From the NCBI RefSeq assembly GCF_036417355.1, contig NZ_CP143889.1, positions 930,001 to 994,000 on the forward strand: a stretch of 64,000 nucleotides of DNA, written 5' to 3'. Below the pieces are notes generated by a model, which had not been told where the DNA came from, did not search any database, and saw nothing but the letters and a program-made list of their open reading frames with translations. Position numbers and translations under genes: made by a program. Source of the stretch: Akkermansia sp. RCC_12PD (GTDB taxonomy: Bacteria; Verrucomicrobiota; Verrucomicrobiia; Verrucomicrobiales; Akkermansiaceae). Of the stretch, positions 1 to 64,000 are shown piece by piece; the stretch's first letter is position 1, and every line of letters begins with the position of its first letter.

Positions 1-2868
1 CCGGTCCTGATTGAAGGTTCCGCCATCCGCCTGCACCCGCTTGTCTGTAACGCGTACAACGCGGACTTCGACGGTGACCAGATGGCCGTGCACGTGCCGC
101 TTTCCGTGGAAGCCCAGATGGAAGCCCGCCAACTCATGCTAGCGCCCAACAACATCTTCTCCCCGGCATCCGGCAAGCCTATCGCCACGCCTACGCAGGA
201 CATCATCCTTGGCGCGTACTTCCTGACGCACACCCGCGCCGCGGAAGTGCAGAATTACCAGGACAACCACCAGCACCTGCCCCTCTTCGAATCCATCGAT
301 GAAGTGGAATACGCCATTGCCGCCCGCAAGATCGGCTACCATGACTGGATTCGCCTCCACAATCCGGATTACGGCAAGAAGCCGTCCGAAGTGGTGTACG
401 GAGACGTAACCAAGAAGGTGATCGTGACTACGGCCGGACGCGTGCGTTTTAATGAAATCTGGCCCCGAGAACTCGGCTACATCAACCGCAACGTGGGCAA
501 GAAGCAGATGGGCGACATCATCTGGCGCTGCTACCAGACGGTGGGCAAGGAACGCACCGTGCAGACCCTGGACGCCCTGAAGAACCTGGGCTTCAAGGAA
601 GCTACCCGTTCCGGCTGCTCCATCGGCATTGTGGACATGGTCGTTCCGTCCCAGAAGAAGACGGAAATCGAAAAGGCCTATGCAGAGCTGGACAAGGTCA
701 CCAAGCAGTACAAGAACGGTATCATCACGGACGGCGAACGCTATCAGAAGGTGGTGGATATCTGGACCCAGACTACGGACGTGATCCAGGCGGCCCTGTA
801 CCGCAAGCTGGAACACAATGAAGGTTCCAAGATGGCCAGCCCGCTCTTCATGATGGTGGATTCCGGCGCCCGAGGCAACAAGGCTCAGATCAAGCAGCTC
901 TCCGGCATGCGCGGTTTGATGGCCAAGCCCAGCGGTGAAATTATCGAACGCCCCATCACGGCCAACTTCCGTGAAGGCCTCTCCGTGCTGGAATATTTCA
1001 TTTCCACCCACGGCGCCCGCAAGGGCCTGGCGGACACCGCCTTGAAGACGGCGGACTCCGGCTACATGACCCGCAAGCTCGTGGATGTGGCCCAGGACGT
1101 CATCGTTTACGCGGACGACTGCGGTACGAATAACGGCATCACCGTTCACGCCATCTATGACGGCGACGAAGAGGTGGCCTCCCTTTCCTCCCGCATTTAC
1201 GGCCGCGTTTCCTGCGAGCGTATCGTCGATCCCGTCAGCGGCGAGATCATCGTGGACATCAACGACCTCATCAACGAGAAGCAGGCGGAACAACTGGAAA
1301 AGATCGGCATTGAACAGCTGAAGATCCGTTCCGTGCTGACCTGCGAACTCAAGAAGGGCTGCTGCGCCAAATGCTACGGCCTGAACCTGGCTACTGGCCA
1401 GGAAGTGAAGATCGGTGAAGCGGTCGGCATCATCGCCGCCCAGTCCATCGGCGAGCCCGGCACCCAGCTGACCATGCGTACGTTCCACGTGGGCGGCACG
1501 GCCACTACGGCGTTCAAGCAGCCTATCGTGAAGGCGAAGAACGACGGTCGCGTGATCTACACGGAAGACCTCCGCACGGTGGAAAACGTGGACGGCAACT
1601 TTGTGGTTCTGAACAAGAACTGCTCCGTCCGCATTGAAAACGAACAGGGCCGCGAGCTGGAATCCTACCAGCCCGTCATCGGCACCATCCTGTACGTTCC
1701 CAACGGCGGCTCCATCAAGAAGGATGAAACCCTCGCCACATGGGACCCGTACAACGTGCCCGTGATCGCTGAAAAGGGCGGGATGGTCGAATTCAAGGAT
1801 ATGATCGTGGGGATCACCGTTTCCAAGGAAACGGACCGTGAAACCGGTACGTCCACCCTCGTCGTGATGGAACACAAGCAGGAACTCCACCCGCAGGTGG
1901 TCATCCGCGATGCCAAGACCCGCGAGGTTCTGGCCCACCACGCCATTCCCGCCGGGGCCAACCTGACCGTGAAGGACGGAGAGACCATTTCCGCCGGCAC
2001 CATGGTGGCCAAGACGCCCCGCAAGGTGGCCAAGACAAAGGACATCACCGGCGGTCTTCCCCGCGTGGCAGAACTGTTTGAAGCCCGCAAGCCCAAGGAC
2101 GCTTGCACCATCGCACGCGTGGAAGGCATTGTGCGCCTCAGTAGCAAGAACACCTCCCGCGGCAAGAAGGTCATCACCATTGAAACGCCCACGGGCGAAC
2201 TGGTGGACCATCTGGTGCCGATGAACAAGCACGTGATCGTTCATGAAGACGACCACGTCCACATGGGCGACCAGCTTACGGAAGGCCCCGTTTCTCCGGA
2301 AGAAATTCTGGATGTCTGCGGCAAGGAACGCCTCCAGGAGCACCTCGTCAACGAAGTGCAGGAAGTGTACCGCCTCCAGGGTGTGGAGATCAACGACAAG
2401 CACGTGGAAATCATCGTGCGGCAGATGCTGCGCAAGGTTGTCATCACGGAACCCGGCAACACCGAGTTCCTGTGGGGCGATCAGGTGGACAAGACCACCT
2501 TTGACCGCATCAACGAACAGACGATCGCCCAGGGTGGCCAGCCGGCCGCCGCCAAGCCCGTTCTGCTCGGCATCACGAAGGCCTCCCTGGAAACGGAATC
2601 CTTTATCTCCGCCGCGTCCTTCCAGGACACCACGCGCGTTCTGACCGAAGCTTCCACCCTCGGCAAGACCGACACGCTGGAAGGGTTCAAGGAAAACGTC
2701 ATCATGGGCCACCTCATTCCCGCCGGTACCGGGTTCTCCCGCTACAGCAAGATTGAAGTGGATCCCGCGGAAGGAGCTGAAGAAATCGTGCTCGCCGGCG
2801 AAGATGATGAAATGGACTCCATCGAAGAAGTCCTGAACGATACCATCAACTTCGACAACGAACGCTAA
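1..2868 (+). CDS. rpoC: DNA-directed RNA polymerase subunit beta' (C-terminal 955 residues)
   Basis: This is the catalytic beta' subunit of RNA polymerase, cut by the window start; the frame is open from base 1, so the first in-frame ATG at 82 is internal. The catalytic magnesium motif NADFDGD lies at about residues 20-26 of the fragment. The trigger-loop region is seen as [18 protein letters not shown], preceded by a zinc-binding cluster ([13 protein letters not shown]). The C-terminus is acidic, ending FDNER. About 955 residues are present of the roughly 1,400 usual for the family. A strong terminator follows within 25 bp, so rpoC ends its operon; the rest of the operon would lie upstream of this window. 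Nothing unusual is seen. Confidence 0.98.
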
Positions 2869-2889
2869 TCCGTTCCCAAACCATATTCC

Positions 2890-2923
2890 AGGGCCGCTTT
2901 CCGCAAGGAGAGCGGCCCTTTTT
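2890..2923 (+). terminator. Rho-independent terminator after rpoC
   Basis: A 9-bp perfect stem (AGGGCCGCT / AGCGGCCCT, 2890-2898 and 2911-2919) with a 12-nt loop is followed by a T run. It lies 22 bp after the rpoC stop. Confidence 0.9.
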
Positions 2924-2965
2924 CTGTATTAAAATATCTTACACTCAAGGCATTCCTCCCCAGGA

Positions 2966-3152
2966 CGAATTGCAAATCCGGTGTCAAGAGAATATTTTGA
3001 AACTTTGACCTTTGCTGTAAAAAGGCATGTTTGAAAAACCCGGGAGCCTTGTTCCAAACCACGGGATTTTCACGCCAACTATAAAACGTTGAATTGATTG
3101 AAACCTTTTCCTGTTTCATGTGAATCCGGGCGGATTTGCAATCCGGCATGTT
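2966..3152 (+). promoter_or_regulatory. Putative invertible promoter switch A, upstream of PEP-CTERM gene 1
   Basis: Two 15-bp sites in inverted orientation bound a 150-bp segment: CGAATTGCAAATCCG at 2966-2980 and CGGATTTGCAATCCG at 3131-3145. Their inner 12 bp are perfectly complementary. One bp inside the left site, TGTCAA (2982-2987) reads TTGACA on the minus strand, facing out through the site. One bp outside the right site is CATGTT (3147-3152), a weak -10 (3 of 6). After inversion TTGACA would sit 17 bp from CATGTT, 24 bp before the ATG at 3177. In the present orientation the -35 position holds ATCCGG, so the switch reads as OFF. The promoter function and the inversion are inferred. Confidence 0.65.
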
Positions 3153-3176
3153 AACGGCAACATCAATCCAACAGCA

Positions 3177-3881
3177 ATGAAGAAAATATTATGCACCATC
3201 TGCCTCGGCATGGCCTTTCTGGCAACCTCCGTTTCGGCGGCTACCATTGAGCTGATGCCGGAAATCTCCTCCATCACCGGCCAGGGCTACAATTCCGCAG
3301 GACGTCTTGCCAACAACAATATCACAGCCGCCGACGTCAAGGCATGGCTGGGACCCGCCGGACGCGCGGACGGATGGTACACCACTACCGGAAACGGTGA
3401 CATGGGCTGGGGCAGCGCTTCCGTCAATACAGCCAACCAGACTATCAGCCTTCCCAACATGCCCGGTACGGCCGGGGTCTGCGCCGGCCTGAAAATGACC
3501 ATTGAAAATATCCAGGCTTATTCCGGACTCACTTTCAGCTTCAGCCTGACTCCTCCCGGAACGGGCCCCACGTACACTTATTCCGTCTGGTATGAAACCA
3601 CGGACGGAGACCTGGTGGAACTTTGCAGGGGAAGCAGGGGCAACAACGCCTCCCAGTGGAACGTTTCCTACGATGTGACCGACGAACAGCTTGCGGCCAT
3701 GAAGACAAACGGCAACGGCAAGGTTTATGCCGTCATCGGCAGTTCGGGGGGCACCAACGGCAACAACGGAATCATCCGCGATATTTCGCTGGAAGGAACA
3801 CTGGCGGTTCCGGAACCCACCGCGGCTTCCCTGAGCCTTCTGGGACTGGCCGCACTGATGCTGCGCCGCCGCAGGAATTGA
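3177..3881 (+). CDS. PEP-CTERM sorting-domain secreted protein 1
   Basis: This 234-residue protein is exported and probably anchored at the cell surface by the exosortase pathway. The start is set at ATG 3177 because it opens a textbook signal peptide (MKKILCTICLGMAFLATSVSA); an in-frame ATG at 3120 would add 19 unrelated residues and lies inside the upstream inverted-repeat segment. The mature part is rich in Gly, Asn and Thr with no motif I recognise. The tail has V-P-E-P, about 13 hydrophobic residues and RRRRN. The gene is flanked by the rpoC terminator and its own terminator, so it is a single-gene unit directly behind putative switch A. The two other PEP-CTERM genes in the window, at 15826 and 48028, have the same tail and the same kind of upstream element. 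Confidence 0.88.
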   Translation: MKKILCTICLGMAFLATSVSAATIELMPEISSITGQGYNSAGRLANNNITAADVKAWLGPAGRADGWYTTTGNGDMGWGSASVNTANQTISLPNMPGTAGVCAGLKMTIENIQAYSGLTFSFSLTPPGTGPTYTYSVWYETTDGDLVELCRGSRGNNASQWNVSYDVTDEQLAAMKTNGNGKVYAVIGSSGGTNGNNGIIRDISLEGTLAVPEPTAASLSLLGLAALMLRRRRN

Positions 3882-3909
3882 ACCGGCTCTTTCATTTTCC
3901 TTATATATG

Positions 3910-3946
3910 GAAGGCTGTCCCGTAAACGGGGCGGCCTTCTTTTTTC
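3910..3946 (+). terminator. Rho-independent terminator after PEP-CTERM gene 1
   Basis: A GC-rich hairpin (AAGGCTGTCCCG, loop TAAA, CGGGGCGGCCTT) is followed by six T residues, about 30 bp after the stop. Confidence 0.85.
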
Positions 3947-3981
3947 GTGCATAAGCTCCCCTCTGCCGTTAGCATGCCTCC

Positions 3982-4617
3982 ATGCCCCCTTTGGATTACA
4001 AGAAACAGGACAGGCGCCTTTACCTTCCCTCTGCCGTTCCCGCCGTGGTAGACGTGCCGGAAATGCAGTTTTTCATGGTGGACGGCACGGGCAATCCCAA
4101 TGCTCCGGACGGAGAGTATTCACACGCCCTGGAATTATTGTACACCCTTTCCTACGCCGTCCGGATGGGAGGGAAAAAAGGAGCTTTCCCGGCTCCGGAT
4201 TATCTGGAATACGTCGTCCCTCCCCTGGAAGGGCTCTGGTGGAATTCGGGGCAAAACCCTTCCGCAAATAAAAATACGTTCCGCTGGACTTCCATGATAC
4301 GCCAGCCCGGCTTCATCACTGCGGAGGCATTCGAGTACGCTCGGATGAACGCCATGAAGAAAAAGCCCCATTTGAACGTGGAAATGGCGCGCATGGCTTC
4401 CTTTGCGGAAGGGTTCTGCGTACAATGCCTGCACACGGGTTCCTATGACGATGAACCAGCCACGCTGGCCCGCATGCATGTTTTCATGGAGCAGTCGGGA
4501 CTGCGCCCGGATACATCAGGTGTGCGGACACACCATGAAATTTATCTCTCAGCCCCCCGGAAGACGCCTGCGGAACGGCTGAAAACCGTGCTACGCCTTC
4601 CGGTGCTGAAAGCGTGA
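3982..4617 (+). CDS. GyrI-like small-molecule-binding domain protein
   Basis: A 211-residue cytoplasmic protein resembling the GyrI-like / SOUL-fold family (the COG4832 type). The N-terminal stretch with QFFMVDGTGNPNAPDGEY, followed by ALELLYTLSYAVRM, is characteristic of this group, as is a C-terminal HHEIYLSAPRKTPAERLKTV segment. Known members bind small hydrophobic ligands, and some hydrolyse cyclopropanoid toxins; the substrate here cannot be told. No signal peptide or membrane segment is present. It follows the PEP-CTERM terminator on the same strand and probably has its own promoter. The next gene is on the opposite strand and converges on it, with only 17 bp between their stops. Confidence 0.75.
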   Translation: MPPLDYKKQDRRLYLPSAVPAVVDVPEMQFFMVDGTGNPNAPDGEYSHALELLYTLSYAVRMGGKKGAFPAPDYLEYVVPPLEGLWWNSGQNPSANKNTFRWTSMIRQPGFITAEAFEYARMNAMKKKPHLNVEMARMASFAEGFCVQCLHTGSYDDEPATLARMHVFMEQSGLRPDTSGVRTHHEIYLSAPRKTPAERLKTVLRLPVLKA

Positions 4618-4634
4618 TGCCGTTTTCCCGCTTC

Positions 4635-4838
4635 CTATTCGTTGTCGATGAAGTAGGCCTGCAAAATGCAGATAATATGCAGGACAATGGGAACCAGGGC
4701 AAAGATGAACCAGTACAACAGGCCGTAAGCCGCGCCCACCACCAGGAACCAGACAATGGCCTGGACGAAGTGCCCCTTGTACAATTGACCCAGACCGGGG
4801 ACGAACAAACTTAAAACAGCTGCCAGGAATGATTTCAT
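4635..4838 (-). CDS. Small TM2-like membrane protein
   Basis: A 67-residue, almost wholly hydrophobic protein with about two membrane segments. After MKSFLAAVLSLFVPGLGQLYKG, the VPGLGQ(L)Y(K)G turn between hydrophobic stretches is the hallmark of TM2-domain and related small membrane proteins. I chose ATG 4838 because it opens straight into the first membrane segment; an upstream ATG at 4889 would add a basic stretch that looks non-coding. Its role is unknown. It stands alone between convergent and divergent neighbours. Confidence 0.7.
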   Translation of the reverse strand: MKSFLAAVLSLFVPGLGQLYKGHFVQAIVWFLVVGAAYGLLYWFIFALVPIVLHIICILQAYFIDNE

Positions 4839-5099
4839 ATGCTTAAAAAATAGAATTGATCCGGACGGCCTCTTCTGCACGCCCCTCACGCATTGAGAGC
4901 CGCTGTTCCGGCTTCCTGTTCAATATCACCGGACGCGCGCTGTCATGAATGACGGATTTCCTCCCCCGTACTGGAACGGGCATTCACGCCGCAGCCGGTG
5001 AAAACCGTGCAGCGGTCATGCTCCGGTCTTGACCGGGAGGAAGGCTGTGTTACCCTCGCCGCGCACAGGGCACTCACGTTAGAAGAGTAAGGAAGCATC

Positions 5100-6899
5100 A
5101 TGTCCATTGAATTGACTCGCAATTTCTCTATCATCGCACACATCGACCACGGAAAGACCACCCTTTCCGACCGGTTGCTGGAAAAGACGAATACCATTTC
5201 CGACCGGGAAAAGCAGGACCAGCTTCTGGACGCCATGGACCTTGAACGGGAGAAGGGCATCACGATCAAATCCCACCCCGTCACCATCTTTTACAAGGCC
5301 AAGAACGGAAAAACCTACAAGCTCAACCTGCTGGACACTCCCGGCCACGTAGATTTTTCCTATGAGGTGTCCCGTTCCCTGGCCGCCTGCGAAGGGGCCC
5401 TGCTCATCGTGGACGCGGCTCAGGGGGTGGAAGCCCAGACGCTGGCCAACATGCACCTGGCCATGGATCTGAACCTAGCCATCATTCCGGTCATCAACAA
5501 GATCGACCTGCCCAGCGCCAACCTTCCCAATGTGTATCGCCAGCTGGAAGACATCGTTTGCATCCCCCATGAGGAAGCCATTCACGCTTCCGCCAAGATG
5601 GGAATCGGCATTGATGAAATCCTGGAGGCCGTCGTGGAACGGGTACCGGCGCCTAAAACGGAGGAAGACGGTCTCCTGCGCGCCCTGGTGTTCGACTCCG
5701 TCTATGACGCCTACCGCGGCGTAGTGTCCTACGTACGTGTCATCTCCGGCAGCGTGCAGCGGGGCATGAAGGTAAAGCTTTTCGCCACGGATGAAGTGTA
5801 TGAGGTCAAGGAAGTGGGAATTTTCACGCCCAAAATGACAAAAACCGATACGCTGGAAGCCGGCGACGTGGGCTATATTATCGCGAACATGAAGTCCGCT
5901 TCCGACGTCAAGATCGGGGATACCTACACGGACTGCATGCGCCCCTGCCCCGAGCCTCTGCCCGGCTTCAAGGAAATCCGCCCCATGGTCTTTTCCGGCA
6001 TTTACCCGGTTGATTCCTCTGATTTTGAAGCGCTGAAGGCCGCCATGGCCAAACTCCAGATCAATGACGCTGCCTTTTCCTTCCAGGCGGAATCTTCCGT
6101 GGCCCTCGGCTTCGGCTTCCGCTGCGGCTTCCTGGGCCTGCTCCACATGGAAATCATCCAGGAACGCCTGCGCCGGGAATTCAACATGGATATTATTTCC
6201 ACATATCCTTCCGTGATCTATGAAGTCACCAAGACCAGCGGCGAGGAAATGCAGGTGGACAACCCCAGCCTGCTTCCGGAACCCCAGGAAATCCAGGAGA
6301 TCCGGGAACCCATCGTCAAGGTGTTTATCATGCTTCCCGGCGAATACATTGGAGACATCATGCAGCTTGTTCTGGAGAAACGCGGCAGTGTGGACAATAC
6401 GGAAACCATTGACGATACGCGCGTCATGCTCACCTGCACCGTGCCGCTGGCGGAAATCCTTGTGGATTTCAACGACAAGCTCAAGTCCATGACCCGCGGC
6501 TACGGCTCCATGGATTATGAATACTCCGGCTACCAGGCCGCCAAGCTGATCAAGATGGACATGCTCATCGCCGGAGAGCCGGTGGACGCCTTCTCCATGA
6601 TCGTTCACCAGGACAAGGCGGCCTCCCGCGGCCGGGAACTGGCGGAACGGCTGAAAAACGTCATTCCCCGCCAGCTTTTCACCGTCGCCATTCAGGCCTG
6701 CATCGGCGGCAAGATCATCGCCCGTGAAAGCATCTCTCCCATGCGCAAGGACGTTACCGCCAAATGTTACGGCGGTGACGTGACCCGCAAGCGCAAGCTT
6801 CTGGAAAAGCAGAAGGAAGGGAAAAAGCGCATGAAGGCCATCGGGAAAATCAATATCCCGCAGGAAGCTTTCATCAAGGTGCTGAAAACTGGGGACTAA
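5100..6899 (+). CDS. lepA: Elongation factor 4 (LepA), ribosomal back-translocase GTPase
   Basis: This 599-residue translational GTPase acts on stalled or mistranslocated ribosomes and has the family's usual length. G1 is AHIDHGKTT near residues 13-21, G3 is DTPGH and G4 is NKID. Domain II, the EF-G-like domains III and V, and the LepA-specific C-terminal domain (ending in KAIGKINIPQEAFIKVLK) are all present and intact. The ATG at 5100 follows the purine-rich stretch AGAAGAGTAAGGA. It has no close operon partner: the next + strand gene starts about 160 bp later in an AT-rich patch. Nothing unusual is seen. Confidence 0.98.
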   Translation: MSIELTRNFSIIAHIDHGKTTLSDRLLEKTNTISDREKQDQLLDAMDLEREKGITIKSHPVTIFYKAKNGKTYKLNLLDTPGHVDFSYEVSRSLAACEGALLIVDAAQGVEAQTLANMHLAMDLNLAIIPVINKIDLPSANLPNVYRQLEDIVCIPHEEAIHASAKMGIGIDEILEAVVERVPAPKTEEDGLLRALVFDSVYDAYRGVVSYVRVISGSVQRGMKVKLFATDEVYEVKEVGIFTPKMTKTDTLEAGDVGYIIANMKSASDVKIGDTYTDCMRPCPEPLPGFKEIRPMVFSGIYPVDSSDFEALKAAMAKLQINDAAFSFQAESSVALGFGFRCGFLGLLHMEIIQERLRREFNMDIISTYPSVIYEVTKTSGEEMQVDNPSLLPEPQEIQEIREPIVKVFIMLPGEYIGDIMQLVLEKRGSVDNTETIDDTRVMLTCTVPLAEILVDFNDKLKSMTRGYGSMDYEYSGYQAAKLIKMDMLIAGEPVDAFSMIVHQDKAASRGRELAERLKNVIPRQLFTVAIQACIGGKIIARESISPMRKDVTAKCYGGDVTRKRKLLEKQKEGKKRMKAIGKINIPQEAFIKVLKTGD

Positions 6900-7060
6900 C
6901 TTGATTCCGGCTCCTGCTCTGTTTTTCCATTCCTGCGGTTCCAAATCATCCTGCCGTACAGGAAGCATGTCTTCTTACAGATTTCATTTAAAAATATTGA
7001 TTTTTCTATTGTTTAATACCTTTTAAGAAAATTAGAGTTTTATCATAGGGCCAGATAAAA

Positions 7061-8169
7061 ATGGAATTCATCTTTCCGTCAAGATTATTCATCATCTCGT
7101 TTTGCCTGTTATCTGGCCCCCATCATTTCGCCTTTGGTGAAGAAGAAAAAGCCAAGTTGGAAATTGAATCGGAGCCGGATGAATTTTCCGCAGACTTGTG
7201 CATCGCCGAGGCCCAGGGAAAGCCTATCTCTGACGAAGAAAAAGAAAGGGAGCGAAAAAGGACCCGCTTTGGGGCTGGTGAATTGGTAAAGTTAAGATTG
7301 TCAGGAAAGGAAGCATTAATTGAAGATCCCAAAAAACTGGTATGGAGAATTGAACCGAGAAAAGGAGACAACTGGGCTCAAATAGAGGTAGACGATGGAA
7401 ATAATCCCAGTTTATTGGTTCCTGTTGTTTTGACTATTAACAAAGACCTCGTTTTCGACACTTCTGAAGCACAGGATACTGAAAAGGAAATAGGAGATAC
7501 AGCTTTGCAAACGGAAGGAGAATTCAATGTGCAAGTCCTACAAGGAGAAGAAATTATAGCCCAAAAAACCTTCACTGCCGTTCTTCCCTCCAAAATTACT
7601 GCTGAACATGAAGGGCGTCCGGTTTCCGGTAAAGATGGAGAATACGGGGAAGGATTTCCGCAAGATGGAGATTGGGAGCCTGCCGGAGCATCCTCCGTTC
7701 TTAACCTGACTTTTCATCCTACGGATGTCAGCTTCTGGAACCTCGCAAAAATTGAGGTGGACCATGACTTCAAAAAATATGATGACAATGGCCAAGAGGT
7801 TGAATTTCATAAGATTACGCCATCATTGATTGAAGTGCACCGGCCACTCCATTTGCAACGCTCATCACAAAACAAAATGGAGGCAGGGATCATATAGGAG
7901 CACGCAAAAGCTTGGACAAATTCATGAATCTGACGTTGCCTCTTCCCGTTGGTTGGACATGGTTGTGCGGTTTTTATACTGCCCTGGAGAATGCCGGCCA
8001 GGAGGAGATCCGTTCCCGCATAGGAATTTACGAGCAAAGAATAGATTTTCTTCAACACAAACCGGGAGACGTCAAAACAATCGAAACCATTTTAAGCAAA
8101 TTCGGTTGTAAAGTAAGCCGCGTTACAGGAGGAAACCATAGCTTCACAAAAGAAAAACAAGAGCCGTGA
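7061..8169 (+). pseudogene. Secreted protein of unknown function, split by a -1 frameshift
   Basis: Two consecutive reading frames appear to be one gene. The first (7061-7897, 278 residues) opens with a signal peptide (ending CLLSGPHHFAFG) followed by an acidic, Glu/Lys-rich body. The second frame is open from 7834 to 8169 and reads APATPFATLITKQNGG..., then continues through LTLPLPVGWTWLCGFY. Re-reading one base at about 7837 joins them smoothly (SLIEV to APATPF), as expected if one nucleotide was lost. The first frame otherwise ends in 26 poor-looking residues. I do not recognise the family. The stop overlaps the GTG start of the next gene, so both were probably made together. It could be a real pseudogene, a phase-variable or programmed slip, or an assembly error. 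The patch is AT-richer than its neighbours. Confidence 0.55.
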
Positions 8170-9113
8170 AATCTATCACTTATTGCATGCTTGCCCTGAT
8201 ACTTTCGCTTGCGACCGGCAGAGGAGAACCCGTCCAGTTGGCCAGGACAATTCCCATTCCATGGAACAAGGAGATTTTGAAAGATCCGGAAACTGCATCC
8301 TCCCAATTAAAAAGTCTGCTTGAGGAAGGGCGGCTGGAAGAATTTTATGTTTTGGCTAAAAAGAAACTGCACGATTCCCGCCAAGAACTGAAAGAAACAA
8401 ACCGGTTTTCCGAGAAAGGCTATCTGGACAGGCTCTGGATGCTATATTACATCACGGCAGTGCCTCTACTCACCGTGGATTATTCTCCGGATGTTCCTCA
8501 TCCCCGGTTTAATAAAGACGACTATGTTTTAAAACGTGCCGCTCTCATGCAAATCGCGTTCGAGCTGATTTCCGACGAAGACTACCTCAGGTACGAACGA
8601 CAGCATCACAAGGAATTAGTGCATTTATTCGCTTCCTATTCTGCAGGTCTATTAAAAAGAGTAAGGGAAAGCTACGACCCGGACCTGGAAGAAAAATTGA
8701 AAAAAATGAAATTCCAATCGCGCAAAGACGACCCTGCGGAAATAAGTAAACGCAATTATCTCTTTTTTATCAACAAACAAATTCTCAGGGATAACAGAAA
8801 CAGTACCATTCCCAGTTACATCAACATGATGGAAGAGCTTTTAATGGGGCGCCTGTGGAGTTATTTTCACGGTCAGCCGCGGGAAGTGGAAAAGTATATC
8901 AAACTGGCAGGTTACCAGAGTGAAGAAGAGATTGACGAACTTATCTTCAGAACATTGGCAAGAACTCCAAAAACGGAATTCCTGTATCAAGGCGCCCGTG
9001 GGAAAAGATATGAAAGGAAGATACGTTCCGGAAAGGAGAGCAGCGTGAACGACCGGTATCTGCATTCAATTGACAGAGCTTTGAAAGCACAGAAAGCCAA
9101 AGCCGGACAATAA
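8166..9113 (+). CDS. Secreted protein of unknown function
   Basis: A 315-residue protein with a signal peptide (MKSITYCMLALILSLATGRG) and a charged, mainly helical body rich in Lys, Glu, Arg and Tyr. No family motif is recognised. The start is a GTG at 8166 overlapping the TGA of the upstream frameshifted gene (GTGA), which implies translational coupling, so it probably works with that product. The C-terminus is basic. Base composition is AT-richer than lepA or the sulfatase region, hinting at a strain-variable pair. Export to the periplasm is the only function-related inference I can support. Confidence 0.7.
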   Translation: MKSITYCMLALILSLATGRGEPVQLARTIPIPWNKEILKDPETASSQLKSLLEEGRLEEFYVLAKKKLHDSRQELKETNRFSEKGYLDRLWMLYYITAVPLLTVDYSPDVPHPRFNKDDYVLKRAALMQIAFELISDEDYLRYERQHHKELVHLFASYSAGLLKRVRESYDPDLEEKLKKMKFQSRKDDPAEISKRNYLFFINKQILRDNRNSTIPSYINMMEELLMGRLWSYFHGQPREVEKYIKLAGYQSEEEIDELIFRTLARTPKTEFLYQGARGKRYERKIRSGKESSVNDRYLHSIDRALKAQKAKAGQ

Positions 9114-9203
9114 AAGCGGCTGACAAACGCCCCGGAACGCCAGAAGGTAGCCCGGGTAATTCCCGGATTGCATCTCCTTTCCCGTTATGTTATCAGATCG
9201 GGC

Positions 9204-10178
9204 ATGAGTTTGTTCAGGCCCTTCATGCTCATAATAACGTCGTTTCTCCTGGCCTCCTGTGCAGGGACGTCTCCGGATGCAAACAAGCCGAAAGTCCGGA
9301 AAAGCCTTTCCGAACAGCTTCAGGACAATCTGGCCGCATCCATCGCCAACGTTCCCCCTTCTCTGATGGGGAACGGCCCCGGAACGCAGCAGGCCACCCA
9401 GTTGACCGCCTCCACCCAGGAGGAAATGCTGGCAAGTGCGGACAGCGGAGCCGTGTTTTTCACGGACCCCTACAATTCAGACGCATCCATTCCCGGCCTG
9501 GATGAAGCCTTCACGCGGAAGAAGGAAAACCAGCGGTGGATACAGAGTTATTCGTCCGCCCTCCGGGAAGCCCAGAGAACCGGCTATCCCATCCTGATCT
9601 GGTTCCACCATTCCAAGGGAAGCCCCCCCAGCAGGAAACTGGCTGCGGACCTGCTCCACACGCGGGAGTTCGAGGAATGGGCCAAGGAAAATATTATCCG
9701 CGTCTGCTATGACCAGGCGGAAGAATTTGAAAGCGAGCCGAACGCCAAAAAGCGCAGTCGGATGAAAGAGTATGTCAGCAAGGCCCCTTCCCTGTTCGGG
9801 GTCAGGGGCACGCCCGTACTGCTGATCATGTCTCCGGACGGCACCAAGGTGGATACCCTCCGCGGTTATTACAACGGTCAAAGCCGCCTTTATTTCGACC
9901 AGATCAAAAACAGCGTCAAACTGGCGAACCAGCAGTATGAAAAGTTTAAAAAAACTCTGATTCCCAAAGGCTACAGGACCTGGACCGGAGCAAACGGCAA
10001 CACCTTGTTTGCCAAACTTTCACGCTACTCGGAGAAGGACCAGGCCGTCTGGCTTCAGGAATTCGACGGCCACCAGAATAAAACCTCTTTAAGAAGCCTT
10101 AGCGAGGAAGACAGGAAATGGATTCTGGATCAAAAGGCGGCACGGAAGGCCTCCGCTCCCGGAGCCGAAAAACGGTAG
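9204..10178 (+). CDS. Thioredoxin-fold lipoprotein lacking the CXXC motif
   Basis: A lipoprotein of 324 residues from ATG 9204, chosen because it opens the signal sequence MSLFRPFMLIITSFLLASC with a lipobox (L-A-S-C). An in-frame ATG at 9168 would add 12 residues. The middle resembles a thioredoxin-like (thioredoxin_7 type) domain: ILIWFHHSKGSPPSRKLAAD, then a helix, then GVRGTPVLLIMSPDG, which carries the conserved cis-Pro loop. The position of the redox CXXC is occupied by HSKGSPPS, so it cannot act as a thiol oxidoreductase and may be a chaperone or structural variant. It probably faces the periplasm. Confidence 0.7.
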   Translation: MSLFRPFMLIITSFLLASCAGTSPDANKPKVRKSLSEQLQDNLAASIANVPPSLMGNGPGTQQATQLTASTQEEMLASADSGAVFFTDPYNSDASIPGLDEAFTRKKENQRWIQSYSSALREAQRTGYPILIWFHHSKGSPPSRKLAADLLHTREFEEWAKENIIRVCYDQAEEFESEPNAKKRSRMKEYVSKAPSLFGVRGTPVLLIMSPDGTKVDTLRGYYNGQSRLYFDQIKNSVKLANQQYEKFKKTLIPKGYRTWTGANGNTLFAKLSRYSEKDQAVWLQEFDGHQNKTSLRSLSEEDRKWILDQKAARKASAPGAEKR

Positions 10179-10427
10179 TCTTCTTCGCTTCTCTTTTTTA
10201 GCGGAAATTCTTTCCGGAAGCGTCTCTCCGGCAAATCAAATGCATGGCCGGGCATACTTCCGTGCCAGCTATCTCATTCCGGCACTCTCTGGTCTGTTTT
10301 TTACCTTGCAAGAGAAAATAGGGGTGCTAGTGTACTTCAAATGTCTCCATTTCATGGAGAGCCGCACGCCGGGAAATTCTCTGCACTTCTTTTTTCCTGG
10401 TATTTTTTCACTATATTGTCATATCCC

Positions 10428-12170
10428 ATGCATCAATATCTAACGAACGGCCTGTTGCTTGCGGCCTGCTCCGCTTCCCTGGCTTTCAGCGCCCAAACCA
10501 AGGAGGGAGACCAACGGCCCAATATTCTGGTCATTGTCACGGACGACCATTCCTACCAGACCCTGGGGACCTGTGAAAAAGATTCTCCCATGCCCTACCC
10601 GAATTTCCGCAAGCTGGCGGACGAAGGCATGGTGTTTGACCGCAGCTACTGCGCCAACTCCCTTTGCGGACCGTCCCGCGCCTGCATTTACACGGGACGC
10701 CACTCCCACATGAACGGTTACCTGTTCAATGAACACGCCGCCCCCTTTGACGGTTCCCAGCCTACTTTCCCCAAGATGCTTCAGAAGGCCGGCTACCAGA
10801 CAGCCATTGTAGGCAAATGGCACCTGGAAGCCATTCCGCCAAATGCCAGGGGAGACATGTCCAAATATGAGTCCAATCCCACCGGATTCGACTATTGGGA
10901 AATTTTCCCCGGCCAGGGCAATTACTTCAACCCGGATTTCATCACGCCCGGCAAGGACGGCAAACGCGTGGTGAAGACGGAACCCGGCTACGCCACGGAA
11001 CTGGTCACGCAAAAGAGTCTCAAATGGCTGGACCAGCGTGACAAGACCAAGCCTTTCATGCTTGTCGTGGGCCACAAGGCTCCCCACCGCTGCTGGTGTC
11101 CTTCCATCCAAAACCTGGGACGCGCCAAGCAGTATGCAGACCTTGCCGATCCGCCCGCCAATCTGGAAGACGACTTTGCCAACCGTCCGGAATTCCTGAA
11201 AATGACGGAACAGACGCTACTCAATCACTTCAATGTGTGGTCCGACGAACACCTGATCAAAGAGGTCGTCCCGGAAGACATCCAGAAGATGCTATCATGC
11301 CCTGAATCCAAGACCCTGCACACCAAGTACGACTGGGAAATGCCCGAATGGGTGCGCATGGACCCGCAGCAGAAGGAAGCCTGGTACAATTATCACAAGG
11401 CCCGCACCCTCCAGCTCGTGAAAGACATTCGCAGCGGCAAGATCAAGACCAAGAATGATATTCTGCTCCGCCGCTGGCGCCATTACATGGAAGATTACCT
11501 GGGCACCGTGCTTTCCGTGGATGAAAGCATCGGGGAAATCATGGACTACCTGAAAAAGAACGGCTTGGAGAAAAATACCATCGTTCTCTACTGCGGGGAC
11601 CAGGGATTCTACATGGGCGAACACGGCTTGTATGACAAGCGCTGGATTTTCGAGGAATCCTTCCGGATGCCCCTCATCATGAAGTGGCCGGGGCACATCA
11701 AGCCCGGCGTGCGTTCCAACGCCATGGTGCAGGAATTGGACTATGCCCCCACCTTCTGTGAAGTGGCCGGAGCCGCCACTCCGGAAAACATGTCCACTTT
11801 CCAGGGACGCAGCCTCACGCCGCTGTTCAAGACGGGAGATCACCCGGACTTCAAGGACCGTCCGCTGTACTACGCCTTTTATGAAAATCCCGGAGAACAC
11901 AACGCTCCGCGCCATGACGGCCTCCGCACGGAACGCTATACTCTTTCCTACCTCTGGACCAGCGATGAATGGATGCTTTTCGACAACCACAAGGACCCCG
12001 CCCAGATGGTGGACGTTCACGCCAAGCCGGAGTATGCGGAAACCATGAAGGAACTCAGAAGGCTATACCAGCAGCTCCGCAAGGACTGCCAGGTTCCGGA
12101 AGGTTTTCCCGGAGCCACGGGCAAGCTGTCCGTCACCCCCAGATGGGACTGCGGGACCGGCAAGAATTGA
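10428..12170 (+). CDS. Secreted type I sulfatase, probably acting on mucin glycans
   Basis: A 580-residue arylsulfatase-family enzyme. ATG 10428 opens the signal peptide (MHQYLTNGLLLAACSASLAFSA); an upstream in-frame ATG at 10341 would bury it. The active-site motif C-G-P-S-R lies at residues 80-84, so Cys80 should be converted to formylglycine, followed by the family's YTGR. The metal-binding TDD is at residues 38-40, with GKWH downstream and CGDQGFYMGEHGLYDKRW near the C-terminal third. The motif set resembles GlcNAc-6-O-sulfatases (S1_11-like), but that specificity is inferred. A Cys-type sulfatase in an anaerobe would be matured by an anSME radical SAM enzyme; none is in the window. The gene precedes a GH20 hexosaminidase, a sensible partner for sulfated GlcNAc. 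Confidence 0.9.
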   Translation: MHQYLTNGLLLAACSASLAFSAQTKEGDQRPNILVIVTDDHSYQTLGTCEKDSPMPYPNFRKLADEGMVFDRSYCANSLCGPSRACIYTGRHSHMNGYLFNEHAAPFDGSQPTFPKMLQKAGYQTAIVGKWHLEAIPPNARGDMSKYESNPTGFDYWEIFPGQGNYFNPDFITPGKDGKRVVKTEPGYATELVTQKSLKWLDQRDKTKPFMLVVGHKAPHRCWCPSIQNLGRAKQYADLADPPANLEDDFANRPEFLKMTEQTLLNHFNVWSDEHLIKEVVPEDIQKMLSCPESKTLHTKYDWEMPEWVRMDPQQKEAWYNYHKARTLQLVKDIRSGKIKTKNDILLRRWRHYMEDYLGTVLSVDESIGEIMDYLKKNGLEKNTIVLYCGDQGFYMGEHGLYDKRWIFEESFRMPLIMKWPGHIKPGVRSNAMVQELDYAPTFCEVAGAATPENMSTFQGRSLTPLFKTGDHPDFKDRPLYYAFYENPGEHNAPRHDGLRTERYTLSYLWTSDEWMLFDNHKDPAQMVDVHAKPEYAETMKELRRLYQQLRKDCQVPEGFPGATGKLSVTPRWDCGTGKN

Positions 12171-12284
12171 AAAGCCTCCGCACTCCATTGTTCCGCATCT
12201 GAAAAATGCCGCATGGCGACGCATAATTTTTACAATAGCCAAAATACAATCAAACCAAACAAGATCTGATAGAAGTCACTATAT

Positions 12285-13841
12285 ATGAAAGCATTCCTAT
12301 TTGCGGCGGCGTTCCTCTGCTCCCTTTGCTGGGCCGGAACCAACCCCTACAACATCATTCCGGAACCCGTCAAGGTGACGACCGCCTCCGGCACTACCAA
12401 AAACCTCAAAATCCTGAATGAACAGAAAGTTTCCGGACTTGGCAATGAAGGCTACACCATAAAGCTTACGCCCGGCGGCGTGGAATTGCGCTACACCACG
12501 CCCAATGGAAAAGCCATGGCCATGGCAACCCTCCTCCAGCTTCAGGATCAGCTCTCGGATACTCCGGCCGGGCTGCCCTGCGGCAGCATCCAGGATGCGC
12601 CGGATTTCGGCTGGCGCGGCATGATGGTGGACGTAGGCCGCTATCACTACCCGATGAAGGAGCTCTACAATTTTGTGGACGCCATGCACTACTATAAGTA
12701 CAACGTCCTTCACCTGCACCTGACGGAAGACCAGGGCTGGCGCCTGCCCGTTCCGGGCTACGACAAGCTCCGTACCATAGGAGCGGTCCGCCCTTCCGCC
12801 CCGCCCAACCAGGGAAACGCCCTGCTGGCCAATGAAGGCATGTACACCAAGAAGGAACTCCAGGACCTGGTGGCCTACTGCAGGGCACGCGGCATCCAGG
12901 TGCTGCCGGAAGTGGAAATGCCCGGTCACAATATGGCGCTGGCAGCCTCCTACCCGGAATTCTGCTGCAATACCAAGCGTGCCCAGGTATGGACGCATGG
13001 CGGCGTTTCCTCCAAACTGATCTGCCCGCAGAAACCGGGAACCAAGAAGTTCATCAAGGACACGTTTGACACGGTCAAACAAATCTTCCCCTTTGACTAT
13101 GTGCACATCGGCGGGGACGAATGCCCCATGGGCGACTGGAAGAAGTGCCCGGACTGCCAGGCGGCACGCGCCAAGAAGGGCCAGGGAGATGATGTGGAAG
13201 CCCAGATGAGCGATTTCACGAAGAGCCTGGGCGCCCTTCTGGCCAAAAACAAGAAAAAGCCCATCCTGTGGTATGACATCAACAAGGGTTACTACCACAA
13301 GGGAGAAACCGTCATGTCCTGGCTGCCGGGAGAATTCCCCCGCTGCATCGACAAGACGAAGGAACAGGGAATCGACCTGATCGTCACTCCCCAGTACAAG
13401 TATTACCTGGCCCGCACCCAGATGAAATTCCCGAAGGACGACGTACGGGCCAGGCCCGGCGGCGGCCCCATCCTCCTTAAGGACTGCTACAACTTCGACC
13501 CCCGCAACGGACGGGACAAGAACGACGTCAAGCACATCAAGGGCATCAACCTCTGCATGTGGGCGGAATGGATTCCTTCCGGAGAACTGCTGATGTACAT
13601 GACCTATCCGCGGGCCATGGCCGTCTCTGAAACCGCCTGGGGCAACCACAAGAACCGCCCCAGCCTGGAAGATTTCGAGAAAAAGATGGAAACCCACAGG
13701 AAGCACTTTCAGAAGCGTTTCGGCTATACGCTGGACCGTACAGTCGAGAACAAGCCCTACCGCGAAAAGTTCATCACCCAGGAACAAATCGACCGCATTA
13801 ACGAGAACTACAAGAAGGGTCAGCAGAACGCGGACAAGTAG
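12285..13841 (+). CDS. Secreted GH20 beta-N-acetylhexosaminidase
   Basis: A 518-residue enzyme that removes terminal beta-linked GlcNAc or GalNAc from glycans. Signal peptide MKAFLFAAAFLCSLCWA is followed by a GH20b-type N-terminal domain. The TIM barrel starts at DFGWRGMMVDVGRYHYP, and the catalytic pair Asp278-Glu279 lies in HIGGDEC. The barrel carries the family landmarks VLHLHLTEDQGWR and LPEVEMPGH. The signal peptide suggests a periplasmic or surface enzyme. It lies 114 bp after the sulfatase on the same strand and is closed by a strong terminator, so the pair may be co-transcribed. Acting after 6-O-desulfation of GlcNAc is the simplest combined role (inference). Confidence 0.94.
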   Translation: MKAFLFAAAFLCSLCWAGTNPYNIIPEPVKVTTASGTTKNLKILNEQKVSGLGNEGYTIKLTPGGVELRYTTPNGKAMAMATLLQLQDQLSDTPAGLPCGSIQDAPDFGWRGMMVDVGRYHYPMKELYNFVDAMHYYKYNVLHLHLTEDQGWRLPVPGYDKLRTIGAVRPSAPPNQGNALLANEGMYTKKELQDLVAYCRARGIQVLPEVEMPGHNMALAASYPEFCCNTKRAQVWTHGGVSSKLICPQKPGTKKFIKDTFDTVKQIFPFDYVHIGGDECPMGDWKKCPDCQAARAKKGQGDDVEAQMSDFTKSLGALLAKNKKKPILWYDINKGYYHKGETVMSWLPGEFPRCIDKTKEQGIDLIVTPQYKYYLARTQMKFPKDDVRARPGGGPILLKDCYNFDPRNGRDKNDVKHIKGINLCMWAEWIPSGELLMYMTYPRAMAVSETAWGNHKNRPSLEDFEKKMETHRKHFQKRFGYTLDRTVENKPYREKFITQEQIDRINENYKKGQQNADK

Positions 13842-13876
13842 TTTTTCCGCCCTTTCATAGCCATTCGATTCATTCA

Positions 13877-13917
13877 GAACGGGGACACGGTCAACCACGT
13901 GTCCCCGTTCTTTTTTT
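13877..13917 (+). terminator. Rho-independent terminator after the GH20 gene
   Basis: A perfect 13-bp stem (GAACGGGGACACG at 13877-13889 with CGTGTCCCCGTTC at 13898-13910) is followed by seven T residues. Confidence 0.93.
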
Positions 13918-13960
13918 CCCGCTTGACCGGACGCGGCTCTTCCCTTCTAATCGTCCCGCC

Positions 13961-15376
13961 ATGTTACACCTTTACGATACCCGCACCCGGAAGGCACAGG
14001 AGATTTCCCCAATGGATGGAAAAACGCTGCGCTTTTACTGCTGCGGTCCCACGGTGTACGCTCCCGCCCACATCGGCAATTTCCGCACCTTCATCATGCA
14101 GGATGTGTTCCGCCGCGTTGTGGAACTGGGAGGAACGGCCACCACGCATGTCCGCAACCTGACGGACGTGGACGACAAAACCATCCGCGACTCCCGCAAA
14201 GCGGCCGTCACTCTGGCGGAATTCACCGCCGCATGGGCGGACAAGTTCCACCGGGACTGCCAGGCCCTCAACTGCCTTCCCCCGCATGTGGAGCCCTCCG
14301 CCGTCGCCCACATTCCGGAGCAGATAGAAATGGTGAAAGCCCTTGTGGAAAAAGGCCACGCCTACCCTTCCGAAGACGGGTCCGTGTATTTCAGGATTTC
14401 CTCTTTCCCGGAATACGGCAGTCTTTCCCATCTGGACAAGCGGGAACTGGACCTCGGCAAAACCGCCAACGCCCGATCCCATGCAGACGAGTATGAAAAG
14501 GATTCCGTGGCGGATTTCGTGCTTTGGAAGAGCCGCCGTCCGGAAGACGGAGACAACTACTGGCCGTCTCCGTGGGGAGAAGGGCGCCCCGGCTGGCACC
14601 TGGAATGCTCCGCGATGATCCACAAATACTTCGGCAATGATTTCGACCTTCATTCCGGCGGTGTGGACTTGGTATTTCCCCATCACGAGAACGAAGCGGC
14701 CCAATCACGCTGCGCCTGCGGAGGCGGTTTTGCGCGCCTGTGGTTCCATATCGCCCACCTGCTGGTGGACGGCGGCAAAATGTCCAAGTCCCTGGGCAAT
14801 ATGTACACGCTGGAAGACCTAGAGAAACTGGGCCACAAACCGGAAGCCGTGCGCTACGTGCTGGCAGGCGGCTACTACCGCCGGCCTCTGAATTTCACTC
14901 TTTCTTCCCTGGAAGATGCCAGAGGCGCCTTGAACCGCATGGCCAAATTCGACGCACAGCTCCGAACCGCCGCAGGAATGGATAACATCCCTTCCTACGA
15001 CGAGTTTCGCGTGTCCCGTCCTGAACTGGGCCTTTTCCAGCCTGCATGGGACAGCCTGAACGATGACCTGAACACTCCGGAAGCTCTGGGCCACGTCTTC
15101 ACCGCCATGAGAAAAGCGGAGGTTCCCTCTCTGACTCCCGAAGAGGCTCTTCATATGCGGCATGCCTTCCATTTCATCCTGAACGCTTTCGGCATTATAC
15201 TGCCGAAAGAGGAAAAAGAAGAAGCCCCGGAGGAAGTACGTACGCTGGCGGAACAGCGCTGGCAGGCCAAGCAGAGCAGGGATTGGGCGGAAGCCGACCG
15301 TCTCCGGGCTGCAGTAACGGCCCTGGGCTGGACTATCAAGGACCGGAAGGATGACTATGACATCGTCAAAAGCTAA
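13961..15376 (+). CDS. cysS: Cysteinyl-tRNA synthetase
   Basis: A 471-residue class I aminoacyl-tRNA synthetase charging tRNA-Cys, the usual bacterial length. The zinc-ligand region FYCCGPTVY is at about residues 25-33, HIGN at 37-40 and KMSKS at 273-277 in [10 protein letters not shown]. The zinc-binding and cysteine-selecting residues ([24 protein letters not shown]) are intact. The start is the ATG at 13961 opening [11 protein letters not shown] terminator about 40 bp after the stop makes this a single-gene unit. Nothing unusual is seen. Confidence 0.98.
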
Positions 15377-15416
15377 GACAGAAAATTCCTGACAATCCGT
15401 TAACCGACAATTACAC

Positions 15417-15456
15417 ATCCGGGCAATGCTTTTCCAGTATTGCCCGGATTTTTTTC
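15417..15456 (+). terminator. Rho-independent terminator after cysS
   Basis: An 11-bp perfect stem (ATCCGGGCAAT at 15417-15427, ATTGCCCGGAT at 15439-15449) is followed by a T run. Confidence 0.92.
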
Positions 15457-15629
15457 GATCAGGACAAAAGGGAGCTGGCCTGCATCATTCCTTCCATATT
15501 TCATTCTTCGATTAATCAAGTCAATTAAAGCGCTTTAAAGACACCTTCATTCTTACACATAAAAACGCAAATCTGTTCCTTCTTCTGAAAGATTCTTTTT
15601 TCTTTAATATTAAATATTTCTTCATACAT
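15457..15629. other. AT-rich intergenic stretch with no gene
   Basis: Between the cysS terminator and switch B lies AT-rich sequence with stop codons in all frames. I see no RNA gene or repeat in it. Confidence 0.6.
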
Positions 15630-15819
15630 CGAATTTGAAATCCGAAGTCAATGAAATTTTTTGATACAAAATGTCTTAGAAAAGCTGAAAAGAGTGAAGA
15701 AGGAGCTGGAAAGACGGGGAGAAACTATATGAATAAATATTCAATAATATCACCATTAATGATTTATGTATTTTTCAAAATAATTTGAAAGCTTTTTCGG
15801 ATTTCAAATTCGTTTTGAT
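15630..15819 (+). promoter_or_regulatory. Putative invertible promoter switch B, upstream of PEP-CTERM gene 2
   Basis: A perfect 15-bp inverted repeat, CGAATTTGAAATCCG at 15630-15644 and its complement at 15798-15812, bounds a 153-bp AT-rich segment. One bp inside the left site, AGTCAA (15646-15651) reads TTGACT outward on the minus strand. One bp outside the right site is TTTGAT (15814-15819), 4 of 6 to the -10 consensus. Inversion would give TTGACT-N17-TTTGAT ending 6 bp before the ATG at 15826, implying an almost leaderless transcript. In the present orientation the -35 position reads GCTTTT (OFF). The inversion is inferred. Confidence 0.68.
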
Positions 15820-15825
15820 CCGGCC

Positions 15826-16620
15826 ATGCGCAAAAGTTTGGCGGCTGTATTTTTTTCCAGTGTCATGATGGGAACAGCATTACTGGCTTCAAACGCCGAT
15901 GCTTCCACCCTTCTTTACGGACTGGATTTCAACAATTTGAATGAGCAGAATTTAACCAACCTGGGGAGCGGAACAACCGCTATCAACGGAACAGCCGGGT
16001 ACATTAACTGGACCGGCGACAATGTTCCCCTCGGTGATGGAGGCTATGCCCACAGAGTGAACGGCGCAACATTCAATATCAGCAACAGTGGCGGCATTGA
16101 CGGCATCAACCTTTCCACCGGATTCAGCGTCGGCCTCCATCTGAAGAACGGCAACAATCCCGTCTGGCAGGATGCCCTTTCCATCACATTCGGTAACACA
16201 ACCATCAGGGTGGAAATGAATGCTTCCAACCAGTGGGTGATTTACAACGGTGCCGACATAGGTATTCCGCAAGGAACTCTTCTCTTCCAGACAGACCCCG
16301 GCAACTGGGATTACCTGGGTCTGACCTTCCAAGGCGACAAAATGAATGTGTACAAAAACGGCCAGTTGACCAATTCCATCACGACCGGCCTTTCAGATTC
16401 CACCCTCGTTACCGGCATCAGGGGAGGAGGCGAACATGCCGCTACTAATTCCCAGGTCTATATAGACAACGTGGCCGTTTATGACGGCGTGCTCAATGGC
16501 AACGATTTCGCCTACCTGAGCCAGAATGCCATGCCTGCCGAACTGGTTCCGGAACCGGCCACTGCTTCACTGAGCCTTCTCGGGCTGGCTTCCCTGCTTA
16601 TGCGCAGAAGAAGAAAGTAA
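15826..16620 (+). CDS. PEP-CTERM secreted protein 2 with LamG/concanavalin-like fold
   Basis: A 264-residue exported protein: signal peptide (to about residue 26, ending SNADA), then a beta-rich domain reminiscent of LamG/concanavalin A-like lectin modules (LYGLDFNN..., FSVGLHLKNG, WDYLGLTFQGDKMNVYKNG, VYIDNVAVYDGVLNG), then the V-P-E-P, hydrophobic and RRRRK tail. LamG-like domains often bind carbohydrate, but no ligand can be inferred. It is probably anchored at the surface by an exosortase system. The ATG lies only 13 bp after the right arm of switch B, leaving no room for a normal ribosome binding site if transcription starts at the predicted promoter. A terminator follows, so it is monocistronic. 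Its closest relative here is the gene at 48028. Confidence 0.88.
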   Translation: MRKSLAAVFFSSVMMGTALLASNADASTLLYGLDFNNLNEQNLTNLGSGTTAINGTAGYINWTGDNVPLGDGGYAHRVNGATFNISNSGGIDGINLSTGFSVGLHLKNGNNPVWQDALSITFGNTTIRVEMNASNQWVIYNGADIGIPQGTLLFQTDPGNWDYLGLTFQGDKMNVYKNGQLTNSITTGLSDSTLVTGIRGGGEHAATNSQVYIDNVAVYDGVLNGNDFAYLSQNAMPAELVPEPATASLSLLGLASLLMRRRRK

Positions 16621-16640
16621 CCCCCGTCTTTAAACATTTC

Positions 16641-16677
16641 AAAGCCGTTTTTCCCCACAGGAAAACGGCTTTTTCTT
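16641..16677 (+). terminator. Rho-independent terminator after PEP-CTERM gene 2
   Basis: A 10-bp stem (AAGCCGTTTT / AAAACGGCTT, 16642-16651 and 16662-16671) is followed by a T-rich run. Confidence 0.88.
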
Positions 16678-16822
16678 TTCCGGGGAGCAAAACGCTCCCT
16701 GCCGAATATTCCGGCATGACTGAAATATCGGTATCCTCCCCGGAGCTTAAGGATATTTGTGGTTGATCATGCCCGTCAGGGCCTACAGAATGCGCGCCGA
16801 ACTTTTTCCGTCCACTTTTTTC

Positions 16823-17710
16823 ATGCCGCGCCGCCAAAAAACCCTTGGGCACATTGCCGCCCTGCTGACTATCCTGATCTGGGGCACAACCTTCGTCTCC
16901 ACCAAAGTGCTGCTGCGGGACTTTACGCCCGTTACGGTGCTCTTCACGCGCTTTGTCATCGGCTACGCCTTCCTCTGGTGCCTGAAACCACGCCTGATGC
17001 CTTTCTCCGGCTGGAAAAAGGAACTCCTGTTTGCCGGAGCCGGTTTAACGGGAGTCACTCTGTACTTCCTGCTGGAAAACATCGCCCTGACGTACACACT
17101 GGCTTCCAACGTGGGAATCATCGTGGCCGTGGTACCGTTCTTCACAGCTCTTCTGGCCCACTTCCTGATCAAGGGGGAACGGTTCACGCCGCGCTTTTTC
17201 CTGGGTTTTGTCGCCGCGTTCTCAGGCATCTTCCTCATCATGGCGAATGGAGCCTTCGTTCTGGAACTGAATCCGGCAGGCGACCTGCTGGCCCTGGGGG
17301 CGGCCCTTGTCTGGGCGGTTTATTCCATCCTGATGAAAAAAATCGGCGTCAATACGTCCAACATGGTAGCCTGCACGCGCCGCATTTTCTTCTACGGCAT
17401 CGTGATGATGGTGCCGGCCCTGTCTCTGCTGCCGGTGAACTTTGACTGGGATCTGTTCATCCGGCCCGTCAACGCCGCCAATCTGCTGTATCTGGGCTTC
17501 TTTGCCTCCGCCCTGTGTTTCCTGGCCTGGAGCCGGGTGGTGGAAGTGCTGGGAGCCGTCAAATCCAGCGTCTATATTTACATGGTCCCGGTTGTGGCCG
17601 TGATAGCCTCCGCTATCATCCTAGGAGAACGCCTGACATGGATTTCCGGAACGGGACTTCTTCTAACTATCTGCGGCGTAATGATTTCCGAATCCAAAAA
17701 GAAGAAGTGA
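16823..17710 (+). CDS. EamA/DMT-family transporter
   Basis: A 295-residue inner-membrane protein with about ten hydrophobic segments in two EamA repeats, typical of drug/metabolite exporters. The first repeat opens HIAALLTILIWGTTFVSTKVLL with the family's WG(T/S)(T/N)F motif; the second begins near GDLLALGAALVWAVYSILMKK. ATG 16823 (MPRRQKTLGH) is preferred, since an upstream ATG at 16757 adds a 22-residue extension unlike the family. Substrate unknown. The gene ends 11 bp before the left arm of switch C. Confidence 0.85.
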   Translation: MPRRQKTLGHIAALLTILIWGTTFVSTKVLLRDFTPVTVLFTRFVIGYAFLWCLKPRLMPFSGWKKELLFAGAGLTGVTLYFLLENIALTYTLASNVGIIVAVVPFFTALLAHFLIKGERFTPRFFLGFVAAFSGIFLIMANGAFVLELNPAGDLLALGAALVWAVYSILMKKIGVNTSNMVACTRRIFFYGIVMMVPALSLLPVNFDWDLFIRPVNAANLLYLGFFASALCFLAWSRVVEVLGAVKSSVYIYMVPVVAVIASAIILGERLTWISGTGLLLTICGVMISESKKKK

Positions 17711-17721
17711 ATTCCTGAAAG

Positions 17722-17895
17722 CGGTGTGCTAATCCGCTGTCAACGCAAAAATCTCACTGGAAGTCCATTGCTAGAAAAAATGATTCCAGAATGGATTGGA
17801 ATCTATTGTTTGCGGAAGATTTGAGTCTTTATATTTAGGAATCTTCTATCTTTCATCAGAGTTGACTCTCTTGCGGATTAGCACTCCGTTATAAT
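17722..17895 (+). promoter_or_regulatory. Putative invertible promoter switch C, upstream of the PEGA lipoprotein gene
   Basis: Inverted sites CGGTGTGCTAATCCG (17722-17736) and CGGATTAGCACTCCG (17874-17888) bound a 137-bp segment; they match at 14 of 15 positions plus one further bp inward. One bp inside the left site, TGTCAA (17738-17743) reads TTGACA outward on the minus strand. One bp outside the right site is TATAAT (17890-17895). Inversion would create TTGACA-N17-TATAAT, a full sigma-70 consensus promoter driving the lipoprotein gene. In the present orientation the -35 position is TCTCTT, and a nearby TTGACT (17862-17867) is 22 bp from TATAAT, so the promoter reads as OFF. This is the clearest of the four switches. 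Confidence 0.75.
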
Positions 17896-17924
17896 TTTTA
17901 AAGAAGAAATTAAAAAATATTTTT

Positions 17925-18335
17925 ATGAGCGCTCATGAAAATGGCCCTATTTGTATTTCACAATTATTTATGCATGTTCCAACTGCAGTACTAGCAATTT
18001 CATTATTTTTACTCTCTTCCTGCGGAACAATCATGCACGGAGGCACGCAAAAAATCGGCATATCAAGTACTCCTATAGGGGCAGATGTAACAGTTGATGG
18101 CAAACCGGAAGGCAAAACGCCAGTAATTGTCAAGATGGACAGAAACAGCAATCACACCATTCTTGTTGCAAAGAAAGGTTACCAGCCTGCTTCTGCCACA
18201 CTCACAAATTCAATTTCTGGATGGGTATGGGGAAATATTCTTTTTGGGGGTCTCCTAGGTTTAGCGGTGGACGCAATATCTGGAGGTTTATATACACTTG
18301 ATCCGGAGAATGTAAACCTCTCTCTTCATCAATAA
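17925..18335 (+). CDS. PEGA-domain lipoprotein
   Basis: A 136-residue protein from ATG 17925, or 121 residues from ATG 17970, which opens a cleaner lipoprotein signal (MHVPTAVLAISLFLLSSC, lipobox L-S-S-C). The upstream start is 29 bp downstream of the TATAAT, after a purine-rich AAAGAAGAAA. The mature part carries a PEGA-type repeat (ISSTPIGADVTVDGKPEGKTPV) and a glycine-rich hydrophobic segment (WGNILFGGLLGLAVDAISGG), a pattern seen in small surface lipoproteins. The function is unknown. It stands directly behind switch C, so a phase-variable surface lipoprotein is plausible. Composition is AT-rich compared with flanking genes. Confidence 0.78.
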   Translation: MSAHENGPICISQLFMHVPTAVLAISLFLLSSCGTIMHGGTQKIGISSTPIGADVTVDGKPEGKTPVIVKMDRNSNHTILVAKKGYQPASATLTNSISGWVWGNILFGGLLGLAVDAISGGLYTLDPENVNLSLHQ

Positions 18336-18396
18336 AAATCTTAAGCTCATTCACTGTAACATTCTTCTCAAAGAACTGTCCTGCATCCAAATATGT

Positions 18397-20376
18397 TTAT
18401 AACACGGTTTCCGCCTCAATGCGGGCTTCCGTCTCCTCAATCTCTTCAGAAAGTTCCGCCCATTGGGAAAAGCATGCTTCCAACTGGCGGTCGGCCTGCT
18501 GGAAACGCATGGTCAATTCCATCACGGCATCCGTGTCCGCCGCTGTTCCCGGCTGTTCCAGACGGGTCGTGATGTCCGTTTTTTCCGTTTCAAGACGGCT
18601 TATTTCCGCTTCCAGGCCTTCCAGTTTTTCCTGGAGGGGACGAAGCAGGCGCGTCTTTTTCTGGCGGATTTCCGCCTCCATGCGCCTGCGTGCCTTCCGG
18701 TCCCCCCCGCCGCCCTGCTCCGTTCCTCCGGCGGAGGCAGAACGCGCTGCAGCGCCCAAGGCCTGGTCACGCTCCACCTTTTCCAGATAATCGGATACGT
18801 TGCCTATGTACAGGCGCGGCTTTTCCCCCGGCACGAATTCCAGCACCTTGGTAACAATGGGGTCCAGAAAGCTGCGGTTGTGGGAAACAATGCAGTAGGA
18901 ACCCGGATACTCGGCCAGGGCTTTTTGAAGGACCTGCTGGGACTGAATGTCCAAATGGTTCGTAGGCTCGTCCAGGATCAGGAAATTGGCGGGATGCAGC
19001 AGCATGCAGACCAGGGCCACGCGGGACCGCTCCCCTCCGGACAACACTCCCACGCGTTTATGCACGTCGTCCCCCCGGAACAGGAAGCAACCCAGCAGAT
19101 TCCGCACCATGGGGGCGGATTCCCGCGTTGCAGCCGCTTCTACGCATTCCAGCACCGTCTTGTCCGGGTCCAGATCGTCGGCGTGGGTCTGGGAGAAAAA
19201 GGCGATCCGGGTATGGTGGCCCATTGTGACATGTCCCGCAGTCGGTTCCTCCCCGCAGGAAATAAGGCGGGAAAAAGTGGACTTGCCCGCTCCGTTCACG
19301 CCCACGATGGCGATGCGGTCGCCCTTGACGATTTCAAAGTCAAACTTGTCCAGAATGGAAATGGGGCCGTAATTTTTAGAGACCTTTTCCAGTTTGACGA
19401 CGGAATGGCCTCCCGCCGGGGGAGTAGGGAAGTGAAAGTCCATCACGGCGTCGTCTTCCTCCACCTCAATCAGTTCCACCTTTTCCAACTGCTTGATGCG
19501 GGACTGCACCAGGGAAGCCTTCGTGGCCTTGTAGCGGAAACGGTCGATGAATTCCTTCGTTTTGGCTATTTCCCGGTCCTGGGCCTTTTTCTGGCGCAGA
19601 AGGATTTCCTTCCTCTGTTCGCTTTCCTTCAGAAAGTAGGAGAAGTTTCCCGCATATTCCTCCGCACGCCCGTGATAAAAGGCGATCGTCCGGGAAACCA
19701 GGGAATCCAGCAGGGCCACGTCATGGGAAATGATCACGATGGCACCGCGGTAGGTGCGCAGATATTGTTCCATCCACCGCTGGGACTGGATATCCAAATG
19801 GTTGGTAGGCTCGTCCAGCAGCAGCACTTCCGGCCCGCGAAGAAGAAGCTTCGCCAGAGCAATGCGCATTTGCCAGCCGCCGGAGAATTCGCCGCAGTCC
19901 CGGTCGAAATCCCGGTCCTTGAATCCGAGGCCGCGCAGAATGGATTCCGTCCGCGGCCGGAGACGGGCGGTGTCATGGGCGTTCAGCACGAGTTCCAGCT
20001 CCCCGATTTCATTGAGCACTTCGGAATAGGCGGCTGAACGGGGGTCCAGCCCGGCCATGTCCTGCGTCAGCGCATCAATACGCTGCTGAATGTCCATCAG
20101 GTCCGCAAAAGCCGACATGGCTTCGTCAACCAGTTTGCGCCCCCGGACGTGAATGCCCTCCTGCGGCAAATAACCCACCTGGCAGTGTTTGGAATGAATG
20201 ATGGAACCGGAGTCCGGCTCATTGAGGCCGGCAATGCATTTCATCAGCGTGGACTTGCCCGCGCCGTTATGCCCCGCCAGGGCAATGCGCTCCCCGTCCT
20301 CAATCGTGAAGGAGAGATCGTTGAACAATACGCGCGCGCCATATTGCACGCGCAGATTTTGAACGGCCAGAACCAT
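18397..20376 (-). CDS. ABC-F family ATPase (Uup/YdiF-like)
   Basis: A 659-residue cytoplasmic protein with two ATP-binding cassettes and no membrane segment, hence the ABC-F translation-factor class. The first cassette has Walker A GHNGAGKST, signature FSGGW and Walker B LLLDEPTNHLD. After a charged linker (about residues 240-320) comes the second cassette with GVNGAGKST, LSGGERSRVAL and LILDEPTNHLD. A long Glu/Arg/Gln-rich C-terminal coiled coil (after about residue 530) is typical of Uup/YdiF-like members. Such proteins act at the ribosomal E site; a resistance role is possible but not shown. It lies downstream of the cyclophilin gene on the same strand, separated by 87 bp holding a hairpin. 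Confidence 0.93.
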   Translation of the reverse strand: MVLAVQNLRVQYGARVLFNDLSFTIEDGERIALAGHNGAGKSTLMKCIAGLNEPDSGSIIHSKHCQVGYLPQEGIHVRGRKLVDEAMSAFADLMDIQQRIDALTQDMAGLDPRSAAYSEVLNEIGELELVLNAHDTARLRPRTESILRGLGFKDRDFDRDCGEFSGGWQMRIALAKLLLRGPEVLLLDEPTNHLDIQSQRWMEQYLRTYRGAIVIISHDVALLDSLVSRTIAFYHGRAEEYAGNFSYFLKESEQRKEILLRQKKAQDREIAKTKEFIDRFRYKATKASLVQSRIKQLEKVELIEVEEDDAVMDFHFPTPPAGGHSVVKLEKVSKNYGPISILDKFDFEIVKGDRIAIVGVNGAGKSTFSRLISCGEEPTAGHVTMGHHTRIAFFSQTHADDLDPDKTVLECVEAAATRESAPMVRNLLGCFLFRGDDVHKRVGVLSGGERSRVALVCMLLHPANFLILDEPTNHLDIQSQQVLQKALAEYPGSYCIVSHNRSFLDPIVTKVLEFVPGEKPRLYIGNVSDYLEKVERDQALGAAARSASAGGTEQGGGGDRKARRRMEAEIRQKKTRLLRPLQEKLEGLEAEISRLETEKTDITTRLEQPGTAADTDAVMELTMRFQQADRQLEACFSQWAELSEEIEETEARIEAETVL

Positions 20377-20400
20377 GTGCCGGAATCAATCATCGGGACA

Positions 20401-20440
20401 GGCGGCGCGGAAAACGTTCCTCGAACGTTTCTGCGCCGCC
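20401..20440 (-). other. Hairpin between the cyclophilin and ABC-F genes
   Basis: GGCGGCGC and GCGCCGCC with inner AAACGTT/AACGTTT arms form a strong imperfect stem. There is no T run on the minus strand, so it may be an mRNA-stability or attenuation element rather than a terminator. Confidence 0.4.
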
Positions 20441-20463
20441 TCCACCGTTTTTCCTTTTAATCC

Positions 20464-20967
20464 TTATTTGCCGAGGACCTTGTTCCACGCGGCGATACGG
20501 TCAGCCTGCTCCGTGAACAGGTCGGCGGTGTCGTCTTCAATCGTGATGCGGGAAATGGTATCTCCCTGCTCGATGGAGTCCACCACGTCCTGGCCTTCGG
20601 TCACTTTGCCGAAGACGGTGTGCTTGCCGTTCAGCCAGTCGGTAGGCACATGAGTGATGAAGAACTGGGAGCCGTTGGTACCGGGGCCCGCATTCGCCAT
20701 GGAAAGTACGCCGGGGCCATCATGCTTGAGGTCCGGGCGGCATTCGTCTTCAAAACGGTAGCCGGGGCCTCCCATGCCCGTCCCGGTGGGATCGCCGCCC
20801 TGGATCATGAAATCCGGAATCACGCGATGGAATTTGAGGCCGTCGTAAAAGCCGCGGGAAGCCAGGTTCAGGAAGGAAGCCGCCGTCACGGGCGTCTTGG
20901 AAGCGAACACCGTCAGCTTGATGTCTCCCTTGGAAGTATGGATGGTAATATTCTTGTCGGTTGCCAT
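20464..20967 (-). CDS. Cyclophilin-type peptidyl-prolyl cis-trans isomerase
   Basis: A 167-residue cytoplasmic cyclophilin: no signal peptide, and a short N-terminal strand ([15 protein letters not shown]) leading straight into the fold. Key family motifs are present: [19 protein letters not shown] with the catalytic Arg, [21 protein letters not shown], and [11 protein letters not shown]. The roughly 25-residue C-terminal extension is slightly longer than minimal bacterial forms. It probably assists general folding. The downstream ABC-F gene may share its transcript. Confidence 0.95.
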
Positions 20968-21445
20968 GCACGCATGTTAAACGCATGGAAAGGCATGGTA
21001 AAGGCTGTATTGCGTGCAAATAGAGGGCCTGTTCCTTATTGGTCCCTCCCAATTCCTTTTCACTTTCCTACGCTGGTGCGCAGGGATTTGTCGCGCGTTT
21101 ACGCACCTCTTTATGATGCTGTCTCCAGTCCATGTTGCGGAAGACCATTTGCCGCATTTCATGGATGAAAAAAGAAATGGCGCAGGGACTGCGGCGGCCC
21201 CATCCTCACTTCGGAGAATACGTTAATTCATCCGTCGGGAATACCCGATTCCGAACGTAGCGTTCCGGAAATCCCCAAGGTTTCCGGCTTTCCTCCCCCC
21301 CTTATTTCAACCGTTCCATCATTAAAAGGAACCCGCCAGGTACTTCCGGAAAGAATTCTTTTTCATCTTCCTTTTCAGGAGGGTAACATACCCGCAATTT
21401 CCCCGGAACAGGCCGTTCCGGCCTGTCATGATAGCCGGCGATGAC
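20968..21445. other. Intergenic region without recognisable gene
   Basis: About 480 bp between the divergent cyclophilin and Hsp33-like genes. I see no convincing coding frame, tRNA or long repeat; the promoters for both neighbours must lie here. Confidence 0.6.
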
Positions 21446-21456
21446 AGGAGGCATGA

Positions 21457-22266
21457 TTGATTTTCCCTGTAAAAGGGATGAATTTGCATCATATGAGCGA
21501 AGAAATGGTAGAAGAATTCGTTACGGTTGAATCTATCTTTGTGCGTGGACGCAACTGCCTGGCGCTTAGAGCGAAGTTCTCACCCCTGTTTACGGACTAC
21601 TATCTTCATCTCATGCAGTACGGCCTGCGCAATGAAGAGATTTACGACAGCCTGCTGAAAGAGCTGATGGCCTATTTCACGCTGTACATGGTTGCCCGCC
21701 CCTGGGCGGAACAGCATGCGTGGACAGTCAATCTGAAAACTCCGATCGTGGCCAACCTGTTCGTTTCCGGATCATCCCTGACGGAATCCGTCGTAGGCCG
21801 CGTCTTCACGCAGGACGTAAAAGAGCCGGAAGAGAATACGCTGTATTCCACCATGCTCTGCAAGGGGCAGGAGCCGCGTTATTCCGTCGTTCCCATTCCC
21901 GGTGTATCCCCCGCCCAGTGGGTGGAGGAATTTTACAAGCAGAGTGAACAGAGAACGGCACGCTGCATTGAGTTGCCGGACGAATGCTATACGATGGTGA
22001 CGGCCCAGCCGGACGCCGACGAGGAATGGCTCAATTCCCTCAATCAGGAAAAGATGGCCCATCTGGAAGAAAACGAAAATACGCGCGTGCTGGAAACCCG
22101 CCGCTTCCGTTTTTATTGCGGCTGTACCCTGGACCGCATACTTCCAACGCTCAAGGCGCTCCAGGAGAAAGAGAAAGATTTGTTCCAGGGAGAAAATGAG
22201 CTGGAAATCACCTGCCCCAGATGCGCCGCCATCTACCGCGTGACGAGAGAAAATCTGGAAGATTGA
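21457..22266 (+). CDS. Hsp33-like redox-regulated chaperone
   Basis: A 269-residue protein with the zinc-binding end typical of Hsp33: Cys221-X-Cys223 (FYCGCT) and Cys253-X-X-Cys256 (ITCPRC), followed by YRV, at the usual spacing. In known Hsp33, oxidation of these cysteines releases zinc and activates holdase activity in the cytoplasm. The N-terminal fold (FVTVESIFVRGRNCLALRAKFSPLFTDYY) is divergent, so the name rests mainly on the C-terminus. The start is probably TTG 21457, because a strong AGGAGG (21446-21451) sits 5 bp upstream; ATGs at 21478 and 21493 are alternatives without such a site, and ATG 21453 is out of frame. The next gene begins 66 bp later. Confidence 0.8.
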   Translation: MIFPVKGMNLHHMSEEMVEEFVTVESIFVRGRNCLALRAKFSPLFTDYYLHLMQYGLRNEEIYDSLLKELMAYFTLYMVARPWAEQHAWTVNLKTPIVANLFVSGSSLTESVVGRVFTQDVKEPEENTLYSTMLCKGQEPRYSVVPIPGVSPAQWVEEFYKQSEQRTARCIELPDECYTMVTAQPDADEEWLNSLNQEKMAHLEENENTRVLETRRFRFYCGCTLDRILPTLKALQEKEKDLFQGENELEITCPRCAAIYRVTRENLED

Positions 22267-22332
22267 GACATACACGATTTCTTTCTGACAATTAGCCTTT
22301 TCGGCAACGAAATTCGTGCTTAAACTTTCCTC

Positions 22333-22956
22333 GTGCCGACTTGTCCGAAGTGCTTACATAATTTCCACCGCGGGGCGGAATCATTGTGCCCTCACTGCGG
22401 CTTTTCCCTGGAAAATCTGGACAAGAAATACGGCAGGGATTCCATCCCCTACCGCCGCGTGTGCGACAACGCGGGAGCGCTCCGCCAGCAGGACCGCGTG
22501 AAGCTGAACGCCCTGCTGGAAAAACTGGAACGCCGCATTCCCCCCGTTCTTCTTTCCGTCTATTTTCCCAATATTCTGGAGCCCTTCTCCCTGATTCCCC
22601 ACAGTTTCTGGATGATGAACCACCTGATGGTGGATGAAGCCGGATTTCCCAATCACCAGGGCCCCCTCGATCCGCAGTGGCTGCTGGTTCTGGTGCTGGA
22701 TGTGCGGACGGATACGGCTTGCTTTATGTGGGGATACGAACTGGATCCCTATGTGGAACCGGACCTGATCAACAAGTCCATCATGAAAGCCCGCATTCCC
22801 CTCCGGGAAAGCATGCTTCTGCACGCCGCGGGCTCCATCATGAAGGACGCCGTCCACCTCGTGGCCCGGAAGGCGCGTTCCAAGGTCAGGCATCCCATGA
22901 GGTACGGTCTTACGCTGCCCGCTCCGGCAGAAAGGAAAGGAGGCGGTGCGGCATGA
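22333..22956 (+). CDS. Zinc-ribbon protein with TPM-like domain
   Basis: A 207-residue protein starting at GTG 22333. Two CXXC pairs (CPKC and CPHC, residues 4-22) form an N-terminal zinc ribbon; the remainder resembles a TPM domain (LNALLEKLERRIPPVLLSVYF, followed by a hydrophobic LVLVLDVRTDTACFMWGYELD stretch). There is no membrane segment. Its stop overlaps the next start (ATGA at 22953), so it belongs to a translationally coupled operon with the TPM-like membrane protein and the SGNH hydrolase. The function is unknown; the shared domain suggests it works with its neighbour, perhaps in envelope maintenance (inference). Confidence 0.7.
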   Translation: MPTCPKCLHNFHRGAESLCPHCGFSLENLDKKYGRDSIPYRRVCDNAGALRQQDRVKLNALLEKLERRIPPVLLSVYFPNILEPFSLIPHSFWMMNHLMVDEAGFPNHQGPLDPQWLLVLVLDVRTDTACFMWGYELDPYVEPDLINKSIMKARIPLRESMLLHAAGSIMKDAVHLVARKARSKVRHPMRYGLTLPAPAERKGGGAA

Positions 22957-24011
22957 AAAAGCTCCTGCCTGCGGCCATGCTTTTCATGGCGGTCCTGACG
23001 GCCCCCGCTCAGGAGCTTCCCCTCCTGAAATGGTCTTCCAAAGACCAGCAGTCCCTGATGAAGGGAACATGGTGGGAAAGCCATGCCCCCATCCTCCCCC
23101 CCGTGGAAGCCGCCGTTTCTCCGGTTCCCTCCGCGCCGGAAGCGCCTGCGGACGCAGATTCCCCCGCCGTGGACCCCATTCCGGAGGATTTCACGGATGT
23201 AAACGAATATTTCCTGCCGGAATATATCCGGACCACGACAGGGCTGATAGATCCGCAAAAGCTGCTTGGAGAAGTGGAGAGGAACGACGTCATTGAACTT
23301 ATCCGGCTCATCAAGGACCGCTACAACGTCAATCTGTTTGTCAGCATCTTCGCCGCCGGGCAGAAGGTCCCCCCCTCCGTCAACGCCCCCACCATCGCGC
23401 GCCAGATTTTCAAGGACAAGGAACGCAACCTGCTGCTGCATTTCCATATGGGGGATATCAAAAGCGCCCAGATAGCCCTGGATCCCGACCTCAGCTCCCA
23501 TCTGGGGGATGCCGGACGGCGCGATTTGCTCTACCAGGTGAAGCAGGACGCTTCCCGCTTCACCAATCCGCAGGACGAGCTGATCACGGCCATGATTTCC
23601 CTGGCCCGGAGAACGGAAGCCAATATGGCCGCCGCCCCCAAGCCTGCCCTGCCCGCTCTGGAAGCGGACAATCCCGAAAGCATCCCGGAAGCCAATATAA
23701 CCATCCTGGAGACGGAGGAAACCCCGGAATCCCACCTGCACGTCCTGATGAAGGCCTGGATGTCCTTCGCCCTGGCGAATGTTGCGGGCATCATCCTGCA
23801 TGTCTCCGCACTGGTTTCCCTGGCGGTTCTCTGGCTGGTCTGGAAAAACAAGCGGGTAGTACGCCTGCTTCCGTCGGAACCGGATAAAAGGCTTGGCGCC
23901 CCGCACGGGGCCTCCCAGAGCCGCCCTGTCAATTACTGCATGCAGGAAGGTCGTCATCCTGACTCCATCGGCCGCAGGCAGATGCGGCAGCATATGCGCG
24001 ACGTATCATGA
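22953..24011 (+). CDS. Exported TPM-like protein with C-terminal membrane anchor
   Basis: A 352-residue protein whose ATG at 22953 overlaps the upstream stop. It has a signal peptide (MKKLLPAAMLFMAVLTAPAQ), a Pro/Ala-rich linker, a TPM-like domain (about residues 85-215: LIRLIKDRYNVNLFVSIFAAGQ..., LLLHFHMGD) and one membrane segment near residue 280 (GIILHVSALVSLAVLWLVW). The basic tail is cytoplasmic. It is probably an inner-membrane protein with its TPM domain outside. Its TGA overlaps the start of the SGNH gene (ATGA at 24008), continuing the coupled operon. No catalytic residues are assigned. Confidence 0.7.
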   Translation: MKKLLPAAMLFMAVLTAPAQELPLLKWSSKDQQSLMKGTWWESHAPILPPVEAAVSPVPSAPEAPADADSPAVDPIPEDFTDVNEYFLPEYIRTTTGLIDPQKLLGEVERNDVIELIRLIKDRYNVNLFVSIFAAGQKVPPSVNAPTIARQIFKDKERNLLLHFHMGDIKSAQIALDPDLSSHLGDAGRRDLLYQVKQDASRFTNPQDELITAMISLARRTEANMAAAPKPALPALEADNPESIPEANITILETEETPESHLHVLMKAWMSFALANVAGIILHVSALVSLAVLWLVWKNKRVVRLLPSEPDKRLGAPHGASQSRPVNYCMQEGRHPDSIGRRQMRQHMRDVS

Positions 24012-25036
24012 CGGCAGCCCTTCCATCCCCTGAAATCCACGCCGTTCTGAACGATGCCGGAGAACTGGAACTTACCCCGGCCCATGCTCCGGACGGGGCC
24101 GTTATCCGTGTGGACCTCAATGCGGATTCTTCCCGCATGCTGTGCACGCAGGGGCAGTACCTGGCCCCCATCCAGGCGCCTCCGGGGACGCGCATACGCT
24201 ACCGCCTTTTTACGGGCAAAAAGGGAATCGGAGAACCGGAAACCTTCGTCATGCCGGGAATCCCCTCCATTTCCCCCGTTCCTTCCACGCTGGTTCCCTG
24301 CACCCAGAACAGGGATTTCCTGATCTACGACTGGCCCGCACGGCATGAAGCGGTCTGCCGCCTGGTCCGGGAAACACATCCGGACCTGCTTTTCATCGGA
24401 GATTCCATCACCCATTTCTGGGGAGGGAATCCCGTGGACGAGCCGCACCGTGACATCCTTCAAAAATCCCCGGAGACCTGGGCCGCATGCACAGAGGGCA
24501 TGAGAGCCGCCAATCTGGGATTCGGCTACGACCGCGTGGAAAACGTCCTGTGGAGGCTACGCCACGGAGAGCTGGACGGCGCCGCCGCAGACGCCGTGTG
24601 CGTGGTGCTGATCGGCACGAATAATTTTGCGGAAAACACGGACGAAGAAATCCTGCTGGGCATTCGCGCCGTATGCGGGGAAACCAGGAACAGGCTCACC
24701 GGAGCTTCCATCATTCTTCAGGGATTTTACCCGCGCAACAGCGGCCGGGAGGGAACGGCGGAGCGCATTGCCTCCATCAATCTGCGCTTGGAGGCCCTGG
24801 CCACCGAGCAAGGTTTTTTTTACACGGAACCGGGACGGCTGATGGCGGATGAATCCGGCCGAATTCCGGCGGAGCTTTCCTCCGACGGCCTGCATCCATC
24901 CGCTTCAGGATATGAACGGATAGCCTCTGTTCTCGCTCCCGTCATCCGCCGGGCGGCGGAAGAAAGAAAAAATGACACGGCCAAGAAACCTTCCTCCCCT
25001 TCCGGGGTTTCTGTAATAGAACCCCCAACGGAATAA
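24008..25036 (+). CDS. SGNH/GDSL-family hydrolase
   Basis: A 342-residue esterase-like protein. An N-terminal beta-rich region (about residues 1-110) may be a carbohydrate-binding or Ig-like module. The SGNH fold follows: block I GDSIT with Ser133, block II LGFGYDR, block III GTNN, and block V DGLHPS with the Asp-His pair. This pattern resembles PAF-acetylhydrolase-like enzymes that deacetylate sugars or lipids. No clear signal peptide is present, so it may be cytoplasmic, which is odd beside exported neighbours. Its start overlaps the previous gene, and the next gene follows after 5 bp. Confidence 0.85.
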   Translation: MTAALPSPEIHAVLNDAGELELTPAHAPDGAVIRVDLNADSSRMLCTQGQYLAPIQAPPGTRIRYRLFTGKKGIGEPETFVMPGIPSISPVPSTLVPCTQNRDFLIYDWPARHEAVCRLVRETHPDLLFIGDSITHFWGGNPVDEPHRDILQKSPETWAACTEGMRAANLGFGYDRVENVLWRLRHGELDGAAADAVCVVLIGTNNFAENTDEEILLGIRAVCGETRNRLTGASIILQGFYPRNSGREGTAERIASINLRLEALATEQGFFYTEPGRLMADESGRIPAELSSDGLHPSASGYERIASVLAPVIRRAAEERKNDTAKKPSSPSGVSVIEPPTE

Positions 25037-25041
25037 TCACG

Positions 25042-25449
25042 ATGAACGAACAGGACGATACAAAACTCTGGCAACTGCTCGGCCATGCTTCCCAGACGGC
25101 TCCGGGGGATGGCTTTGCCCGTAAGGTCATGATGCGTATTGCCGAAGAGGAACGCGCACAGTCCGCTCCCGTAGAATCCATCCGAAGCTTCAAGTGGAAT
25201 TCCTTCCGCATCTGGGCCTCCTCCGCAGCGGCGCTGGTCGTCGGGGTAATCGGCATTTCCGTACTGATGGAGCCTGCGGCACCGGAAGCCCCCTCCATCT
25301 CCGTCGCTTCCCTGAACATCGACGATGTGCTTGTGGAAGAGGCCGGGCTCGCCCTGGGCCAGGAAAACCTGATGGATGCCATTTGTACTCTGTCTTCCAT
25401 GGAAACGGGCGTCATTTCTTCCGACAGCATTCAAGACCTGCTTCTTTAA
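25042..25449 (+). CDS. Small single-pass membrane protein of unknown function
   Basis: A 135-residue protein with a polar N-terminal region (about 50 residues), one membrane segment (SSAAALVVGVIGISVLM, residues 57-73) and an acidic C-terminal region. This layout is common among anti-sigma-like proteins, but no zinc motif or partner sigma factor is nearby, so that reading is weak. It is the last gene of the 22333-25449 operon, 5 bp after the SGNH gene. Confidence 0.65.
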   Translation: MNEQDDTKLWQLLGHASQTAPGDGFARKVMMRIAEEERAQSAPVESIRSFKWNSFRIWASSAAALVVGVIGISVLMEPAAPEAPSISVASLNIDDVLVEEAGLALGQENLMDAICTLSSMETGVISSDSIQDLLL

Positions 25450-25536
25450 CTCTTAAAAATAGTGAATTAGGTACGCATCCGGCACTGGTTTTTGCAAGCT
25501 TTTCCAAAAAATGGTACAAGTCTTTATCCGCCGTCC

Positions 25537-26048
25537 ATGGCCGCCCTGCCAACCCATTCCCCCGTTTTCATCCGTCAGGCCGCGCCTGCGGATTTTCCCG
25601 CTTGGATGGAAATGACCGCAACCGTCCGGGACGATTTTCCCGGCATGGCTCCTGCTGATCATCGTGGCGTCATGGAACGGTGCACTGCCAGAAATACGGC
25701 CTTTGGCGCCTGGACGGAAGGAGAACTTGCCGGAGGAACGGCATTCTCCCCAAAGCACGGCGGAATCGGCTTTCTGGTCGTCCGGCCGGGATACAGGAGG
25801 CGCACGGCATCGGAAGCCTGCCGGCCCGGAAGGCTCTTTCCTGCATGCCGCCGGACCGCGAGGCATTCGTCCATGTTCATCCGGCTACTTTCTCCGCACG
25901 CTCCCTGTTCCTTTCCCTGAGCTTCCGGGAAAGTGAATTCATCCGGCGGGGTGGACAGGTTTACCAGACCCTGCTTCCCTCTTCCGAACGGCTGAAGGGA
26001 ATAGTGGGCCAAAGCCGGAATTTGCCCGCTGCCGGCGGTTGCCTTTGA
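25537..26048 (+). pseudogene. GNAT acetyltransferase broken by a frameshift
   Basis: From ATG 25537 the frame reads as a GNAT N-acetyltransferase (FIRQAAPADFPAWMEM..., GFLVVRPGYRRR, which is the start of the acetyl-CoA-binding motif). At about 25803 the good frame moves by -1: HGIGSLPARKALSCM and the C-terminal strands continue in the other frame to 26048. In the first frame the protein would end in low-complexity Arg-rich residues at 25920. One lost base explains it. Decay, or an assembly error, are the main readings. Substrate unknown. Confidence 0.7.
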
Positions 26049-26084
26049 CGGACGCTTTTTCATGGGTTACAAAGAAAGACATCC

Positions 26085-26690
26085 ATGCAGGACTTTCTTT
26101 CCACAGTCATTCTTCTGTTCATTGTCATCGATCCCGTGGGACTGGCGCCGATGATCCAAGGAATGATGAAAAAATACACGCCGGAGAAGCAAAAGGCCAT
26201 TCTGAAAAGGGAACTGGTTTTTGCGCTGTTCTTGTTGCTCCTGTTCTTTTTCTCCGGAAAATTCCTGCTGAACCTGCTCGGTCTGGAACCGGCTACCCTG
26301 AACATTTCCGGCGGAATTCTGCTGTTCCTCGTGGCTCTGGGAATGGTGTTTCCCGCCAAGGATATGCTCACGTCCGCGGCCCATGCGTCCGGAAAGAACG
26401 AACCTTTCATCGTTCCCATCGCCATGCCGCTGATGGCAGGGCCTTCCTCCCTGGCCATCATCATGCTGCATGCTTCCCAGAGCCCGGACAGCATTTCCCA
26501 GATGACTTACGCCGCCGCCATCATCACGGCGTGGCTGCTTTCCGGTCTGGTCCTTTTCATCGCTCATAAATTCCTGCGCCTGCTGGGGGAAAAAGGGACA
26601 GTCGCCCTGGAGCGGCTGATGGGCATGGTGCTCATCATGATTTCTGTTCAGATGTTCATGAATGGCCTGGCGGGATACGGCGTCAAATAG
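26085..26690 (+). CDS. MarC/YhgN-family membrane protein
   Basis: A 201-residue inner-membrane protein with about six hydrophobic segments, matching MarC family length. Family landmarks seen are FIVIDPVGLAPMI near the N-terminus and IVPIAMPLMAGPSSLAIIML in the middle. The biochemical role of the family is unsettled despite its historical link to multiple antibiotic resistance. It is followed 15 bp later by the MenH-like gene, probably in one transcript. Confidence 0.92.
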   Translation: MQDFLSTVILLFIVIDPVGLAPMIQGMMKKYTPEKQKAILKRELVFALFLLLLFFFSGKFLLNLLGLEPATLNISGGILLFLVALGMVFPAKDMLTSAAHASGKNEPFIVPIAMPLMAGPSSLAIIMLHASQSPDSISQMTYAAAIITAWLLSGLVLFIAHKFLRLLGEKGTVALERLMGMVLIMISVQMFMNGLAGYGVK

Positions 26691-26705
26691 AACAGAAATT
26701 CGACC

Positions 26706-27413
26706 ATGATCTGGCTCCTTCACGGCAACTTGGGATCTCCGGCGGACTGGAAGCCCGTCATGGATGCGTTGCGTTCCAACGGAATCGAATCCCGCGCTCT
26801 TAACCTCTGGAAATATCTGGAATGCTGCCCTAAAAGCCTTCCCGAAATGGGCCGCGTGCTTTGCTCTGAAATTGCCGCACAGGACAAGCGCCCCTATATC
26901 TGCGGCTATTCCCTGGGAGGAAGACTGGCCATGCACGCGGTTCTGGCACATTCCCCACTCTGGAAGGGGGCCATGTTCATCAGCGCCAACCCCGGTCTGA
27001 AGAATGAAGAGGAAAAGGCCGCGCGCCGCGCCGCGGATGCGGAATGGGCCGTTAAATGTCTCTCCACCCCCTGGGAGAATTTTTTAAGGGAATGGGATGC
27101 GCAGGCCGTGTTTGGCGGAGAAGCGGGAAATCCTGGCCGCTCCTCCCTGAAACCGTGGCGCAAGTCCATCTCCCGCGCGTTTATTGACTGGTCCGTGGGC
27201 GCCCAGGAAAACCTGGCTCCGCTCCTCAAGCAGTCCCGTGTTTCCCAATTATGGATAGCCGGGGAACGGGACTCCAAATTTACTGCCCTTGCCCGCCGGG
27301 CAGCGGGGGACAAGGCGGTGATCATCCCCCATGCCGGCCATCGGCTTCCTCTGGAAGCTCCGGAAAAACTGGCGAAATGCCTGCAACAACTAATCACTGC
27401 AACTTATGAATGA
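26706..27413 (+). CDS. Alpha/beta hydrolase, MenH-like
   Basis: A 235-residue alpha/beta hydrolase. The nucleophile elbow is GYSLGGR with Ser69, the acid is Asp189 in GERDS, and the base is His212 in GHRLPLE. The LLHGNLGSPADW opening forms the oxyanion loop. GYSLGGR and the overall length match MenH, which eliminates pyruvate to form SHCHC in menaquinone synthesis; no other men gene is nearby, so a general esterase remains possible. It overlaps the next gene by 8 bp, so the two are coupled. Confidence 0.72.
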   Translation: MIWLLHGNLGSPADWKPVMDALRSNGIESRALNLWKYLECCPKSLPEMGRVLCSEIAAQDKRPYICGYSLGGRLAMHAVLAHSPLWKGAMFISANPGLKNEEEKAARRAADAEWAVKCLSTPWENFLREWDAQAVFGGEAGNPGRSSLKPWRKSISRAFIDWSVGAQENLAPLLKQSRVSQLWIAGERDSKFTALARRAAGDKAVIIPHAGHRLPLEAPEKLAKCLQQLITATYE

Positions 27414-27726
27414 TTCAGGAATCCCGGATGCGGAAGACTTGAGAAAACTGGTGGAGGAAATAGCCCAGGCCCACATCCCATTCGGCATGTACGGCCCGGC
27501 CAAATACCCGCCCAAGGGATGCCCCCTGATGGATGTGCCTCAGGAATATCTGGCATGGTTCCAGGCCAAGGGGTTCCCCAAAGGCAAACTGGGACGCCTG
27601 ATGGAACAATGCCTGCTCCTGAAGGGGAACGGGCTGGACAACCTTTTCGACCCCTTCCGGAAGGCCAATGGCGGCAGGACGAAGAAGAATGGCCGCCGCC
27701 GCGTGTGGGATTTCGAGAATGAATGA
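27406..27726 (+). CDS. DUF3820-family protein
   Basis: A 106-residue cytoplasmic protein with the DUF3820 signature: IPFGMYGPAKYPPKGCPL, then DVPQEYLAWFQAKGFPKGKLG and a conserved NGLDNL. The family's role is not established; some members have been called quorum-sensing-regulated virulence factors on slim evidence. Its start overlaps the end of the MenH-like gene (ATGAATGA), and the C-terminal end is basic. Confidence 0.8.
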   Translation: MNDSGIPDAEDLRKLVEEIAQAHIPFGMYGPAKYPPKGCPLMDVPQEYLAWFQAKGFPKGKLGRLMEQCLLLKGNGLDNLFDPFRKANGGRTKKNGRRRVWDFENE

Positions 27727-27899
27727 TACTGCACGGCCAGCGGAACAATCCTGATTTTCCGTCTGTTGCAAACAGATGGACGCTTGAAGATTCTCCTACC
27801 GGGCCACCAGTCCCTTCCAAGAGCAGAAGCATTCCGCGGCCGGGGAAGAAACGAACGCCTAATTCATTAGAGTCTGGTGCTTTTTCAGCAATTCCGCCT

Positions 27900-28609
27900 T
27901 CAAGCGTTCCGGAAAGGTTCTGGCATTGAATGAACGTGCATCTTCCCCGCACGTTCCCTTTCATACAAACGCGCCGGAATATCCGTACTCATGCTGTTGA
28001 TGAAATAATAGCTGAACATCTCCAGAACGGTTCCCAGGGAGTTGGGGATTGCTACCCGGAAGAGGGGTTTTACCCAGGCCCTCCTATTCAGGGAAACCGT
28101 ATCCTCCCATCCCTTGTTCATTTTTCCACGGAACTTTTTCCATCATCTAGGAAGTGGTGAAAAAGCCAGGACGGCATGCCCATCAATCCAACGAGATCAG
28201 AGGAAGCCACCGTTACGCCGCCGGAGGAATATTCCCTGAACCGCCCGGCGCATAGTAGCTGGACCATCAATTCAAGTGCGTCCTGCCTGCCGTAATAATA
28301 CAGCACAAACACATTTCCGGCTCCGGTTCCCATATAATTACCGTCATAGGGGCGGTCCGCCACGTTTCCCCAGTTGTAACTCCAGTCGCAATACACCCGT
28401 CCCTACTTCAGAAGCATGCCGCCCGAATGGACGGAGAGGTTCAGATTCATATTCACGGATTCCCAAATACCCCTGTTTCCGGTTTCTTTCATCCGTGTTG
28501 GACCACAGGTACGCATTGTTCCCAGGGGTTCTTTTTTCCTTATTCCCGCACTCAGGAAGAGCTTCTCCATTGGCTTCAGAAAAGGCGGGAGAAGCGGCAG
28601 GCTCATCAT
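27900..28609 (-). pseudogene. Decayed gene of unknown function
   Basis: On the minus strand, one frame runs from about 28609 to 28118, broken by an in-frame TAG at 28403-28405 (LLK*GRVYCDW). The reading is protein-like on both sides (NLNLSVHSGGMLLK; NWGNVADRPYDGNYMGTGAGNVFVLYYYG). At its end the frame passes to a second one (28121-27900, WVKPLFRVAIPNSLGTVLEMFSYYF) at AAAAATGA, where a stop overlaps a start. This suggests a gene, or a coupled pair, in decay. No family is recognised. It is just downstream of the GH31 gene on the same strand. Confidence 0.45.
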
Positions 28610-28695
28610 GCCGGATTTGCCACCGACAAAAACAATACGGCCCCGTTTTCCGGTTGAATTATTACCGGAAAACGGGGCCGCTCGAATAGACGCCC

Positions 28696-31600
28696 TTACA
28701 ATTTTTTAGTATTCAGCTTTTTGTCCACCAGCATGCCGTCCTTGAGTTTCAAATCAAATTTGACATCCCTTCTGGCCTTGAATTTCAACACAAAGAGTTC
28801 CTTGGTACCTTCTACCGGCTCCTTGTCACCGATGTTGACGAAGGTGGGGTACAGTGCCTTGTCACCATTCGTATGAAGCCTGTCGTTCGTCAGGTTTTCC
28901 ATTTTATTCATGCCCGTGACCTCCACACCCACGAATTCATAGTCTTTGGGATCATACGGGAGGGCAAAGCTCAAGGCATTCACCAGACTGAGTTTCTGCC
29001 CTTTGACAGTCACTTTGGCGATGTCTCCCTTGCCGTATCTCTTTTTATCCGCACTGATTAGAAGCTTGCCGCCCAGTTCCGCTTTCTTTTTTCCGGCGGT
29101 GGCGTCCTTCTGTTTTTTGGCATCTCCCTTATCCTGGTCGGCATCCTCCTGCGGCTGGTCGGAGTCATCTTCCAACTGAGTGGCGACAACAGAGATGTCA
29201 TAGGCGTCAATAAGGCCGTTCCTGTTGATATCTCCATTGCTGATATAGCCCTCGAAGTCGGAATCCCCTTTCCTCAATCCCGTGTAGTTGATGTAGGAGG
29301 TAAGGTCGTTCCTGTCGATCTTGCCGTCATTGTTGATATCGCCCGGAAGGTAGCTTTCCGTTCCCGGCACCTTGAAGACGTAGATTTCCCGGCCTGAACC
29401 GTAGCCTCCCACGCCTTCGGTTATATTCAGCTTGATGTAACGGGCGGTGGGAGCATCCTTGAACCCGAAGATTTTCACTTCATTGTTCTTGTCCCACTGG
29501 AAGGTTCCGGCCTTCGTCCAGGTTTCCTTGTCCATGCTGTAGTAGACGGTGCCCTTCAGAAGGGTGCCATTCCCGGCGTCTTCACGGGGAACGTAATGGA
29601 ATTTTTCAATCTTGTTGATTGTTTTCAGATCCATGACTAAATCAAACGGGATGGCCTTCGCACCATATTTCGTGTGCCAAGCATCCTTTTCCTTGAAGTC
29701 AAACAGCTTGGTCAGGGAATTGCCCTGGTTTTCCGCAGTTGTTTCACCAACAATTCCTTCAATGGCGAATTCAAGCGGATTCGCCTGAGTTTTGGCATTA
29801 AAGGCCGTCCAATCCGAATGACCATCGCGGTTGACGGCACGCAACTTGAAGGAGTAGGGAGTTTCGGCTTCCAGATCTTCAAACAGGAATTCCGTACCTT
29901 TGATAGTGGTGTACAGCATGCCGCCGAACTCGATTTCATAGTAATCCGCATTGGCTACGGCATTCCAGGTGGGTTTCAGCGTGTAGGCAGCCGTGTTTTC
30001 TTCCGTAACTCCGGCATTCCCGGGAGCGGACAGAGGACCGGATGAGAGGCGGTATTTTTCCGCAGGCTGGAACTGGAAGCCTTCCACGGAAAGCACAACG
30101 GGATTTGCCGTAACGTCCGTCGCTGCCAGTTTCACCAGGAGCTGAGGATTTTTGGCAATCACTTTCTTTTCAAAATCGCTTCCCTTCGTGGCGAATTTGT
30201 TCAGGTTGGGAGCGGCATCGTAAAAATAAACATTCTCCCGTGACAGGAAATCGTCTTTGGACGCCGCTTCTGCCAGTTCCAGATTGTCCTTGCCAAGCCG
30301 TGCGGAAACTTTGTCCGGCTTCCGCGTCACGTTGATGCGGAATTCCGTCGATTTTTTCTTGTCGAATCCGGTGAAGTCGCCAACTGCCGGATGAACGGTT
30401 ACGGTCACGTTATTATTGCCGTCAAGGTCCGATTCAATCCGGGTTCTGACGCTTTTGCCCTGCCGGTATTCCTCCGTTACGCCGTCGTCGTCGTACGTGG
30501 TGAAAGAACTGCGGCCATGGGGGTAAATTTCATATATCCGGTGGTTCGGATTTATTTCCGATACGTTGTTGTTCGGGCCCGTCATGGGAATGATGGCTCC
30601 GTTTTTCACGAAGACGGGCAATTTCCAGACGGGGGCGTCAAAACAGTTGTAGATTTTACCCCCTTCGTACAAGTCGCCCGTAAAGTAGTCGATCCACTGG
30701 CCTTCCGGCAGATAAATGCCGTGGCGGATGTCGTTGCCCTCCTTGTCCGCGTTCGTTTCCTGGTAGACGGGAGCCACCAGGAAAGAGGGGCCGAAGAGGA
30801 ACTGGTACTGCGTCGCCTTGCCCAATGTATAGGGATTGGGATATTCCAGGAACATGGCCCGGACCATCGGCATTCCGCTGACGGATTCTTCCGCGATGCT
30901 GTAGGCATACGGGATGAGTTCCGATTTGAGTTTCAGATACCACCGGTTGATGGAGGTGGCGGGTTCCCCAAATACATGGGGATATTTTTCATTGGCTCCC
31001 CAACCGTCCATGTTGAGTTCCATGGGGGTAAAGGTTTTCCATTGGAAATCGCGGATGTTGACTACGGGATTCTTCCCACCGAAGATGCCGTCCATATCCG
31101 AACAGATGTTCGGCTGGCCAGACAGGCCGGAGCCGATGTAGGTAGGAATATGGAAACGGATGTATTCCCAGGCTCCGCCCGTCTGGTCGCCTGTCCAGAT
31201 GCCGGCATAACGCTGGGTTCCGGCCCAGCCGTCCAGGGAAATGATGAACGGGCGGCTGTTGTTCCCGTAATAGGTCATGATCTGGGCGACGTCCGTAATA
31301 CCGTTCAGTCCGAAGGAATAGCCGGGCCCTACCCAGGCGACGTCCGTTTTCAATACGCGTATCCCGGCGTCCCTGACTTCCTTGACAATGTCACGCTGCA
31401 GAAGGGCGCTTATCTCCGGTTTGGGATGCAGATCCGACTGAGTCCACAAGCCGATTTCCACTCCGTTTTTCAGAGCGTAATCAGTCAGGCTTTTCAAATT
31501 CGCAATATTTCCGTCCAGAGTGTCCGTCTGTCCATAACCGGCGCCGTAGCCGTCATTCGGGAGGAGCCAGCCCAGGGGCATGTCATGGGCCTTGTAGCGG

Positions 31601-32616
31601 TCGATCACGGCACGGGCGGAAAACTGGTAGTTGTCCAGTTCTCCATTCAGGGATTCCCTGATTCCTCCATTGTCCTTCTGGCTCTCCTTGTATCTCTTGC
31701 CGTCTTCAAACAGAATGCCTTTTTCATCTTCCTTCCAGTAGTCCCTGTTGTAGGCGTTCAAATGCCCCTGGTAGAAGGCGAATTTGGGCAGCAGAACGGG
31801 ATTTCCCGTCAACTGGTAAAACTTTTGCAGCAGGTTGACCGCTCCGTCGTCAACCATGAAGAAGACATCCAGATAATTTTCATCATGGCTGAGATTGACG
31901 ATGCCTTTTTCCCTGGCGCCGAAATCATACTGCCCCTTCTTGAACGTATGCCACAGAAGTCCGTAGCCGTTTGTGGACCAGTAGAAGGGAGTGGGGGAGG
32001 CTACGCCTCCATCCGTCCAGCTGTTCTGGTTTTCAATGGAGATTACTTTCCCCTTGTGCGAGAAGCGTCCGTTCTGCACGCCTCCTCCGTAGAAGTATTC
32101 TTCCGGCCCCGTTTTCAGGGACAGAGTGGTTTTGCCCTTTTCAAAAAGGACGGGAGCCGCCTGCTCAACAACCACTGTTCCGGTTTTCAAATCAACGATT
32201 TTGATCAGGGAAGTCTTCTTGTCAATTTCCACCCTGATTTTTCCCGTGGTGATTGTGACCATATTCCCTTGGTTGCCAACATCCAGTCTGGACACGGCCT
32301 TCCTGGGCTGCCCGACCAGTATTTTAGCTTCGGGCTCCGCTTTCGGGTCCCGGATAATTCCTCCCGAATCGTCGCGGAAAAGGCGGAAGATGTTGTCCCC
32401 GTAAAAGTCGAAGGTCATCCGGTGGTCTTTCCCGAGCAGCACCTCGACGGCCGAAGGATTGATTTTCCGGGCATCCTCCACCAGCGGGGCCTGCCGCCCT
32501 TCCTGCGGCCCACCCTGGGCGGAAAAGGCAAAGCCGGAGAAGAAGAGAGACACGCCGCAGGTCATTAAAACAGTTTTCCTCAGCATGCTGCTGTCAGTTG
32601 AGTTTCCCATTATCAT
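28696..32616 (-). CDS. Secreted multi-domain GH31 glycosidase with dockerin-like and cohesin-like modules
   Basis: A 1306-residue exported glycosidase. The signal peptide lies near MLRKTVLMTCGVSLFFSGFAFSA; ATG 32586 is an alternative start. Visible order: N-terminal beta domain, GH31 barrel (about residues 265-640), C-terminal beta domains, a fibronectin III-like module (about 847-942), an F5/8C discoidin-like module (about 962-1083), a dockerin-like pair of calcium repeats (GDINNDGKIDRNDL and GDINRNGLIDAYDI, about 1090-1145), an acidic Lys/Asp linker and a cohesin-like C-terminus (about 1185-1306). The probable nucleophile is Asp425 in KTDVAWVGPGYSFG. That motif and the domain order resemble the GH31 alpha-N-acetylgalactosaminidase group, suggesting attack on GalNAc of mucin O-glycans; this specificity is inferred. 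Confidence 0.88.
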   Translation of the reverse strand: MIMGNSTDSSMLRKTVLMTCGVSLFFSGFAFSAQGGPQEGRQAPLVEDARKINPSAVEVLLGKDHRMTFDFYGDNIFRLFRDDSGGIIRDPKAEPEAKILVGQPRKAVSRLDVGNQGNMVTITTGKIRVEIDKKTSLIKIVDLKTGTVVVEQAAPVLFEKGKTTLSLKTGPEEYFYGGGVQNGRFSHKGKVISIENQNSWTDGGVASPTPFYWSTNGYGLLWHTFKKGQYDFGAREKGIVNLSHDENYLDVFFMVDDGAVNLLQKFYQLTGNPVLLPKFAFYQGHLNAYNRDYWKEDEKGILFEDGKRYKESQKDNGGIRESLNGELDNYQFSARAVIDRYKAHDMPLGWLLPNDGYGAGYGQTDTLDGNIANLKSLTDYALKNGVEIGLWTQSDLHPKPEISALLQRDIVKEVRDAGIRVLKTDVAWVGPGYSFGLNGITDVAQIMTYYGNNSRPFIISLDGWAGTQRYAGIWTGDQTGGAWEYIRFHIPTYIGSGLSGQPNICSDMDGIFGGKNPVVNIRDFQWKTFTPMELNMDGWGANEKYPHVFGEPATSINRWYLKLKSELIPYAYSIAEESVSGMPMVRAMFLEYPNPYTLGKATQYQFLFGPSFLVAPVYQETNADKEGNDIRHGIYLPEGQWIDYFTGDLYEGGKIYNCFDAPVWKLPVFVKNGAIIPMTGPNNNVSEINPNHRIYEIYPHGRSSFTTYDDDGVTEEYRQGKSVRTRIESDLDGNNNVTVTVHPAVGDFTGFDKKKSTEFRINVTRKPDKVSARLGKDNLELAEAASKDDFLSRENVYFYDAAPNLNKFATKGSDFEKKVIAKNPQLLVKLAATDVTANPVVLSVEGFQFQPAEKYRLSSGPLSAPGNAGVTEENTAAYTLKPTWNAVANADYYEIEFGGMLYTTIKGTEFLFEDLEAETPYSFKLRAVNRDGHSDWTAFNAKTQANPLEFAIEGIVGETTAENQGNSLTKLFDFKEKDAWHTKYGAKAIPFDLVMDLKTINKIEKFHYVPREDAGNGTLLKGTVYYSMDKETWTKAGTFQWDKNNEVKIFGFKDAPTARYIKLNITEGVGGYGSGREIYVFKVPGTESYLPGDINNDGKIDRNDLTSYINYTGLRKGDSDFEGYISNGDINRNGLIDAYDISVVATQLEDDSDQPQEDADQDKGDAKKQKDATAGKKKAELGGKLLISADKKRYGKGDIAKVTVKGQKLSLVNALSFALPYDPKDYEFVGVEVTGMNKMENLTNDRLHTNGDKALYPTFVNIGDKEPVEGTKELFVLKFKARRDVKFDLKLKDGMLVDKKLNTKKL

Positions 32617-33010
32617 ATCATTTTTATCACGTCAGCCGGAACACCGTCTCAAAATGAACTCCAATAATCAATCCAAAGATGAATGGAATCCCCCTTTTTT
32701 ATCAACTATGTAGTTTCCTGTACAGGCTGCGCCTGCAATATCGGATGTGTACGCGAATCATATTAAAGAGGGCCATGCGCTCCGGCATTTTCCAGCTGCC
32801 AGATATACCGGCAGTTTCCTGCGCTTTTTTCATCCTTTCCCCCGCATGCGTTTCATCCGGGCACAACCCTCTTTTGAACTATGCCTCAATAATATTCCTG
32901 GTCAATGCCATAGAAAACCCGGACGGCAGATTGGCGAAGCACTGGAAAATGCGACATGCCGCCGGCTCTTTTACCAAGAACCAACGGCATGCGGGTTATT
33001 TCTGAATGTT
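32617..33010. other. Intergenic region upstream of the GH31 gene
   Basis: About 390 bp. I see no credible coding frame or hairpin terminator; it should hold the promoter of the minus-strand GH31 gene and the 3' end of the CysN-like transcript. Confidence 0.5.
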
Positions 33011-33724
33011 TCAGGCGGCGCATCCCACGCCTACAATATTTCCCTTTTTGGCGCGGCAAACGAGAAAACGGCCGGAGAGGGAAGGCGGCAATCCGTCAAT
33101 GGAAGAGCAGTCCCCCGGATCATGGTTGCCTTCATGGGACCAGTCCAGAGGATGTCCTGCCAAATCATACAGAACGTACCGGGCCGTTCCGTCCAGGGAA
33201 TCGAACCATACAATGCGGGATTCGCTTGCCGGAATCTGACGCTCCTTTTGGAGAAAACGGTCCATGACCTCCAGCAGCCGATCCATGGCGGCATCAAAGG
33301 AAGGTTGTTCCGTATCATAATGGATTTGCCCCGCCTGTTCCGCCATGGAATGACTGTGAACCACGGCAATGTTTTCTACGCCGATGGCAGCGGCAATTTC
33401 TTCCAGTTTCCTCTGGTACGCTTCCGACTGCTCCCGCCGATTTTCATCAATGATCAGGATATATCCCTTGGAGGCGCACAACCCCGACACGATTTCCGGA
33501 AGGTATTCCAGATGCCCGGGGCAGTCGCAGAAGACCAGATCGGTATGGTCATTGACGGGGCAGGCGATACGGGTTCCCGTGATCGTACGGCCCGTGGCCT
33601 GTTCAATGCACAGCGCATCCGGTTCAATCACGCGTCCCGTGTTCTTCCGAAGCAGGCTCTTGATAAGCGTGGATTTTCCACTGTCCATCAGGCCGCATAC
33701 GGCTATAGTGGCTTTTGATTTCAT
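33011..33724 (-). CDS. CysN-like GTPase domain protein (truncated family member)
   Basis: A 237-residue protein from ATG 33724 (MKSKATIAVCGLMDSGKST). It matches the G domain of sulfate adenylyltransferase subunit 1: P-loop GLMDSGKST and G3 DCPGH with LEYLPEIVSG. Full CysN has about 430-470 residues with two beta-barrel domains; these are missing. The guanine-specificity motif NKXD also appears lost (IAVVHSHSM where IVVAINKMD is expected). It lies 22 bp after the CysD-like gene on the same strand, supporting a role in sulfate activation, but whether it binds GTP is uncertain. No APS-kinase domain is fused. Confidence 0.75.
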   Translation of the reverse strand: MKSKATIAVCGLMDSGKSTLIKSLLRKNTGRVIEPDALCIEQATGRTITGTRIACPVNDHTDLVFCDCPGHLEYLPEIVSGLCASKGYILIIDENRREQSEAYQRKLEEIAAAIGVENIAVVHSHSMAEQAGQIHYDTEQPSFDAAMDRLLEVMDRFLQKERQIPASESRIVWFDSLDGTARYVLYDLAGHPLDWSHEGNHDPGDCSSIDGLPPSLSGRFLVCRAKKGNIVGVGCAA

Positions 33725-33746
33725 ATGTTTAAATGTGGAGAATGGA

Positions 33747-34553
33747 TCAGCAAAAACCGTTGCGGCGGAGCATTTCCATGCAATGCGGCACGGCTTCATC
33801 CTGGCGCGCTCTGCTGGCGCGTTCCGGAACGAGGGTTACGGCTACTTCATCAATAATTTTCTCAATAGTATCCGCTCCGGAATCCACGGGGGTGGTTACA
33901 GGCATACACCCAAGGGAACGGTAGCGTTTGCCGTCAACTGCAAGGTAAAGGGGACACAGGGGAAGCTTGCGTTCCAGGGTGTATTGCCAGATGTCCAGTT
34001 CCGTCCAGTCCAACAGGGTATTGACGCGGTAATGCCCTTTTTCCGGGGTGGAAATATTAATTCCTTCAAAGGGATGGAATTCCGGATTGTTGTCCGACGG
34101 TTCATAGACGCCTTGGGCGTCCCGGTAGGAGAAGTAGCGTTCCTTGGCCCGCGAACCTTCTTCATCGCGGCGGATTCCCGTGAACAGGAAGTCGATTGCT
34201 TCATCACGGATAACCTGTTTGAGGGGTTCCGTCTTGAGCGCAGCCGTTACTTCGAAAACAGGCGTATTTTCATAGTTCATTCCGGAATTCAGAGCAGCCG
34301 TATTAGTCACGGTGAGATCACCGGAACCGATAGCGAATTCCTTGATAATGTATTTCTTGTAGGCATAAAGCTGCGGGAATTCAAAGGTCGTATCGACGTG
34401 AATGACCCTCAGCCGATCCAGGTTGATGTGCTGCCGGAGCAAGTCCAGCAGGACAATGCTGTCCTTGCCGTAGGAGCAGAGGACGGCCGGGCGCTTCGCC
34501 TTGGAAAGAGCCGTTTTAATGATTCTGTGTGTTTTTTCTATCCAGTCAGTCAT
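33747..34553 (-). CDS. CysD-like sulfate adenylyltransferase small subunit
   Basis: A 268-residue PP-loop ATP pyrophosphatase. The PP-loop is SYGKDSIVLLDLL near residues 27-39; CysD landmarks TGIRRDEEGSRAKERYFSYRD, LDWTELDIWQY and YRSLGCMPVT are all present. With CysN this family makes adenylyl sulfate (APS) from ATP and sulfate. Length is near the CysD norm (about 300). It sits between a sulfotransferase (6 bp upstream) and the CysN-like gene (22 bp downstream), so its product most likely feeds glycan sulfation rather than cysteine synthesis. An APS kinase is not seen in the window. Confidence 0.87.
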   Translation of the reverse strand: MTDWIEKTHRIIKTALSKAKRPAVLCSYGKDSIVLLDLLRQHINLDRLRVIHVDTTFEFPQLYAYKKYIIKEFAIGSGDLTVTNTAALNSGMNYENTPVFEVTAALKTEPLKQVIRDEAIDFLFTGIRRDEEGSRAKERYFSYRDAQGVYEPSDNNPEFHPFEGINISTPEKGHYRVNTLLDWTELDIWQYTLERKLPLCPLYLAVDGKRYRSLGCMPVTTPVDSGADTIEKIIDEVAVTLVPERASRARQDEAVPHCMEMLRRNGFC

Positions 34554-34559
34554 GGTTTG

Positions 34560-35237
34560 TTATTTCGTGGGGTTAATCCAGAAAAGTTTCTTGAAACGTT
34601 TTTCAAGCAGAAAGTCGCCGGCCCAGTTTTCCCTGATGCTGGCAATGTCGGCGTCCGTCAAATCGCCCCGTGTCAGTTCATGTTTGCCATCCATATTGAA
34701 ATTGCACGGCTCCACGTTCATGACGGTCCTCATATAGTCGGGCAGGTTTTCAACGCGGACTATCGTGTCAATCCGGGGACAACGGTCATAATACCAGGCC
34801 TGTACTTCAAAATGCCGCCCACACCTGCCGGGATGATTGGCTTCATTCATCCGAATAAGCAAATGCATGGTGTCCAGCAACTGCCTCTTGCTCCTGCAGG
34901 ATGAAGTGAAGGGAGAAAATATTCCCCGGTTGATGCACCAGGCATAATTGGCAAGGTTGACAAATCTTTCGCCAGGATCGCGGAAAACAGCCAGATGATT
35001 GTATTCCCGGAATTTGTCCGCATCATAATCCTGATTGTTCAGGCAATAGTTGCAGGTATTCTCATTCCAAACCCTTACCGGACTCCTAGCCGCAGGATTG
35101 GATCCCAGTTCGTGAAATACGGTTCCTATCTGCGTGCCGCACGCATTTTTGGGAATCAGGTACATTAGAGTTTTTGTCGGTACATGGAGAATATATTTTC
35201 TCCGGTCACGCTTGCAGCAAAATGCCGGCCCTGCCAC
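34560..35237 (-). CDS. Carbohydrate sulfotransferase-like protein
   Basis: A 225-residue protein resembling the sulfotransferase type-2 fold: the 5'-phosphosulfate loop is MYLIPKNACGT, and the 3'-phosphate region is LAVFRDPGERFVNLA. I chose ATG 35237 because residues 14-24 (KYILHVPTKTL) look like the strand that precedes this loop in the family; ATG 35165 begins right at the loop. Predicted cytoplasmic, transferring sulfate from PAPS to a sugar. It sits directly upstream of the CysD/CysN-like pair and downstream of glycosyltransferases, so sulfation of a cell-surface glycan is the natural reading. Acceptor unknown. Confidence 0.75.
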   Translation of the reverse strand: MAGPAFCCKRDRRKYILHVPTKTLMYLIPKNACGTQIGTVFHELGSNPAARSPVRVWNENTCNYCLNNQDYDADKFREYNHLAVFRDPGERFVNLANYAWCINRGIFSPFTSSCRSKRQLLDTMHLLIRMNEANHPGRCGRHFEVQAWYYDRCPRIDTIVRVENLPDYMRTVMNVEPCNFNMDGKHELTRGDLTDADIASIRENWAGDFLLEKRFKKLFWINPTK

Positions 35238-35504
35238 CGCCCCGCCGCTCCTGTCGCGGAATACTTATCAGTAACCGGATTATAAGCCAGCGTCTCGATA
35301 CTTTCATACCCGGACGAGAAGAGGGCCCGGGGATTTTCTCCAGCTCCTTTCGTAAGGGTAGACATGTCATTTCCCGGTTCCCGGAAAAGCCGGAGGTCCT
35401 CTATGCGGCAGTTTTCCTCCCGTCGCAAATGAATAATGCGTATGTCTCGTGCTGTCCTTGTATTCACGGCGAATTATACCCAAATTTCACTCTGTTATTT
35501 AAAG

Positions 35505-37754
35505 TTAAATCTTTATCCATTTATCTCGATAGACATCCTGATAATCCTTAATTTTACTTACAAACCACTCCTTCTGGATAAAGACTTTATCCTGATCTCC
35601 CAGATAGGCACCCCACCAAGAGAATGAGGAACAGGAAAGAACGAGTTCCTGCATGGCTGTCAATTCCCGAAGGGCACCCAGCGTTTTATGTTCATCCACA
35701 GTCACTTCGAAACGGCGAGCTTCTGAAACATTCTCCATTAGCTTCCGGGCATGTTCAGGAGAGTCGGAGAAAACAACCAGCTTCCTGATATTGCCGGACA
35801 GCCTTGCAAGCGCTTCATTCAGGAAGGGGACATCCGGAGTATGGTAGAGGAAGGTCAGATTAAGGTAATCACCCATTCTTAAATGAACTCCCGCCGTTCC
35901 TTCCTGCTTGGGAGCGATTAAATTTCCGAAGAGGGCTCGAATTTCATTTCCATATTCCTCAAAATATTTTTCACTCTGAAAGTAACCTTCTATGGCTCCT
36001 TGCCGAATCATGCCGGGAATGGGGCGGTAGGAAAAACACGGTTCCTCGTAAACAACGGGAAAGTCGTATCCTCCTTCCGGACAGCATGCGCAGGAGTCTC
36101 CCAGCCACTCTTGCAAATTCCTGGTTTCTTCCCTCATTTTCCAGGGTATTTTGCATTCAAGCCCATGGCGAAGAGCATGGGCGTAAGTAGCGGCGATCTG
36201 AAAAAGGTGGTTTCCGGTGCGTGCATAGTCCTTGAAGAAAGGAGCTACGCAACCATTCCACTTATGCGGAGAAAGGATACGAAAATTGACGGGGGCGTGT
36301 CCGGGCCGAGTTCCGTTTGCCGGCTTTTTCGCTTCCATACACACGGTCCCCAGCAGATCGAAAGGATGCTCATCGCGGTCGGAACGACGTTCCAGAGACT
36401 GCAAGTGACCATACTCCGACACTCCCGGATCCCGAACCTCCACTTCAAAACCTGCGGATTTAAGTACTTCCGTCAGCGAATCAACCGTCCACAAGGATTT
36501 TTGTTTATAGAAGGCCAGGATGGCCCCCACTTCATTGGCAGGAATAAACGTGTCCGGATACTTGCTTTTCATGTATTGGCGGAATGCAGGAGTAACAGTC
36601 CCCGTCAGAGAAAGCACATCCCGGAATGCAAGCCTCAAAATGCCGCCGGGTTTCAAAGAACGAAATGCCTCAAAAAAGAAGCAGCAGGCTTTTTCCGAGC
36701 TTATCCCGTCAATGACATGTTCCAAATAATAAGCATCCACAGATTCACTTTCCCAAGGCAGCGGACGGGATATATCATAATTGGGAGCATCCAGATTCAG
36801 CCAGCCGTTTAAACGTCGGTCTCCGCAGCCAAGATGGACATACAACTTGGAGGAATGCGGAAATTCGGCATTGCTTCCATGTTCCTGGCACAATTGTTCC
36901 AGAGGCATCATTCCGGCATGAAATTGAATCGTGATGGATGATCCCACATATTTCCCATGCTGGGGCAGCAATTGTTCCATGGGCCAGACGAGCCATTTCA
37001 ATATCAGCTCTCCCTGGCTTCCCATACTCCACCAGCCATAACAGCCCGAAGACTTGCGACGGAATACTCCATTGGCATAAAAATGCAGTTCATCCTTCCA
37101 ATGCGGATGGCTGGCATCACCTACCAAATCCGGCCGGGAGTAATTGAATGCATACAGGGCGCGCAGAATAGGGGGCGTGCACCAGTGCGCCGTTACCATG
37201 TCATTCCCGGCATCCGGGTAATATACATTATTCATGTAAAGACGGCCTGTCGACTTCAGCCTCCCTTCAAGCTTCCCTACCAGTTCACCCACAATCAGAT
37301 CCTCCGCCCCGCAATCAGCAAAGCCGGGCGCCTCCACAAGCTTCTCCACCATGCTCCTTTTCAGAAAATAACCCGCTCCCCCACTCGGAGAGTGACGAGT
37401 CGATACCATCACATCTCCGATCAGGTCATACTCATCATCAACCACGGATTCCAAACGGCTCAAATCCACATACGTATCGTCATCACACTTGAACAGCCAC
37501 TCAAAGTCGTAGTTCTCCAGCGCATACCGAAAGAAAGACTTCACCTTCCCCGGTAGCTCGTCGTAGCCATCCGCTGTGTCCAGCACCACCGTATCCCCCC
37601 TTTCCTCTTCCAGTCCTTCCTTTCCTCCCACAAAGAACACGCATTCTATCCCATCCGCCGGATGCTCCAGCCACGTCTCCCTCACCGCATCCCTCTTTTC
37701 CTTCATCCGCTGGCACGAGCAGATTCCTACCAGTATCTTCACTTGCTTTTTCAT
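35505..37754 (-). CDS. Trifunctional fusion: GT31-like, methyltransferase-like and GT11 fucosyltransferase domains
   Basis: A 749-residue protein with three modules. Residues about 1-240 resemble the GT31 beta-1,3-glycosyltransferase/fringe type: LVGICSCQRMKEKRDAVRETWL, and KCDDDTYV with the metal-binding Asp triad. Residues about 310-460 resemble a class I methyltransferase (LYVHLGCGDRRLNGWLNLD, then LKPGGILRLAFRD). Residues about 490-749 are a GT11 alpha-1,2-fucosyltransferase: GNHLFQIAATYAHA, HLRMGDY and SSFSWWGAYLG. No membrane segment is seen. The fusion would build and fucosylate a glycan in one polypeptide; whether the middle domain is catalytic is unclear. It begins 14 bp after the GT4 gene's stop and is followed by the sulfation genes. 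Confidence 0.82.
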   Translation of the reverse strand: MKKQVKILVGICSCQRMKEKRDAVRETWLEHPADGIECVFFVGGKEGLEEERGDTVVLDTADGYDELPGKVKSFFRYALENYDFEWLFKCDDDTYVDLSRLESVVDDEYDLIGDVMVSTRHSPSGGAGYFLKRSMVEKLVEAPGFADCGAEDLIVGELVGKLEGRLKSTGRLYMNNVYYPDAGNDMVTAHWCTPPILRALYAFNYSRPDLVGDASHPHWKDELHFYANGVFRRKSSGCYGWWSMGSQGELILKWLVWPMEQLLPQHGKYVGSSITIQFHAGMMPLEQLCQEHGSNAEFPHSSKLYVHLGCGDRRLNGWLNLDAPNYDISRPLPWESESVDAYYLEHVIDGISSEKACCFFFEAFRSLKPGGILRLAFRDVLSLTGTVTPAFRQYMKSKYPDTFIPANEVGAILAFYKQKSLWTVDSLTEVLKSAGFEVEVRDPGVSEYGHLQSLERRSDRDEHPFDLLGTVCMEAKKPANGTRPGHAPVNFRILSPHKWNGCVAPFFKDYARTGNHLFQIAATYAHALRHGLECKIPWKMREETRNLQEWLGDSCACCPEGGYDFPVVYEEPCFSYRPIPGMIRQGAIEGYFQSEKYFEEYGNEIRALFGNLIAPKQEGTAGVHLRMGDYLNLTFLYHTPDVPFLNEALARLSGNIRKLVVFSDSPEHARKLMENVSEARRFEVTVDEHKTLGALRELTAMQELVLSCSSFSWWGAYLGDQDKVFIQKEWFVSKIKDYQDVYRDKWIKI

Positions 37755-37768
37755 GTCTTTTCTCCTTT

Positions 37769-38815
37769 CTAGGCAGGAAGCTGTTCCACCGCTTCAAAGA
37801 TTTCCTCCCAGCTGGATACCGACGCTTCCAGCCCCCCCAGCTCCATACCCCGCTCACGAGCCGCCTCCGCCATGTCCCTCCTCAGGTTCGGTTCGTAGGC
37901 CATCTTGCTGGCGTAGTAGATGAAGTCCCTTTCATGGTCGCACAGCCATCCGGTTTTGCCGTGCTCCACCATCTGGCGCCAACCTCCGCGGTTGTCCACC
38001 ACCAGCACGCTGCCGCTGGCCATCGCCTCAAAGCCCACTCTCGGCCAGTTTTCCGTCGTGTCCGTGGGCTGAAGCACTATTTCACAGTGCTTGTAGAAGT
38101 CCTGCTGGCTCACCTCCCTCTGGTCGCGCGCCGTGCGTATCCACCCGTAGGGTTCTCCGATTTTCTCCCGGCTCCTCTGGTCGAAGCCCAAAAACAGGCC
38201 ACGCTTGAAGAGGGGGGAGACGAAGTATTCGTAGATGTGGAGCGTGTTGGCGGCGAATTTGTCCGCGTCCTGCCGGGAGATGCGCCCGCAGCCGAAGTAT
38301 TCCCCGCTTCTCTCGGCGATGAAGGGGAAGGAGTCGTTGTGGAAGTAGGGCTTGAAGGTCATGAACGCAATGGAGGGGTCGTCATTGCAGCGCTTGAGCA
38401 GGGGCATGTTTTTCTGGCGGACTTCTTCGTTTTGGTAAAGGAACATGGCAATGAGCCCCTGCTTCATGAGTTCCTTTTCCTTGTTGAAGAGCCAGGTCAT
38501 GCAGTTGACGAAGATGGTGCGCCTGGTTTTTTGGCGGATGGCGGGGAGGTTTTCCAGGTATTCGCCGTTGCAGAATCCGATGATGGCATCCCCTTCTTCC
38601 AGGGCGGACCAGTCGTTGGGAGCGTGGATGTGAACGCCCAGCCCCACCATTTCCAGGTAGAGGGCTTCGTTTTGGAAGCCGTCGTTGGTGGGGATGATGT
38701 GGACGTCAATGTCCATGTGTTTCCAGACCAGTATCTGGTGGTGGAGTTCAGTTCCGGCTCCGCCGTAGAGGCTGGGGAAGCCGTTGACATAGATTTTCTT
38801 TAAGGAGGTGCTCAT
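37769..38815 (-). CDS. GT4-like glycosyltransferase
   Basis: A 348-residue cytoplasmic protein of the GT-B fold. The N-terminal domain has the glycine-rich acceptor loop (PSLYGGAGTELHH); the C-terminal domain has PRVGFEAMASGSVLVVDNRGGWRQMVEHGKTGWL, the EX7E-type nucleotide-sugar site. It probably adds a sugar during surface polysaccharide assembly. It is the first gene of the minus-strand cassette running to 33011, and the start region (MSTSLKKIYVNG) follows about 340 bp with no gene, where the operon promoter should lie. Confidence 0.85.
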   Translation of the reverse strand: MSTSLKKIYVNGFPSLYGGAGTELHHQILVWKHMDIDVHIIPTNDGFQNEALYLEMVGLGVHIHAPNDWSALEEGDAIIGFCNGEYLENLPAIRQKTRRTIFVNCMTWLFNKEKELMKQGLIAMFLYQNEEVRQKNMPLLKRCNDDPSIAFMTFKPYFHNDSFPFIAERSGEYFGCGRISRQDADKFAANTLHIYEYFVSPLFKRGLFLGFDQRSREKIGEPYGWIRTARDQREVSQQDFYKHCEIVLQPTDTTENWPRVGFEAMASGSVLVVDNRGGWRQMVEHGKTGWLCDHERDFIYYASKMAYEPNLRRDMAEAARERGMELGGLEASVSSWEEIFEAVEQLPA

Positions 38816-39158
38816 GGGTTAATTCTCAAGTGGATTCACTGAGCGACGCTAGCACGCAGACTTTTATCCTGGCAATGGACAAGTTTTGAAAATATGGCAA
38901 AGAAATACCTGCCACCGGCAAAAATCAAAGTTTTGCGCTTTATTTCTGCATTTATGTTAAATACATCCGGGACCTTTTTATTTTACAGCGGACAGCATCT
39001 GTTTACTTCCCTTAATCATTTCCCTATCTTCCTTTTTTCACTCCATATATTATTCCGGCTTTGGACAAAGCGGCCGGTTGCTTATATTCAACTGAAAAAT
39101 AATCCTTTTCAAAATTCAGTCTGAAAGACAAAGGTATTCCCCCCCGTAGGAAGAGACA
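38816..39158. other. Intergenic region between divergent GT4 and DUF418 genes
   Basis: About 340 bp of AT-rich sequence. No gene, RNA or inverted repeat pair is apparent; it should contain both divergent promoters. Confidence 0.5.
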
Positions 39159-40325
39159 ATGACTGAAAACACTCCTATTAACAATACCCAGCGTATCCAG
39201 GTTGTAGATGCCTTGAGAGGTTTCGCGATCATTGCCATTATGCTGGTTCATTTTTTGGAGCACTTCATCTATAATTCCTATCCGGTTTCTTCTTCTCCGG
39301 CAATGGCCTCCGTCAATGAAACGGTAAAAGAGGCTTTCTTTTTCCTATTTGCGGGAAAATCTTATACAATGTTTGCTCTGTTGTTCGGGTTTACATATGC
39401 GATTCAATATGGAAACCAGTTGAAGAAGGGAAAGGACTTTGCCGGACGGTTCGCCTGGAGGTTATGCCTGTTGGCTGGTTTTGCCTGTTTGAATGCCATT
39501 TTCTTCCCCGGCGGAGATATCCTGCTGACCTTTGCAACTGTCGGGTTCATTTTAATTCCCGCGCGTCGTTTGAGCACAACGGCTCTTGTCCTGGCTTCCT
39601 TCTTCTTTCTGGCTCAGCCGCTGGAAATCATTTATGCTGCAGTTCAATGGATATCACCCGGCTGGACGCCTCCCATCCTGCATGCGCCGGAATCTTATCC
39701 CACGTTAAAGGTCTTTGTGGATTCGGGCAACTTCTGGTCCATGGCCTGGCATAACCTGACTCTGGGGCAAGTCGCCAGTTATACTTGGGGTATTGACGCC
39801 GGGCGCCTGATGCAGGCCCCGGGCCTGTTCATCCTCGGATTCATTCTGGGGAAGGGCGGCTTTTTTAAGGAAAGCGACAAAAATACGGTTTTCTGGGTCA
39901 GGACTCTGTTGATTTCCGCCGTTGTTTCTTTCACATTCTTTATTGCAAAAGAAGTGCCGACACTTTACACCCCCGTCAAAACCATCTTTACCATGTGGCA
40001 TAATGTCAGCTTTACGGGGATATGGGTAGCGGCTTTCGTCCTGCTTTATCGGCTGGAATATTTCCGTAAAATGACGGCAGGGCTGACATTCTACGGCAAA
40101 ATGAGTTTGACGAATTATATTTCCCAGTCGATCATTGGATCGTTGATTTTTTTCCCGTATGCATTGGGCCTCGCCCCTTATCTGGGGTATTTGAACAGCT
40201 TCCTTGTTGGCCTGGTCATCATGCTGTTGCAGATCAGGTTTTGTCAATGGTGGCTGGCGCGGCACAAATATGGCCCGCTGGAAGGGCTTTGGCACCGAGC
40301 CACATGGATTTGTTCCCAACGTTAA
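39159..40325 (+). CDS. DUF418/YeiB-family membrane protein
   Basis: A 388-residue integral membrane protein with about ten hydrophobic segments. It opens with RIQVVDALRGFAIIAIMLVHF, the DUF418 family signature shared with acyltransferase-3-like proteins, and ends with the DUF418 block (FYGKMSLTNYISQSIIGSLIFF). The function of the family is not settled; a role in transport or modification of envelope molecules is commonly guessed. It stands alone, followed by the initiator tRNA on the opposite strand. Confidence 0.9.
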   Translation: MTENTPINNTQRIQVVDALRGFAIIAIMLVHFLEHFIYNSYPVSSSPAMASVNETVKEAFFFLFAGKSYTMFALLFGFTYAIQYGNQLKKGKDFAGRFAWRLCLLAGFACLNAIFFPGGDILLTFATVGFILIPARRLSTTALVLASFFFLAQPLEIIYAAVQWISPGWTPPILHAPESYPTLKVFVDSGNFWSMAWHNLTLGQVASYTWGIDAGRLMQAPGLFILGFILGKGGFFKESDKNTVFWVRTLLISAVVSFTFFIAKEVPTLYTPVKTIFTMWHNVSFTGIWVAAFVLLYRLEYFRKMTAGLTFYGKMSLTNYISQSIIGSLIFFPYALGLAPYLGYLNSFLVGLVIMLLQIRFCQWWLARHKYGPLEGLWHRATWICSQR

Positions 40326-40450
40326 AAGGCCGCAATGCTCCCCCTACCATCATAAACGCAGTTTGACTTGCGTTTTTAGAGGCCCAAGCGGCCATTTGAC
40401 ACTTATTCCACCCTATTTCCGGCTTGTTTCAAGCACGGTGTTCCGGATGC

Positions 40451-40486
40451 GAAAAAGCCCTGCAAGCTTTTGACTTGCAGGGCTTT
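40451..40486 (-). terminator. Rho-independent terminator after the initiator tRNA
   Basis: A perfect 12-bp stem (AAGCCCTGCAAG / CTTGCAGGGCTT, 40455-40466 and 40474-40485) is followed by a T run on the minus strand, just downstream of the tRNA. Confidence 0.9.
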
Positions 40487-40490
40487 CAAA

Positions 40491-40567
<77 letters not shown>

Positions 40568-40834
40568 ATTTGGAGAGCATCCGTAGAGGAGTGCGAAACT
40601 TTTATAGCTTCTCTTTACAGGATGTCAAGTATTTTGCTATAAGATTTTTTAACATTCCTTGTCGTATGACAAAGGCCCCTAATGACTTCAAATGCTTCTT
40701 TTTTCCGCGCCGCGTTAAAGGCCACTCGCGCCGCAGACTGGAAAACAACCGATAGGCGCAAAAACGGGGTCTCCCCACCCGAAGGGGGAACGGACGATTT
40801 CCGGCATCACGGGCGGAAAAAAAGAAAGGATTCC

Positions 40835-40863
40835 TCGACAAACATTGTCAAATCTGTATATCT
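40835..40863 (+). promoter_or_regulatory. Possible HPF promoter with overlapping palindrome
   Basis: TCGACA (40835-40840) lies 16 bp from TATATC (40857-40862), a fair sigma-70 promoter. The dyad GACAA-ACA-TTGTC (40837-40849) overlaps the -35 and spacer and could be an operator. Both are weak predictions. Confidence 0.35.
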
Positions 40864-40916
40864 TGAAAGGTGCGGACAGGGTTCCGCAATCAACATCAAT
40901 AGAAAGAGGTACGACA

Positions 40917-41510
40917 ATGCAAAAGGTAAACGTAAATACACCTATTACGATCACGGGGCGCCATGTGGAAGTAACCGACGCGATCCGGGAATTCGTAACG
41001 AAAAAGATTGAAGGGATCCGTCTGGATTTCCCGCGCATTATGGAGGTTAAAGTCTTACTTGATGTCCAACGCGACCGCATGATTTCTCAGGTTATCCTGT
41101 TCTGCTCGGACCACATCACCATTGACGCTTCCACGGAGGGAGCGGACATGTACGCCTGCATCGACGAAACGATCACCAAGATCATGCGCCGCATGCGCAA
41201 GCACAAAACACGCCTGATGAAAAAATTCCGTCCTCATCATCAGGAAACCATCCGCAAGCTGGATGAAACCGTGTATGACGATTCCGTACTCGATCATCCG
41301 GAAGATTCCAAGGAAGACCCGGAACCGATGCTGATCCACCGGGAAAGCTATAACCTCAAGAAGCTCTACAAGGAAGAAGCCATCATGGAACTGGAGCTTT
41401 CCGACAAGCCTTTCGTGCTGTACAGGAACGCCCGCCGCGATGTTCTTCAGATCGTGTACAGAAGGCCGGACGGAGATTACTCCATCATTGAGCTCGGCAC
41501 TACTTTATAA
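40917..41510 (+). CDS. hpf: Long-form ribosome hibernation promoting factor
   Basis: A 197-residue protein binding the ribosome in stationary phase to form inactive 100S dimers. ATG 40917 is supported by AGAGG about 8 bp upstream. The N-terminal HPF domain (ITITGRHVEVTDAIREFV, VILFCSDHITIDASTEGADMYACIDE, KIMRRMRKHKTR) is followed by a linker and a C-terminal dimerisation domain (KPFVLYRNARRDVLQIVYRRPDGDYSIIEL), marking the long form. Length matches (about 180-200). It forms a single-gene unit with its own terminator. Confidence 0.95.
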   Translation: MQKVNVNTPITITGRHVEVTDAIREFVTKKIEGIRLDFPRIMEVKVLLDVQRDRMISQVILFCSDHITIDASTEGADMYACIDETITKIMRRMRKHKTRLMKKFRPHHQETIRKLDETVYDDSVLDHPEDSKEDPEPMLIHRESYNLKKLYKEEAIMELELSDKPFVLYRNARRDVLQIVYRRPDGDYSIIELGTTL

Positions 41511-41562
41511 AGTGAAGTGCGCCAGCCGGGCACACGGACGTTTTCCGCACTGCGCGGCACAG

Positions 41563-41597
41563 GGCAGGATTCCCGATGAGGGAGTCCTGCCTTTTTC
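41563..41597 (+). terminator. Rho-independent terminator after hpf
   Basis: A 12-bp stem with one internal mismatch (GGCAGGATTCCC / GGGAGTCCTGCC, 41563-41574 and 41580-41591) and a 5-nt loop is followed by a T run. Confidence 0.88.
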
Positions 41598-41725
41598 TGT
41601 AATGCCGTGACATGGAACAAGAAAATCTCTTGATTTCTACTTGCCACCATTTACATTGGTCCCAGCAAACCTCCGTGGATGCGGAGGTTCCAGTAGTTAA
41701 CAAACACTGTAATTTAATTCGAATT

Positions 41726-41854
41726 ATGAAGAACATCGCTATCCTCGCCATCGCCGGCGCAGCTTGCCTGGTTGCTTCCTGCTCCCAGCAGCAGCAGCAG
41801 CAACAGCAGCCCATACCGAGCAACCCCCCGGTTGTTCAGCCCATGAAGAAGTAA
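41726..41854 (+). CDS. Very small lipoprotein with a polyglutamine run
   Basis: A 42-residue lipoprotein: MKNIAILAIAGAACLVASC (lipobox V-A-S-C), then S, eight consecutive Gln and a Pro-rich end. The Gln run is encoded by seven CAG and one CAA codons, a triplet repeat that could change length. The mature peptide is only 24 residues. A candidate promoter (TTGATT, 16 bp, TACATT) lies about 70 bp upstream, and a terminator follows. It may be an abundant envelope lipoprotein; no further role can be supported. Confidence 0.75.
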   Translation: MKNIAILAIAGAACLVASCSQQQQQQQQPIPSNPPVVQPMKK

Positions 41855-41902
41855 GTTTGCTGCAGGGCGCGCCCTGCTACATTAGCAAATTATCATTTAA
41901 TC

Positions 41903-41940
41903 CGCACTCGGTGTACGCACTGAGTGCGTTTTTTATTTTT
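41903..41940 (+). terminator. Rho-independent terminator after the small lipoprotein gene
   Basis: A 7-bp stem (CGCACTC / GAGTGCG, 41903-41909 and 41922-41928) is followed by TTTTTT. Confidence 0.8.
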
Positions 41941-42074
41941 CAGGCCACCGTTTCACCCATAAAAAAGAACCGCGCCTTCCGGTTATGGAATTAATTTGCC
42001 GACGGCCGGAAAAACGGTGGCTTTCCGCAGTTTCACTTCAGACTAACGGATATGCACGGACAATTCCGTCAATT

Positions 42075-42776
42075 TCAGGAAGCTGGCCCGGCAGTACCGG
42101 ATTCGGGAGCTTTCTGCTGAGTCTGCATCCGCTGGAACATGTTGCGCCTCTGAGCCCATCCGGGCCAGACGAGATGGTACTGCATATCATAGGAATGGCC
42201 TTCCGGAAAAGCGGCGGAGACGTAAGGCTCACGCCAGTCTTCCTCCCATCTGCCGCCTTCCCTGTCCTTCTGGGTCAGAACAACCAGGTAGCCACAGTTT
42301 TTCCAGGCATCCAGCACCAGGGAGTCCTTCAATCCTTTCCCGGCCGCATTGATGTACACGCAACTGTGCTCGCGCCCTGTCCCGCGGTCCCGGATAGTCA
42401 GCCCTACACGGAAATACTTGACCGGACGGCGCCGCAAATCCCGGTACAGATCCTGCTGGACTTCCCAGCAAAGGCCGCGGTCCCGCAGATTGGAATTCAC
42501 CAGAATATTGTTCAGCCAGCCGAATAACACCACCCTGTTTCTTCGGGCAATGGAGGCCGACTGCGTTACCGCCGTATCAGCCAGCCATTTGGCTTCCTCC
42601 TGCGCAGCCGGCCGGGAAGCCTGGCTCCCCGGCAACAAACCCAGGAAAGACTCCTTAAGACTGGACATTTGATGCTGTGCATAAGTCTGTTGCACATAAT
42701 TTTCACCAGGAGGGGTGCAGCAGGAACTCCAGCCTCCCAAAAGTACGGCGGCAAGAAAAAGCCTGAATGTGTTCAT
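42075..42776 (-). CDS. Lipoprotein of unknown function
   Basis: A 233-residue protein. ATG 42776 opens a lipoprotein-like signal (MNTFRLFLAAVLLGGWSSCC); ATG 42785 would add three residues. The mature region contains a helical Gln-rich start, then an alpha/beta part (VKYFRVGLTIRDRGTGREHSCVYINAAGKGLKDSLVLDAWKNCGYLVVL) and a Gln/Arg-rich tail. No family is recognised. It is divergent from the ABC-F gene at 42909, so the 130 bp between should hold both promoters. Confidence 0.7.
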   Translation of the reverse strand: MNTFRLFLAAVLLGGWSSCCTPPGENYVQQTYAQHQMSSLKESFLGLLPGSQASRPAAQEEAKWLADTAVTQSASIARRNRVVLFGWLNNILVNSNLRDRGLCWEVQQDLYRDLRRRPVKYFRVGLTIRDRGTGREHSCVYINAAGKGLKDSLVLDAWKNCGYLVVLTQKDREGGRWEEDWREPYVSAAFPEGHSYDMQYHLVWPGWAQRRNMFQRMQTQQKAPESGTAGPAS

Positions 42777-42908
42777 GGCTGGCATAGCGCGGCAAGGCTA
42801 TCAAACTGCACGGGAAAATCCAGCAAAGCTTTCAAAATTCCCCGGCAACAACCTGCCCGCTCTTGCCTTCTCCGCACCTGATCGGTAGAATGCACCCCTT
42901 CCTCCACC

Positions 42909-44519
42909 ATGCTGACAATTAAAAAACTTACAAAAGCCCACGCCGGACGCACCCTGTTCAGAGAAACGGAAATGACCATCAACTGGGGAGAGAGAGTTGC
43001 CCTGGTTGGACCCAATGGCGCAGGCAAATCCACCTTGTTCCGCATGATTCTCGGGGAAGATACGCCAGACGAAGGTTCCATCAGCCTGGATGAATATGCC
43101 ATTGTAGGCTACCTGCCCCAGGAGGCCAGCGAACCGAAGGACGAGACCGTGCTGGAAATAGCGATGGGCGTCACACCGGAAATGGAACGGGCGATCCATA
43201 TCATCCGCATGAGCGAGAATGCCAATAAAACGGACACGCCGGAGTATGCGGACGCGATTGACACATTTAATGCCGCCAACGGCTATCAGCTGGAACCCAA
43301 GGCCAAGAAGATTCTCAAGGGACTTGCCTTCCGGGAAAGCGATTTTCACCGTCCCGCACGGGAGATGTCCGGCGGATGGATCATGCGCGCCTATCTGGCC
43401 AAACTGCTGGTTCTGGAACCGGACCTCCTGATGCTGGACGAACCCACCAACCACCTGGACCTTCTTTCCCTGCTCTGGCTCCAGCGTTATCTGAAAAATT
43501 ATCCCGGCGCCATCCTGATGATTTCCCACGATCGGGATTTCATGGATGAGCTGGTGGAAAACGTGTACGACATCGACAACGAGGAATTGGTAGAATACCG
43601 CGGCAATTATACGGATTTCCTGAAACAAAGGGATGTCCGCTTTGAACAGCTCCAGGCCGCCTACCGCAACCAGCAGAAGGAAATCGCGCACATTCAGGAG
43701 TTCATCGACCGTTTCCGCTCCATTAACTCCAAGGCGGGCCAGGTGCAGAGCCGCATCAAGCAGCTGGAAAAAATGAAGGTCATCCAAAAGCCCGTAGCAC
43801 GCAGAAAGGTGTTCAAGTTCAACTTCCCCCAGCCTCCGCGCAGTACACAGAAGGTGATTGAGCTGGAAAAGGTGTGCCAGTCCTACGGCGACCACAAAGT
43901 CTATGAAAACCTGGATCTGCTGGTGGAACGCGGGGAAAGAACTGTTCTAGTGGGTCCCAACGGTGCGGGAAAATCCACCCTTCTGAAAATCCTTGCCGGC
44001 ATCATCCCCATCGACTCCGGCAAGCGTATTCCCGGCACCACAACGCGCATCGGGTACTTTTCCCAGGCACGTACGGAAAACCTGAATCCGGAAAACACCG
44101 TTCTGGAGGAAATCATGAAGTGCAATGCAGAAATCCGGGAGGAGGAAGCGCGTTCCATTCTGGGGTCCTTCCTGTTCCGCCGCCTGGATGTGGAGAAACG
44201 CGTCAGCGTGTTGTCCGGGGGAGAAAAATCACGCCTCAGTCTGGTCAAATTCCTGGTGGACCCTCCCAACCTCCTGCTGATGGATGAACCGACTACCCAC
44301 CTGGATCTCCTTTCCGTGGAAGCCCTTGTCCAGGCCCTGAAACATTATGAAGGCACGCTGGTCTTCATCTCCCACGACGTGCACTTCATCCGCTCCCTGG
44401 CGGAAAAAACCCTGCACGTCAACCGGGGAACCATCACCACCTACGCAGGCGGTTACGATTATTACCTGGAGAAATCCGGGATTCTGGACGACGAGAAGGG
44501 CGGCATCACGGCGGAATAG
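42909..44519 (+). CDS. ABC-F family ATPase (second copy)
   Basis: A 536-residue ABC-F protein with twin cassettes: Walker A GPNGAGKST twice, signature motifs MSGGW and LSGGEKSRLSL, and Walker B LMLDEPTNHLD and LLMDEPTTHLD. The linker (about residues 230-300) is shorter than in the 18397 paralogue, and there is no long C-terminal coiled coil. It is closer to the EttA/YbiT-like side of the family, though the exact subgroup cannot be told. A cytoplasmic translation factor is likely. The next gene begins 58 bp downstream. Confidence 0.92.
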   Translation: MLTIKKLTKAHAGRTLFRETEMTINWGERVALVGPNGAGKSTLFRMILGEDTPDEGSISLDEYAIVGYLPQEASEPKDETVLEIAMGVTPEMERAIHIIRMSENANKTDTPEYADAIDTFNAANGYQLEPKAKKILKGLAFRESDFHRPAREMSGGWIMRAYLAKLLVLEPDLLMLDEPTNHLDLLSLLWLQRYLKNYPGAILMISHDRDFMDELVENVYDIDNEELVEYRGNYTDFLKQRDVRFEQLQAAYRNQQKEIAHIQEFIDRFRSINSKAGQVQSRIKQLEKMKVIQKPVARRKVFKFNFPQPPRSTQKVIELEKVCQSYGDHKVYENLDLLVERGERTVLVGPNGAGKSTLLKILAGIIPIDSGKRIPGTTTRIGYFSQARTENLNPENTVLEEIMKCNAEIREEEARSILGSFLFRRLDVEKRVSVLSGGEKSRLSLVKFLVDPPNLLLMDEPTTHLDLLSVEALVQALKHYEGTLVFISHDVHFIRSLAEKTLHVNRGTITTYAGGYDYYLEKSGILDDEKGGITAE

Positions 44520-44577
44520 CCCGCGTACGTCTTCTTTTCTCCTTGCTCCGTGTGCCTCTCTGCTTTACAAAGAGTAA

Positions 44578-45108
44578 ATGAAGACTTCTTCCATCCCCGT
44601 CTTAAGTTTCGTCCTTCTGTCCGCCGCTCCCCTGCTGGCAGACACACCCGCCGTTCCCCAGGCTCCGCCGACATCCACTCCGGCTGCGACTGCGACCGCG
44701 AAGGAGGCCATCCCTTCGGCTGATTCCCTCGTCAATCAATCTCTCTCCCTGTTAATCAACATACAGCAGACCCTGGCCGCAACCCAGGACAAGGAAAGCG
44801 CAGACAAAGCAGCCAAAACCCTGGAAGGTATTCAGAAAGACATCAAGCATTTCCAGGATCTCATGAATAAACTCAGCGATGCGGAACAGGAAAAAGCGTT
44901 CGATTTGTTAGAAAAGATGGAAGAGCGGGGAAAAAGACTGGAAGAAAGCTGCAAACAGGAAGGCAAGCGCCTGGTAAAAGCTGATTTTTACAACTCCACC
45001 GCCCTGAAAGATGTGATGAATAACTCGGACGAACTTAGCGAATTCATCGAGCAGGACGAAGAAGAGGGAGGGCCTGCCTCCGGAGGGGACGAGCAAGACG
45101 AGGAATAA
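44578..45108 (+). CDS. Exported coiled-coil protein of unknown function
   Basis: A 176-residue exported protein: signal peptide (MKTSSIPVLSFVLLSAAPLLA), a Pro/Thr/Ala-rich segment, then a predicted helical coiled coil (about residues 50-125, Lys/Glu/Gln rich) and a very acidic C-terminal end (EQDEEEGGPASGGDEQDEE). No family motif is recognised. It follows the ABC-F gene by 58 bp and could share its transcript. Confidence 0.7.
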   Translation: MKTSSIPVLSFVLLSAAPLLADTPAVPQAPPTSTPAATATAKEAIPSADSLVNQSLSLLINIQQTLAATQDKESADKAAKTLEGIQKDIKHFQDLMNKLSDAEQEKAFDLLEKMEERGKRLEESCKQEGKRLVKADFYNSTALKDVMNNSDELSEFIEQDEEEGGPASGGDEQDEE

Positions 45109-45440
45109 TACCTCACATCTTCCGGGTTGCCTGCAAAACGGCCTCCACCATCAAAAGGCCGGATACGGAAATACGGTGCAGTCCAATAATCTGTCTGGGT
45201 AATGTATTCCAGCAACACGGTTGACGGATGGAAACTCCCGACCAAGAGCGCAGGCCTACCCGTTACACGGTTCAGACGGATGGAAAGGCCATCGTGTTTT
45301 GAATCTGCGGCGGGATTCGGCAAGAGAGACGAACAAGGGACAGCATATCCTGAGAGAAACGGGAACACCGGGTTCAGCCCCCTGCCCCGCTCCATTTCAA
45401 GCTTGCCGGATACGCGGAAAACAGGTTTACTGAGGGCAGC
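45109..45440. other. Intergenic region upstream of fabG
   Basis: About 330 bp with no gene or RNA visible; presumably it contains the fabG promoter. Confidence 0.5.
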
Positions 45441-46187
45441 ATGCAAAAATTAGCAGGTAAAACAGCAATCGTCACCGGCGCAGGCCGCGGCATCGGCAAT
45501 GCCATTGCCCGGCGCTTCGCTTCGGAAGGAGCTACGGTCATCCTGATCAGCCGCAGCGCATCCAGCTGCGGGGGAGCCGCGGAAGAAATCAACAAGGAAT
45601 TCCCCGGTTCATGCACGGCCTATCCCTGTGACGTGGCAGATTATGACGCGGTTCAGGAAACTGCGGCGGCCATTCTGGCAAACTTTCCGCAGATTGACAT
45701 TCTGGTGAACAACGCCGGAATTACGCGCGACACCCTGATGCTCCGCATGAAAGAGGAAGACTGGGATTCCGTCATGTCCACCAACCTGAAAAGCGCCTTC
45801 AACATGGTCAAGGCTTTCCAGCGCATCCTGATGAAATCCCCTGCGGGCCGCATCATCAACATGAGTTCCGTCGTAGGCCTCACGGGCAACATGGGCCAGG
45901 CCAACTACGCTGCCTCCAAGGCAGGCCTCATCGGCTTCACCAAGTCCCTTGCCCAGGAATTCGCCAGCCGTAAAGTAACAAGCAACGCCATCGCGCCCGG
46001 CTTCATCGCCACGGACATGACGGACGCCATCCCGGAAAAGATCAAGGAGGAAATGCTCAAAAAGATTCCTCTGGGGTCCCTTGGAGAACCGAACGACATC
46101 GCATCCCTTACCGCCTTCCTTGCCTCCGATGATGCACGCTATATCACCGGACAGGTCATCACCTGCGACGGGGGCATGACGATGTAA
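45441..46187 (+). CDS. fabG: 3-oxoacyl-ACP reductase
   Basis: A 248-residue short-chain dehydrogenase that reduces 3-ketoacyl-ACP with NADPH in type II fatty acid synthesis. Rossmann motif TGAGRGIG is at about residues 13-20, NNAG follows, the catalytic Ser lies in NMSSVVG, and YAASKAG carries the Tyr-Lys pair. The C-terminal ITGQVITCDGGMTM matches FabG. The start is the ATG at 45441. Its substrate carrier gene, acpP, is in the window at 56821. The SUMF1-domain gene starts 20 bp after its stop and may be co-transcribed. Confidence 0.95.
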   Translation: MQKLAGKTAIVTGAGRGIGNAIARRFASEGATVILISRSASSCGGAAEEINKEFPGSCTAYPCDVADYDAVQETAAAILANFPQIDILVNNAGITRDTLMLRMKEEDWDSVMSTNLKSAFNMVKAFQRILMKSPAGRIINMSSVVGLTGNMGQANYAASKAGLIGFTKSLAQEFASRKVTSNAIAPGFIATDMTDAIPEKIKEEMLKKIPLGSLGEPNDIASLTAFLASDDARYITGQVITCDGGMTM

Positions 46188-46207
46188 GGCCCGGACATCA
46201 CTTTTCC

Positions 46208-47410
46208 ATGCGCGGCATTTTCCTTGTTTCCTGCCTCCTCGGGGGGGGTGCCCTGCTGGCAGGGTGCCGGGATGACGGCAGTCCCAGGCCAGCCACGGAG
46301 GATGCCGCGCGCATTACCGGCGCGCGCCAGTGGGGAGAAAGCCGTTCCGCGCTTCAAAAACGGGAACTGGAACGTGCTGCAGGACCTGCCCTTCCCGTTC
46401 CCGACGGCTTGCCCTCTCCGGAACTGGTGGGAACCACGCGCCAAATTCATCAGCTCATCGAATCAACGGGTACCCCTGCCCGGTTTGAATCCTATACGGA
46501 GGCCGTACCCGCAGCGGGCGCCTCCCTGCGCATGATTGCCATACCGGGAGGTTCCTTCCTGATGGGAAGCCCGGAAAATGAACCCCACCGTAAGCCGGAC
46601 GAAGGCCCTCAGCATGAAGTAAGCATTTCTCCCTTCTGGATCTCGGAAATGGAAATCCCCTGGGAACTTTACACCGCCTTCATGGAAAACGGGCGTCCGC
46701 GCGCCAAAGACGGTCAACTGTTGGAGGAACAGCCGGACGACGAACTCTGGGATGCCGTGACACAGCCCACAGCGCCCTATACCGCCATGAACCTGGGAAT
46801 GGGCCACGGCTATGAACGCGGCATGCCGGCCATTTCCATGTCCCACCACGCCGCCAGTAAATTCTGCGAATGGCTCAGCGCCCAGACCGGGCATTACTAC
46901 CGCCTTCCCACGGAAGCGGAATGGGAATACGCCGCCCGTGCCGGAAATCCCGGTGCTTATTGCTACGGCAGCGGAGAAGACCGCCTGGAGCGGTACGCAT
47001 GGTATTGGGACAACTCCAATGACCGCTACCAGCGGACGGGAACCAGAGAACCGAATGCCTGGGGCCTGCGCGACATGCATGGAAACGTGGCGGAATGGGT
47101 TCTGGACTCCTACGCACCGGATGCTTACGGGAAAAGAACCGGGAATGCCGTGAAAGACCCGCTAGTTATCCGGCCCAGAGCGCCCCACATCGTCCGGGGC
47201 GGTTCATGGGAGGATGATCCGGACCGACTGCGAAGCGCCGCACGCCGTGCCAGCACCCCCGCCTGGAACCGGCAAGACCCCCAGAACCCTAAAAGCATCT
47301 GGTACCTGACAGACGGCGGCATGATTGGCTTCCGCGTGGTACGCCCCATGCACATCCCGGACGTAATTACCATGCACCGCCTCTGGAATTTTTCTAAAGG
47401 GGAACCATGA
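46208..47410 (+). CDS. SUMF1/FGE-like domain lipoprotein without catalytic cysteines
   Basis: A 400-residue lipoprotein: signal MRGIFLVSCLLGGGALLAGC (lipobox L-A-G-C), a variable stretch to about residue 110, then a formylglycine-generating-enzyme-type fold: MIAIPGGSFLMGSPENE, YRLPTEAEWEYAARAG, GLRDMHGNVAEWVLDSY, VRGGSWEDDPDRLRSAARR and GFRVVRP. In true FGE the paired copper-binding cysteines lie just after RGGS; here that stretch (WEDDPDRLRSAARRAS) has none, so it is unlikely to mature the sulfatase in this window. Such domains otherwise serve binding or structural roles. It follows fabG by 20 bp. Confidence 0.85.
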   Translation: MRGIFLVSCLLGGGALLAGCRDDGSPRPATEDAARITGARQWGESRSALQKRELERAAGPALPVPDGLPSPELVGTTRQIHQLIESTGTPARFESYTEAVPAAGASLRMIAIPGGSFLMGSPENEPHRKPDEGPQHEVSISPFWISEMEIPWELYTAFMENGRPRAKDGQLLEEQPDDELWDAVTQPTAPYTAMNLGMGHGYERGMPAISMSHHAASKFCEWLSAQTGHYYRLPTEAEWEYAARAGNPGAYCYGSGEDRLERYAWYWDNSNDRYQRTGTREPNAWGLRDMHGNVAEWVLDSYAPDAYGKRTGNAVKDPLVIRPRAPHIVRGGSWEDDPDRLRSAARRASTPAWNRQDPQNPKSIWYLTDGGMIGFRVVRPMHIPDVITMHRLWNFSKGEP

Positions 47411-47803
47411 GTAATTCCTCTCAGTGCGCCTCCGTTTCAATCGGTGAATGGCTGCAAATCCTGAGTTCACCAATGCATTCCTCCGAGTCGTTTATGGAAT
47501 AATGACCTATCCGGTACATTATCTTTGCTCGGCTTTAGGACCAACAATCCTAGGGCTATGACAAAGAAATAATTAATCCATCAACGAAACGCTCATTCCA
47601 TGCGGCAATGCATCAGCAGTGCAACCGGACCAAGAAGACTCAAAGCCGCCGTAACAGATTCCGGAGCCGTTTCCCACGGGGTTCCGTAAAAACGGATGTT
47701 GGCCTATTGTGTTCACCAATCACACTGCACTCTTAATACCAGCAGATTAATCAATAACTTCTTCATGCTAATACTGTTGTTCCATATATGAAATTTACCT
47801 ATG
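47411..47803. other. Intergenic stretch upstream of switch D
   Basis: About 390 bp with no credible gene, RNA or terminator. Confidence 0.55.
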
Positions 47804-47994
47804 CGAATTTGGAATCCGCCAACAACCAAAAATATTAACCGTCAATATTATGTTTTCCTAAAGAATTAATATTCATTGGCTTTTTATATAACTGGTTCTT
47901 TCATCCAGGGGGCTTTAAATTCTTTGTTTTACATAGATTTAATAATTTCTTCAGTTTGTATGAAAAACAGAACGGATTCCAAAACCGTTATGTA
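47804..47994 (+). promoter_or_regulatory. Putative invertible promoter switch D, upstream of PEP-CTERM gene 3
   Basis: Inverted sites CGAATTTGGAATCCG (47804-47818) and CGGATTCCAAAACCG (47973-47987) share an 11-bp perfect match and bound 154 bp. One bp inside the left site, CAACAA (47820-47825) reads TTGTTG outward on the minus strand. One bp outside the right site is TATGTA (47989-47994). After inversion these would be 17 bp apart, about 34 bp before ATG 48028. Both hexamers are only 3 of 6 matches, so this is the weakest promoter of the four, but the spacing is identical. In the present orientation the -35 position holds AACAGA (OFF). Confidence 0.6.
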
Positions 47995-48027
47995 GGCAGG
48001 AAACAAGCCCGCCACTTAAAATCAGCC

Positions 48028-48744
48028 ATGAAGAAAATATTGTCCATTCTAATGCTTACAGCAGGTCTCAACGTAGCCGCTTCCGCAGCCACCACCCTCC
48101 TGGAGCAGTCAATCGTGGGATATTCCGATTTTGAGTCCCGAATCGCCGATTTCGGCACCCAGCGGGACTCCGTCACAATCGCCACAAGCGGCGACAACCT
48201 GCTTCTGTCCGGTCCGGATGTCAAATTCAGCCAGCCTTCCGGTAATGGCGGGCGCAACAACATGACCCTCTCCATGGTTCTGGATTTGTCAAAACTCAAT
48301 ACTCCTGAAAGCTATACCGCTCTGTTCAACGCCAAAGGCGGAAGTACAAGCTGGGGTGTGGGCCTTAATACAGACCGCACCCTGCAGGGATTGTGGAATA
48401 ATGGAGCCTATTCCGGCGGCCCTACGACGACAACCCTGGGTACGGAAGGCACGCTGACCATTTCCGTGGTTACCGGAGAATCCGGAACCCGCATTTATCT
48501 GGGGGACGAGTCCACCTATTATACTGCTAGCGGATTGAAATTCGGCAATGTGGATATCACCCAGCTCCTGATTAACGCGGGAATGGCGGACGCCATTGAA
48601 CAGCTCTACGTGCATGATTCCGCCCTTTCACAAGAGCAGATAGGCCAGCTCATGGCTGAAATAGCAAACGTTCCGGAACCCGCCACTGCTTCCCTGAGCC
48701 TGCTGGGGCTGGCCGCTCTGATGATGCGCCGCCGCAGAGCATAG
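48028..48744 (+). CDS. PEP-CTERM secreted protein 3 with LamG-like fold
   Basis: A 238-residue exported protein. ATG 48028 opens the signal peptide (MKKILSILMLTAGLNVAASA); an in-frame ATG at 47956 overlaps the right arm of switch D and would add 24 basic residues. The mature part looks LamG/concanavalin-like (NNMTLSMVLDLSKLN, LYVHDSALSQEQIGQLM). The tail has V-P-E-P, the hydrophobic stretch and RRRRA. It is most like the gene at 15826 in fold and tail. A terminator follows closely, so it is monocistronic. Surface display by an exosortase is inferred. Confidence 0.87.
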   Translation: MKKILSILMLTAGLNVAASAATTLLEQSIVGYSDFESRIADFGTQRDSVTIATSGDNLLLSGPDVKFSQPSGNGGRNNMTLSMVLDLSKLNTPESYTALFNAKGGSTSWGVGLNTDRTLQGLWNNGAYSGGPTTTTLGTEGTLTISVVTGESGTRIYLGDESTYYTASGLKFGNVDITQLLINAGMADAIEQLYVHDSALSQEQIGQLMAEIANVPEPATASLSLLGLAALMMRRRRA

Positions 48745-48774
48745 GTTTTCCATCCTTTTTAATCTTTCTTTCGG

Positions 48775-48807
48775 GACTGCTCCGCCAAATGCGGAGCAGT
48801 CTTTTTT
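48775..48807 (+). terminator. Rho-independent terminator after PEP-CTERM gene 3
   Basis: An 11-bp perfect stem (GACTGCTCCGC / GCGGAGCAGTC, 48775-48785 and 48791-48801) is followed by a T run. Confidence 0.93.
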
Positions 48808-49131
48808 CATCTTTGAAAAGTTTACGCAAGGCAGGCGATACTGAAGGGTATTCTTTTCCGGTACTGTTTGCATTCATGCACAGCTGCTCTTCTTCCGTTC
48901 CGTACATTCCCAGGCGTCTCCTGAACCAGAAAAGCGGAATTTCCTTTTCACACCGTCCGTTTATTCCTGCGGTATCTTCAGCGGAAGAATTTCCACATGA
49001 GCGACTTCTGTTCCGTGGGCAATATCTTCAAAACGTATTACGCACATTGATTTTCCACCGTCTTTATCCTAGTCTGTAATTCGTGGGCCAAAGGAGCTCC
49101 GTTCAATTAACAATTCCGACAACACATCGCC
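48808..49131. other. Intergenic region upstream of the amidase gene
   Basis: About 320 bp with no gene recognised. AAAGGAG about 35 bp before the ATG is too far to be its ribosome binding site. Confidence 0.5.
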
Positions 49132-49683
49132 ATGAAAATTGCCTTATCCATCGGCCACTCTCCAAAAGACGGAGGAGCGGAAACATATGATAAAAAATAT
49201 TCCGAATACTCTTTCTGGAAACATCATCTGCCCTTGCTGCAGAAGGAACTTCAACAGATGGGGCACCAGGCACCTATCGTCAACCGTTCCGACACCGGAG
49301 GAACCACTCCCGGACATGCGGCGGCAGCCTGCAACAACACCGGGGCGCACCTGGCCATTGAATTCCATTTCAACAGCGCGGATTCTCCTTCCGCTACCGG
49401 CACGGAAACTTTGTACTGGGAAAGCTCCCCCAAGGGAAAACTGGCAGCCACACTGGTAAACGACGCCATGGTAAGTGTTCTGGAGCTGAAAAACCGGGGG
49501 TTAAAACCGGTCAACAGGCAAAGCGCACGTGCCGTTTCCTACTTCACCAAAACCAGAATGCCCGCCGTTCTGGTGGAACCGGCCTTTGCTGCATCCAATC
49601 CGGAGGACAATGAACGACTCCAAAACCGCATCCGCGAACTTTGTGTGGAAGTGGCCCGTGCCATCAACGAGTGGAAGCCTTGA
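49132..49683 (+). CDS. N-acetylmuramoyl-L-alanine amidase (Amidase_3 type)
   Basis: A 183-residue zinc amidase. The first zinc His is in IALSIGHSPKDGG, the second in AIEFHFNS, and the catalytic-region Glu in LVEPAF near the C-terminus. The enzyme would cleave the bond between MurNAc and L-Ala of peptidoglycan. It is the bare catalytic domain with no signal peptide or targeting module, as in some phage-type or cytoplasmic enzymes; how it reaches the wall is unclear. There are no phage genes around it. Confidence 0.85.
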   Translation: MKIALSIGHSPKDGGAETYDKKYSEYSFWKHHLPLLQKELQQMGHQAPIVNRSDTGGTTPGHAAAACNNTGAHLAIEFHFNSADSPSATGTETLYWESSPKGKLAATLVNDAMVSVLELKNRGLKPVNRQSARAVSYFTKTRMPAVLVEPAFAASNPEDNERLQNRIRELCVEVARAINEWKP

Positions 49684-49878
49684 CCGGCATCCTTCTTTTC
49701 CTGCGCTAACGAAAAGTCTTAAAGTTTCCCGGACCCGGCAGGCAGAACCGCCGGGCACTACAGTAACCCTCCTGATAGCCCATTTCCACCGCTTTCCTCC
49801 CGTTTTCAGGAACGGGTAAATGCCGCTATTCCCCCCTGCCCTGTTTCCAGGCAGGGACAGGGGAACCGGAAATTTTCC

Positions 49879-50697
49879 CTAACCCAGCCGGGCGGACACC
49901 TTCCGAAACTTGGGAGATTGGCCCATGAACGCCTCCGGATTGGACAAAAGAAGGCGATCCACTTCCGTCCGGGAAAAACCGCGCCCGTAAAGCTCACAAG
50001 CCAGAGCAGTCAGCGCCAGGGGATCGGAATCTCCCCAATCCGCGGCGGAATTGGCCCAGACACGGTCCATTCCGTATATTTCCAGAATATCCGCCGCACG
50101 TTTGGGATTGAGCTTGCTGGTCGGGTACAGGGTCAGGCCTGCCCAGTAACCGGCATCCTTCACCAGCGGGAACGTATGTTCCTCGCAATGATCAATCAAT
50201 ATCCGGCTCGGCTCCAATTCCGGACGGTTTTTCAGGGCATCCAGAATCATGTTGGTCCCCTTGAGCTTGTCTTCCAAATGGGGAGTGTGAATCAGGACAA
50301 GCTGATTGAGATGGATGGCCAGGTCCAGATGCTCTTCAAAAATAGCCAGTTCCCGTGAAGTGTTCCTGTTCAGGCCGATTTCCCCGATGCCCAGGACATT
50401 GGGCCGGTCGATGAACTGGGGAATGAGCTTCATCACTTCCCGTGCAAAGACCACGTCCTGGGCTTCCTTCGGGTTGATGCACAGCCAGGTATAGTGATCC
50501 AGGCCGAACTTGGCTGCCCTGGCCGGCTCGCATTCCGTAAGCTGGACAAAGTAGTCCCGGAAACCGTCCACGGAAGAACGGTCATACCCGGCCCAGAAGG
50601 CGGGTTCCCCCACGGCCAGGCATCCGGCCTGGGCCATGGCGCGGTATTCGTCCGTGGTGCGGCACACCATGTGAATATGTGGTTCAATGAAAGCCAT
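49879..50697 (-). CDS. TatD-family metal-dependent hydrolase
   Basis: A 272-residue TIM-barrel hydrolase with metal ligands in PHIHM near the N-terminus, GIGEIGL, LIHTPH, LIDHCEEH and the late Asp in ADWGDSD. Compared with canonical TatD DNases the N-terminal region is unusual (EPHIHMVCRTTDEYRAMAQAG), and it resembles EboE-type members found beside terpenoid-transport (ebo) genes; I see no other ebo genes. Substrate is not known. It starts 5 bp after the stop of the small gene at 50703, so the two form an operon. Confidence 0.8.
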   Translation of the reverse strand: MAFIEPHIHMVCRTTDEYRAMAQAGCLAVGEPAFWAGYDRSSVDGFRDYFVQLTECEPARAAKFGLDHYTWLCINPKEAQDVVFAREVMKLIPQFIDRPNVLGIGEIGLNRNTSRELAIFEEHLDLAIHLNQLVLIHTPHLEDKLKGTNMILDALKNRPELEPSRILIDHCEEHTFPLVKDAGYWAGLTLYPTSKLNPKRAADILEIYGMDRVWANSAADWGDSDPLALTALACELYGRGFSRTEVDRLLLSNPEAFMGQSPKFRKVSARLG

Positions 50698-50702
50698 GAT
50701 GA

Positions 50703-50975
50703 TTATTTGTTCGGGTTCGGTGCTCCGCAGGCGGCCTTGGAGGCGGCGGTTTCAGCTATGGCGGCATCCCGGCAGGAAAGCGCTTCCAGCACGGCGCGGG
50801 CTCGCCCGGGGCCGGGGACGGACAACAGCGGGAGTACTTCCAGCAATGCCTGGTAGCGGAAATCGGCTTCTCCTTCTCCTCTGTCCACACGGTCCAGAAA
50901 TGCGGCTACATCCAGCACGCCCGCACGCGCCGCGGCAAAGTCCGCGTCCAGAACCTCTTTTTTGCTCCTTTTCAT
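50703..50975 (-). CDS. Small protein of unknown function
   Basis: A 90-residue protein from ATG 50975 (MKRSKKEVLDADFAAARAG). A longer frame to 51122 adds 49 poor-looking residues. It is Ala- and Arg-rich and mainly helical, with a Cys near the middle and another near the end (ALSCRDAAIAETAASKAACG). No family is recognised. It is coupled with the TatD-like hydrolase downstream. Confidence 0.6.
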   Translation of the reverse strand: MKRSKKEVLDADFAAARAGVLDVAAFLDRVDRGEGEADFRYQALLEVLPLLSVPGPGRARAVLEALSCRDAAIAETAASKAACGAPNPNK

Positions 50976-51175
50976 GCAGTGACGATACGCCCGTGCGGAA
51001 AGCCCAGTCAAGCCGGAATGGGTAACAAATTTATAACTATTCCAAACTAGTGATTTGCAAGGGGTTCCCGCGCCTTTGCGAAAATCCAAAAAGCGCCGGG
51101 AATTCAAGAAGAGGCTTGCCATCCGAACCTGAATCCGTCATCCTGTGGAGACGCATTTATTTCATTAGAGCGCCT

Positions 51176-51877
51176 ATGAATGCACTAGTAAAAACCATAT
51201 GTACATTCGTGACATCCTCCATCGGCCGCAAAATCATTGTGGCTCTGACGGGGTTATGTTTAGTCTTGTTCCTTGCGGGACACCTGGCAGGCAACCTCCT
51301 CATTTTCGGGGGGCCTGAGTGGATCAACACATACGCCCATGGCCTGCACTCCATGCCGGAAGCCGCCCTGTGGGGCATCCGCCTGGGCCTTGCGGTGATC
51401 TTCATCATCCATATCTGGCTGACCATCCAACTGAAGCTGGAGAACAACGCGGCCCGCGAACCCTATGTGTTCAAGAACACGATCAAGGCGACGCTCTCCT
51501 CCCGCTACATGATCTACACCGGCCTGACCATCCTGGTGTTTCTGATCTACCATCTCTACCAGTACACCCTGCGCGTCGGCTATGATCCCGCACAATACGT
51601 CGCCTACATCTCTGACGGCAAAGTGGAGACATTCGACGTTTACAGGATGATTGTCAACGGGTTCAGCAACGTATGGTGCTCTGCGTTCTACATCCTGGCC
51701 ATCCTGATGCTCTTCAGCCACCTGCGCCACGGCGTGCAGTCCATCTTCCAGACGGTGGGCCTTGACTCCCGGAAAATCCGCCCCGTGTACAACTTCATCG
51801 CCATCGCTTACGGCGTGGTGATATGCGCCGGCTTCATCTCCGTGCCGGTGTCGGTTCTTTTGGGTATCATCAAATAA
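51176..51877 (+). CDS. sdhC: Succinate dehydrogenase/fumarate reductase cytochrome b subunit
   Basis: A 233-residue membrane anchor with five hydrophobic segments, the b558-type single-subunit form. Probable haem-ligand histidines are in [28 protein letters not shown] and [14 protein letters not shown] 51176 ([11 protein letters not shown]) opens the first membrane region; an in-frame ATG at 51050 is longer and unlikely. It heads a three-gene operon with sdhA 20 bp downstream and sdhB after that. In an anaerobic mucin degrader the complex probably works as fumarate reductase with menaquinone (inference). Confidence 0.92.
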
Positions 51878-51897
51878 CCTCAACTCACTGCAAAGAC

Positions 51898-53856
<1,959 letters not shown>

Positions 53857-53896
53857 AAATAGCCACTACATTAACACTTAAAAGAAAGATTATCAC

Positions 53897-54664
53897 ATGG
53901 CTAAAACAATCAATCTCACCCTCAAGGTCTGGCGCCAGGAAAACAAGGATGCCAAGGGCCGCATTGAGACTTACGCCGCCAAGGATATCCCGGTGGACGC
54001 CTCCTTTCTGGAAATGCTGGACATCGTCAACGAAGGTCTGGTGAAGGAAGGCAAGGAGCCCATCCACTTTGACCACGACTGCCGGGAAGGCATCTGCGGC
54101 ATGTGCTCCCTGACGATCAACGGCATCCCCCACGGGCCGGAACGCCAGGTGACCACCTGCCAGCTTCACATGCGCAAGTTCAAGGACGGCGATACCGTCT
54201 GGATCGAGCCCTTCCGCGCGAAGGCTTTCCCGATCCTGCGGGACCTGATGGTGGACCGTTCCGCCCTGGACCGCATCATTGCCGCCGGCGGCTACATCGA
54301 CGTGCGCACCGGAGCGGCCCCGAATGCCAACAACATTGCCGTGGAAAAGGTGAAGGCGGAAGCCGCCTTCGACGCCGCCGCCTGCATCGGCTGCGGCGCC
54401 TGCGTGGCTTCCTGCAAGAACGCCTCCGCCATGCTGTTCACCTCCGCCAAGATTGCCCACCTCAACCTTCTGCCCCAGGGCCAGCCGGAACGCACCAAGC
54501 GCGTCCTGGCCATGATGAAGCAGATGGAAGCGGAAGGCTTCGGCAACTGCACGAACCAGTATGAATGTGAAGCGGCCTGCCCGAAGGGCGTGAGCGTGGA
54601 CAACATTGCCCGCCTCAACCGCGACTTCATCCGCGCCAATGCCAAGGAAGGCCTCTGCTACTAA
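53897..54664 (+). CDS. sdhB: Succinate dehydrogenase/fumarate reductase iron-sulfur subunit
   Basis: A 255-residue electron-transfer subunit. The plant-type [2Fe-2S] site is [11 protein letters not shown]; the bacterial ferredoxin part has [11 protein letters not shown] and a further C-rich segment (CEAACPKGV) for the 4Fe-4S and 3Fe-4S clusters. It connects the FAD site of SdhA with quinone at SdhC. It ends the sdhCAB operon, followed by a strong terminator. Confidence 0.97.
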
Positions 54665-54690
54665 CAGGACTTTCAGCAAAATCCCTATCA

Positions 54691-54732
54691 AGGGGCTGTT
54701 CTGCCCAAAAGCGGAACAGCCCCTGTTTTTTT
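54691..54732 (+). terminator. Rho-independent terminator after sdhB
   Basis: An 11-bp perfect stem (AGGGGCTGTTC at 54691-54701, GAACAGCCCCT at 54714-54724) is followed by a T run. The remaining 265 bp to the dtd gene hold nothing I recognise. Confidence 0.92.
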
Positions 54733-54996
54733 AAATCCCTTTTGAAACCCCGCCGTCTTTCAGCAAGGACGGTTACTGAGAATAGTATTCAATCATGCCG
54801 CCTTCAACCGGAAAGGCAGGAAGTTCTTCCCCATCCTCCACACTGACGGAGCCACGCAGAGGCAGCCGGGATATCCACCGCGTCTTTTCCCTTGTCTGCG
54901 GAACGGAAATTAAGCTCTCGCAGTCTTAACGGCTATCCGTCTCAAATGAAAAGCGAGACTCCTCTCTGAACAATGCGCTCGCCAGGGAGGAAAAAC

Positions 54997-55449
54997 TTAC
55001 TCCCTGTTCCGGGAATCCATGAAGATTGTCACAGGGCCGTCATTGACCAGGGAAACCTGCATATCCGCACCGAATTCCCCGCTCTCCACCCTGCCTCCCA
55101 GCAGTGCGGCCAGCTCCTTCTTGAACCGTTCGTAGAGGGGAACGGCATGGTCGGGCTTCGCGGCGCGGATGAAGGAGGGCCTGTTGCCCTTTTTAGTGGA
55201 AGCGTGCAGCGTGAACTGGCTGACGACCAAGGCTCCTCCCCCGATATCCTTCACAGAAAGATTCATCTTTCCTTCCTCATCGGAAAAAATGCGCATGTCC
55301 ACCGCCTTTTTCGCCAGCCAAAGCACGTCTTCTTCCGTATCCGCCTTCTCAATACCTATCAAAATCATCAGCCCGCGGCCCGTGCGGCCCGCACAGACTC
55401 CCCCGATATGGACGGCGGCTTCCGTCACCCGCTGGACGACCATCCTCAT
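54997..55449 (-). CDS. dtd: D-aminoacyl-tRNA deacylase
   Basis: A 150-residue enzyme removing D-amino acids (and Gly) mischarged to tRNA, acting in the cytoplasm at standard length. Signature motifs are SQFTLHASTKKGNRPSF and the cross-subunit NDGPVT loop, both intact. ATG 55449 overlaps the stop of the upstream YkuD-like gene by 4 bp (ATGA), so it is translated from the same message, the last of three overlapping minus-strand genes. Confidence 0.96.
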   Translation of the reverse strand: MRMVVQRVTEAAVHIGGVCAGRTGRGLMILIGIEKADTEEDVLWLAKKAVDMRIFSDEEGKMNLSVKDIGGGALVVSQFTLHASTKKGNRPSFIRAAKPDHAVPLYERFKKELAALLGGRVESGEFGADMQVSLVNDGPVTIFMDSRNRE

Positions 55450-56222
55450 TGTTCCGTTCCCTTCTCCCTGATAATAGTCACTTTGGTACCCGGCCTCGTC
55501 AGCATGGCCAGTTCATTGCAATCCTGCCGGTTCAGATAAAATCCCGGGGAACGGGGGGTTCCGTTTCCGGCGTCGATGATATATCCTCCGGCGGCCAGCA
55601 GAAGGGTCTTGTCCGCCGCGGGATAATGTTTGTCGTAGATGGAAAAGGAAGCCTGTTCATCCTTGACGGTCGTCTCAAAATTCTTCCGTCCCGTGTCCTT
55701 CATGGCCACAATGGGATAGGCCCTTACAAAGTTTTCTCCGTCGTACAGGCAGACTTCCTTCTCAGGCACGTTGACCACCACATGGAAATTGAGGGGGCGG
55801 TATTTGAATACATCCCCCGGTTGAAGAGAAGGAACATCCATCAGGCCATTCAAATGCACCAGCATGGCCTGGGAACAGCCCAGCCTCTTGACCATGCGTA
55901 TCCAAGAATCTCCGCTTTTGACGGTGTATTGCTTCACATCCGGTCCATTGGGGTCCAGAACCTGGCGGATGCGCAGGGCCCCGATGAGATCCTTGGCCTC
56001 CCGCCCCACTACACCGCCCTGCCTTACCAAGGGCTGGAGCAGTTCCAAGGCTTGCGCCAGATTGCCGCGGTCCATCAACCTGCGGGCTTCTTCAAGGGCT
56101 GCCGGACGGCGCGGCCAAAGGGAGTAATTTTCCCCGTCGGCCACAGCGGCATGGGCGCAGAATAGCACCACCAGAAGGCTACAGCAGGCCCTTGCGCTTG
56201 AAGTCGAAAATGTTGATCTCAT
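55446..56222 (-). CDS. LysM protein with a degenerate L,D-transpeptidase domain
   Basis: A 258-residue exported protein. The signal peptide (to about residue 28) is followed by a helical region, a LysM domain (about 97-142: YTVKSGDSWIRMVKRLG..., LQPGDVFKY) and a YkuD-like domain (about 145-258: FHVVVNVPEKEVCLYDGENFVRAYPI). Active L,D-transpeptidases carry HG...SXGCXR; the matching region reads GNGTPRSPGFYLNRQDC, with Phe in place of the catalytic Cys and no His, so it is probably a non-catalytic peptidoglycan-binding protein. It overlaps the previous gene by 44 bp and dtd by 4 bp. Confidence 0.78.
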   Translation of the reverse strand: MRSTFSTSSARACCSLLVVLFCAHAAVADGENYSLWPRRPAALEEARRLMDRGNLAQALELLQPLVRQGGVVGREAKDLIGALRIRQVLDPNGPDVKQYTVKSGDSWIRMVKRLGCSQAMLVHLNGLMDVPSLQPGDVFKYRPLNFHVVVNVPEKEVCLYDGENFVRAYPIVAMKDTGRKNFETTVKDEQASFSIYDKHYPAADKTLLLAAGGYIIDAGNGTPRSPGFYLNRQDCNELAMLTRPGTKVTIIREKGTEQ

Positions 56223-56721
56223 GGGATTTTTGTATCATTTCCACGGTGAATTTCAAGAGGGAGACCTCCCATGCGTCATCCACCCCTTCCACAAGGGCCA
56301 TGAATGTGTCCTCGCCGTTGCGCACCTGGTCCAGCAACCGGCCGCGAACGGTTTCAAGTGGTTCATGCAAAATTTCCTCCCGTACCTCCGACCGCTTGAA
56401 CCGGAATCCATACTCCAGCAGAGTCAGGAATCCGGGACCATTTTTGGACAGCCAGTCAAAAAAGCGTTTGGCCTCCCCGGAAAACCCCTCCGTACTGACT
56501 TCATTGTAAATAGAGGGGCGTATGATCTTGGGCTTCTCTGCCTCCACCCAGCCGCTGCGTACGCGCACCACGTCAATCTCGTCCATCACTTCGGAGATCA
56601 GGAGGAAATTGAACCGGGTGTCGCCGAAGGTATCTATGCGGCGGTCCGGTTCATATACTACGCGGGTCATTTCCGCCGCGTAGCGAATGTCGTCACGGGA
56701 ATATGGGGGCAATTCACTCAT
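56179..56721 (-). CDS. Conserved-looking cytoplasmic protein of unknown function
   Basis: A 180-residue soluble protein opening MSELPPYSRDDIRYAAEMTRVVYEPDRRIDTFGDTRF. It is rich in charged residues and has no signal peptide or membrane segment; its end (KSHEINIFDFKRKGLL) overlaps the start of the YkuD-like gene by 44 bp. I do not recognise the family. It is the first of three overlapping minus-strand genes ending with dtd. Confidence 0.7.
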   Translation of the reverse strand: MSELPPYSRDDIRYAAEMTRVVYEPDRRIDTFGDTRFNFLLISEVMDEIDVVRVRSGWVEAEKPKIIRPSIYNEVSTEGFSGEAKRFFDWLSKNGPGFLTLLEYGFRFKRSEVREEILHEPLETVRGRLLDQVRNGEDTFMALVEGVDDAWEVSLLKFTVEMIQKSHEINIFDFKRKGLL

Positions 56722-56753
56722 GGCAGAAAGGCGGAAACCGAGGTCATCCCATG

Positions 56754-56796
56754 AAAAAGCGGCTCCCTTGCAGAATTACAGGGAAGCCGCTTTTTA
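56754..56796. terminator. Bidirectional terminator between acpP and the 56179 gene
   Basis: A long hairpin (AAAAAGCGGCT... / ...AAGCCGCTTTTT) has A runs on one side and T runs on the other, so it can stop transcription from either direction; the main user is acpP on the minus strand. Confidence 0.8.
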
Positions 56797-56820
56797 TACA
56801 AAGGATTTCAGCAGTTCAAC

Positions 56821-57063
56821 TTAGCCCTGAACTTTTTCGATGTAGGCAACGACGTCTGCCACGGACTGAAGTTTTTCCGCTTCTTCGTCAGGCACTTCGA
56901 TGTCAAAGTTTTCTTCGAAAGCCATCACGAGTTCAACGGTATCCAGCGAATCAGCACCGAGATCCTCGATGAATTTCGCATCAGCAGTCACTTTATCGGA
57001 TTCAACGCCAAGTTGGTCAACGATGATACTTCTTACTTTTTCTTCGATGCTGTTATCAGACAT
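56821..57063 (-). CDS. acpP: Acyl carrier protein
   Basis: An 80-residue acidic carrier of fatty-acid intermediates. The phosphopantetheine Ser is in the standard [11 protein letters not shown] motif (about residue 39). Length and composition are typical. It is a separate transcription unit with a strong hairpin after it. Its reductase partner fabG is elsewhere in the window, not adjacent. Confidence 0.98.
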
Positions 57064-57198
57064 GATATTTATTGTTAAGGTTCATGGATACTACATGGGG
57101 CATGCAGGTTTTGCAATACCTATTTATGAGTTTTTACGTGTCATCTATCATGCCACCCGGAGGGAAATCCCTTCTGAAGCAGGCTCTTGCACCACTTT

Positions 57199-57927
57199 TC
57201 AAAGATTAAGCCCGGCAACCATCCGCAGGCCGTTCAGCGTAATATCCGGGTCCACATGGTCGATGCGCGGCACTCCCCGGGCAATCAGGGCCGCATCTCC
57301 GCCTGTAGCCACGACCGTGGGGCGCCTTCCCACTTCTTCCTCCAGCTTCGCCAGAATTTCCTTCACCATGCCGCGGTAGCCGTACACGGCGCCGGAATGC
57401 ATGGCTTCCACCGTGCTTGTTCCGATGGCATGTTTCGGCTCATGGGGTTCAATGGCGGGCAACAGGGCCGTATTGCGTGCCAGGTAATCCCCCATGCTGG
57501 CCAGCCCGGGGGCAATCGCTCCGCCCAGATAAGTGCGCTCCGGGCCGATCACGTCAAATGTCACGGCCGTTCCGAAGTCAACCACAATGCACGGATAACC
57601 GTAATAGGCCACGGCCCCGGCGGCGTTCGCCAGCCTGTCCGCACCGATCTGGCGCGGGGAAGGATAGTCTATGCCCACGCCCAGCCGGGAATCGCAGGAA
57701 AGAAAATGGCTTGGCCTGGTGAGCCAGTTCCTCAGAACATCCGCCACGCGGGGCACCACGGAACACACGACGGCGGCATCATAGTGAAGTCCCTTGAGGG
57801 CGTCGTCCAGCCGTTCCTCGCTCACTTCCCGGGTGGGGATCATGCGCCGCTCCTTCAGCAGGGCCTCCGGGGTGGAGAGCACGAATTTGGTGCGCGTATT
57901 GGAGTTGTCGATCAGCAGATAGGTCAC
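57199..57927 (-). CDS. coaX: Type III pantothenate kinase
   Basis: A 242-residue enzyme phosphorylating pantothenate in coenzyme A synthesis. It belongs to the ASKHA fold: phosphate 1 motif LLIDNSNTRTKF is at the N-terminus, with GADRLANAAGAV, VVDFGTAVTFD and the later GGAIAPGL motif all present. This class is insensitive to CoA feedback. It ends an operon with the glycosyltransferase gene (5 bp upstream). Confidence 0.95.
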   Translation of the reverse strand: MTYLLIDNSNTRTKFVLSTPEALLKERRMIPTREVSEERLDDALKGLHYDAAVVCSVVPRVADVLRNWLTRPSHFLSCDSRLGVGIDYPSPRQIGADRLANAAGAVAYYGYPCIVVDFGTAVTFDVIGPERTYLGGAIAPGLASMGDYLARNTALLPAIEPHEPKHAIGTSTVEAMHSGAVYGYRGMVKEILAKLEEEVGRRPTVVATGGDAALIARGVPRIDHVDPDITLNGLRMVAGLNL

Positions 57928-57932
57928 GGGAA

Positions 57933-59057
57933 TCAGTTAGTACGTTCCGCCGCGAGATTCAAGGCCAAATCCGCTATCTTTCCGCTTCCTCCGGTCATAT
58001 CCGCCTTCAGCAGGTTTTCATGCAGGAGCCTCCATGGCGCTCCTTCGTCCGCCATCATGTTCTTCAGGGCTTCCGCCAATGCGGCGGCATCCTGCACATG
58101 GCCGCCGCCGCCCAGGGTCTCCAGCAGGCGGGCGTTTCCCTCTTCCTGTCCGGGCAGAAGAAAATTCACCAGCATGGGCCTCGCGGCGGCCAGCACCTCA
58201 TGCACCGTAGCGCCTCCGGCCTTGCCGACCACCACATGGTTTACAGTCAGGTACGAGGGTACGCGGCGCGTCCAGCCGCGCACGGTCAGCCTTGTACCGT
58301 ATTTCGCGCGCAAATCGCGGATATGGGGATAAATCCTCCTGAATTTGCGGCCCAGGATGCAGGTCACATACACGGCGGGGTCGGCCTCCAGCATGGCCTC
58401 CAGCTCTTCACGGGCATGCCGGAAAGAACGCTGGGCAAAATAAAGAACGCGGAACGGTTCCCCCGGCTTCCAGCAAATGGGATGCTTCCGGACCGCCTCC
58501 AAACAGGGATTTACGGGAAAACCAGTCACGCGAATTCTTTCCGGATCAATTCCCTTTCCCGCCATGACGTCCCGCGTCCATGAATCCGTAACGGCAAAGA
58601 GAGGAGAATCCGCACACAGCCACGACTTGTTGATAACAAAGGAGTCCGTCACCACGGTGATATACGGCACGGCGCGTCCCGTACGCGCGGCGATGGAATC
58701 CAGCATGTAGGGATACACCATGTATGTACAGACAACGGCGTCCGGCTTCCATTCCAGCAGCAGCCGTTCCAGCAGCCCTTCCACCGGGCCCAGGCCCTTG
58801 ACCGGCTTTTCCGCCATGTTGCGCCGGTCACTCACGTCGTACATCAGCTTCCAGAGGCCGGGCATGCGGGAAATGACCCAGAGATATCCCGCGCGGGTCA
58901 TCCGGAACATAGCGGGCATGGCCTCCGCACACAAGTCAACAAGACGCGTTTCCGCCCTTCCCTTCACCGCCTCCTGTACGCCGCGGGCAGCGGAATTGTG
59001 CCCTTCTCCATACCCTGCGGTGATGATCAAAATACGCGGCAGCCTTCCATGCTCCAT
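57933..59057 (-). CDS. MGDG-synthase-like glycosyltransferase (GT28)
   Basis: A 374-residue membrane-associated GT-B glycosyltransferase. ATG 59057 (MEHGRLPRILIITAGYGEGHNSAARGVQEA) opens the MGDG synthase N-terminal motif G-(Y/S)-G-x-G-H; the longer minus-strand frame to 59870 is antisense of fmt. The C-terminal domain carries KAGGATVHEVLAAARPMLVNFLLPGQEEGNA, the UDP-sugar site. Members glycosylate diacylglycerol or similar lipids, so a glycolipid role is plausible; the acceptor is not proved. It lies 5 bp before coaX. Confidence 0.87.
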   Translation of the reverse strand: MEHGRLPRILIITAGYGEGHNSAARGVQEAVKGRAETRLVDLCAEAMPAMFRMTRAGYLWVISRMPGLWKLMYDVSDRRNMAEKPVKGLGPVEGLLERLLLEWKPDAVVCTYMVYPYMLDSIAARTGRAVPYITVVTDSFVINKSWLCADSPLFAVTDSWTRDVMAGKGIDPERIRVTGFPVNPCLEAVRKHPICWKPGEPFRVLYFAQRSFRHAREELEAMLEADPAVYVTCILGRKFRRIYPHIRDLRAKYGTRLTVRGWTRRVPSYLTVNHVVVGKAGGATVHEVLAAARPMLVNFLLPGQEEGNARLLETLGGGGHVQDAAALAEALKNMMADEGAPWRLLHENLLKADMTGGSGKIADLALNLAAERTN

Positions 59058-59244
59058 GGAGAAACATATACCATATTCCACCCAATCGGAAAGAACTTCT
59101 TTCCTCACGAACCGGGCCGTCGGGAAACAGACGACGGCGCACCGCCGCGGCATAACGCAAAAAACCGGTTCCCCGCAGCGATATTCCCTCCATGTCTCCT
59201 GATTTAAATTGACCTGCGCAAGCCGGCAAGGCAATCTCCCTGCC

Positions 59245-60189
59245 ATGCGCATCGTCTTCATGGGTACGGGCGACATTGCCATTCCCGCCTTCCGCAGCCT
59301 GATCCGGCACACGGATCTGGTAGGACTGGTTACGCAGCCCGACCGTCCGGTGGGCAGGCACCAGATTCTCACAGCACCCCCCATCAAGAACATCGCCCGG
59401 GAAGCGGGCATCACCGTGTTCCAGCCGGCCTCCCTGAAGGCGCCGGAATCCCTGGTGGGCCTCAAAAGGCTGAACCCGGACCTGATCGTGGTCATGGCGT
59501 ACGGGCAGATTTTAAGCCAGGAAGTAATCGACATGGCCCCCATGGGTTGCATCAACGCCCATGCCTCCCTGCTCCCGCGCCACCGCGGCGCGGCCTGCAT
59601 CCAGTCCGCCATTAAATCGGGGGATTCCCATACGGGTGTAACGATCATGCACATCGTCAAAAAACTGGACGCCGGAGACATCATTGCCCAGATCAGCACT
59701 CCCCTGGACGGCACGGAAACCGGCGGCAGCCTGCACGACAAACTGGCGCAAATGGCCCCGGACGTTCTTCTTCCCGTCATCCATGCCATTGAAAAGGGAA
59801 CGGCCGCACGCGTCCGCCAGCAGGAAATCCTGGCCACATACGCCCCCAAGCTTCTGCGGGCGGACGGCAAGATAGACTGGACCGTTCCCGCCGAGGAAAT
59901 CGGACGGATGATCCGGGCCTACGATCCCTGGCCGGGTACCTTTACCAACTATTGGAACCGCAAGGGGCGCATCCGCAACATGAAAATCTTCCCTGGCTTC
60001 ACCATCGTGCCGGAGGCTTCCGGCAAACCGGGCCAGGTGCTTTCCGCCGGGGAGCAGGGACTGCTGATTGCCTGCGGTGAAGGAGGCCTGCTGGTGACGG
60101 ACGTTCAACTGGAAGGCAGCACGCGCATGAACATTGCACAACTCATCGCTGGGCACCCAAATTTGAAAGACATCCATTTCGACGTGTAA
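59245..60189 (+). CDS. fmt: Methionyl-tRNA formyltransferase
   Basis: A 314-residue enzyme that formylates initiator Met-tRNA. ATG 59245 opens the Rossmann-like strand MRIVFMGTGDIAIPAF; the catalytic region is GCINAHASLLPRHRGAACIQ and the C-terminal OB-like domain (PWPGTFTNYW) is present. An in-frame ATG at 59209 would add 12 residues. The helicase gene starts on the base after its TAA, so both share a transcript. The initiator tRNA it acts on is at 40491. Confidence 0.96.
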   Translation: MRIVFMGTGDIAIPAFRSLIRHTDLVGLVTQPDRPVGRHQILTAPPIKNIAREAGITVFQPASLKAPESLVGLKRLNPDLIVVMAYGQILSQEVIDMAPMGCINAHASLLPRHRGAACIQSAIKSGDSHTGVTIMHIVKKLDAGDIIAQISTPLDGTETGGSLHDKLAQMAPDVLLPVIHAIEKGTAARVRQQEILATYAPKLLRADGKIDWTVPAEEIGRMIRAYDPWPGTFTNYWNRKGRIRNMKIFPGFTIVPEASGKPGQVLSAGEQGLLIACGEGGLLVTDVQLEGSTRMNIAQLIAGHPNLKDIHFDV

Positions 60190-62196
60190 ATGGCCAAGTC
60201 ATTTTCCATGGAAAGCCTGAACGCGGCCCAGCGCCGGGCCGTTCAGACCCTTCAGGGGCCTGTCCTGATCCTGGCCGGAGCGGGAACGGGAAAAACGCGC
60301 ACCGTCACCTGCCGCATTGCCCACATGGTGGACAAAGGCATCAGTCCGAAAAGCATCCTGGCCGTTACGTTCACGAACAAGGCCGCTCTGGAAATGAGGG
60401 AACGCGTGGGCCAGATGGTGGACCGGAAGGCGGCGCGCCAGATCATGGTCAGCACTTTCCACTCCTTGTGCGTGCGCATCCTGAGGGAGGACATAGGCCG
60501 TCTGGGTTACAAGACCAACTTCACCATTTACAGCGGGTCCGAGCAAAGCGGCCTGATCCGCCGCCTCATCGTCCGCCACGGCGGCATCAAGGAAAAAATC
60601 GGGCCCAAGGACGTGTTGTCCGCCATGAGCCGGATGAAAAACAACGGCCTCGGCATTGACTCCATTGAAGACAACTTGACGGCCAATATCGCCGCCTCCT
60701 ACCAGCGGGAGCTTCAGGCCCAGAATTCCGTGGACTTTGACGACCTGCTGATACTGGCGGACAAACTGCTGAAGGAACACGCGGATGTCCGGGCCGCCTG
60801 GCAGCAGCGCTTCCGGTACATCACCGTGGACGAGTTCCAGGACACCAACAGCCTGCAAATGAGCCTCCTCGGCCACCTGGTAGGACCGGATCACAACGTC
60901 TGCGTGGTAGGGGACGACGACCAGTCCATTTACGGATGGCGCGGCGCACAGATCAGCAACATCCTGGAATTCGAACGCTTTTTCCCGAACCCCTCCGTCA
61001 TCAAGCTGGAGGAAAACTACCGCTGTACCGCCCCCATTTTGGACACGGCCAACGCTCTGATACGGCACAACCTGGGCCGCAGAGACAAAACGCTGCGCGC
61101 CCACAAGGGCGGCGGAGATCCCGTACGCCTCATCTCCATGCCCGGCGACGCGGAAGAGGCGGAATTCATCATCACGGACATTGAAAACGTCCGCAGACAG
61201 GAAGAACGCCCCTGGGAGGATTTTGCCATCCTGTTCCGGGCCAATACCCAGAGCCGAGTCATTGAACAAACCCTGCGGGAACACAAAATACCCTACCGCA
61301 TGGTGGGGGCGCAGAGCTTTTTCGACCGCAAGGAGGTGAAGGACCTTATCTCCTACCTGGCAACGATTGAAAACCCGCAGGCGGACGAATATCTGCTGCG
61401 CATCCTCAACACGCCCCCCCGCGGCATCAGCGACCTGACGGCCCAGCTTGCCATCGACTGGAGCCGGGAACACGGCAACAGCGTCTGGGCTGCCCTGCAG
61501 GACGAGGAATTCCTGGAAACCCTGACCACCCGCGCCCGCAACAGCATTCAGGAATTCAACGAGCTAATCACCAAATACATCGATATTTTCCAAGACAAGG
61601 AAACCAACTTTGGAGATGCCATGGAACAGCTCATTGGAGAAACGGGATTCAGCGACTACGTCACTCGGCTGTGCAAGACGGAGGCGGAAACGCAGAAACG
61701 CCTCGTTTCCATCGGAGACGTGAAAGCCTCCCTCCGCAATTTCTGGCAGCCGGAAAAAAGCCTGAGGGACTATCTGGCCCAGGTTACCCTGGACAAGGAG
61801 GACAACGATGACGACGTGGAAAACAAGCCGGGCGTCTGTCTGATCACCATGCACGCCGCCAAGGGGCTGGAATTCCCCGTCGTTTACCTCGTAGGCCTGG
61901 AGGAAGGAATCCTGCCGCACAAGCGCTCGCTGGAAGACGGCAACTGCGACGAAGAACGCCGTCTGCTGTATGTGGGCATCACGCGTGCGCAGGAAAGACT
62001 CATGCTGACCTACTGTGCCACACGCCTGCGCTACGGAGATCGCATGCCCTGCCAGCGTTCCTCCTTCCTGAGCGAAATTCCCCCCCACCTGATGGAATAT
62101 TCCAAATGGGAAGACCTGATGAATGCGGAGGCTACGGAAGAGGAATCGGAAAACTTCTTTGATTCCCTCCGCAGCATGCTTCTGGAAGATGAATAG
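60190..62196 (+). CDS. UvrD/PcrA/Rep-family DNA helicase
   Basis: A 668-residue superfamily 1A helicase. Motif I LAGAGTGKT is near residues 28-36, motif Ia VTFTNKAA, motif II VDEFQDTN, motif III QSIYGWRG, motif V MHAAKGLEFPVVYLVGLEEG and motif VI YVGITRAQERL. The 3'-5' helicase acts in repair or replication restart. Which of PcrA, UvrD or Rep it corresponds to cannot be settled by eye; length fits all three. It directly abuts fmt. Confidence 0.95.
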   Translation: MAKSFSMESLNAAQRRAVQTLQGPVLILAGAGTGKTRTVTCRIAHMVDKGISPKSILAVTFTNKAALEMRERVGQMVDRKAARQIMVSTFHSLCVRILREDIGRLGYKTNFTIYSGSEQSGLIRRLIVRHGGIKEKIGPKDVLSAMSRMKNNGLGIDSIEDNLTANIAASYQRELQAQNSVDFDDLLILADKLLKEHADVRAAWQQRFRYITVDEFQDTNSLQMSLLGHLVGPDHNVCVVGDDDQSIYGWRGAQISNILEFERFFPNPSVIKLEENYRCTAPILDTANALIRHNLGRRDKTLRAHKGGGDPVRLISMPGDAEEAEFIITDIENVRRQEERPWEDFAILFRANTQSRVIEQTLREHKIPYRMVGAQSFFDRKEVKDLISYLATIENPQADEYLLRILNTPPRGISDLTAQLAIDWSREHGNSVWAALQDEEFLETLTTRARNSIQEFNELITKYIDIFQDKETNFGDAMEQLIGETGFSDYVTRLCKTEAETQKRLVSIGDVKASLRNFWQPEKSLRDYLAQVTLDKEDNDDDVENKPGVCLITMHAAKGLEFPVVYLVGLEEGILPHKRSLEDGNCDEERRLLYVGITRAQERLMLTYCATRLRYGDRMPCQRSSFLSEIPPHLMEYSKWEDLMNAEATEEESENFFDSLRSMLLEDE

Positions 62197-62822
62197 GTAG
62201 TCGGGATAATCGGTATCTATTCATGAATACAACGTTTTCCTTGATTAACAAACACGGCGGCGCACAGTTCCCATCTGGCACAGAGCCGCCGTTGCGGGCT
62301 CAAGAAGGATCGAGGCGGAAACACCGCGCGTTACCGCCATGGGGGAAAATGCCGTAATTGTCATGCGGCCCAAGCAATCCGTTGGAAATCCCTATTGATG
62401 AAGGGCTGAAACGCAGAATCCGTTTCCTGCTCCCAGGCCACTACGAAAAGGTCCCCGGACAACAGGATTTCCGGGGCGCCGCTGCCGAAATGCAGCAGCC
62501 CCATAACCTGTCCATCCGTATTCGGCAAACAGGCGTCCTGGAAATTGAATACTGTCCTCTTTGCATTTACGGGATGATTTGAATGCCATGCGGAGACAGG
62601 GACACACCGCTTCGGTGAAGACGGGGGAATGGCATAGGGACCGTTTTTCCGCAAGCCTCCAAGGAAGATATCACCAGTATCAACCGGGTGCCCTACGTTC
62701 CATGCCGGGTTTTCATTTCCTCCCTGGGCCGTCTTTTCTGAATCAAGAGGATAGCCATGAGCTTGCTTCCACAGGTTATGATTTTCATTCCGTTTATTCC
62801 AATGACGGAAGTATTCCGGCCA
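62197..62822. other. Long intergenic region
   Basis: About 630 bp between the helicase and the symporter terminator. A protein-like minus-strand fragment at 62361-62590 is listed separately; otherwise I see no gene or RNA. Confidence 0.5.
62361..62590 (-). pseudogene. Possible remnant of a secreted protein gene
   Basis: The last roughly 75 residues of a minus-strand frame read like real protein (NAKRTVFNFQDACLPNTDG, LLHFGSGAPEILLSGDLFVVAW), while the upstream part of the same frame is low-complexity and unconvincing. It may be the 3' end of a decayed gene. No family is recognised. Confidence 0.3.
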
Positions 62823-62856
62823 CAAAAAATCCTCCCGGCGCAACCGCCGGGAGGAG
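62823..62856 (-). terminator. Rho-independent terminator after the symporter gene
   Basis: A perfect 10-bp stem (CCTCCCGGCG / CGCCGGGAGG, 62831-62840 and 62845-62854) with loop CAAC is followed by a T run on the minus strand. Confidence 0.92.
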
Positions 62857-62880
62857 GAAAGAAATCCCTGTCGCCTTACA

Positions 62881-64000
62881 TCACCAGAAGATGATGTACA
62901 AAGCAACCGTCGCGGCAACCACGAACCAGCCAAAAATCTTGGCTCGGGAAGAAGATTGCAACGCTACCGCCCCTCTGTCGGGCAGGACGATGGCCTGGCC
63001 TCCGCGGGCGACGTTCACGGCCGTAAAGATGAATCCGATGATCACTACGGTAATGAAGCAAATGGCCATGCGGTTCAGGAACGCCATTTCCGGTTGCCAG
63101 ATCTTCAGGAAGCCGTACAGGGCGGCATTGATGACGATGCCCAGCCAGCCGAAGATGCGCGGACACTTGGGCACGAAGAAGCCGAAGAGGAACACGCACA
63201 AGGCGCCCGGGCTCAGGAAGCCCTGGAATTCCTGAATGAAGTTGAAGATACCTCCGAAGGCCGGACTATCCAGGAACGGGGCAATGCACAATGCAATCAG
63301 GGCACACACCAGCAGTCCGATCTTGCCAACGGTAACGAGTTCCGTCGGCTTCGCGTTTCTGCGCAGCTTGTTGTAAATATCCATCGTGAAGATGGTGGAT
63401 GCGGAGTTCAGCATGGACGCCAGGGAAGACACCACTGCCCCGAAAAGGGCAGCGAGTACGAACCAGGTCCACCCCGTACCGGGCAGCAGTTTCCTGATCA
63501 GCGTGCCGAAAGCGGAATCATAGTCGAAACCTACCAGCGTATCCGTCAAATAATAATTGTCCGTATCGTTCGCAGCAGGCTTGATGATCTCGTCATTGAG
63601 AGTGGCGATTTTTGCCACAAAGGGAGCGCGTTCCGCCAGCGTAGTCTGTTCATTGGCGGCATCCGCCTTGAGTTCGTCACAGGCCTGTTTCAACTCGGCC
63701 ATCACATCTTCGCCGGCCTTCATGACCGCAGCGTTGTGCAGGGCGTGGGCGCAGCCGGCTTCCACGTTTTCTACCAGGAAGCTGTCCGTGATCCTGTAAA
63801 TGACAGGACGCCCCTTGACGACGGCGGCATCCTTCGACTTGTCGATTTGCTTCTCATACTTTACTTCCGCCTGTTCCCTCAGATCATTGCGGTACAGATT
63901 GTAGGCCAGAATGCCGGGTACCACTACCACGAACGGGATGATCAGTTTGAGGAAAGCGGCGAACACGATGCCCATCTGGCCTTCCGCCAGGGACTTGGAA
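62881..64000 (-). CDS. Sodium/solute symporter (SSS family), C-terminal part
   Basis: The C-terminal 373 residues of an SSS (SGLT-type) sodium-coupled transporter; the start lies beyond the window, and the frame is open to the edge (SKSLAEGQMGIVFAAFLKLIIPFVVVVPG). It has about seven hydrophobic segments, including FVLAALFGAVVSSLASMLNSASTIFTMDIY, the conserved sodium-site region of the family. A large charged loop precedes it. The substrate is probably a sugar or similar solute, but cannot be told from this part. A terminator follows. Confidence 0.9.
   Translation of the reverse strand, partial: SKSLAEGQMGIVFAAFLKLIIPFVVVVPGILAYNLYRNDLREQAEVKYEKQIDKSKDAAVVKGRPVIYRITDSFLVENVEAGCAHALHNAAVMKAGEDVMAELKQACDELKADAANEQTTLAERAPFVAKIATLNDEIIKPAANDTDNYYLTDTLVGFDYDSAFGTLIRKLLPGTGWTWFVLAALFGAVVSSLASMLNSASTIFTMDIYNKLRRNAKPTELVTVGKIGLLVCALIALCIAPFLDSPAFGGIFNFIQEFQGFLSPGALCVFLFGFFVPKCPRIFGWLGIVINAALYGFLKIWQPEMAFLNRMAICFITVVIIGFIFTAVNVARGGQAIVLPDRGAVALQSSSRAKIFGWFVVAATVALYIIFW

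Follow-up and report, generated by a model that had tools for sequence, protein, structure and literature searches.

The question raised by this locus is whether a short inverted repeat in front of a gene for a PEGA-domain protein forms a promoter switch, the -35 hexamer being carried inside an invertible segment and the -10 hexamer standing outside it. The window, i.e., the whole stretch of DNA analysed, comprises 64,000 nucleotides (bases 930001–994000 of one 3.17-Mb contig of Akkermansia sp. RCC_12PD). The inverted repeat, here called switch C, is located at 17722–17737/17873–17888; its arms are 16 nt long, 15/16 complementary (94%), and separated by 135 nt. Features of the locus are listed in Table 1.

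Table 1 Features at and around switch C. Positions are those of the window; rc, reverse complement.
Feature	Position	Strand	Basis
EamA-family transporter, conserved upstream neighbour, not target	16757–17710	+	PF00892; synteny
Left recombination site (rc: CGGATTAGCACACCG)	17722–17736	-	Inverted repeat and family comparison
-35 hexamer TTGACA, 1 bp inside left arm, pointing away from PEGA gene at present	17738–17743	-	Sequence
Invertible segment, 135 bp, OFF at present	17738–17872	.	Inverted repeat and in-silico inversion
TTGACT inside right arm, 22 bp from TATAAT	17862–17867	+	Sequence
Right recombination site CGGATTAGCACTCCG	17874–17888	+	Inverted repeat and family comparison
-10 hexamer TATAAT, outside invertible segment, fixed	17890–17895	+	Sequence
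Cargo gene: 136-aa PEGA-domain protein, lipobox-like LSSC (putative lipoprotein)	17925–18335	+	PF08308, E 2.2e-9
ABC-F-type ATPase, conserved downstream neighbour	18397–20376	-	Profile match; synteny

The original prediction placed a TTGACA on the minus strand, facing out through the left site, and a TATAAT 1 bp beyond the right site, and both were found to the base where it had put them. Its central claim, that flipping creates a perfect TTGACA-N17-TATAAT promoter before the PEGA gene, was reproduced by in-silico inversion of 17738–17872, which yields TTGACA (17867–17872), spacer GCGGATTAGCACTCCGT (17 nt), and TATAAT (12/12 consensus positions), 29 bp before the ATG of the PEGA protein; the predicted flipped junction is TTGACAGCGGATTAGCACTCCGTTATAAT. 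The limits first proposed for the segment (17737–17873) give an identical product and need correction only in extent, to 17738–17872 plus the arms up to a crossover inside each. The 17-bp spacer of the flipped promoter is the right recombination site with 1 bp on either side. Also as predicted, no properly spaced -35 exists in the assembled orientation, where the best plus-strand promoter match is 8/12; switch C reads OFF because the sole -35-like box upstream, TTGACT, is 22 bp from TATAAT, which is too far. Ranked by the promoter formed on flipping, switch C comes first of the 37 invertons of this genome. Neither its ON nor its OFF junction had an exact match in viral contigs.

Switch C belongs to a family of sites, each arm of which is itself a dyad, CGGATT-NNN-AATCCG. 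The motif CGGATT..AATCCG is the published Akkermansia inverton motif, in the form in which Jiang et al. (2019) are quoted in PMC13343947. AATCCG-N118-148-CGGATT was found 30 times in the genome (reversed control, 0) and AATCCG-N149-179-CGGATT 41 times (reversed control, 1); not all of these spaced matches are true pairs, and at least 37 pairs were obtained when full arms were required. Pattern TTGACNNCGGATT occurs 28 times in this genome and 19–48 times in each of 13 related genomes, the reversed control giving 0 there. In 31/34 pairs, chosen blind to the centre, the central trinucleotide is identical in inverted reading, and the remaining three combine arms of two adjacent invertons; matching centres are the homology rule expected of a crossover site. 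Switch C has the structure of the family, two inverted CGGATTNNNAATCCG copies about 100–350 bp apart with the same centre: its arms are 14/15 alike, with identical centre, 152 bp start to start, and keep 10/12 and 11/12 fixed positions, which is less perfect than most members. Lengths of the invertons of this genome fall into two classes, about 140–200 bp and about 280–320 bp.

Across the 37 invertons of this genome (74 arms), a hexamer beginning with TTGAC ends 1 bp before the arm in 25 arms, any other offset being found at most once, and no pair has it in both arms (25 of 37 invertons). Since TTGAC keeps to one register, 1 bp inside the arm (1 + 15 + 1 = 17 bp), the recombination site forms the promoter spacer. 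TAnnnT at spacing 16–18 is found outside the opposite arm in 8/25 TTGAC-bearing invertons (about 2 expected), and outside the arm now bearing TTGAC in 2/25; most members in this genome with a recognisable -10 therefore read OFF. "TA" at the -10 position shows a mild excess on the inner sides of arms as well (21/134), so the -10 signal may belong partly to the recombinase site. The full ON form, TTGACNNCGGATTN10TANNNT, gave 38 matches in 18/76 genomes of the genus and none in the control. The pair corresponding to the cps1 capsule inverton of A. muciniphila was located in a related genome (G059), upstream of wza/wzz/cpsB-like genes, with TTGACA at the same register in one arm and a weak -10 on flipping. 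Three more invertons of the family are located in the window: 2966–2980/3131–3145 and 15630–15644/15798–15812, both with TTGAC in the arm away from the adjoining gene (OFF), and 47804–47818/47973–47987, with TTGTTG only.

Comparison of orthologous invertons between genomes revealed collinear flanks with an inverted middle in 17 pairs (about 13 loci, about 10 of them with good identity on both flanks); 36 pairs were collinear throughout. Between G061 (L147) and G057 (L196) the flanks are 99% identical, and the middle is 99% identical when reverse-complemented and 43% in direct reading. An inverton of this genome that is OFF before TATAAT (L088) matches its counterpart in G004 (L229) with a middle 94% identical when reverse-complemented, and the G004 copy is ON (TTGACT-N16-TATGAT). 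The inverted middle with unchanged flanks that the original prediction had proposed to look for in orthologous loci was thus found at about 10 other loci of the family; at switch C it was not, the two-armed orthologues being OFF in 5/5 cases. Inversion between genomes is shown by those other members, and for switch C itself we infer it. One locus of this genome (L079, G000:C1:481312-481908) consists of two tandem invertons with different centres; it aligns with a copy in G004 (L220) that is in the inverted state and has a differing left flank.

The window holds none of the nine tyrosine recombinase genes (PF00589) of the genome. Some of these site-specific recombinases are XerC- and XerD-like; the others form a set of about 350–450 aa. 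Candidates for the invertase are five paralogues (G000:C1 829033, 1278420, 1609759, 109249, and 2337665) and the XerC- and XerD-like genes. A serine recombinase was rejected as the invertase, no PF00239 match being found in the genome. An inverton lies right at the 5' end of three genes of the 350–450 aa set (L184, L185, and L182; G000:C1 829033, 1278420, and 1609759), and the invertases may therefore be phase-variable themselves. Relatives of one of these recombinases are present in 75/76 genomes, site-rich and site-poor alike, so that distribution does not single out the invertase. A XerD-like gene (L180, G000:C1:2755142) lies about 0.6 kb from an inverton of the 300-bp class (2754241–2754551).

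Relatives keep both neighbours, EamA and ABC-F, and an inverton alignable with switch C occupies the same gap in five species (G054, G047, G017, G049, and G057); the box inside its left arm reads TTGACT, TTGTCT, or TTGTTT, and the one beyond its right arm TAGTAT, TAGCAT, or TAATAT. In G047 the spacer would be 19, because one arm is two bases longer. The gene behind these orthologues encodes a PEP-CTERM protein (the G054 copy matches PF07589), its start codon 6–10 nt after the -10, and its mRNA is predicted to be leaderless. PEP-CTERM genes starting 6–10 nt past a predicted -10 were seen at several inverton loci (L012, L014–L016; window 15812–15826), which suggests leaderless inverton-controlled mRNAs. 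What is left in the two closest genomes, G037 and G004, is a single arm and a PEP-CTERM gene that has decayed or changed; G053 has lost all but one site by deletion. The PEGA gene was found in no other related genome (one genome per species compared); its G+C is 0.42 (window, 0.55), and its product has its best relatives (54–58% identical) in MAGs from other phyla, matches within the genus being distant only. As the inverton precedes a PEP-CTERM gene in five relatives, the cargo gene appears to have been replaced here, and horizontal transfer of the PEGA gene would be the simplest reading.

Inference from sequence gives good support to switch C as an invertible promoter for the PEGA gene. We give a probability of about 0.78 to the reading that it belongs to the Akkermansia inverton family and acts as a phase-variable promoter with -35 and -10 split across the crossover. 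A tyrosine recombinase encoded elsewhere would pair the two inverted CGGATT-NNN-AATCCG sites, and strand exchange at their central trinucleotide, which the two arms share, would flip the 135 bp. With the -35 set 1 bp in from one arm, the -10 fixed beyond the other, and the recombination site as 17-bp spacer, the assembled OFF form would direct the -35 away and leave the PEGA gene with a -10 only; inversion would give a consensus sigma-70-type promoter with a predicted transcription start near 17902, and the putative PEGA lipoprotein would presumably act at the cell surface. Because the -35 is in the invertible segment and the -10 in the fixed flank, each inversion would build or dismantle the promoter at the crossover. 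The wider proposition, a family-wide split promoter with the recombination site as 17-bp spacer, in a socket that stays put as one gene behind it gives way to another (PEP-CTERM to a horizontally acquired PEGA lipoprotein), is held with less assurance, as somewhat better than an even bet.

Switch C might instead be a relic, once an active inverton for the ancestral PEP-CTERM gene and now frozen OFF, with the PEGA gene silent or otherwise driven. The single orientation of switch C and its five two-armed orthologues (6/6 OFF; no flipped copy was seen), the imperfect arms of switch C, and the decayed copies in the nearest species are what such a history would leave, whereas hexamers of 12/12, better than in every orthologue, are unexpected for an unused promoter, and the central trinucleotide is still the same in both arms; we regard this explanation as improbable.

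Less probable again, and quite doubtful, is that TTGAC by the arm is an accessory or orientation mark for the recombinase and not a -35, transcription being controlled otherwise, e.g., by a read-through promoter from inside. Outside -10 matches are weak in many members, and an upstream-enrichment test gave the published Akkermansia promoter motif no more than lower confidence (PMC11892184), which would fit such a mark, but the TTGAC register provides a spacer of exactly 17 bp, the optimum, the full ON form is found 38 times against zero in the control, and both hexamers of switch C are perfect. That promoter-like hexamers fell beside an inverted repeat by mere coincidence, already thought hard to credit in the original prediction, has a negligible probability, and nothing was found in its favour: 300,000 trials of a local Markov-1 simulation gave 12/12 at spacing 16–18 in none and 11/12 in 2.7e-5 per arm, TTGAC keeps a single register family-wide, and an orthologous inverton exists in five species. 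Chance is excluded by the family evidence.

Invertible promoters such as fimS and those controlled by Mpi (a serine recombinase) or RecV have short inverted repeats, a site-specific recombinase, and an ON/OFF promoter, and the whole promoter is usually within the invertible segment. Switch C shares the short inverted repeats and the ON/OFF logic, but only its -35 is within the segment, and, in contrast to the Mpi system, no serine recombinase was detected in this genome. In circle-junction promoters of IS elements, recombination brings together a -35 from one end and a -10 from the other, as proposed for switch C; transposition circles are formed there, reversible inversion here. A literature search for a promoter split by a recombination site in invertible elements found none, which is a weak test, since wording may differ.

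Published Akkermansia invertons (PMC13343947, PMC11892184) have the inverted-repeat motif, size class, and intergenic position in common with switch C, which differs in having a PEGA protein as its target; PEP-CTERM genes are enriched downstream of inverton group 138 (PMC11892184). The cps1 inverton of A. muciniphila has the same site as switch C and drives a capsule operon, its flipping and the accompanying capsule phenotype having been followed experimentally, by restriction digest and qPCR (PMC13343947). Motif, size, and target class match those of published Akkermansia invertons, and switch C therefore belongs to a known kind.

For Akkermansia, the TTGAC-bearing arm gives the direction of about 25 of the 37 invertons, so that ON and OFF states would become predictable from assemblies or metagenomes, and what had been a guess at a single locus becomes a rule readable from sequence. 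The search for the invertase is narrowed to tyrosine recombinases. At switch C, the inverton appears to have been retained in place through a swap of its cargo gene.
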